From an uncultured bacterium (lineage in GTDB: Bacteria > Verrucomicrobiota > Kiritimatiellia > CAIKKV01 > CAIYGI01), in the NCBI GenBank assembly GCA_903925685.1, contig CAIYGI010000330.1, positions 1 to 35,744 of the forward strand: DNA of 35,744 bases, given 5' to 3'. Position numbers and translations under genes: made by a program. Below, piece by piece: positions 1 to 35,744 of this stretch. The stretch's first letter is position 1. Every line of letters starts with the position of its first letter. Under the pieces are notes generated by a model that saw only the letters and a list, made by a program, of their open reading frames with translations, had not been told where the DNA came from and made no database searches.

Positions 1-84
1 CGCGTCATCCCCAAACCATTCCACAAACTCCTGGTACGTGCGCGGATAGTCGATTCCGGCCTTGGGTCCTATGCGGTCGTCCAT
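1..84 (-). mobile_element. IS1595 family (ISXO2-like) transposase, N-terminal 28 codons only; continues off the left edge
   Basis: Reverse-strand translation from the ATG at 84-82 reads MDDRIGPKAGIDYPRTYQEFVEWFGDDA with no stop to position 1. It resembles the N-terminus of ISXO2/IS1595 transposases (YPRT..EF..WF pattern before the zinc-ribbon). It is absent from the ORF track because it is truncated. Confidence 0.7.
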
Positions 85-133
85 GCCCACGGACACTACA
101 CCTTGTGGTCGTTTGCGTCAAGTGGATACCCCC
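85..133. mobile_element. Probable terminal end of the IS1595-like element (5' UTR plus terminal inverted repeat)
   Basis: Read from the element end on the minus strand: gggggtatccacttgacgcaaacgaccacaagg, just upstream of the transposase start. A G-run followed by an ACTT-containing terminus is compatible with IS1595-family ends. The exact boundary (~131-133) is uncertain. Confidence 0.45.
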
Positions 134-463
134 TTTTCCATTATATACTCCAACGCCAATGTCAATATCTATAACATCCCCAATATGACGAACATATTCA
201 TGACGGCTTCCTGCACCTCGCAGACCAATGGGCTTCAGGGCACCGGCAACACGACCAACCCTCCGCAGTTCGTAAATGTCGCGGGGCGGGATTACCATTT
301 GAAATCCACGTCGCCCTGCGTCAACACCGGGATGAACCAGCTTTGGTGGATGACTGGCGCGACGGATTTGGACGGCCAGCGGCGCATTGACCCCGTCTCC
401 GGCATCGTGGATATGGGCTGCTACGAATACGCGACCAGAGGCACGATGTTCATTATACGGTAA
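134..463 (+). pseudogene. C-terminal fragment of a choice-of-anchor Q / right-handed beta-helix type surface protein, truncated by the IS end
   Basis: Reading frame of ORF 62..463: NPPQFVNVAGRDYHLKSTSPCVNTGMN...ATDLDGQRRIDPVSGIVDMGCYEY matches the typical C-terminus (F.....DYHL...SPC.NTG...DLDG..R...G.VDMG.YEY). The first ~23 residues of the ORF come from the IS end. Confidence 0.7.
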
Positions 464-492
464 GCGTAACCGCTCAGTAGTCAGGAGACGGA

Positions 493-515
493 ATTCAGAA
501 TCCTGAATTCTGAAT
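493..515. repeat. Inverted repeat ATTCAGAAT-cctga-ATTCTGAAT
   Basis: Perfect 9-bp arms 493-501 / 507-515. Confidence 0.8.
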
Positions 516-518
516 GCT

Positions 519-555
519 GCGCTTGCAAAACCGACGAAGGAGGTTTTGCAAGCGC
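519..555. repeat. Perfect 14-bp stem-loop GCGCTTGCAAAACC-gacgaagga-GGTTTTGCAAGCGC
   Basis: Arms 519-532 and 542-555 are exact reverse complements; the stem is followed by ttcgtttatt. Possible terminator or dispersed repeat element. Confidence 0.8.
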
Positions 556-931
556 TTCGTTTATTAGGTTTCGTGAGTGGCTGATTCGCTAAAGGAGAAG
601 CACGATGAGACAGGGAATGGCAATGTGGGGATCGGCACATCGCTGATGGGTGGGGCGAACCGTCCCTGGTGAGCCGTAGCTGGATTGTCCCAAACCAGAG
701 GGCACTCCTGTCTGAAAGCAGGCCACGTTTGCCGTGAAGTTTGCCCCCGGTAATCCGTATGCGCTGGTTTGTCAGATAGTGTTTGGCAAACGGCGCTAAA
801 GAATGGACAAAACGTGCTTCCCCCTTCCGTGCTGACGAATGGTGACAAGGCCAGCATCTGGCGGGCGGCTTGCAGGGAAAGCTAACGACGACGGATCGAG
901 CGGATTACGGAGTAATGAGAAGGAGATTGCC

Positions 932-2074
932 GTGAATCAAGCAGGGATAGGAAACATGAGAGTGACATTGGGGCAACCGGTGGTCGTGGGAGAGGGCATC
1001 GGCCATTATTGGTTTCCGGGCGCGGAGCGCTTTCCCACGGGCGAGGTCATGGTCGGTTGGGGGCTCACCGCCGACAGCGCCTCGAATGCGGTGTCCGCGG
1101 CGATGTATGCGCTCTCGACGGATGAGGGCGCCACCTGGCCGTTCAAGTGTGAGATTTCCTCTGGCGCTAGTCTGCGTTTTACGCGAGCCGACGGCTGTAT
1201 TGCCGGCACCGGCTTCAATGGTCCGCCAGACCCGTTCGATCAGTCGCGTAGGGTGCGACTCCACTATGTCGTCTGGTCCAATGGCGGGCGGCGCTATACG
1301 CTGGAACCGCACACCGTGTTCATCGAAGGCTTCCCGCGCGATCTGCGCCGATCCCCGAACGAAGGCCTCTGGAGCCGCGAATGGCCGCTGGGCCTTAAAC
1401 TCAACGGGGATTGCGTCAGGTTGGGAGGAACTGTGCTCGCCACCGCCTACGCGCAATACGAATGGGAAGAGAAAACGTGTGTGGTGGCGATCGAGTCCCG
1501 GGACGAGGGGCATACCTGGCGGTATGTCAGCGAGATTTTCTCGGCCTACGCCCTGCCGGACATGGTCGAGGGCGCGAACGAGGCCAGTCTGGTCCAATTG
1601 GCGGATGGCGACATTCTCTGCGTGGCCCGCACGGGCAATGGGCGGTATGGCAACCGGCCGCTGATCCAGACGCGCAGCGCCGATGGCGGGCGGACTTGGG
1701 CGACTCCCCGGCGCATTGCCCCGTTCAGCGTCTATCCGTGCCTGCGGCGGCTGGCGAACGGCGTGCTGGCGCTTTCCACCGGTCGGCCCGGGCTGTTCCT
1801 CTGGCTCTGCGAGGATGCGCGGGGCGACCAATGGCTGCCGGTGGATATCACGGCCCATCACAACGCGGTCATGGACGCCGGCCACCATATAACTGATGGC
1901 GAACTGTTTGAAGGCGAAAGCCAGACCACGTCCTACACGCAGATGGTTCCGCTGGCGCCGGACCGTTTGCTCTATGTTTACGACCGCACGCCGTTCGGCT
2001 GGAAACCCGTGCCGGCAGACTCGTGGGAACGAAGTCGCATTTATGCTCTGCCGATCCGGGTGGAACGGGCGTAA
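932..2074 (+). CDS. Sialidase / BNR-repeat (Asp-box) family protein
   Basis: Asp-box-like motifs STDEGATW, SRDEGHTW, SADGGRTW. GTG start at 932 preceded by AAGGAG; ORF track start 839 looks too far upstream. Confidence 0.8.
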   Translation: MNQAGIGNMRVTLGQPVVVGEGIGHYWFPGAERFPTGEVMVGWGLTADSASNAVSAAMYALSTDEGATWPFKCEISSGASLRFTRADGCIAGTGFNGPPDPFDQSRRVRLHYVVWSNGGRRYTLEPHTVFIEGFPRDLRRSPNEGLWSREWPLGLKLNGDCVRLGGTVLATAYAQYEWEEKTCVVAIESRDEGHTWRYVSEIFSAYALPDMVEGANEASLVQLADGDILCVARTGNGRYGNRPLIQTRSADGGRTWATPRRIAPFSVYPCLRRLANGVLALSTGRPGLFLWLCEDARGDQWLPVDITAHHNAVMDAGHHITDGELFEGESQTTSYTQMVPLAPDRLLYVYDRTPFGWKPVPADSWERSRIYALPIRVERA

Positions 2075-2131
2075 GGCAAGGGCGATCTACCGTGGATTTC
2101 GCCAACGTCAAAGATCATGAAAGGATGCCCC

Positions 2132-2881
2132 ATGAATTATGAAACGATCCATCAGGCCGCCCTGCAGGGCGATCTGGATGACATCAAACGGCATTTGCAG
2201 CAGGGGGCGCCCATCGACGCCAGGAATAGAGACAACCGAACACCGCTGATGCGGGCGGCGGGCAACAGTCACTGGCCGGCGGTGGAGTATCTGGTGGAGA
2301 AGGGCGCGAATATCAATGCCCGGGACGATCATGAAACAACCCCGCTGCTGGTGGGCGCGGTGCTGCAGGACCTGAACATGGTCAAGTTTTTGGTCTCGAA
2401 GGGCGCGGATGTCAACGCCGTCGACAAGGACGGCATGACGCCGCTTATCTTTGCCGGAGGGAATGGTTTTGTGAGTATTGTTGCCTATTTCGTCGAGAAA
2501 GGCGCGAATGTCCATGCCGCCAACAATGCGGGGGTGACGTCGCTGATGAAGGCGGCGGTCAATGGACACTTCGAAAGCCTGGAGATCGTCAAATACTTGG
2601 TGGAGAGGGGCGCGGATATCGACGCCCGGAACACGTACGGCATGACGCCGTTGATGGGGGCCGTGGTCAATGGTCACCTGGAAATCGTCAAGTGTCTCGT
2701 GGAGAAAGGCGCGGATGTCAATTTGCGGAACAAGCAGGGCATGACGCCGCTGACGAGGGCCATACATGCCAGGCGCCAGACTATCGTGGAGTTCCTGCGG
2801 CAACACGGCGCCGTGTCGATTAGATCCAAGACCGTTTTGCTGGGTAGGCACGATCAAACTCGCGGGAAAACAAACATCTGA
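2132..2881 (+). CDS. Ankyrin-repeat protein
   Basis: At least six ANK-like repeats (e.g. GMTPLMGAVVNGHLEIVKCLVEKGADVNLRNKQ). Start at 2132 preceded by aaagg; 2117 is the alternative. No signal peptide apparent. Confidence 0.9.
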   Translation: MNYETIHQAALQGDLDDIKRHLQQGAPIDARNRDNRTPLMRAAGNSHWPAVEYLVEKGANINARDDHETTPLLVGAVLQDLNMVKFLVSKGADVNAVDKDGMTPLIFAGGNGFVSIVAYFVEKGANVHAANNAGVTSLMKAAVNGHFESLEIVKYLVERGADIDARNTYGMTPLMGAVVNGHLEIVKCLVEKGADVNLRNKQGMTPLTRAIHARRQTIVEFLRQHGAVSIRSKTVLLGRHDQTRGKTNI

Positions 2882-2893
2882 GGGACGTTCGAG

Positions 2894-5416
2894 ATGAGAC
2901 TAAGCGCCGTGTCATACTGGGGGCGAGGGGCGTTCACGGCTTTATGCTTATGCGGCTGGATGGCAACCAAGCCCGCGTTCGGCGAAACGTTTCTGGTCAA
3001 GGAGGGACAGCCGCTGGCAAACATTGTGATTGCCGAAAAGCCGCCGCGGATGGTGAAGCTGGCGGCGAAAGAACTGCAGGCCTACATCGAAAAGATATCC
3101 GGCGCGAAACTGGCGATCACGAATGCGCCCGGAACGAGTGTGCCCGCCCACATCTACGTGGGCCGCAGCGCGGAAACCGACACGCTCAAGATCACGGACG
3201 AGGGTCTGAAGTACGGCGCGTTCAAGATGGTGTCCGGGGATAACTGGCTGGCGCTGGTGGGCCATGACAGCGACCACACGCCGCCGATGCCCTATGTTGG
3301 TAGCGGAGGAGCGGCTGCGATACCTGCATTTCTGAAGAGATGGGATGCGGATGTGGAGGCGCGGGCGCAACGTCAGGGGTTCAAATTGGAGGGCGAAAAA
3401 TGGTATTCGCCTTATGCCCGTGATATCTGGAAGGAATACAGCCAGGCGATGGGGATTCATGAAAAGGACGAGCGCGGCTCGCTCAACGCCGTGTACGCGT
3501 TCTTAAGGGACCAGGGCGTGCGCTGGTATATGCCCGGCGAGCTGGGCGAAATCGTTCCGAAAAACAAAAGCATCGAACTGCCATCCGTGGACAAGACCGT
3601 GCGGCCGGATTTCGCTATCCGCTCCTTTTACCAGTTCTATAAGGAATTTCTCGGCGCCAGCCGTGATGAAATCCTGTGGCAATTGCGTCTTGGGCTCAAT
3701 AAAGCCCCCGATCTGTTCGGTAACAGCTATGATGTGGGTATGGCCCATGGCATTGGAAATGTAATTGGTCGGGAGGAAACGAAACAGGCGCACCCGGAGT
3801 ACTATAAACTGGAGAACGGCAAACGGAAGAATGACAAGGAGATCGAGCCCTGTCTTTCCTCGCCGGGGCTTTTCGCATCGAACGTCAAGTATGTCCGCGC
3901 CCTTTTCGAACTTTACAACGAACCGACGGTCTCAGTCATGATGACCGACGGACTGGGTTCCATTTGCAGGTGTGAACTCTGCAAGGGGAAGGAAACGCTG
4001 GAGCGGGGGAATAATGGATTTGCCTCGGACTATATATGGGATTACGTCAACCGCATCGCCCGGGAGGTGTACAAGACAAATCCAGACAAAATGATTAGCT
4101 GTTTAGCCTATGGCGGCTACCGTCTGCCACCAAGCAACATCGATCAGCTGAGTCCCAATATCGTTGTCGGTCTCTGCCAGTGGCGATCGGATGCCTTCAA
4201 CGACTTTCTGCCCAAGAAAAAGGAGGAAACGATCCGCTTCCGCGAGGAATGGCTGAAGAAGATCCCGAAAGGGCACACGCCCTTTTTCATCTACGACAAC
4301 TACCGCTATGCCGTACCCGGTTTTCCGGGACAATTCAGCCCCGTCTATTTCCCCCATGCGATTGCCGCGGATCTGCGTTCACTCAAGGGGATTTCCCTGG
4401 GAGACTATATCGAGGTTTATCGGGAAAACCGGAAAGACCTGGAACCGGGCATGGGTGTCACCCATCTCAACCTGTATGTGACGACTCGGTTCTTGTGGGA
4501 TGCGGATCAGGATGTAGACAAGATGCTGAACGAATATTATACGCTCTTCTACGGGCCGGCAGCCGCGGAGATGAAGGCGTTTATTGAGTATAGTGAAGCC
4601 AATTTGATGTATATGAGCAAGAATATCGGCACGATCGAGCAGATCTTCGCATTGCTGAACAAGGCGCAAGCGAAGGTTGCGCCCGAGTCGCTGTACGCCA
4701 AACGGATCAAACTCATTGCCGACCATATACGCCCGATGAAGGATCTCCGTGCACAGCTCGCCAAGGGGCGCGGCCCCGTGCCCGAAGCGCGGGTCAGGGA
4801 CTGCGACGCGCAAGCGGCGACAAATCTCAAATTGGACGGCAAGCTGGATGACGCGTTCTGGCAGGGGCTTGAGTCTTACGAACTCAAGGAGGTGGCGACG
4901 GGGCGGCGGGCTTCCTGCGGAACCAGGTTCAGGATGGGCTATGCGGGCGACAACCTGTATATCGGCATTGAGTGCAAAGGCTCCTCCAAGACGGCGTTGA
5001 CCAACACCACGCCCCAGCGCGATAACAAGGCGATTACCGAGGGGGAGGACGTTGAGATCATGCTGGAGACCCAGAATCATTCCTATTATCACCTCGCCAT
5101 CAGCCCTGCCGGAGGGCTGCTGGATACCGATTTCAAAAATGGGAACACGCTCTGGTCTTCCAACGCGGAGCTTGCCACCCATATCGAAGGGGATTCCTGG
5201 AGCGTGGAGATTCGCCTTCCGATATTCCCCCCGACACAGGCGGACATTCTCCCCCTGCTCGGCGTGGCCGGAGACAAACCGAGCGAAACAGATCCGTGGT
5301 ATTTCAATGTCTGCCGCCATGCCGTCAATGAGAAAGGAGCGGAATTGTCTGCCTTTTCCCCGACAGGGGGCGGGTTCCAGGCTCCGAAGATGTTCGCGAG
5401 ACTGTATGTGAAATGA
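2894..5416 (+). CDS. Secreted DUF4838 domain protein with C-terminal CBM9-like domain
   Basis: N-terminal signal-like segment; ...AAKELQAYIEKISGAKLAI... (alpha-glucuronidase N-domain-like); DUF4838-type core (FYQFYKEFLGA...CRCELCKG...); C-terminal LDGKLDDAFWQG...FRMGYAGDNLYIGIEC resembles CBM9-like domains. Confidence 0.85.
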   Translation: MRLSAVSYWGRGAFTALCLCGWMATKPAFGETFLVKEGQPLANIVIAEKPPRMVKLAAKELQAYIEKISGAKLAITNAPGTSVPAHIYVGRSAETDTLKITDEGLKYGAFKMVSGDNWLALVGHDSDHTPPMPYVGSGGAAAIPAFLKRWDADVEARAQRQGFKLEGEKWYSPYARDIWKEYSQAMGIHEKDERGSLNAVYAFLRDQGVRWYMPGELGEIVPKNKSIELPSVDKTVRPDFAIRSFYQFYKEFLGASRDEILWQLRLGLNKAPDLFGNSYDVGMAHGIGNVIGREETKQAHPEYYKLENGKRKNDKEIEPCLSSPGLFASNVKYVRALFELYNEPTVSVMMTDGLGSICRCELCKGKETLERGNNGFASDYIWDYVNRIAREVYKTNPDKMISCLAYGGYRLPPSNIDQLSPNIVVGLCQWRSDAFNDFLPKKKEETIRFREEWLKKIPKGHTPFFIYDNYRYAVPGFPGQFSPVYFPHAIAADLRSLKGISLGDYIEVYRENRKDLEPGMGVTHLNLYVTTRFLWDADQDVDKMLNEYYTLFYGPAAAEMKAFIEYSEANLMYMSKNIGTIEQIFALLNKAQAKVAPESLYAKRIKLIADHIRPMKDLRAQLAKGRGPVPEARVRDCDAQAATNLKLDGKLDDAFWQGLESYELKEVATGRRASCGTRFRMGYAGDNLYIGIECKGSSKTALTNTTPQRDNKAITEGEDVEIMLETQNHSYYHLAISPAGGLLDTDFKNGNTLWSSNAELATHIEGDSWSVEIRLPIFPPTQADILPLLGVAGDKPSETDPWYFNVCRHAVNEKGAELSAFSPTGGGFQAPKMFARLYVK

Positions 5417-5502
5417 GTTTCCAACGAAGAGAATGTCGGGGTCAAAATAGTCATCCGCACGATCTTGCGGCTTCGCACCCGAATGAAGCACAGTCTGTTT
5501 GC

Positions 5503-5530
5503 CTAGGTTCGAGTCCTAGCCGGGCAACCA
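5503..5530 (+). tRNA. Isolated 3' tRNA fragment (T-arm, 3' acceptor strand, discriminator A, encoded CCA)
   Basis: CTAGG-TTCGAGT-CCTAG (5-bp stem, canonical 7-nt TTCRANY loop), then CCGGGCA-A-CCA. No matching 5' half (expected TGCCCGG plus D and anticodon arms) lies upstream. Confidence 0.7.
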
Positions 5531-5567
5531 TTCGATCGCAAGCATCAAGCGGATGAAGCTAGGGAAT

Positions 5568-5594
5568 GCCGCAAGTTTGGCCGGAACTTGCGGC
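5568..5594. repeat. Perfect 10-bp stem-loop GCCGCAAGTT-tggccgg-AACTTGCGGC
   Basis: Exact inverted arms between the tRNA fragment and the 3' end of the HU gene. Confidence 0.75.
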
Positions 5595-5663
5595 GCATGG
5601 ACCCGCGCGTTGCCCATTAGCGCGCGAACGGCGCACCTGACCGCGGCGTTGCGTTGCGTCCGG

Positions 5664-5942
5664 TCACCCCGGAGCCAGGATCGCGTCCTTGGCGGCCTTG
5701 GCGATCTTGAACTTCAGGACGGTCTTGGCGGGAATCTGGATCGCCGCGCCGGTGGCGGGATTGCGGCCCGTCCGGGCCTTGCGCTCAACCTTGACGAGCT
5801 TGCCTAGTCCCGGGATTACAAAGCCGTCCGCGGCTTCCCTGACCGCCATCTTGGCCAGGACCTCGAGCATTTCCGCCGCCTGCTTCTTTTCGACCCCGAC
5901 AGTCTCCGCCAACTCCGCAACGATTTCATGCTTGGTCTTCAT
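5664..5942 (-). CDS. HU family DNA-binding protein
   Basis: MKTKHEIVAELAETVGVEKKQAAEML...VIPGLGKLVKVERKARTGRNPATGAAIQIPAKTVLKFKIAKAAKDA: HU/IHF signature. Start at 5942 preceded by AGGAGG on the minus strand. Confidence 0.93.
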   Translation of the reverse strand: MKTKHEIVAELAETVGVEKKQAAEMLEVLAKMAVREAADGFVIPGLGKLVKVERKARTGRNPATGAAIQIPAKTVLKFKIAKAAKDAILAPG

Positions 5943-6182
5943 AACGCCTCCTGTTGGGTTTACCGACATCACTGGAATCTATGCCCTTGAAGCGAATGAG
6001 ACAAGAAAAATATCGCGCCCAACGTCAATCCGCTCCGCTGCCATGCCGGATGTCCCACCACAGATGTTTTCAAAACTGATTCATTCTGCCGTTATCTCTG
6101 CTCTTGCCGCAAGTGCCGCTGAGGGGCGCGCGTCAGCGCGTAACCTCGGGCGGTTGTTCTGCGCTTCCGTTTCCTTCTTCAA

Positions 6183-6443
6183 TCATCTATAGATCAACGG
6201 AAAAGATTCCGGTTGGGCGAGGGAGTCAAGGCAGAGATCAACGTCGAGAGCCGGCCAGCGAAGATGGTCGCCGTGGAGAAAGTCCACGTTCAGGATCTCC
6301 TCGATTCTCGCCGTTCGGAACCATGGAAAGTCCTGATAGGGAAGAAAATATTCCTTATCTTCTACCAGCAGCCAGAAGCCGAAGCGGTCAATATTGGTCA
6401 CTTCAATTTGTAAAGTGCTTGCGCCACGCGTCGAGGATGTCAT
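6183..6443 (-). CDS. DUF2442 domain-containing protein
   Basis: VTNIDRFGFWLLVEDKEYFLPYQDFPWFRTARIEEILNVDFLHGDHLRWPALDVDLCLDSLAQPESFPLIYR: characteristic DUF2442 sequence. Confidence 0.88.
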   Translation of the reverse strand: MTSSTRGASTLQIEVTNIDRFGFWLLVEDKEYFLPYQDFPWFRTARIEEILNVDFLHGDHLRWPALDVDLCLDSLAQPESFPLIYR

Positions 6444-6642
6444 TTCGCTTTTCCTCCACTGTTCTCTTCAACTCCGTCACCTGTTCCTGTGACAGGCCGT
6501 GATTTCTTGCGATCTCGACGGTCGGCTCCAGCCAGAACTTGGCCTCGCCGTCTTGGCAGGATGCGTGGACATGCGCACGGCGTTATTCGCGCGAGAAAAA
6601 GAAGAACCGATATGCCTTCCATCGAAACACCGTCGGACTCAT
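6403..6642 (-). pseudogene. DUF4160 domain-containing protein with in-frame stop
   Basis: Minus-strand reading MSPTVFRWKAYRFFFFSRE*RRAHVHASCQDGEAKFWLEPTVEIARNHGLSQEQVTELKRTVEEKRNDILDAWRKHFTN*. Internal TAA at 6585-6583. The 3' end overlaps the DUF2442 start. Confidence 0.82.
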
Positions 6643-6795
6643 GAGAATAGATTATCCTTTCCAATTCCTTCTTTCAATTCTTCTGATCGAACGTATTATG
6701 AACCCCTATCCTTTTTCCTTAGAACAAGGGTTTGAAGAAGTTCACGACCTTTCCGAAGTCATGGAGGGCGTCCTACGCGACACGCACCCGAGATT

Positions 6796-6846
6796 GGCTT
6801 GCCATCCGTAGCTCAAGCCCGTCTGCGGGCGCTGAGCGTAGGATGG
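6796..6846. repeat. Imperfect hairpin CCATCC..CTCA.GCCCG-tctg-CGGGC..TGAG..GGATGG adjoining the tRNA-Ser 3' end
   Basis: Inverted arms ccatccgtagctcaagcccg / cgggcgctgagcgtaggatgg with internal mismatches. Confidence 0.6.
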
Positions 6847-6936
6847 CGGAGAGGGAGGGATTTGAACCCTCGGTACCGGTTAACCCAGTACGGCGGTTTA
6901 GCAAACCGCTGCTTTCGACCACTCAGCCACCTCTCC
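6844..6936 (-). tRNA. tRNA-Ser (anticodon GCT), CCA encoded
   Basis: Reverse complement GGAGAGGtggctgagtggtcgaaagcagcggtttGCTaaaccg...gagggTTCAAATccctcCCTCTCCGCCA: acceptor, anticodon, long variable and T arms all recognisable. Confidence 0.95.
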
Positions 6937-7076
6937 AGAAAGCATCCGGCGATCATACGGAATCCATGGGATCGAAGACAAGCCTGAAACCCGACCCGCT
7001 CACACACCGGGCGCATGGCAATTCTGTTGGGCTTTTCCCTTTACGCCTTGACGCTAAGTTCGAGCGACCGTTGCTT

Positions 7077-7193
7077 GGACAGGATGAACAGGATTCAACA
7101 GGATTTCGTGCTGCCGCCCGCCTTTGACGGACGGCACACCCTTGAATATGCGCCATCCATCACAATCCTGCTTCATCCTGTTAATCCTGTCTA
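7077..7193. repeat. Inverted pair of 'ACAGGATnAACAGGAT' repeat tracts (7077-7108 and 7161-7193)
   Basis: Left: gacaggatgaacaggattcaacaggattt. Right, reverse-complemented: gacaggattaacaggatgaagcaggattg. ~28-nt arms with a few mismatches. Confidence 0.75.
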
Positions 7194-7231
7194 CGCCCCC
7201 TGCATGACCCCAACGCAACCGCAATGCGTCC

Positions 7232-8074
7232 TCAACCGCCGGCCGCGGCGCGGCGAAAGACCAGCGAGAGGGCGTAAATTCCCGCCGCCACCAGCGCCAT
7301 GGTGGCCCCGGCGGCCGTGTTCGCGTAATACGAAAGCAGCAGGCCGGTCACGCTCGAAATCAGCGCCACGGCCACCGCCACGCCGACATAGGCCGAGGCG
7401 CTGCGCGCCAGATTGCGCGCCGCCGCCGCGGGCAGGAGCAGCATGGCATTGATCACCAGCAGGCCGACCCACTGCAGACTGACCGTCACCGCCAGCGCCA
7501 CCAGCAGCGTGAAAACCGACTCCGTCGCATCCGGCGCGATGCCGCGGCTGCGCGCCAGCGTGCGGCATACGCCGACCAGGAAGAGCCGGTTGTAGCCCCA
7601 GACCCAGCCCGCCAGCACCAGCAGCAGCAGCAGCGCCAGGCCGCCCACGTCCGCATAGGTCAGGGTCAGAATGTCGCCGATCAGATAACGCGTGTACTTC
7701 GCAAACCCTCCGCCGCGCGAGAGCAGCACCACGCCCGCCGCCACCGCCGCCGCCATCAGCAGGCCGATGATCGTGTCCGACGACGCCGCGCTCCAGCGGC
7801 GCAGCAGCGTCACCGCCAGCGCCAGCAAGGCCGCGAAAAGCAGCATCGCGCCGAGCGGATTGGCCAGGCCCGCCAGCACGCCGATCGCAATGCCGGTCAA
7901 GGCCGCGTGACCGACGGCCTCGGAAAAAAAGGCCAGGCGGTGGTTCACCACCACGCAGCCAAGCAGCGCGAAGAGCGGAGCCATGACCAGCGCGCCGAGC
8001 AGCGCCACGCGCATGAAATCGTATTGCGCCCAGGACCACGGCGCCAGATTCCAGAGGGTTTCCCAAAGGTTCAT
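7232..8074 (-). CDS. znuB: Metal (Zn/Mn-type) ABC transporter permease
   Basis: Polytopic; MRVALLGALVMAPLFALLGCVVVNHRLAFFSEAVGHAALTGIAIGVL and LLVINAMLLLPAAAARNLARS are typical of the ZnuB/MntB/TroC family. Confidence 0.88.
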   Translation of the reverse strand: MNLWETLWNLAPWSWAQYDFMRVALLGALVMAPLFALLGCVVVNHRLAFFSEAVGHAALTGIAIGVLAGLANPLGAMLLFAALLALAVTLLRRWSAASSDTIIGLLMAAAVAAGVVLLSRGGGFAKYTRYLIGDILTLTYADVGGLALLLLLVLAGWVWGYNRLFLVGVCRTLARSRGIAPDATESVFTLLVALAVTVSLQWVGLLVINAMLLLPAAAARNLARSASAYVGVAVAVALISSVTGLLLSYYANTAAGATMALVAAGIYALSLVFRRAAAGG

Positions 8075-8934
8075 GTCTCACCCGCCGGGGTAAATTCCGC
8101 GCCTTGCGCGTAGCCGCCGCGATGCCAGAGCGCCGCGTGGCGGACCGCGTCCGGCGACGGGACGGGCGGCACCAGGTCCAGGCCGAACAACCGCCGGAAC
8201 GCGGCGCTGGCCAGCACCGTCTCGGGCGGGCCGTCCGCCAGAATGGTCCGATTGAGCAGGATCATGCGGTCGGCCACCTGAGCGGCGGCCGAGAGATCGT
8301 GCGAGACGAGCAGGATGCCCAGGTCGTGCTTCAGGCGCAAACGCGAGAGCAGACGGTAAAAAAGCTCGGTGCCGGCGCGGTCCATGCCGGCCAGCGGCTC
8401 GTCGAGCATCAGCAGTTGCGGCAACGGGTGCAGGGCCAGCGCCACGAGCACACGCTGCAACTGCCCGGCCGAGAGCGCCCCGAGCGGCGCGTCGCACAAC
8501 TCTTCGGCTTCCACCAGCGCCAGCGCCGCGCGGATCGCCTCCCGCCAGCGGCGGCCGACGCCCAGCCAGACGGGACGGCGCGCCAGCGCCGCCGCAAAAA
8601 GATCGAGCACGCGCACGGGCGCGGTGCGGTCCAGGTCCAGCCGCTGCGGCACATAGCCGACGCGCGGCCGCCCGGCCGCGGGGGTGCCGTCGGCGCGGGT
8701 GAAATGCAGCCGCCCGCTGCAGGGCACTTCGCCCAGAATCGCGCGCAGCAGCGTCGTCTTGCCGGCGCCGTTGGGACCGATGATCACGGTCAGTTCGCCG
8801 CAGTGGGTGTGAAAATTAACGTCGCGCAGCACGTCGGCGCCGTTAATGCGCACACCGATGCCTTCCAGCCGCGTGCAGCAGCCCGCGCAGGTTGCGCACG
8901 CCGCTCCTCCTGAAATGTGCGCGTTCTCCGTCAC
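8071..8934 (-). CDS. znuC: Metal ABC transporter ATP-binding protein
   Basis: Walker A GPNGAGKTT, signature LSAGQLQRVLVALAL, Walker B LLMLDEPLAG; N-terminal Cys cluster CATCAGCC. Overlaps both neighbours. Confidence 0.9.
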   Translation of the reverse strand: MTENAHISGGAACATCAGCCTRLEGIGVRINGADVLRDVNFHTHCGELTVIIGPNGAGKTTLLRAILGEVPCSGRLHFTRADGTPAAGRPRVGYVPQRLDLDRTAPVRVLDLFAAALARRPVWLGVGRRWREAIRAALALVEAEELCDAPLGALSAGQLQRVLVALALHPLPQLLMLDEPLAGMDRAGTELFYRLLSRLRLKHDLGILLVSHDLSAAAQVADRMILLNRTILADGPPETVLASAAFRRLFGLDLVPPVPSPDAVRHAALWHRGGYAQGAEFTPAGET

Positions 8935-9815
8935 GGCGGCGCCCCCAAGGCTTCCCGCAGCACCGCCAGGTTACGCTCCATGATGGCCACGTAGGCGCCG
9001 GGCTCGTCCGCTCCCGTGACGGCGGGGTCAAGCCGGTAGACGCGCGAGCCCGTCGCCCGGGCAACCGTCTCGGCGGAGCGCGCCGCGTACTGCGGTTCAG
9101 CGAAGACGGGCGGAAGGCCGAGCCGGCGGACGAGGTCGATCGTTTGCGCCAGTTCCCGTGCCGCCGGTTCGCTGCCCGGTTCGCGTTCGATCACGCCCGC
9201 CACGACAAGGTCGAATTCGCGGGCAAAATAAGGAAATGCCTCGTGCAGGGTCACGATCCTGCGCGTGCGCAGGCCTGCCAGCCCCGTCCGCATGCGCGCC
9301 TGGAGCGCCTGCAGTTGCGCGCCATAGGCCGCGGCATTGCGCCGGTAGCCCGCGGCATGGGCAGGATCGGCCGCCGCCAGCCCCGCGGCGATATTGGTCA
9401 CCTGCGCCATGGCTCCGGCGACACTGACCCACAGATGGGGATTCGGCACGCCCGCGGAATCGCGCAGCAGATCCAGACCGCGGCTGGCGTCCACCACCGG
9501 CAAATCCGGCTGCTGCCGCCGCAGGTTGTCGAGGTAACTTTCCATCCCCGCGCCGTTGATCACCAGCACGCCGGCGTGGTGCAGCGTCTTGCGCGCCGCC
9601 ACAGTCAGCGCGTAGTCGTGCAGACAACCGGTCTGCGCCCCGGCCAGGTTCGACACGCCGACGCCCGGCAGACCGCGCGCGATGTTGAGGGTGTGCAGGT
9701 AGACCGGATAGAAGGAACAGACAATGCGGAAGTCATCGGCCGCGGCCGACAGCGCGGTGGCCATGGCCAGCGCCGTGACCACGGCCAGCGTCGGACGATG
9801 TTCGCTCTTTGCCAT
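8931..9815 (-). CDS. znuA: Metal ABC transporter substrate-binding protein (ZnuA-like)
   Basis: FRIVCSFYPVYLHTLNIARG...GAQTGCLHDYALT...LVINGAGMESYLDNL...PHLWVS...IVTLHEAFPYFAREFDL: ZnuA family pattern with His ligands. Confidence 0.88.
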   Translation of the reverse strand: MAKSEHRPTLAVVTALAMATALSAAADDFRIVCSFYPVYLHTLNIARGLPGVGVSNLAGAQTGCLHDYALTVAARKTLHHAGVLVINGAGMESYLDNLRRQQPDLPVVDASRGLDLLRDSAGVPNPHLWVSVAGAMAQVTNIAAGLAAADPAHAAGYRRNAAAYGAQLQALQARMRTGLAGLRTRRIVTLHEAFPYFAREFDLVVAGVIEREPGSEPAARELAQTIDLVRRLGLPPVFAEPQYAARSAETVARATGSRVYRLDPAVTGADEPGAYVAIMERNLAVLREALGAPP

Positions 9816-9936
9816 AACGAGTATTCATGCAGCGGTCAGGCGGTAATACGTGGCTCGCCGCGACACGGCCATCTTGTTACATTGCGCGGGTTTTTACAAC
9901 TTGCTAGATTGGCCGCGATAGTTGCAGGGGAAAAGC

Positions 9937-10959
9937 ATGACCGTCAAAAGAAATCCGAATTTCGAAAATTTACTTAAAGTCTTGCGCTGTCAGACGCCCG
10001 AGCGGCCCACGCTGTTCGAGTTCTTTCTGAACCCCCGGTTGTACAAAAAACTGGCCGGTCCGGCCTGGACCGAAGATCCCGCCCCGCTGGCGCAATGGCG
10101 GATGCTGATCGCCGCCTTTATGGCGGCGGGCTACGATTACGCCACCGTCAATGGATCCCCGCTCCTCTTCCACGGCGGCACGCAAGATAAAGAACAGACC
10201 ATCTCGCTCAACCAGGGCTCGCCGATCTCCGATCGCAGAAGTTTCGAGGACTACGCCTGGCCCGACCCGGACAAGCTGGACTATTCCACGCTCAAAACCA
10301 TCGCGCCCGACCTGCCCCAGGGCATGAAATTGATCGTCTGCGGACCGGGCGGCGTGCTGGAAAATGTGATCAGGCTGCTCGGCTTCGACAACCTTTGTTT
10401 CATGCTCGCCGACGATCCCAAATTGGCGGAGGAGCTTTTTGCCGCGGTCGGCAGCCGCATGGTCCGGCATTACGAGAAGGCGGCGGCTTACGACACGGTA
10501 GGCGCCTGCATCTCGAACGACGACTGGGGCTTCAAGACCCAGACCATGCTTTCCGTGGCCGACATGCGCAAGTATGTCTTCCCCTGGCATGTGAAAATCG
10601 TGGCGGCGATCCACGCGGCGGGCAAGCCGGCCATCCTGCACTCCTGCGGCCAGCCGCGCGAAATCATGGATGACATCATTGACGGCATGCGCTACGACGG
10701 CAAACATTCCTACGAAGACGTGATCATGCCCGTCGAGGAGGCCTATGCGCGTTGGGGCGGACGGATCGCCATCCTGGGCGGGATCGATTTGAACTTCATC
10801 ATGCGCTCGACGTTCGAGGATATTCGCAAACGCAGTCTGGCGCTGCTGGCGTTGTCGGCCGGCCGGGGCGGCTATGCGCTGGGCACGGGCAACAGCGTGC
10901 CGGAATTTATCGACGACGACCGCTACTTCGCCATGACCAGCGCCGCCGTCGGCGCATAA
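9937..10959 (+). CDS. Uroporphyrinogen decarboxylase (URO-D) family protein, methyltransferase-like
   Basis: NDDWGFKTQTMLSVADMRKYVFPWHVKIVAAIHAAGKPAILHSCGQ...GKHSYEDVIMPVEEAYARWGGRIAILGGIDLNF; ATG 9937 preceded by AGGGGA. Confidence 0.88.
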   Translation: MTVKRNPNFENLLKVLRCQTPERPTLFEFFLNPRLYKKLAGPAWTEDPAPLAQWRMLIAAFMAAGYDYATVNGSPLLFHGGTQDKEQTISLNQGSPISDRRSFEDYAWPDPDKLDYSTLKTIAPDLPQGMKLIVCGPGGVLENVIRLLGFDNLCFMLADDPKLAEELFAAVGSRMVRHYEKAAAYDTVGACISNDDWGFKTQTMLSVADMRKYVFPWHVKIVAAIHAAGKPAILHSCGQPREIMDDIIDGMRYDGKHSYEDVIMPVEEAYARWGGRIAILGGIDLNFIMRSTFEDIRKRSLALLALSAGRGGYALGTGNSVPEFIDDDRYFAMTSAAVGA

Positions 10960-10970
10960 CCCGGGGGACA

Positions 10971-11528
10971 ATGCCCATGCCATTCACCTTCCAGCCGCTG
11001 GCGATTCCCGATCTGGTGCTGGTCACGCCGCGAATGCTTTCCGACGCGCGCGGATTTTTCATGGAAACCTTCCGGGCCTCCGACTTCCGCGCCGCCGGGA
11101 TCGCGACGGAATTCGTCCAGGACAACCACTCGCTTTCCGCCATGGGCGTCGTGCGCGGCTTGCACTTTCAGGCGCCGCCGCACGCGCAGGGGAAACTGGT
11201 GCGCGTCGCGCTCGGCCGCGTCTGGGATGCCGCCGTGGATCTGCGCCGCGGCTCGCCCACCTTTGGACGGAGCTGCGGGGCGGAGCTTTCCGACGAAAAT
11301 CACGCCATGCTCTGGATCCCGCCGGGGTTCGCGCACGGTTTCGCCACCTTGAGTCCGACCGCCCACCTGCTTTACAAATGCACGGCGGAATACGACCCGG
11401 CCAGCGACCGGGGCGTGCGCTGGAACGACCCCGCCCTGGGCCTGCGTTGGCCGGTCGACGCGCCGCTGGTCTCGCCGCGCGACGCCGCGCTGCCGCTGCT
11501 GAAGGATCTTGGAGCGCCCTGGGCATGA
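10971..11528 (+). CDS. rfbC: dTDP-4-dehydrorhamnose 3,5-epimerase
   Basis: SDARGFFMETFRASDFRAAGIATEFVQDNHSLSAMGVVRGLHFQAPPHAQGKLVRVALGRVWDAAVDLRRGSPTFG...WIPPGFAHGFATLS. Confidence 0.95.
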   Translation: MPMPFTFQPLAIPDLVLVTPRMLSDARGFFMETFRASDFRAAGIATEFVQDNHSLSAMGVVRGLHFQAPPHAQGKLVRVALGRVWDAAVDLRRGSPTFGRSCGAELSDENHAMLWIPPGFAHGFATLSPTAHLLYKCTAEYDPASDRGVRWNDPALGLRWPVDAPLVSPRDAALPLLKDLGAPWA

Positions 11529-12409
11529 TCTGGCTGATCGGCTGCCGGGGCATGCTGGGAACGGAACTGGCCCGCCTGCTGGAAGGCGGGGGGCGGCCCT
11601 GGGTCGGCAGCGACATCGAATGCGACATCACCGATCCCGCCGCGCTGCGCGACTTCGCCGCCCGCCAGTCGCCGGACTGGATCGTCAACGCCTCGGCCTA
11701 CACCAACGTGGACAAGGCGGAGGACGAGGAACCACGCGCCCTGGCGATCAACGGCGGCGGCGCGGGCAACATCGCCGCCGTCGCGAAGGCGTGCGGCGCG
11801 CGCATGATCCACATTTCTACCGACTACGTTTTCGACGGCCGGGGCGCGCGCCCCTATCAGGAGGACGATCCCATCAACCCCCTGGGCGCCTACGGGCGCA
11901 CCAAGGCGGCCGGCGAAGCGCTCGTGCGCGCCGCCTGCCCGGACCACATCATCCTGCGCACCGCCTGGCTCTACGGGCGGCATGGCAAAAATTTCGTCGC
12001 CACGATGCTTAAACTGATGGCCGAACGGGCGACGCTGGACGTCGTCTCCGACCAGCGCGGCACGCCCACCTGGACCCATACGCTGGCGGATGTCATCGTG
12101 CGCGTCATAGCCCATGGCGGCGTCCAGCCCGGCGCCTATCATGTAACCGACGAGGGCGAAACGACCTGGCACGGCTTCGCCGTCGAAATTCAACGGGCGG
12201 CCGCGGCGCGGGGGCTGATTCCCGGCGGCTGCGACGTACGGCCGATTTTGTCGAGTCAGTATCCCTCCAAAACGCCCCGCCCCGCCTACTCGGTGCTCTC
12301 GAAAAGCCGCATCCAGTCCGCGCTGAAATTCCAACTTCCCGACTGGCGCGCCGCGCTCGCGGCCTATTTGGACGAATTGTCGGAAAACATTCCTGCGCCA
12401 TTGCCGTGA
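11525..12409 (+). CDS. rfbD: dTDP-4-dehydrorhamnose reductase
   Basis: MIWLIGCRGMLGTELARLL...VNASAYTNVDKAEDE...ISTDYVFDG...YGRTKAAGE...RTAWLYG..GKNFVATML...DQRGTPTWT; ATGA overlap with rfbC. Confidence 0.95.
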   Translation: MIWLIGCRGMLGTELARLLEGGGRPWVGSDIECDITDPAALRDFAARQSPDWIVNASAYTNVDKAEDEEPRALAINGGGAGNIAAVAKACGARMIHISTDYVFDGRGARPYQEDDPINPLGAYGRTKAAGEALVRAACPDHIILRTAWLYGRHGKNFVATMLKLMAERATLDVVSDQRGTPTWTHTLADVIVRVIAHGGVQPGAYHVTDEGETTWHGFAVEIQRAAAARGLIPGGCDVRPILSSQYPSKTPRPAYSVLSKSRIQSALKFQLPDWRAALAAYLDELSENIPAPLP

Positions 12410-12482
12410 CGTTTGCGCTTATGGTAAAGTTCGCCTCAACCAGCCGCGGCCAGCCCGCCGCGGGTGGCCGGGATAATTATTC

Positions 12483-13760
12483 ATGTCCAACACGGTTCTG
12501 ATCGGCGCCCAGTGGGGCGACGAAGGCAAAGGCAAAATCGTAGACGTGCTGGCCCGCGACGCCGACGTCGTCGCGCGTTATCAGGGCGGCAGCAACGCCG
12601 GCCACACGATCGAAATCGGCCGCGAACGCTATGTCTTGCACCTTGTCCCCTCCGGAATTCTTTACCCCGGCAAGCGCTGCGTGATCGGCCACGGACTGGT
12701 GGTGGATCCGCTGGCGCTGGTGCAGGAGATCCGCGATCTCGAGGCGCGCGGCGTAACCGTGCGCGGACGCTTGGAAATCGGCGACCGCGCCCACATCGTC
12801 GGCCCCTGGCACCGCCGCATCGACGCCGCGCGCGAAGGCCGCGCCGCGGCCGGCGCGCGCATCGGCACCACGCAACGCGGCATCGGGCCGGCCTACGCCG
12901 ACAAGGCGCACCGCGCCGGCCTGCGCCTGGGCGACCTGCTGGAAACCGGCTGGGAAGAATGCGCGCGGGAGCGCCTGAACGAAACCAACGCCCAGGCCGC
13001 GGCGGCGGGCACTGAGCCGCTGGATACGGCGCAGACTTTGAAAGATCTGCGCGCGGCCGGGGAAGCGCTCAAGCCTTACATCGGCGACACCGTGGCTTCG
13101 CTGGCCGCCGACTGGCGCGCCGGGCGTTCGATCCTCTTCGAGGGCGCGCAAGGCACGATGCTGGACATCGACCTTGGCACCTACCCCTTTGTGACCTCCT
13201 CGAACTCCACGGCCGGCGGCGCCTGCACCGGTACCGGCCTGCCTCCCAAGGCCATTGACCGCGTGGTGGGCGTGGTCAAAGCCTATACCACCCGCGTCGG
13301 CGAGGGTCCCTTCACCACGGAACTTAACGACGCCATGGGTGAACATCTGCGCCAGCGCGGACGCGAGTTTGGCGCCACCACCGGCCGGCCGCGGCGCTGC
13401 GGCTGGTTCGACGCCGTGGTGGCGCGTTACGCCGCGCAGGTGAGCGGCGTGGATGCCTGGGCCATCACCAAGCTCGATGTGCTGGACGAAGTGGAAACCA
13501 TCCGCGTCTGCGTGGCCTACACATGCGAAGGGCGGCGTTACGAAACCGTGCCCGCCTCGGCGCGCATCCTGGCCGCCTGCAAGCCGGTTTACGCGGATTA
13601 TCCCGGCTGGCGCTGCGCAACCAGCGACGTGAAGCAGTTCGAAGCCCTGCCCGCCGCCGCCCGCGCCTATGTGGACGAACTTTGCCGGCTGACCGGCGTG
13701 CCGCTGGGCATTCTGTCCGTCGGACCGCGGCGCGACAGCACCTTCCGTCTCTCCTTGTGA
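12483..13760 (+). CDS. purA: Adenylosuccinate synthase
   Basis: MSNTVLIGAQWGDEGKGKIVDVLA...GGSNAGHTI...GTTQRGIGPAYADKAHRAGLRLGDLL...FEGAQGTMLDIDLGTYPFVTSSNSTAGGACTGTGL. Confidence 0.98.
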   Translation: MSNTVLIGAQWGDEGKGKIVDVLARDADVVARYQGGSNAGHTIEIGRERYVLHLVPSGILYPGKRCVIGHGLVVDPLALVQEIRDLEARGVTVRGRLEIGDRAHIVGPWHRRIDAAREGRAAAGARIGTTQRGIGPAYADKAHRAGLRLGDLLETGWEECARERLNETNAQAAAAGTEPLDTAQTLKDLRAAGEALKPYIGDTVASLAADWRAGRSILFEGAQGTMLDIDLGTYPFVTSSNSTAGGACTGTGLPPKAIDRVVGVVKAYTTRVGEGPFTTELNDAMGEHLRQRGREFGATTGRPRRCGWFDAVVARYAAQVSGVDAWAITKLDVLDEVETIRVCVAYTCEGRRYETVPASARILAACKPVYADYPGWRCATSDVKQFEALPAAARAYVDELCRLTGVPLGILSVGPRRDSTFRLSL

Positions 13761-13770
13761 GCAAATGCCC

Positions 13771-14499
13771 ATGAGCGATCCCCGCCCCAGGAAATCGGCC
13801 GCGAAGCCCCGGCATGTGGCCATCATCATGGATGGCAATGGACGCTGGGCCCGGCAGCACGGACTGCCCCGGCTCAAGGGGCACGAGCAGGGGGCCGAAT
13901 CGGTGCGCACCGCGATCCGCGCCTGCCGCAACGCCGGGGTCGAGTTTCTGACCCTCTACGCGTTCAGCGTCGAGAACTGGAAGCGCTCGCGCGAAGAAGT
14001 CGGGGGGTTAATGCGCCTGCTGCGCCATTTCCTGCGCGACCAGGAACGCGAACTGCACGAAAACCAGGTGCGCCTGCGCACGATCGGACGGCTGGAGGAT
14101 CTTTCGCCTGCGCTGCGCGCCGATCTGGCCCGGGTGGAGACGGCCACGCGGGCCTACACGGGCGGCCAGCTGTTGCTGGCCCTGAGCTATGGCGGCCGCA
14201 CCGAGATCGCCGCCGCCGCCCGCGCCATCGCCCATGAAGTTCGAGACGGCCGGCTGGAACCCGGCCAGGTGGACGAAGCCTGTATGGCGGCGCACCTGTA
14301 TGCCCCCGATGTGCCCGACCCCGATCTGATGATCCGCACCAGCGGCGAACTGAGGGTCAGCAATTTTCTGCTCTGGCAGCTTTCGTATGCGGAACTCTAC
14401 TTCACCGATGTGCTGTGGCCGGACTTCCGCGAGGAACATTTTCGCGCCGCGCTGGAAGAATATGCGCGCCGGCAGCGGCGCTACGGGGAGGCCTCATGA
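13771..14499 (+). CDS. uppS: Isoprenyl transferase (undecaprenyl diphosphate synthase)
   Basis: HVAIIMDGNGRWARQHGLPRLKGHEQGAESVR...LTLYAFSVENWKRS...PDLMIRTSGELRVSNFLLWQLSYAELYFTDVLWPDF. Confidence 0.96.
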   Translation: MSDPRPRKSAAKPRHVAIIMDGNGRWARQHGLPRLKGHEQGAESVRTAIRACRNAGVEFLTLYAFSVENWKRSREEVGGLMRLLRHFLRDQERELHENQVRLRTIGRLEDLSPALRADLARVETATRAYTGGQLLLALSYGGRTEIAAAARAIAHEVRDGRLEPGQVDEACMAAHLYAPDVPDPDLMIRTSGELRVSNFLLWQLSYAELYFTDVLWPDFREEHFRAALEEYARRQRRYGEAS

Positions 14500-15422
14500 A
14501 CATCGCGCTGACGTCGCTGCATAAACGCATTCTGAGCGGCCTCGCTTTCGGCGTCATCGTCTGGGCGGGCGCCTTTGAGCTGCCGTCGGTTTTCGGCTAT
14601 GCGGTTCTGCTGCTCTTCGCGGTGGTCGGACTGCACGAGTTTTACCGGCTGGCCGCGTGCATGGAGATGCCGGCCTTTAGCAGTTGGGGAATCGCGGGCG
14701 GCGCGCTGATGATGCTGGCGGGCATCGCGCGCGCCTACGAACCCGTGCTGCCGGCGACCTGGTGGCCGGTGGCGGATGAATCGGGGCTTTTGGTTATTTT
14801 TCTGCTGTTGCTCGCGCTCTGCGTGCGCTCTTTTTACGAACACGAGCATCGGCGTTCGGTCCAGGCCGTCGCCGTCACACTGCTGGGCGTGCTGTACGTT
14901 CCGTACCTGCTGGGCTTCCTGCTGCGGATGCTGTTTCGCTGGGATCCACCGGCGCCTTTGGAACTGATACCCGATACCGGGTGCAAGCTGGGACTGTTTC
15001 TGCTGCTGGTGGTGAAGTCGGGGGACATGGGCGCATTTTTCATCGGCCGCCGCTGGGGACGGCACCCGCTCTGTCCGCACCTTTCCCCCAAAAAAACCTG
15101 GGAGGGTTTAGCGGGGGGATTGTTCGCCAGCATTGCAGTGGCGCTCGTGGCGCTCGCTGTGATGGCGCGCCTGAAGCCGGCGCCTGGCGGCGCCTGGTTT
15201 GGGACCCTCTTGGTGCATTGGCACGACGCGGCGATCCTCGGCCTGCTGCTCTCCTGCGTCGGAGTGCTCGGCGACCTGGTCGAATCGCAACTTAAACGCG
15301 CGGCGGACGCCAAGGATTCCGGGACGCTGATTCCAGGCATGGGCGGGCTGCTGGATGTGCTGGACAGCCTGCTCTTCGCCGCCCCGGCGCTTTACTTCTA
15401 TGTCATCTGGTTCATCGAATAA
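14496..15422 (+). CDS. cdsA: Phosphatidate cytidylyltransferase
   Basis: Polytopic; C-terminal DMGAFFIGRRWGRHPLCPHLSPKKTWEGLAGG...GVLGDLVESQLKRAADAKDSGTLIPGMGGLLDVLDSLLFAAPALYF signature; overlaps uppS stop. Confidence 0.95.
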   Translation: MNIALTSLHKRILSGLAFGVIVWAGAFELPSVFGYAVLLLFAVVGLHEFYRLAACMEMPAFSSWGIAGGALMMLAGIARAYEPVLPATWWPVADESGLLVIFLLLLALCVRSFYEHEHRRSVQAVAVTLLGVLYVPYLLGFLLRMLFRWDPPAPLELIPDTGCKLGLFLLLVVKSGDMGAFFIGRRWGRHPLCPHLSPKKTWEGLAGGLFASIAVALVALAVMARLKPAPGGAWFGTLLVHWHDAAILGLLLSCVGVLGDLVESQLKRAADAKDSGTLIPGMGGLLDVLDSLLFAAPALYFYVIWFIE

Positions 15423-16590
15423 GGTCAAACGCCTGGTCCTTCTCGGGTGTACGGGTTCGATCGGCGAAAACGCCCTGCGCGTGATTGCGGCGCTTCCCGG
15501 CCGCTTTCAGATTGTCGGTCTGGCCGCGAACAGGCATGGCGCGCGGGTGCTCGAACAGGCGCGCGCGTTCGGAGTCTCCAGCGTGGCGCTGGCCGATCCC
15601 GCCGCCGCCGCCGCCGCGCGCCAGGCGGCGCCCGCGGGCTTGCGCGTGCTGGATGGCGAAGCGGGCGTGGTCGAACTGGTGCGGACATCGGGCGCCGATC
15701 TGGTGCTCTGCGCCATGGTCGGCATGGCCGGCTTGCGTCCCGTACTGGCGGCGGTCGAGGCGGGCATGGACGTGGCGCTGGCCACCAAGGAGGTGCTGGT
15801 CGCCGCCGGCGCGCTGGTCTGCGCCAGCGCCGCGCGCACGGGCGCGCGGTTGCTGCCGGTGGACAGCGAGCACAGCGCCTTGTTCCAATGTCTGCAGGGC
15901 GCGCGCCCGGAGTCCGTGCGGCGGCTGCTGCTCACGGCCTCGGGCGGGCCTTTTGCGCGGCGTCCGGAACTGGATCTGGATCACGTCAGCGTCAAGGACG
16001 CGCTGCGTCATCCGCGCTGGAACATGGGCCGCAAGGTGACGGTGGACTCCGCCACCCTGATGAACAAGGGGCTGGAAATCATGGAGGCCCGCTGGCTTTT
16101 CGATGTGCCGCTCGATCGCATCGAGGTGGTGATTCACCCCGAGAGCCTGATGCACTCGCTGGTGGAGTTTGTGGATGGCGGCGTGCTCGCGCAGCTGGGA
16201 CCGCCGGACATGCGTTTCGCGATCCAGTACGCGCTGACCTGGCCCGAACGGGTGGATGGCGGGCTGCCGCAACTGGATTTGATCGCCGCCGGCGCGCTGC
16301 ATTTTCACGCGCCGGAAACCGAGCGTTTTCCCTGCCTGCGGCTGGCCCGCGAGGCCGCCGCCGCGGGCGGCACGCAGCCGACGGTCTTGAACGCCGCCAA
16401 CGAGGTGGCGGTGGATTGGTTTCTGGAAGGGCGCATGCCCTTTGGCGGCATCTGGCGCACGGTGGCGGCGGTGCTGGCGCGCACGCCCCCGGTAGCCGTG
16501 GCGACGCCGACGCTGGACGAGGTGTTCGAGACCGACGCCTGGGCGCGCCGCGAAGCCCGCGGCTTCGCCGCCGCCGGCGCGGGATTTTAA
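15400..16590 (+). CDS. dxr: 1-deoxy-D-xylulose 5-phosphate reductoisomerase
   Basis: LVLLGCTGSIGENALRVI...LATKEVLVAAGALV...PVDSEHSALFQCLQG...LTASGGPF...HPRWNMGRKVTVDSATLMNKGLEIMEA..LF; probable start ATG 15400 overlapping cdsA. Confidence 0.96.
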   Translation: MSSGSSNKVKRLVLLGCTGSIGENALRVIAALPGRFQIVGLAANRHGARVLEQARAFGVSSVALADPAAAAAARQAAPAGLRVLDGEAGVVELVRTSGADLVLCAMVGMAGLRPVLAAVEAGMDVALATKEVLVAAGALVCASAARTGARLLPVDSEHSALFQCLQGARPESVRRLLLTASGGPFARRPELDLDHVSVKDALRHPRWNMGRKVTVDSATLMNKGLEIMEARWLFDVPLDRIEVVIHPESLMHSLVEFVDGGVLAQLGPPDMRFAIQYALTWPERVDGGLPQLDLIAAGALHFHAPETERFPCLRLAREAAAAGGTQPTVLNAANEVAVDWFLEGRMPFGGIWRTVAAVLARTPPVAVATPTLDEVFETDAWARREARGFAAAGAGF

Positions 16591-16691
16591 GCGCCACGGC
16601 GCCGGCTAATTAAAGCAAATGCCCGGTCATGTTGCGGCTGTTCTTGGATTGGGAGAAGTCATGAAATACAAAGCGCTGATGGAGGTGATGC

Positions 16692-17951
16692 ATGCGTGAC
16701 CTGACGCCACTGATAGCCGAGTCCTTGCCATCGCTGGTGAACTTGCGCCACGACCTGCACCAGCATCCCGAAATCGGTTTCCATGAGCACGGCACCGCCG
16801 CGCGCGTGGCCGAGCGACTGGCCAAACTGCCCGGCATGACCATACGCACCTGCGTGGCCGGTACGGGCGTGATCGCCACCCTGGACGCGGACAAGCCCGG
16901 TCCCTGCGTGGCGCTGCGGGCCGACATGGACGCCCTGCCGATGACCGAGGAGACGGGCCTCCCCTATGCCTCGCGCGTGCCGGGCTGCGCCCACGCCTGC
17001 GGCCATGACGGAAACGTAGCCTGCCTCGTCGGCGCCGCCGTCGTGCTCTCCGCCATCCGTGAAGAACTCCGCGGCCCGGTGCGCTTCATTTTCCAACCGG
17101 CCGAGGAAAGCGGCGGCGGCGGACGCTTGCTGTGCGAGGCCGGCGCGCTGGAGACCCCGCCGGTTACCGCCATTTTTGCCCTGCATGCCTGGCCGGGCTT
17201 GCCGATCGGCGCCATCGGCGTGCGCGCCGGTCCGGCCATGGCTGCCACGGACACCATCGACATCGTGATTCACGGCTCCGGAACGCACGCCGCGGTGCCG
17301 CATCGCGGCGTCGATCCCATTCTCGTCGCCGCCCATGTCATTGTCGCACTCCAAAGCATTGTCAGCCGCAACCTCGACCCCGCGCAGCCGGCCGTCATCA
17401 CCATCGCGCGCGTCGAATCCGGCACGACCTATAACGTAATCCCCGATCGTGCCACGCTCTGCGGCACCCTGCGCACGCTCTCGGCCGGCACGCGCGCGCA
17501 GGCCTGCGAGGCCATTCGCCGCGTGGCGGAGCGCACCGCCGAAGCCTACGGCGCGCGCGCCGAGGTGCGCCTGACCCCCGGGTATCCCGTGCTGACGAAC
17601 GACGCTGAAGCCACGGCGCACATCGCGCGCGTCGGGCGCGAAACGCTGGGCGCGGATTGCGTTCGGGAAGCCTCCGTCAGTTTGGGCGGCGAAGACTTTG
17701 CCTACTACCTGCAGCATGTTCCCGGTGCGCTCTGGCAGCTCGGCGCGAGCGCGTCCGACGGCTCAGCTTTGGTGCCGTTTCACAGCCCGCGCTTCGATTT
17801 TCCCGATGCGGCCCTGCCCGTCGGGGTCCGCATGCACTGCGAGACGGTGCGGCAGTTCGACGGCAGCGCGCATGCCCACTCGGTCTCGATAACTTCCGAG
17901 CCACTGAGTCCAAGGGCTCAAGCGAAACAATACGGTCAAAATGCTGATTGA
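16692..17951 (+). CDS. M20 family amidohydrolase / N-acyl-amino-acid deacylase
   Basis: LRHDLHQHPEIGFHEHGTAARVAERL...ALRADMDALPMTEETGLPYAS...HACGHDGNVACLVGAA...FQPAEESGGGGRLLCEAGAL...GGEDFAYYLQHVPGALWQLG. Confidence 0.94.
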   Translation: MRDLTPLIAESLPSLVNLRHDLHQHPEIGFHEHGTAARVAERLAKLPGMTIRTCVAGTGVIATLDADKPGPCVALRADMDALPMTEETGLPYASRVPGCAHACGHDGNVACLVGAAVVLSAIREELRGPVRFIFQPAEESGGGGRLLCEAGALETPPVTAIFALHAWPGLPIGAIGVRAGPAMAATDTIDIVIHGSGTHAAVPHRGVDPILVAAHVIVALQSIVSRNLDPAQPAVITIARVESGTTYNVIPDRATLCGTLRTLSAGTRAQACEAIRRVAERTAEAYGARAEVRLTPGYPVLTNDAEATAHIARVGRETLGADCVREASVSLGGEDFAYYLQHVPGALWQLGASASDGSALVPFHSPRFDFPDAALPVGVRMHCETVRQFDGSAHAHSVSITSEPLSPRAQAKQYGQNAD

Positions 17952-18078
17952 CATTGGTAACTTCGCGCGTCGTCTCCACGCGACTCGGCCACGGCAGCCA
18001 TTGTCCCAGTTGCGTCTTACTTCCCACAAATCACCACCCGCTCAACCCGCCCGCCTCCCCACTGTCTGAATCACAGTG

Positions 18079-18117
18079 AAAAAGCCGTAGCGTGTGGCTT
18101 AACACGACCCTTACGGC
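18079..18117 (-). terminator. Rho-independent terminator of asnS
   Basis: On the minus strand: gccgtaagggtCGTGTtaagccACACGctacggc followed by TTTTTC. The stem arm contains the asnS TAA stop codon (18113-18111). Confidence 0.7.
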
Positions 18118-19625
18118 TGCACGCGACCCATGGTGCGGGGGAAGGGAATGGTTTCGCGGACGTGCTGGAGGCCGCAGAGCCAGGTCAGGACGCGCTCGAT
18201 GCCGAGGCCGAAGCCGCCGTGCGGGACGCTGCCGTAGCGGCGCAGATCCAGGTACCATTCGTAATCCTCCGGCTGCAGCCCTTTGGCGCGCATGGCTTCC
18301 AGCAGCACGGGCGACTGCTCCTCGCGCTGGCTGCCGCCGATGATTTCGCCGTAGCCCTCGGGCGCCAGCAGGTCGAAGTTGCAGACGACGCGCGGGTCCC
18401 CGTGTTTGACCTTCATGTAAAAGGCCTTGGCCTCGCGCGGATACTCGGTTACGAACACGGGCCGGTCGAAGCGGCGGGAGAGGATGGTCTCGTCGCTGCC
18501 ACCCAGGTCCTTGCCCCATTCGAAACTCTGCGCCAGCGCCAGATGCTCGGGCGCCACGCGTAGTTCCTGCTCCAGTTCCTGCACCGTTTCACGCAGTTCC
18601 CGCGCGCGGGTTTCAGCCTGTTCCTGTTTCCAGCCCTTGCGCGCCGCGGCGGCCTCCGCCTCGGCCGCCTTGAGTTCGTCCATGCGGGCCTGGAGTTGTG
18701 TGCGCCTGGCCGCCATCTCGGACTCCATGCGCGCGCGCGTTTCGGGACCGCGCAGGATATCCACCGCCTCGCTGTAGGTCAGCCGCGGGAAGGGCGCGAC
18801 GATGCGCTCCAAGGCCGCTGCGTCGCGCCCCAGCGCGGCCAGATCGTCGCGATGGCGCGCCAGCACGGCGGCGGCCACGGCGGTCACCATCCCCTCGGCC
18901 AGCGCCATGACCTCCTCCAACTCCGCAAAGGCGAGTTCCGGCTCGACCATCCAGAATTCGGTCAGGTGCCGGCGGGTTTTGGACTTTTCGGCGCGGAAGG
19001 TCGGGCCAAAACTGTAGACCTTGCCGAGCGCCATGCAGGCGCTTTCGAGGTAGAGCTGGCCGGTCTGCGTCAGGTAGATCGGGGCGCCGAAGTAGTCCAC
19101 CGTAAAAAGCGACTGCCGGTCTTCGCCGACGCCGGGCACCAGGATCGGGGTGTCTATCAGCGTAAAGCCACGCGCGTCGAAGAAACCGCGGACCGCCTGG
19201 ACGACAGTGTGGCGGATACGCAGCAGCGACGTCTGCCGCGGCGCCCGCAGCCAGAGATGGCGGTGGCTGAAGAGGAAGTCGGCGCCGTGCGCCTTGCGGC
19301 CGATCGGGTAGGCCTCGGCCCGCTGCAAGACGTCGAGCGTTTCGACCGCAACCTCGGCGCCGCCGGGCGCGCGGGGTTCGGAGCGCACCATGCCGGTCAG
19401 CGTCAGCGAGGATTCCTGCGATAGATCTTCGGCGGCGGCGAAGGCGGCGGCATTGGAGGCCTCGACCACGCACTGCGCCAGTCCCGTGCCGTCGCGCACG
19501 ACCATGAACACGACCTTGCCCCCGGCGCGTTTGCCGTAGAGCCAGCCGCGCAGCGTGACCCGCGCGCCGATATGGCGGATAAGCTCGTGAATATCGGCGC
19601 TGGGGGAGGTTGTGATTTCGCCCAT
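18111..19625 (-). CDS. asnS: Asparaginyl-tRNA synthetase with a charged, probably coiled-coil insertion
   Basis: OB-fold N-terminus VTLRGWLYGKRAGGKVVFMVVRDGTGLAQCVV; AsnRS motifs GQLYLESACMALGKVYSFGPTFRAEKSKTRRHLTEFWMVEPE, GEIIGGSQREE, GFGLGIERVLTWLCGLQHVRETIPFPRT. Confidence 0.95.
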   Translation of the reverse strand: MGEITTSPSADIHELIRHIGARVTLRGWLYGKRAGGKVVFMVVRDGTGLAQCVVEASNAAAFAAAEDLSQESSLTLTGMVRSEPRAPGGAEVAVETLDVLQRAEAYPIGRKAHGADFLFSHRHLWLRAPRQTSLLRIRHTVVQAVRGFFDARGFTLIDTPILVPGVGEDRQSLFTVDYFGAPIYLTQTGQLYLESACMALGKVYSFGPTFRAEKSKTRRHLTEFWMVEPELAFAELEEVMALAEGMVTAVAAAVLARHRDDLAALGRDAAALERIVAPFPRLTYSEAVDILRGPETRARMESEMAARRTQLQARMDELKAAEAEAAAARKGWKQEQAETRARELRETVQELEQELRVAPEHLALAQSFEWGKDLGGSDETILSRRFDRPVFVTEYPREAKAFYMKVKHGDPRVVCNFDLLAPEGYGEIIGGSQREEQSPVLLEAMRAKGLQPEDYEWYLDLRRYGSVPHGGFGLGIERVLTWLCGLQHVRETIPFPRTMGRVQP

Positions 19626-19653
19626 GGTTTCGGTATGGCTCCAGCCAGAACGG

Positions 19654-21021
19654 TTACTGCATAACCTGATCGACGACTTCCTCGAATACCGCCAGCGATT
19701 CCCGCAACGCGTCTTCCTCGATGCTCAGCGGCGGCGCGATCTTGATGCATTCGCCGGCCAGGCCAACCGGCGCAAACATGAGCAGCCCCTTCTGGTAGCA
19801 GCCGATGTTGACGCGCAAAGCCAGCGCCGGATCCGGCGTTTTGGTGCCCGCCTTGACGGCCTGAATGCCCGCCACCAAGCCCTTGCCGTGGCAGCAGCCC
19901 AGCACCTGCGGATACTTAAGCTGGATCCGTTCGAGTTCCGGCACGAACCAGGCCCCGAGCCGAGCCGCGCGTTCCACGAGCTTCTCGTCCTTGAGCACTT
20001 TGAGGTTCGCGAGCGAGGCGGCGACCGCCAGGGGCGAAGCCGAATGGGTGGAGGTCATCGAGCCTGGCGGATACAACGACATGATATCCGCGCGCCCGAT
20101 CACCGCCGACAGCGGCAGGGACGAGGTGATGCCCTTGCCGCAGGCGATCAGGTCGGGCTTGATGCCGTAGTGTTCGAAGCAGAACATTTTTCCGGTGCGT
20201 CCGAAGCCGGACTGCACCTCGTCCATCGTGAGCACGATGTCGTGCTTTTGACAGAACGCCGCGAGTTTTTGGGCGTAGTCCACAGGAATAAAGTCCGGCC
20301 CGATGCCCTGATAGCTCTCGACCATCACCCCCGCGATCGCCTCGGGCGCGACGCCCAAGTCCCGCAGCGTTTTCAAGAACAGGTCGAACGATACATCCGT
20401 GTTCTTGTAGCCATCCGGGAACGGAACCTGCACGAACGTCGCATCCAGGGCGCCCACCCAGCGTTTCAGGCGCGGCATGCCGCCGGCCAGTTGCGCGCCC
20501 AGGGTGCGGCCGTGAAATGCGCCGTTGAAGGTCACGAAATACTTCTTCTGCGGGCCGTATTTTTCCAGGGCGTAGGTCTTGGAGAGCTTGATGCAGTTCT
20601 CGGTGGCCTCGCTGCCGGTGCTGAGCAGGAACGCCTGGTAGCTCTTCGGATCGGGCGCCAGCGCGGCCAGCGCGTCGGTCAAATTAGCCCGGCCTTCGTG
20701 CGGAAAGACGTAGGTCGACAGCAGCGGCCGGTCCAGCACTTCCTGAATCGCCCGCCTGATGGCGGGGTGGCCATGGCCGACATTGGTGATCAGCACTCCC
20801 GACGACCAATCGATCCACTGGTTGCCCCACTTGTCGGAGACCGTCGCACCCTCCGCCTTGTGCCAGAGGATCGGCGGCTGGCCGGACATGGAACGCGGCT
20901 CGGAGTGGCGCAGAGTCTCGAAAATCGGCAGCGATTCCGGCACCGGCAGGGCCGTCTTGATCGTGCGGTAGCGAGTCTTGACGCTCGGAACTTTGACAGG
21001 GGTCAGGTCGTATTCAGCCAT
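19654..21021 (-). CDS. Class III (PLP) aminotransferase, 4-aminobutyrate aminotransferase-like
   Basis: GSEATENCIKLSKTYAL...FNGAFHGRTLGAQ...TMDEVQSGFGRTGKMFCFEHYGIKPDLIACGKGITSSLPLSAVIGR; start MAEYDLTP at 21021 (ORF track start 21393 is too far upstream). Confidence 0.93.
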   Translation of the reverse strand: MAEYDLTPVKVPSVKTRYRTIKTALPVPESLPIFETLRHSEPRSMSGQPPILWHKAEGATVSDKWGNQWIDWSSGVLITNVGHGHPAIRRAIQEVLDRPLLSTYVFPHEGRANLTDALAALAPDPKSYQAFLLSTGSEATENCIKLSKTYALEKYGPQKKYFVTFNGAFHGRTLGAQLAGGMPRLKRWVGALDATFVQVPFPDGYKNTDVSFDLFLKTLRDLGVAPEAIAGVMVESYQGIGPDFIPVDYAQKLAAFCQKHDIVLTMDEVQSGFGRTGKMFCFEHYGIKPDLIACGKGITSSLPLSAVIGRADIMSLYPPGSMTSTHSASPLAVAASLANLKVLKDEKLVERAARLGAWFVPELERIQLKYPQVLGCCHGKGLVAGIQAVKAGTKTPDPALALRVNIGCYQKGLLMFAPVGLAGECIKIAPPLSIEEDALRESLAVFEEVVDQVMQ

Positions 21022-21023
21022 GA

Positions 21024-22295
21024 TTATCGGTTCCTTTTCTCGGCATGCGGGTTTGCTCCGTACACAATGTTCACCCATTCGCCATCGGTCAGGATGGACA
21101 TGCGGGCGGCCTCCACCACGAGTTCGTTGATGAAGCTGTTGGCGGGCGTGGCGATGATGCCGGCCTTGTCGATCTCGCGGATCGTTTCGCGCCGTTTTGC
21201 GAGCGCCGCGGCTTCCGCCATCCCAGCCGTTTCGTTTTCGATCCGCGCCATCGTCTCCACGCTGGCGGCGACGGAATCGTAGCCGTAGCCCATCGGTTTG
21301 AACCCGCGCCCTTCCCAGGGCGTCAGGCGGTAGAAGTCCGGGCTCACGTAGTTGTAGCGGGAACCGGCGACGCCGATGGGGTCGACATAGCAATGCCGCA
21401 CGCCGCGATCCTGGTCATCGTGCTGGATCATGCCGCTGCAGTCCTTGCCCTCGCAATACATGATCAGGCCCTGGTCGTTACTGCCCGCGCCGGCGTCGGG
21501 ATATCCCAGGCCGTCGGTCACCGACAGCAAGGCGTTATTCTCATAGCGCACGCGGCCGTTCGACCACATGTAGGCTTCCTTGCCGTTGGGGAATTTCCCT
21601 TTGACGCCCGACACCGAAACCGAAACCGGCTTCAAGCCCGTGATGAAGTAGACCAGGTCCACGTAGTGGCAGCCCACGTAGACGAAGGGGTCGGTCATGG
21701 CGGTGGTAAACCAGTTCTGGAAATTGGAGTGCCGGTAGTAGTAGGGCTCGATCAGTTTGGCCTCGCCCATGATGAACTCGCCGAAATGCCCCAGCGCGTA
21801 TTGCCGGCGGGCCACCAGCGAACGGCGGTCGAAGCGCTTGTGGTATTCCACCCCCACAAACAGGCCCCGTTCCAGCGCCAGTTTCTCGAGTTCGGCGGAC
21901 TGCTCGTACTTCAGCACCAGCGGCTTGACGCACAAGACGTGCTGGTCGTGGCGCAGGCAGGCATTGACCATCTCGTAGTGAAACTGGTCCGGGACCGCCA
22001 CCACGACGACCTGCCGCGGCGGGGTCCTGGCCAGCAACTCCATGGCGAGATTCGGGAACATCCTGTCGCCGGGCTCGGACAGCGGCGGAAAGGCCTCGAA
22101 GTCCTGCCCCGGAAAGGCCTCCTGGATCTCGCGGCTTTCCTTGAGCGCCTTGAGCGGCGCCGAGTTGAGCGCGCAGACGCGGATCTTGCCGACCGTTCCG
22201 AGCCGCTGCAGGTGATAGATGGAGGGCAGGATCAGATCGTTGGTGATCATGCCCCCGCCGATTATCAGCACGTCCAATTTATTCCGGTGTTCCAT
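21024..22295 (-). CDS. Gfo/Idh/MocA family oxidoreductase
   Basis: DVLIIGGGMITNDLILPSIYHLQRL...VVVAVPDQFHYEMVNACLRHDQHVLCVKPLVLKYEQSAELEKLALERGLFVGVEYHKRFDRR. Confidence 0.9.
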   Translation of the reverse strand: MEHRNKLDVLIIGGGMITNDLILPSIYHLQRLGTVGKIRVCALNSAPLKALKESREIQEAFPGQDFEAFPPLSEPGDRMFPNLAMELLARTPPRQVVVVAVPDQFHYEMVNACLRHDQHVLCVKPLVLKYEQSAELEKLALERGLFVGVEYHKRFDRRSLVARRQYALGHFGEFIMGEAKLIEPYYYRHSNFQNWFTTAMTDPFVYVGCHYVDLVYFITGLKPVSVSVSGVKGKFPNGKEAYMWSNGRVRYENNALLSVTDGLGYPDAGAGSNDQGLIMYCEGKDCSGMIQHDDQDRGVRHCYVDPIGVAGSRYNYVSPDFYRLTPWEGRGFKPMGYGYDSVAASVETMARIENETAGMAEAAALAKRRETIREIDKAGIIATPANSFINELVVEAARMSILTDGEWVNIVYGANPHAEKRNR

Positions 22296-22307
22296 GGATT
22301 CCCCGGA

Positions 22308-23567
22308 TCAAGGCAGATTGCCGCGCGCCACGGTGGCGGCGCACACGCTTTCCAAAGCCAGATGCATGGAGGCGTCCCGCGTCGAAAGGCGTTGCTTCTC
22401 CGCGGTTCCGACAACCAGTTTGAATTTGTCGCGCATGCGTTTCTCCAGCCGCGATTTCACGTCCTCTTCCGTCATCTGTTCCTGCTGCGTTTCCTGCGTG
22501 TACTCAAGATACGAAACGAACACGCCGCCGGCGTTGCATAGAATGTCCGGGATCACAAAGACGTTTCGCTTGTGCAGGATGGCATCGGCGTCCGGCGTGG
22601 TCGGTCCATTGGCGCCTTCGGCCACAACCCGCGCCTGGATCTTCCCGGCATTTTCAGCGGTGATCTGGTTTCCGGTGGCCGCCGGCACCAGCAACACGCA
22701 TGCCATTTCCAACAGTCCCTCAGGGCTCACAACGCGCCCCTGTCCGCATCCCTTCAACGAACCGTTACTGCGCGCATACGCCATCAGGCGATCCACATCC
22801 AGCCCCCGCTCGTCGTACACCGCCTCGGCGATATCCGAGACGCCCACGATCCGGGCGCCGCGGGCCGCCAGTTCCGCGCAGGTAACGGCGCCCACGTTTC
22901 CGAAGCCCTGGACAATGACCGGCGCGCCCTTGAGATCCGCGCCGATGTGCTTCATCGCGGCATCGGACGCGATGGCCACCCCGCGTCCCGTGGCCTTGCC
23001 GCGGCCGGGGATGCCGCCCAGCAGCACCGGCTTGCCCGTCACATAGCAGCCCTGAGTCGTCGCATGACCGTTCGAGTAGGCGATGGTATCCTTGATGTGC
23101 CCCATATCCTGCTCGTTCGTGCCCATATCCGGCGCCGGTATGTAAACCAGGGGATTGATGTGCCTGTGGGCATTCCGTGTAAAATTACGGATCAGCGTCT
23201 GTTTATCGTCCGGCGTGAGCTGCCGGGGATCGGCCACAATCCCGCTTTTGCCGCCGCCAAAAGGAACGCCGATCAACGCGCATTTCCAGGTCATTTCCAT
23301 GGCCAGCGCCGTGATATCGTCCAGCGTGACCGAGGGACTCATGCGGATGCCGCCTTTGCACGGGCCCAGCGAATTGTTGTGATGCACGATGTACGCGGTA
23401 AAAACGTGGACGTTTCCGTCCGACAACTGCGGCGTCAGGCGCAGTTCGCTGCGTTCTTTCGGGAAGCGCAATTTGCGCAGCAACTCCGCGTCGTAAACGC
23501 CGCCCAGTGTCGCCGCCGCGCGATCGAAATTCACCCGCGCATTTTCCAGCATCGATTCCGTTGCCAT
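22308..23567 (-). CDS. gdhA: Glu/Leu/Phe/Val family dehydrogenase (glutamate dehydrogenase type)
   Basis: GPCKGGIRMSPSVTLDDITALAMEMTWKCALIGVPFGGGKSGIVADP...APDMGTNEQDMGHIKDTI...VIVQGFGNVGAVTCAELAARGARIVGVSD; start 23567 preceded by AAGGAGA. Confidence 0.94.
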   Translation of the reverse strand: MATESMLENARVNFDRAAATLGGVYDAELLRKLRFPKERSELRLTPQLSDGNVHVFTAYIVHHNNSLGPCKGGIRMSPSVTLDDITALAMEMTWKCALIGVPFGGGKSGIVADPRQLTPDDKQTLIRNFTRNAHRHINPLVYIPAPDMGTNEQDMGHIKDTIAYSNGHATTQGCYVTGKPVLLGGIPGRGKATGRGVAIASDAAMKHIGADLKGAPVIVQGFGNVGAVTCAELAARGARIVGVSDIAEAVYDERGLDVDRLMAYARSNGSLKGCGQGRVVSPEGLLEMACVLLVPAATGNQITAENAGKIQARVVAEGANGPTTPDADAILHKRNVFVIPDILCNAGGVFVSYLEYTQETQQEQMTEEDVKSRLEKRMRDKFKLVVGTAEKQRLSTRDASMHLALESVCAATVARGNLP

Positions 23568-23706
23568 TACCGTTCTCCTTGATAATGCCATCCAATTTCA
23601 CGCGCGGCCTAAGACCGCAAATTCCGCGAATGCGGGCGCGCATGAAAGGAACATGAAATACCCGCTTGCGTGGAAAATGTCAATTTCATTCGCTGGCAAC
23701 GGAGTC

Positions 23707-24366
23707 CTAACGTTTGGGCGGCGCGAGCAGATGCACACGCATGGAGTGCGGCTCGGCGGCGGCGGACTCCACGGCCGCCCAGTCCACCGGCGGCGCGGGC
23801 ACGTCGTCGGCGGTGCCTGCCACCCCGTCGGGTCCCAGGGCGAAAAGCGTCACGTTGGCGCCGTCAACGGCGTAACGGAACGGGCGGCGCCAGGGGTCGC
23901 AGGTAAGGCTGACGATGTACGGTCCCTGCCAGCCCGGCGCGGGGATTTCGTGCAGCAGCGCGGGGAGCCCTTCGCCCGCGCTGGGGTAGCGGCCCACGTC
24001 CCGGCGGAACAGTTCCAACGCGGTGCGCAATACATCCAGGTTTTCCACGGCCCGGGTCCGGGGATCGACGCGTTTCCGCGGCACCCATTCCCCGCCCGGC
24101 TGTATCGAGACAAATATCACCGCCAGCGCCAGCATCATCGCCCCGAAGATCGGCAATTGGCGCGGCGACTTGAAAAAGGCCGCCCACGCGGATTCGCGTT
24201 CGCCGGTCTTGCGGGCCAGCCGATCAGCGCGCGCGCGCGCCCTGCGGCCCTCCGCGGCGAGCACCGGCGCGGGCAAACGCATGGCGCGGCCGCAGTGCGG
24301 ACAAAACGCCCGCACCGGTGGGGCGAAGCGCGTTCCGCAGTATGGACAACGATAGCGAATTTTCAT
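23707..24366 (-). CDS. Zinc-ribbon + single TM + GspG (type II secretion pseudopilin)-like domain protein
   Basis: N-terminal CPYCG...CPHCG; one hydrophobic segment LPIFGAMMLALAVIFVSI; then LRTALELFRRDVGRYPSAGEGLPALLHEIPAPGWQGPYI...DPWRRPFRYAVDG...LFALGPDGVAGTADDV (GspG C-domain pattern). Confidence 0.8.
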   Translation of the reverse strand: MKIRYRCPYCGTRFAPPVRAFCPHCGRAMRLPAPVLAAEGRRARARADRLARKTGERESAWAAFFKSPRQLPIFGAMMLALAVIFVSIQPGGEWVPRKRVDPRTRAVENLDVLRTALELFRRDVGRYPSAGEGLPALLHEIPAPGWQGPYIVSLTCDPWRRPFRYAVDGANVTLFALGPDGVAGTADDVPAPPVDWAAVESAAAEPHSMRVHLLAPPKR

Positions 24367-24504
24367 TGGTCGAATAAGCCCGTTTCGATTTTCATGCCAA
24401 TTTGTCCCCGGATTCTCGTCCCTCGTTGCCGTGCAGTCTTATATTCCTCTGCAACGTTTATTGCAAAACTTCCGGCGGCCTGAACCTCCGGTTGCAGTTG
24501 CTAT

Positions 24505-25185
24505 TCATAGGGACTGAGACAGCTCCCCGTCCCCCGGACTGTGCGCGCGCAGCCAGGTCGTCGCGGCCCGATGCTCCGGACAAAGCGCGCGTACCAATGT
24601 CCAAAAACCGGCGCCGTGATTCATGCAGCGCGTGTGCGCCAGCTCGTGCAGCAGCAGGTAGTCCACCACAAAGCGCGGCGCCGTCACGAGATGCCAGTTC
24701 AGCGAAATCGTGCCGCGCGACGAGCAACTCCCCCAGCGGCTGCGCTGGTTGCGGATGGAAACCCTCGCAAATCCGAAACCATGCAGGCGCGCCAACTCAT
24801 GCAAGCGCACATCCAAAAAGCGCCGCGCATAGCTTTGCATCCAGGCAGCGCGCGTCGCCGGTTGCGCCAGATCGAGTCCGGAACTGACGGTCCCCGCCGC
24901 CTCGTCCACGTCCGCGTACCGCCCCCGCGCGGGACTGTACTGGATGCGAAAACGCCGCCCGTGCAATTCCAGCGAGACTGGATCGAACACCGCCGCCGCC
25001 CGTTGCCGGAAGCGTTTACGCTGCGCCTCGATCCAGCCTTGTTTGGCTGCAATAAAAGCCTCGATCCGCGCCCCGGCCATGCCGTGCGGCGCCACCACCT
25101 CCAGCCCGCCGTCGGATCGCACGCGCAACCGCGCGTACTTCACCGCCCGCCGCACCAAAGAACTATTTTCGCCCAGAACCAACAC
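24505..25185 (-). CDS. YgjP-type (DUF45 / M48-like) metal-dependent hydrolase
   Basis: IRNQRSRWGSCSSRGTISLNWHLVTAPRFVVDYLLLHELAHTRCMNHGAGFWTLV: HELxH with preceding RWGSCS motif; GTG start with upstream GGAGA. Confidence 0.92.
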   Translation of the reverse strand: MLVLGENSSLVRRAVKYARLRVRSDGGLEVVAPHGMAGARIEAFIAAKQGWIEAQRKRFRQRAAAVFDPVSLELHGRRFRIQYSPARGRYADVDEAAGTVSSGLDLAQPATRAAWMQSYARRFLDVRLHELARLHGFGFARVSIRNQRSRWGSCSSRGTISLNWHLVTAPRFVVDYLLLHELAHTRCMNHGAGFWTLVRALCPEHRAATTWLRAHSPGDGELSQSL

Positions 25186-25200
25186 GCTCGTTCTCCAGGT

Positions 25201-25467
25201 GGTTTGGCGTTTTGGTACCGTGACAACAAGCTGGCGCAGTGGAAGGCTGCGTCGGATTCAAAGGCTAAATTCGAGATCATTCAGCAGATCCTGTCATTGG
25301 CCCAGCTTCCGAACATGCGCGCCGATGCAGTGCTGAAGGCGCAACTCCCGGAACTGCATGCGTCACTGACCGAACTTCTACAAGACGCCGAGATCAGGAA
25401 ACTCGGGCCCAAACGCCCGGCCCCCGATTCCGGCAGAATCATTGGTCGCGTGAATGTTGCATACGCC
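25201..25467 (+). pseudogene. Possible remnant coding segment of unknown family
   Basis: Open + frame GLAFWYRDNKLAQWKAASDSKAKFEIIQQILSLAQLPNMRADAVLKAQLPELHASLTELLQDAEIRKLGPKRPAPDSGRIIGRVNVAYALLRDELQ has protein-like composition. It fills the gap between two minus-strand genes and lacks its own start. Confidence 0.35.
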
Positions 25468-27237
25468 CTACTCCGCGACGAACTGCAGATCGTACAGCCG
25501 GCGGTAAGCACCGCCGCGGGCGAGCAAGGCATCGTGCGTGCCTTCCTCGATCACCTGCCCGCCGGCAAGCACCAGGATGCGATCGCAGGCGACGATCGTG
25601 GAAAGCCGGTGCGCGATGACGAACACCGTCCGCGACTGCATCAGCGTTTCCAGGGCCGCCTGAACGGCACGCTCGGACTCGGTGTCCAGCGCACTGGTGG
25701 CTTCGTCGAGAATCAGAATCGCCGGATTCCGCAGGCAGGCGCGGGCGATCGCAATGCGCTGGCGCTGGCCGCCGGAAAGACGCATGCCCAGATCGCCCAC
25801 ATGTGTCTCGTAGCCGTGCGGCAGGGCGCGGATAAACTCGTCGGCATGCGCCCTTTTTGCCGCCTCGATCACCGCCTCGGGCGCGGCTTCGGGCGTGCCG
25901 TAGCGGATATTGTTGATCACGGTGTCGTTGAAGAGCACCGTATCCTGCGTCACGATCCCCATCGTCCGCCGCAGCGAATCCAGCGTCAGATCGCGGATAT
26001 CGGTCCCATTGATGCGCAGCGCGCCGGAGGTTGGATCGTAAAAGCGTGGCAGCAGATTCACGAACGTGGTCTTGCCCGCCCCCGAACCGCCCACCAGCGC
26101 GACGCGCTGTCCCGCGGTCACGCTCAGCGAAATGTCCCGCAAGATCGGCTGCGCGCCGTAGGCAAACGAAACGTGGTCGAACTCGATGGTGTCGATCCGC
26201 TCCTCGAAACGGCGGGCCTGGGGGCGGTTCGAGATTTCGACGGGCGTGTCGAGCACTTCGAAAATCCGGTCCGCGCCGCCCGACGCCAGTTGTATCTGCA
26301 GATGCACTCGGCTCAGGCTCTTCACCGGTCCGTACATCATCACCAGCGCGCCGGCGAAGGTTACGAACGAATCGAACGGCATGGCCTTCCAGCGGATGTA
26401 AAACAGCACCGCCGCAACGCCCACCATCGAGATGAAGACCATCAACGGTTCAACGGCGCACTGCGCCCGCACCACGCGCATCACGCGGCTGAAGAAGGAG
26501 CGGTTTTGCACGCCGAAGCGCGCATTCTCGCTCTCTTCCATGCCGAAGGCCTTGACCACGCGCACACCCACGATCGCCTCCTGGATAATCGAGACCAGGT
26601 CGGCGATGCGCTGCTGACCCTCGCGCGAAAAGCGCCGCACGCGCCGTCCGAAGAGCGTGACCGGCAGAATGCAGATCGGAAACAGCAGCAGGCTGCCGAG
26701 CGCCAGCATCGGGTCAAGCCAGAACAGCACGCCCACCAGCACAACCAGCGTCGGCGGCTGCTTGGCCACATCCTCGACAACGTTCGAGACGGCGCTCTCC
26801 ACCAGACTGGGGTCGCTGGTCGTCCGCGCGATCAGATCGCCGGAACGGCTGGCGACGAAGTACGAGAGCGAAAGTTCGTTGAGTTTACGGAAAAGCGCGG
26901 CGCGCAGGTCCAGCACCACCCGGCTGCCGCACCAGCGGATCAGATACTTGCTCAGGTAGTCGCTGACACCGCGCGCCGCGCTCGCGAGCAAAATCAGCGC
27001 CGCGACCAGAGCCGTTTGCGCCCAGCTAGGCTGGGCCGCCGACAGACCGAACACGTTGTTGACGCCCTTCTTCAAGGTCAGCAACAGCGCGCCGTTCGAA
27101 CCGGCGTAGATCAGACCGAAGAAAATGCCCACCGCCAGCCGCCCGCAATAGGGCCTCAGATAAGCCAGCAGACGCCGGTAAGTCTTGTAGTCCTGATTCG
27201 TCAGTATAGCCTTGGATGGTTGCGACATGTTATACAT
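25468..27237 (-). CDS. MsbA-like lipid/multidrug ABC exporter (fused TMD-NBD)
   Basis: VALVGGSGAGKTTFVNLLPRFYDPTSG...RLSGGQRQRIAIARACLRNPAILILDEATSALDTESERAVQAAL...IAHRLSTIVACDRILVLAGGQVIEEGTH; start MYNMSQPS at 27237 (or 27228). Confidence 0.93.
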   Translation of the reverse strand: MYNMSQPSKAILTNQDYKTYRRLLAYLRPYCGRLAVGIFFGLIYAGSNGALLLTLKKGVNNVFGLSAAQPSWAQTALVAALILLASAARGVSDYLSKYLIRWCGSRVVLDLRAALFRKLNELSLSYFVASRSGDLIARTTSDPSLVESAVSNVVEDVAKQPPTLVVLVGVLFWLDPMLALGSLLLFPICILPVTLFGRRVRRFSREGQQRIADLVSIIQEAIVGVRVVKAFGMEESENARFGVQNRSFFSRVMRVVRAQCAVEPLMVFISMVGVAAVLFYIRWKAMPFDSFVTFAGALVMMYGPVKSLSRVHLQIQLASGGADRIFEVLDTPVEISNRPQARRFEERIDTIEFDHVSFAYGAQPILRDISLSVTAGQRVALVGGSGAGKTTFVNLLPRFYDPTSGALRINGTDIRDLTLDSLRRTMGIVTQDTVLFNDTVINNIRYGTPEAAPEAVIEAAKRAHADEFIRALPHGYETHVGDLGMRLSGGQRQRIAIARACLRNPAILILDEATSALDTESERAVQAALETLMQSRTVFVIAHRLSTIVACDRILVLAGGQVIEEGTHDALLARGGAYRRLYDLQFVAE

Positions 27238-27292
27238 TCTATCTGCTTCAATACGAATTCGCCAGAGGATTTGCAGGGAGTGTGTTCGGTGT

Positions 27293-27859
27293 TCACCACT
27301 CGCGTTCGACGTTGCCCTGCGCCCGCGCGCGGGAGCGCACCCAGCCCGGGGCATGCGCAACGAGCGCCCGCCGCGCCGCCGCCCAGACTGGCAGATCCAC
27401 GCGGCTGTTGCCGATGTAATCGAATCCGCGCAGCCCGTAGCGCTCCACCAGCAGCGCCGCCTTGCGGCGTCCGGTAACGTTGAGCGCGGCGGTCGTCGCC
27501 AGCACATCTTCGAACAATCCAAGCTCAGCCGCCAACTCCCGCGCATAATTTTCGTGACTGCCCGTCACAAGCACCAGCCGCCGTCCCTGCGCCCGCGCGG
27601 CGCGCAGAAAGGCCAGCACATCGCCGCGATAGGGCAGACGCGCATAATCAAGCTGCGCCCGCCGCGCCAGTTCCGCCTTGAGAAAGCCCCGTCCCTGATG
27701 CCACCAAAAAGGGATTTTCAGGATCAGCCAGGGGGCGCGGCGCAGGATCTGCCGCAGCGAGACCCAGAGCAGATCGGTCGCGATCAGCGTGCCATCCAGG
27801 TCCACGCACAGCGGCACGCAATCGGTCGTTTCGTCGGGAGCGGTCATCGCCATATTCAC
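27293..27859 (-). CDS. HAD superfamily phosphatase resembling the HAD domain of HAD-UbiA fusions
   Basis: PLCVDLDGTLIATDLLW...GRRLVLVTGSHENYARELAAELGLFEDVLAT...GFDYIGNSRVDLPVWAAARRA. Confidence 0.8.
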   Translation of the reverse strand: MNMAMTAPDETTDCVPLCVDLDGTLIATDLLWVSLRQILRRAPWLILKIPFWWHQGRGFLKAELARRAQLDYARLPYRGDVLAFLRAARAQGRRLVLVTGSHENYARELAAELGLFEDVLATTAALNVTGRRKAALLVERYGLRGFDYIGNSRVDLPVWAAARRALVAHAPGWVRSRARAQGNVEREW

Positions 27860-28635
27860 CAGGTGGCGCGCACGGGAATCCCCGACGCCGCGAGTTCGGA
27901 TTTGATCCGCGGAATCGTGAATTCGCCGGTGTGAATCATCCCGGCCACGATGGCGGCATCGGCGAGCCCTTCGCGAAAGACATCGGCCAGGTGCGACGGC
28001 TTGCCCGCGCCGCCCGACGCCACCACGGGCACCCCGACGGCCTCGGCGATCAGTCGCGTCAAGCGCAGGTCGAACCCCCGGCGTGTGCCGTCGGCATCCA
28101 CGGAGTTGACCACGATTTCACCCGCCCCGAGATCCGCCGCCCGCCGCGCCCAGGCCACGGCATCCATCCCCGTGCGTTCGCGGAAGCCGTGGGTGGTGAT
28201 TTCGTAGCCGCTTGGAAAACGCGCATCCACCGCCACCCGCACCGGGTCCATCCCCAGCACGATGCATTGCGCGCCAAAAGCGCGCGAGCCTTCGCCGATC
28301 AGCGCCGGATTGGCCACCGCCAGAGAGTTGACTGAAATCTTCTCGGCGCCAGCCAGCAGGACGCGCTCCATGTCGGCCAGCGTGGCGATTCCGCCGCCGA
28401 CGGCAAACGGAATATGGATCGCCCGCGCCACCTCGCGCACCATCTCGATATCGATCGGCCGACGTTCGGCGGAGGCGGTTATGTCATACACCACCAGTTC
28501 GTCGCAGCCCTCCTCATAGTAGCGCGAGGCCAGCGCGATCGGATCGCCCAGCTCCACGTTGTTCTGGAACCGGACGCCCTTGGTCACGCGCCGATTACGC
28601 ACGTCAAGGCATGGAATAATGCGCCGCGTCAGCAT
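27856..28635 (-). CDS. hisF: Imidazole glycerol phosphate synthase cyclase subunit
   Basis: MLTRRIIPCLDVRNRRVTKGVRFQNNVELGDPIALASRYYEEGCDELVVYDITAS...VGGGIATLADMERVLLAGAEKISVNSLAV...GGAGKPSHLADVF. Confidence 0.97.
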   Translation of the reverse strand: MLTRRIIPCLDVRNRRVTKGVRFQNNVELGDPIALASRYYEEGCDELVVYDITASAERRPIDIEMVREVARAIHIPFAVGGGIATLADMERVLLAGAEKISVNSLAVANPALIGEGSRAFGAQCIVLGMDPVRVAVDARFPSGYEITTHGFRERTGMDAVAWARRAADLGAGEIVVNSVDADGTRRGFDLRLTRLIAEAVGVPVVASGGAGKPSHLADVFREGLADAAIVAGMIHTGEFTIPRIKSELAASGIPVRATW

Positions 28636-29252
28636 TTGCCGTCCCAATTACTGAAATTTTTCAACAGTTGCAGACCCATGCGTCCCGACTTCTCCGGGTG
28701 AAACTGGGCGGCCACGATGTTGCCGCGGCCCATCAGCGAGGCAAAGGTCGCGCCGGCATATTCGGTAACGCCAATGACATCCGTTTCGTTGGCAGGCGCC
28801 GGGTAATAACTGTGTACGAAATAGAATTCGCTGCCTGAGGCCAGTCCCGCCAGCACGGGGTGTGGACGGCGGAAGGCGACACTGTTCCAGCCGATCTGCG
28901 GCACCTTGTCGGTCGGCACGAGCGGTTGAAAGCGCCGCACCTGCCCTGGCAGCAGTCCCAAAGTCTCCGTGCCGCCGTCCTCCTCCGAGCGCCCCAGCAC
29001 AATCTGCGTGCCGAGGCAGATGCCGAGAAAGGGAATGCCGCGCGCGGCGGCCGCCTGCAGTGGCGCCACGAGGCCCAGTTCACGCAGATTGCGCATGGCC
29101 GCCCCCGCGGCGCCTACGCCGGGAAACACCAGACGCCCGGCCCTGGCGATTTCCGCGGGATCGCGCGTCACGCGCGTTTCCAGCCCCAGGGCGCCAAAGC
29201 CCAGTTGCACGCTCGTGAGGTTGCCAGCTTTGTAGTCGACGATGACGATCAT
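28629..29252 (-). CDS. hisH: Imidazole glycerol phosphate synthase glutamine amidotransferase subunit
   Basis: MIVIVDYKAGNLTSVQLGFGALG...FPGVGAAGAAMRNL...FLGICLGTQIVLGRSEE...FVHSYYP...AAQFHPEKSGRMGLQLLKNF. Confidence 0.97.
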   Translation of the reverse strand: MIVIVDYKAGNLTSVQLGFGALGLETRVTRDPAEIARAGRLVFPGVGAAGAAMRNLRELGLVAPLQAAAARGIPFLGICLGTQIVLGRSEEDGGTETLGLLPGQVRRFQPLVPTDKVPQIGWNSVAFRRPHPVLAGLASGSEFYFVHSYYPAPANETDVIGVTEYAGATFASLMGRGNIVAAQFHPEKSGRMGLQLLKNFSNWDGKC

Positions 29253-29280
29253 TTCAGGGTTCAGGGTTCGGGGTTCAGGT
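29253..29280. repeat. Heptamer tandem repeat, 4 units (TTCAGGG/TTCAGGG/TTCGGGG/TTCAGGT)
   Basis: Direct reading: ttcagggttcagggttcggggttcaggt immediately 5' of the hisH start codon. Confidence 0.9.
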
Positions 29281-29368
29281 GCCCGCGCTTGGCTTGCATT
29301 ATGCCGGACACATTTCTATTGTACAAGCGCATCGGCGCGATCCCGCGGCCGCTGCGCAAGGGGGCTTT

Positions 29369-30745
29369 ATGAATCGTATTGCAGTTTGGTCCAGTTTGAC
29401 TCTTTTCATGCTGAGTTCGATATCCCTGGCGGGGCCGGCCATCGAAGCCGCCCGGCGGCACGATGTCGCCGCCCTCAAGGCCGCGATCGATGCCAGCCCG
29501 CGCGAGGCTGTTGCCGAACAAACTCCCGAAGGCGCCACGCCCCTTCATCTTTCCGCGGCCAATGGCGACATCGCCGTGGCCCGCCTGCTGCTCAAGCTCG
29601 GGGCTAACGTCAACGCCCGCACGACGAACGGCGTTACGCCGTTGCAGTGGGCGGCATTCCAGGGGCAAACAGAGATGGTGCGCTTTTTGCTGGAAAACGG
29701 CGCGGACGTCAATGCCGTCAACGACACGGGGTCTTCGACGCTGCTTTGGGCCGCCGCCAACACCAACACCGCCATGGCGCGCGCTTTGATCGAAGTCGGC
29801 GCGCGGGTCAACACCACCAACCAAAGCGGCAACACAGCCATGCACTGGGCCGCCAACGGCAACGCGGTCGAACTCATGCGCCTGCTGCTTAAGAACGGCG
29901 CCAACCCGTCCATCACCAACGCCGCCGGCAAAACTCCGCTCGATCTCGCGCGCCAATCCAACGCCCGCGATGCCGTTCGTCTCCTCACACCAAACCAACC
30001 AGGTTTCTTTGGGCGTCTCTTCGGTAGTTCCGACGATCCCGCGAAACCTGCGCCGATTCACCGCTCCGTCCCCAACGCCGTAGTCCCCGGAGCCGCGCCG
30101 CAAACCGCCGCTGCGTCCATATCCACGACGCCCGCTGTCGTGAATTCCATCGCGTCCAAGGCGCCTGTCGCAAACACGGCTTCCAATCCGCCACCGATGC
30201 TCGCCGCATCGAACGCGGCGCCGAAGGCTGTCATGCCGTCGCCACCGTCCGGCAGCGTGACGATTGTATTGAAAAAGGGCGGCACGTATGTCGGCACGCC
30301 CCTCAAATCCGGTGCGAAGGCGCAGGGAACGCTCACGGACCTGAATGGCGACCGTTATACCGGCGCCTGGCTGGGATACGAGCGTCATGGACAGGGCACG
30401 CAGGATTACGCCAGCGGCGAAGTTTATGCGGGCGCCTGGCAAAACAATCGGCGGGAAGGCTTCGGGGTTTGCACATACCCCAACCTCGACCGCTACGAAG
30501 GGCTTTGGCATGACGATCAGCGGACGGGCACGGGGACCAACGTGCTGGCGAACGGCGACCGTCTGGAAGGCATCTGGCATGCCGACCGCCTGGTGTACGG
30601 CAAGGGCGTCTGCCGCTACGCCGACGGCTCAAACTACACGGGGGAATGGCGCGCCGGTGTTCCCGACGGCGCGGGCGTCCTTACCCGCCCCGACGGCACC
30701 ATCACCAAAGGGCGTTGGAACAAGAACCGCTACGTTGGCCCATAA
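29369..30745 (+). CDS. Secreted ankyrin-repeat + MORN-repeat protein
   Basis: Signal-like MNRIAVWSSLTLFMLSSISLAGPA; ANK repeats (GVTPLQWAAFQGQTEMVRFLLENGADVNAVNDTG etc.); low-complexity A/P/S linker; MORN repeats (GDRYTGAWLGYERHGQGT, GEVYAGAWQNNRREGFGV, LDRYEGLWHDDQRTGTG, GSNYTGEWRAGVPDGAGV). Confidence 0.9.
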   Translation: MNRIAVWSSLTLFMLSSISLAGPAIEAARRHDVAALKAAIDASPREAVAEQTPEGATPLHLSAANGDIAVARLLLKLGANVNARTTNGVTPLQWAAFQGQTEMVRFLLENGADVNAVNDTGSSTLLWAAANTNTAMARALIEVGARVNTTNQSGNTAMHWAANGNAVELMRLLLKNGANPSITNAAGKTPLDLARQSNARDAVRLLTPNQPGFFGRLFGSSDDPAKPAPIHRSVPNAVVPGAAPQTAAASISTTPAVVNSIASKAPVANTASNPPPMLAASNAAPKAVMPSPPSGSVTIVLKKGGTYVGTPLKSGAKAQGTLTDLNGDRYTGAWLGYERHGQGTQDYASGEVYAGAWQNNRREGFGVCTYPNLDRYEGLWHDDQRTGTGTNVLANGDRLEGIWHADRLVYGKGVCRYADGSNYTGEWRAGVPDGAGVLTRPDGTITKGRWNKNRYVGP

Positions 30746-30751
30746 GCTGAA

Positions 30752-32533
30752 TCAGGCCTTCAACGACCGCTTGCGCATGCGCACATTTTTGGGCGTTACC
30801 TCGACCAGTTCGTCGTCGTTGATGTAGGCGATGCACTGTTCGAGCGTCATCTGAATGGGCGGCGTGAGGATGATGTTTTCGTCGGAACCCGCGGCGCGGA
30901 TGTTGGTGAGTTGCTTGCCCTTGGCCGGATTGACCACCAGATCGTTGTCGCGGCAGTGTCCGCCGACAATCTGGCCGCGGTAGACCCTGACGCCGGGACC
31001 CATGAACAACCCGCCGCGATTCTGCAGGTTGAACAGCGCATAAGCCACGGTCATGCAGGCGCTCATGCTCACAAGCACGCCGTTATGCCGGTTGCGTATT
31101 TCGCCGACATGCCGGTCATAGCCGTGAAAAACGTAATTCAACACGCCCATGCCGCGGGTATCGGACATGAATTCGGTCTTGTATCCCATCAACCCGCGGG
31201 TCGGAATCTTGTAGCGCAGCCGGATCATGCCGCCTTCCTGGCTCATCTCAAGCATCAGCCCCTTGCGCCCGCCCAGTTTTTCGATTACCACGCCTTTATA
31301 CATCTCCGGCACATCGATGGTCAGATCCTCGTACGGCTCCAGCAGCTCGCCGTTCTCCTCTTTCATGATCACGTGCGGACTCGAGACCTGGAACTCGTAT
31401 CCCTCGCGCCGCATCTTCTCGACCTTGATCGAGATGTGCAGTTCGCCGCGCCCCGAGACCTTGAACCCGATGCCTTCCGCGAGCGGCTCCACATGCATGG
31501 CAACGTCCGAGAGCGCCTCGCGATACAGCCTCTCGGCCAAGTGCGTGCTGGTCGAATAGACCCCTTCCTGACCGGCAAACGGCGAAGCGTTCGGCTGGAA
31601 ATTCATGCTCACCGTCGGAGGATCGATTGGCAGGGGCGGCAGCGGCCGCGGATCGTCCGGATCGGTGTAGGTATCTCCCACCAGCACATTTTCCAACCCC
31701 GCCACGGCCACGATGTCACCCGCCTCGGCGGAGGGCGTTTCAACCTTCTGGTTGCGCTCGAAACGGTAAATTTTGGTGACTCTGGCCGGCACGAAGGCGC
31801 CGGCAGTGGTGGCCAGCAGCACCGGCATGTTGGCGGCGAGCCGGCCCGCCGTCAGTTTGCCGATCCCAAGCCGTCCGAGAAAAGAAGAATGGTCGATGCT
31901 GGCAACCTGCAGTTGGAGCGGCGCATCGGGATCGCCCGAGGGGGCCGGGATGTATTTTAAAATCGCGTCGAACAGTACACGCATGTCATTGCCGGGCTTG
32001 TCCGGATCCACGCTCGCATGCCCGTCGCGCGCTGAAGTGTAGACCACATGGAAATCCAGAATCGCGTGGGGCGCGTCCAGCGCCACAAACAGGTCGAAGA
32101 CCTGATCCACCACCCAGCGCGCGCGCACCACCGGTTTGTCGATCTTATTGATCACAACCACGATCGGCAGTTGGCGCGCCAGGGCCTTCTTAAGCACGAA
32201 GTAGGTCTGCGGCATTGGGCCTTCCTGGGCATCCACCAGCAGCAGAGCCCCATCCGCCATCTGTAGCACGCGCTCGACTTCGCCTCCGAAGTCGGCATGT
32301 CCGGGGGTATCGATGATGTTGATCGTATGCTCCCCGTAGCGCATCGTACCGTTCTTGGACTTGATGGTGATCCCACGCTCGCGCTCCAGATCCGTGTTGT
32401 CCATCAGCCTCTCGGCGACGAATTCGTTGTCGCGGAATGTTCCGCTCTGCCGGAACAACTGGTCAACCAGCGTGGTCTTGCCGTGGTCAACGTGAGCGAT
32501 AATCGCAATGTTTCTGATGCTGTCTCTGTACAT
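30752..32533 (-). CDS. typA: Translational GTPase TypA/BipA
   Basis: [28 protein letters not shown]...[15 protein letters not shown]...[49 protein letters not shown]-terminal VRMRKRSL. Confidence 0.97.
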
Positions 32534-32651
32534 GTATCTCCGTATTGCCCTGCAAGGGTATGTAATATAGCAGAAAGCGCAAGAAATCCAAAGGAATCCT
32601 TTGCTTGGCGTCCTTGACCATCCATCCCGTTTCCGCCATACTTTTCAGCAT

Positions 32652-34097
32652 ATGAGTGATCTATCGCCTGACTTGTCCTGTCCGCGATTCCTGCTGGGGG
32701 TGCCGGTGTGCGATATCCCGTCGCCGGACACGGCGGCGTGGATGCTTGAGCAGATGAGCGGATCGTCGCCTGGTTTCGCAATGTCGCTGCCTGCAACCTG
32801 GCTGGCGCACGCCTGGAAACATGCGGCTTTTCAGGAAGTTCTGCGCGAGGCGCGTCTGGTCCTGCCGGATTCCAAATGGGTGTTGGGCATTTCAGGATAC
32901 TTCGGTCCGCGGATCATGCATGGCCACGCGCCGGTCGACGTTGCGCTGCAGGCGGCGGCGGCGGAGCAGGCCGGCGTGCGCGTCTATCTGCTGGCTCCAG
33001 AGGCCGGAATCGCTAGCGCCGCCGGAACCGAGCTGCAGAAGCGCTATCCGCGACTTGCGATCGCGGGAACAGGTGGATTGCCGCGCCCAGCCGCGGCTGC
33101 GGCGGACCAGGCGGCGCTGCTGGCGTCGATCGCCGCCGCGAAGCCGGGGCTCGTGCTGGCGGACTTGAAAAACGCCGGGCATGCCGTTTGGCTGCGGGAA
33201 AGCGTGGCGCATTGGTCGGTCCCACTGGCGCTCGGGCTCGATGGTGGACTGGCCGAACTACAACCCAGGCATTGGTATGACCGGTACCTGCCCACGGTCG
33301 CCATGGCCAGGGCGGTGACGTCGCTCATGCGAAACGAGCGCTTCGCGTTGGCCGCGGCCGGGGCGCTGCTGCTGCTGCGCAAGGCCAGGCAGGCGCGGCG
33401 CGATGCAGGCGAAGAACCCGTGGCGCCGCCCGAACCAAACACGCTCACCGGACTTCCCGCCACGCTGGCGGTGTTCCAGCGTCTGCCCGATGAGCAGACG
33501 GCGCAAGACTGTCTGAGCGAACTGGGCGCCCAAGCCAGGCTGGGCGCGCTGATTCTGGACATGCATGCGTGCCCCTGGCTGGACAGCAGGGAGCTCGGTG
33601 TCCTCGTGGCACTGGCAAACCAGTGTCGACGGCGCCAGGCGCGGTTGTTTCTGTGCAACACAAGCGCCGCCGTGGCGCGACTGGTCGAAGCCTCGCGCCT
33701 GGAAACCGAACTGACGATTCCGGCTTCCAGCGATGTCATGCTCACCGACCTGCGACGCCGGCGCGAAACCGATGCGCTGGGCGTGGCCTCAGCGCAGGGC
33801 GACACTGTGCTGGTCACCCTGCCGGCGGAGTTGACCGTGGCCAGTCTGGAGTTTTTCCGGGCGCGGGTCTCGGCCGTCTGGAGCGACCAGTTGCGCGCGG
33901 GCACATTGCGGCAACTCCATGTTGACGCGTCGCGCCTGACCTTCATGGATAGCGCGGCGATGGGCTATCTGCTGTATCTGCGGAAGATCACGGTGGCCGC
34001 CGGCGTGACGATCCAGTTCGACGGATTCCATGGCGTCGCCAAGCAGTCGCTGAAACTGGCGCGCTTGGAGCAGTTGTTCAAGGAAGGCTCCGAGTAA
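32652..34097 (+). CDS. Divergent WecG/TagA/CpsF glycosyltransferase domain fused to two STAS-like domains
   Basis: N-terminal WecG-like pattern (FLLGVPVCDIPSPDTAAWML...REARLVLPDSKWVLGISGYFGPRI...GVRVYLLAPEAGIASAAGTELQKRYPRLAIAGTGG); C-terminal STAS-like LGALILDMHACPWLDSRELGVLVALANQCRRRQARLFLCNTSAAVARLVEASRLE and LHVDASRLTFMDSAAMGYLLYLRKITVAAGVTIQFDGFHGVAKQSLKLARLEQLF. Confidence 0.78.
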   Translation: MSDLSPDLSCPRFLLGVPVCDIPSPDTAAWMLEQMSGSSPGFAMSLPATWLAHAWKHAAFQEVLREARLVLPDSKWVLGISGYFGPRIMHGHAPVDVALQAAAAEQAGVRVYLLAPEAGIASAAGTELQKRYPRLAIAGTGGLPRPAAAAADQAALLASIAAAKPGLVLADLKNAGHAVWLRESVAHWSVPLALGLDGGLAELQPRHWYDRYLPTVAMARAVTSLMRNERFALAAAGALLLLRKARQARRDAGEEPVAPPEPNTLTGLPATLAVFQRLPDEQTAQDCLSELGAQARLGALILDMHACPWLDSRELGVLVALANQCRRRQARLFLCNTSAAVARLVEASRLETELTIPASSDVMLTDLRRRRETDALGVASAQGDTVLVTLPAELTVASLEFFRARVSAVWSDQLRAGTLRQLHVDASRLTFMDSAAMGYLLYLRKITVAAGVTIQFDGFHGVAKQSLKLARLEQLFKEGSE

Positions 34098-34858
34098 TGC
34101 GCCGCGCCGCGCTTATACTGCTCTTGTCGCTGGCGGCGGGTTGCGCCACCCCGCGCCACGGCGAGCTCTATCAGGTTTCCACCATCGACGCGCTGCTGGC
34201 CGGCGTCTACGACGGCGAGGTGACCTTCGGCGAACTTATGCGTCACGGCGATTTCGGCATCGGCACCTTCGACGCCCTTGGCGGCGAGATGGTCGCCGTG
34301 GATGGCCGCGCCTATGATGTCCGTTTTGACGGTCATGTCGTGCCGGTCGCCCCGGCGCGCCGCACGCCTTTTGCGGCGGTGACGTTCTTCGACCAAACCC
34401 GGACCACGCCTGCCCTGAGTGTCACCAACATCGCGCAATTCGCCGCGTTGCTCGACACGAAACTGACCGCAACCAATCAGCCGTACGCGGTGCGACTCGA
34501 CGGGGTTTTCGCTTACGTGCGGACGCGTAGCGTTCCGCCGCAGCGCCATCCCTACCCGCCGCTGGCCGAGGTGGCCAAGTCGCAAGCCGTCTTCGAATTC
34601 CGCAATGTCCGCGGCACGCTGGTGGGATTCCGGTGTCCGGCATGGCTGAAAGGACTGAACGTGACCGGCTACCATCTGCACTTCCTGACGGCAGACCGCA
34701 CCGCTGGAGGCCATGTGCTGGACATCGCTTTCTCGGACCTGCCCGTAAGCATTGACGCCTGCCACACATTGACCGTCGAACTGCCCCGCGTGGGCGATTT
34801 CGGCGCGGTCAATCTTACGCGTGATCGCGGCCGCGAATTGGAACAAGTCGAGAAGTAG
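34097..34858 (+). CDS. Alpha-acetolactate decarboxylase family protein with lipoprotein signal
   Basis: LSLAAGCAT lipobox; LYQVSTIDALLAGVYDGEVTFGELMRHGDFGIGTFDALGGEMVAVDGRAYDVRFDGHVVPV...TPFAAVTFF...GYHLHFLTADRTAGGHVLD (HxH...H metal-ligand pattern). Confidence 0.88.
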   Translation: MRRAALILLLSLAAGCATPRHGELYQVSTIDALLAGVYDGEVTFGELMRHGDFGIGTFDALGGEMVAVDGRAYDVRFDGHVVPVAPARRTPFAAVTFFDQTRTTPALSVTNIAQFAALLDTKLTATNQPYAVRLDGVFAYVRTRSVPPQRHPYPPLAEVAKSQAVFEFRNVRGTLVGFRCPAWLKGLNVTGYHLHFLTADRTAGGHVLDIAFSDLPVSIDACHTLTVELPRVGDFGAVNLTRDRGRELEQVEK

Positions 34859-34868
34859 CTGCGGCGGA

Positions 34869-35579
34869 CTACTGTCCGGACGGCCCGGCGATTTCTTCGA
34901 GGCGCGCCTGTAGTCCCGCCAACTGCGTCTTCAGGTCGGCGACCTCCTGTTCCAAACGATCAAGACGGCTGCCGGCGGACGTCAAGACCTGTGCGGGGGC
35001 GGGTTCGCCTGCCGCGGCGGACGCCGCGACCGGCCCGCAGAGCAACTGCGCCCAGCGCGCCTCGCGGCGGCCCGCCTCGCGCGCGAGTTTGACGGCGAAC
35101 GGACCCTCGCCATGATCGGCCAGCCCTTGCAGGAGCGCCTCCACCGCCGCCAGATCGCCATAGGCATGCATGCGCCCGGCGCGGGTGCGCAATTCGGCGG
35201 CAGTCTGGGGACCGCGCAACAGCAATTCGGCCAGCAGCGGCACGCACTCGTCCGGCACACGATAGACGTCGGCAAAAGAGTGGCGGTACTTGGGAACGCG
35301 GTTGCCGGCCAGCGACACCTGCCATGCCAGCTTCTTATCGCGCAAACTTTCCAAAGCCAGCGCCACGGCGCTTTCGTCAAGCGTCATCAGCGGGTCGCGG
35401 TTGTTCTTCTGGTTGCAGGCCGCGATCAGGGCATTCAAAGTCAGCGGGTAGTACTCGGGCGTCGTGAGTTGCTTCTCGATCAGCGCACCCAGCACGCGCG
35501 CTTCGTCGGTCGTAAGCGTGGGCCAGGCCGACGGCGCTGGCGCGGTTGGCGGAATCGCCGGAGTTTCGGTAATGTTCAT
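34869..35579 (-). CDS. YceH family protein (DUF480)
   Basis: LTTDEARVLGALIEKQLTTPEYYPLTLNALIAACNQKNNRDPLMTLDESAVALALESLRDKKL...VPKYRHSF...ELLLRGPQTAAELRTRAGRMHAYGDLAAVEALLQGL. Confidence 0.95.
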   Translation of the reverse strand: MNITETPAIPPTAPAPSAWPTLTTDEARVLGALIEKQLTTPEYYPLTLNALIAACNQKNNRDPLMTLDESAVALALESLRDKKLAWQVSLAGNRVPKYRHSFADVYRVPDECVPLLAELLLRGPQTAAELRTRAGRMHAYGDLAAVEALLQGLADHGEGPFAVKLAREAGRREARWAQLLCGPVAASAAAGEPAPAQVLTSAGSRLDRLEQEVADLKTQLAGLQARLEEIAGPSGQ

Positions 35580-35744
35580 AAGTGTTCACTCCGCATAGTC
35601 AGTCGAGCCTTTTGCAAAACTCCTAAATTGGCCTGAATTACGAGGTGTGCGGGGTTGACCTTGTCGGACGGGGGGCGGGGTGCCGCTTGATGGGCAGCGG
35701 TATTGCGCGTTGGGCGGTCAGCGGTTCAGCGGACTTCAGTCGCA

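Follow-up and report, generated by a model that had tools for sequence, protein, structure and literature searches.

Two STAS domains fused to a degenerate WecG/TagA-like glycosyltransferase domain: a candidate target of partner switching in Kiritimatiellia

Switches of the HsbR/SypE type are already known to control biofilm polysaccharide. The HptB-HsbR-HsbA(-HsbD) system of Pseudomonas aeruginosa comprises an Hpt protein, a receiver-PP2C-kinase protein and a STAS protein (PMC6482189). In Vibrio fischeri, the response regulator SypE, whose outputs are a Ser-kinase and a phosphatase, targets a serine of the STAS protein SypA and controls a polysaccharide biofilm; how the STAS output SypA acts is unknown (PMC4517449). 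A regulatory role for a glycosyltransferase has been described for EpsE of Bacillus subtilis, a polysaccharide-locus enzyme that doubles as a flagellar clutch (PMC3000366). In the WecG/TagA/CpsF family, TagA has the conserved pocket residues Thr37, Asn39, Asp65, Arg83, Gln167 and Glu168, of which Asp65 is the general base, and its C-terminal appendage is essential, TagA without it being inactive (PMC6493773, Kattke et al.).

Here we describe a gene in which a domain of this family is joined to two STAS domains, a combination for which a search of an open-access library found no paper. The gene lies in the window, that is, the whole 35,744-nucleotide stretch of DNA analysed, which is contig C330 of genome G000 (4.12 Mb, 347 contigs, 96% complete). 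We consider it probable that its product serves a phosphorelay-driven partner switch as a pseudo-glycosyltransferase output protein and that it was ancestrally a STAS-controlled polysaccharide transferase.

The fusion protein and its relatives

The fusion gene occupies positions 32652-34097 of the + strand, on which the domains and motifs given below and the adjoining acetolactate decarboxylase gene also lie; it begins with ATG at 32652, its stop codon ends at 34097, and the frame encodes 481 uninterrupted amino acids. An upstream TTG at 32601 is a possible alternative start, but homology and the ATG of the sibling species favour 32652. The original prediction had read, by eye, a WecG/TagA-like N-terminus and two STAS domains in this single frame, and Pfam bears this out with three models above their gathering scores: PF03808 Glyco_tran_WecG (7.1e-11, residues 67-196, 42.6 bits versus a gathering score of 27.4, a partial match to profile positions 1-128 of 168), PF01740 STAS (6.2e-19, 68.2 bits, residues 284-356) and PF13466 STAS_2 (1.1e-11, residues 388-472). 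The NCBIfam model TIGR00377 for anti-sigma factor antagonists scored 67.2 bits against a cut-off of 53.45, and the WecG superfamily model TIGR00696 scored 23.2 bits, under its cut-off of 69, an early sign of a degenerate transferase.

Pfam, profile and alignment evidence together place the WecG/TagA-like domain at about residues 12-200 (32685-33251). Pfam and alignment place the first STAS domain at about residues 281-360 (33492-33731) with the putative phospho-acceptor S312, and the second at about residues 382-481 (33795-34094) with the putative phospho-acceptor S434; the second is identical to that of the sibling species at 99 of 100 residues. TagA crystal structures match residues 52-141 of the window protein directly (1.3e-4), and a 15-member family profile matches TagA structures at 4.7e-51 and STAS structures of the SpoIIAA/TM1442 type at 1e-8 to 3e-10. 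Because a two-sequence AlphaFold model of the fusion reached a mean pLDDT of only 39, the case for a retained fold rests on these profile matches and on the conserved core residues.

The next gene (34097-34858; ORF and Pfam) encodes an acetolactate decarboxylase with a lipoprotein-like N-terminus (LLLSLAAGC). Its start overlaps the stop of the fusion (TAATG), and the sibling keeps the overlap with GTG and TGA; the two genes are likely co-translated. Elsewhere, the window encodes a protein in which MORN repeats follow ankyrin repeats (29279-30745) and an 840-aa DUF4838 protein (2894-5416).

The sibling, a metagenome-assembled genome of the same genus (G146; JANYBP010000093.1, with the match on contig C57), encodes the same protein of 482 aa, which is 89% identical to the window fusion with a single one-residue gap and no stop; these two genomes are the whole sample of the genus. 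A search of related genomes for the same architecture, which had been suggested as a check, recovered full-length WecG-STAS-STAS proteins in about 20 genomes of the class, drawn from 390 genomes of the phylum and from the order, with roughly 22-32% identity to the window fusion. Related forms with a single STAS domain are also present in these sets. In the alignment of the family (A1), all 15 proteins match all three Pfam models. Other arrangements occur in class relatives: two tandem WecG domains are found in reading frames L080, L081, L090 and L094 (genomes G035, G012, G119 and G088; 531-869 aa). Two longer fusions of about 860 aa (L060:2524-5124 and L054:8694-11276) were also seen; the former has an N-terminal segment that by eye resembles a family-2 glycosyltransferase, followed by WecG and STAS, and the latter has an extended N-terminus.

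Loss of the transferase active site in the window genus

The DG and PkQE hallmarks had been noted as altered in the original prediction, and comparison with TagA showed the changes to be real and more extensive. In TagA numbering, nearly all relatives keep T, N, D, G66, R and Q in the pocket, the exceptions being P for R83 in L055 and L063, D for N39 in L055, and D for E168 in several. In the window and sibling proteins, the positions T37/N39/D65/G66/R83/Q167 read S/P/D/S/G/H, and E168 has become A. The TxN motif (T37, N39) aligns with residues 44-48, MSLPA, here with S45 and P47 (32781-32795; PMC6493773), the PDG motif with residues 72-74, PDS (32865-32873), and the FGAPKQEK motif with residues 171-179, DLKNAGHAV (33162-33188). 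Motif by motif, DG has become DS, PKQE AGHA, TxN SLP, and the R of RVTGSD G. Thirteen residues of the C-terminal appendage (RAP...LEW...R) are missing from both proteins, and the counterpart of R221 gave no reliable alignment. Among the listed pocket residues, only the catalytic-base Asp survives (D73, equivalent to TagA D65), a retention that had gone unstated before.

Judged by its residues, the window protein lacks the conserved pocket and the complete appendage of an active WecG/TagA/CpsF enzyme; its transferase domain has lost residues on the donor and acceptor sides while keeping those of the fold core. A search of G000 and G146 for another PF03808 protein, which might represent an intact WecG copy hidden elsewhere, found none. 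We infer that catalysis has been lost, although with the Asp retained some activity may persist. A second fusion with a partly lost pocket is that of G158 (L055), with N39 changed to D, R83 changed to P and a shortened appendage; this loss is probably independent of that in the window genus.

The collapse is confined to the transferase domain, and the STAS domains diverge normally. Median pairwise identity of the transferase domain is 60.5% among 18 relatives versus 25.9% between the window protein and these relatives, whereas the corresponding values are 33.3% and 31.4% for the first STAS domain and 34.8% and 30.1% for the second. In the transferase-domain tree, which is dominated by the long branch of the genus, the genus stem measures 4.69 changes per site versus a median end branch of 0.2; in the weakly supported STAS tree it measures 2.32, inside the range of other long branches, and neither tree fixes where the window protein branches within the class. 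The fusion gene is nevertheless under purifying selection, extremely so in its second STAS domain: comparison of the window gene with that of the sibling gives dN/dS values of 0.285 for the transferase domain, 0.20 for the first STAS domain and 0.02 for the second, against 0.22 for the acetolactate decarboxylase gene and 0.27 for a neighbouring DUF480 gene. Low as they are and, in the transferase domain, similar to those of the neighbours, these values speak against a pseudogene. The C-terminal STAS domain is the most constrained part of the protein (p=5e-5 against the rest of the fusion). The putative phospho-acceptor S312 (LDS) is serine in 17 of 18 relatives and S434 (MDS) in all 18, and the window protein has both the profile match and the DS phospho-acceptor motif that characterize the STAS superfamily.

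The kept D73 and the purifying selection on the domain (dN/dS 0.285) could also indicate a re-tooled transferase, in which sugar transfer or cleavage would continue with an altered choice of donor or acceptor, by means of the retained Asp base and under STAS control as in the relatives. We regard this as unlikely: the Gly beside the Asp and the PKQE segment were lost together with the donor- and acceptor-side residues and part of the appendage, the locus is without polysaccharide genes (see below), and TagA deprived of its appendage is inactive (PMC6493773). It is also rather improbable that the domain is a decaying passenger, the N-terminal half drifting to loss and only the STAS pair mattering. 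Such decay would fit the very long branch and the identity of only 26% to relatives, both peculiar to this domain, as well as the far stronger constraint on the second STAS domain, but selection on the domain resembles that on neighbouring genes, there is no stop and only a single one-residue gap, and Pfam still recognises the transferase domain. In the reading that we prefer, that of a pseudo-glycosyltransferase output protein, the domain of the window genus would most likely serve as a scaffold or binding domain, because donor- and acceptor-side residues are lost and fold-core residues are kept, and the STAS pair, especially the second domain, would do the work.

A partner switch that accompanies the fusion

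The window genome encodes an HsbR/SypE-type gene set, comprising genes for a receiver-PP2C-GHKL kinase protein (hereafter the switch protein), an Hpt protein and a STAS protein. The trio lies on contig C334 (L110), with Hpt at 3178-3546, REC-SpoIIE(PP2C)-HATPase_c_2 at 3533-5188 and STAS at 5185-5523. In the sibling, the trio and the fusion are about 12 kb apart on one contig, and because the intervening gene order is common to both genomes, synteny indicates that C334 continues the window past its right end after a gap of roughly 1-2 kb. Kinases near the fusion had been proposed as something to look for, and a REC-PP2C-HATPase protein does share a neighbourhood with it in eight genomes: G146, G276, G390, G391, G309, G223, G158 and, by synteny, the window genome G000.

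In five of these neighbourhoods (G276, G391, G390, G309 and G223), the switch protein (about 37-49% identity) and the stand-alone STAS both have orthologues near the fusion. The same five also contain genes for a sugar transferase, a hexapeptide protein resembling a sugar-nucleotide transferase, an O-antigen ligase, and chain-length and export proteins, among which Bac_transf, Poly_export, Wzy_C and Hexapep were tested with Pfam and the others named by eye. In relatives of the order, the fusion and the switch both sit in exopolysaccharide clusters. At the fusion locus of the window genus, no polysaccharide genes were found. A genome-wide loss of polysaccharide synthesis can be rejected, because G000 and G146 have sugar transferase and export genes elsewhere. 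In G158 (L055:4136-12088), the fusion is flanked immediately on one side by the gene for a 1396-aa GAF hybrid histidine kinase, the two having overlapping ends, and on the other by a divergent gene encoding an Hpt-REC-PP2C-kinase protein; no adjoining polysaccharide genes were recognised.

The switch and the fusion co-occur well beyond these neighbourhoods. Among 17 genomes of the order, the switch is present in 5/5 genomes with the fusion versus 0/12 others, and in a class sample of 31 further genomes in 17/17 with the fusion versus 0/14 without. Across 390 genomes of the phylum, with cut-offs picked after viewing the lists (E <= 1e-14 for the fusion and E <= 1e-85 for the switch) and with single-STAS forms counted among the fusions, the switch occurs in 27/30 fusion genomes versus 5/360 others (nominal p=2e-33, the genomes being phylogenetically related). 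Five genomes thus have the switch without the fusion and three the fusion without the switch, so that the dependence of the fusion on the switch is not absolute. The agreement is more than mere linkage, since presence and absence match within genera and families (g4, g8, g9, g11, f2 and f12) and since the fusion and the switch lie far apart, at about 3.69 Mb and 0.50 Mb, in the single-contig genome G383. From co-occurrence and linkage together, we infer that the fusion is a candidate target of the HsbR/SypE-type switch.

That the STAS domains instead act in a classical anti-sigma/sigma switch, with the REC-PP2C-kinase protein unrelated and the co-occurrence due to shared ancestry only, seems to us very unlikely. 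The domains do match anti-anti-sigma models, the compared genomes are kin, and further HATPase_c_2 and SpoIIE proteins occur in the window genome, but presence and absence agree several times within genera and families, and also where the genes are unlinked. An artefact in which misassembly or a frameshift, the latter allowed for in the original prediction, fused a glycosyltransferase gene with a STAS gene is excluded for practical purposes: although each of the two genomes of the genus is fragmented, the protein is uninterrupted in both, and about 20 relatives, including the single-contig genome G383, carry the same architecture.

Proposed mechanism and comparison with known systems

Returning to the reading as a partner-switch output, we envisage an ancestral state, still found in most relatives, in which a WecG/TagA/CpsF-family transferase would act in exopolysaccharide assembly and its two C-terminal STAS domains would be read by an HsbR-type protein combining a receiver, a PP2C phosphatase and a GHKL Ser-kinase. 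This switch protein would be fed by the Hpt protein and have the stand-alone STAS as a partner. By analogy with the described switches, it should both add phosphate to STAS serines and take it off again: in one signalling state its kinase domain would bind the STAS domains and phosphorylate their conserved serines (S434 and S312 in the window protein), and phosphorelay input would turn on the PP2C domain, which would remove the phosphate. Dephosphorylation would then change the binding partner of the STAS module and thereby gate the attached domain. In the relatives, the controlled step would likely be WecG-type sugar transfer in exopolysaccharide assembly.

For the class as a whole, we lean, with some reserve, towards a glycosyltransferase family that is subject to partner switching by way of its two fused STAS domains, that in at least one genus has become a non-catalytic regulator still wired to an HsbR-like switch even though its locus is without polysaccharide genes, and in which G158 represents a partial and probably independent loss. 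The earlier alternative of a sensor/regulator or an enzyme under STAS control is thereby divided: the relatives look like STAS-controlled enzymes, and the window protein, its active site lost, is most likely a regulator. Similarly, the proposed link between surface polysaccharide and partner switching holds for the relatives of the order, with their fusions in polysaccharide clusters and the switch co-occurring almost perfectly, but appears historical in the window genus, where no polysaccharide gene stands beside the fusion. A STAS pair built into a glycosyltransferase would name a direct target of the switch, and two purified proteins would suffice to test its control. The window genus additionally offers a natural experiment in which enzyme activity is separable from signalling, one half being without an active site and the other kept.

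The N-terminal domain is homologous to TagA of Thermoanaerobacter italicus (GT26; PDB 5WB4, 7MPK), as judged from PF03808 and the family profile, and has the Asp base in common with it; the window protein differs in lacking the other active-site residues, in its shorter C-terminal appendage and in the two added STAS domains. EpsE is without STAS domains and is described as bifunctional and not as catalytically lost (PMC3000366). It may nevertheless serve, by analogy, as a precedent for the regulatory role that we propose for the transferase domain of the window genus. We take EpsE to belong to a glycosyltransferase family different from that of the fusion. SypA is a stand-alone STAS protein (PMC4517449), whereas here STAS and glycosyltransferase are parts of one polypeptide. 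Like HptB-HsbR-HsbA, the window genome has Hpt, REC-SpoIIE-HATPase_c_2 and STAS proteins of the same domain make-up; however, the STAS output of Pseudomonas binds FlgM or a diguanylate cyclase, whereas in the present case a (pseudo)glycosyltransferase carries two further STAS domains as part of the same chain.
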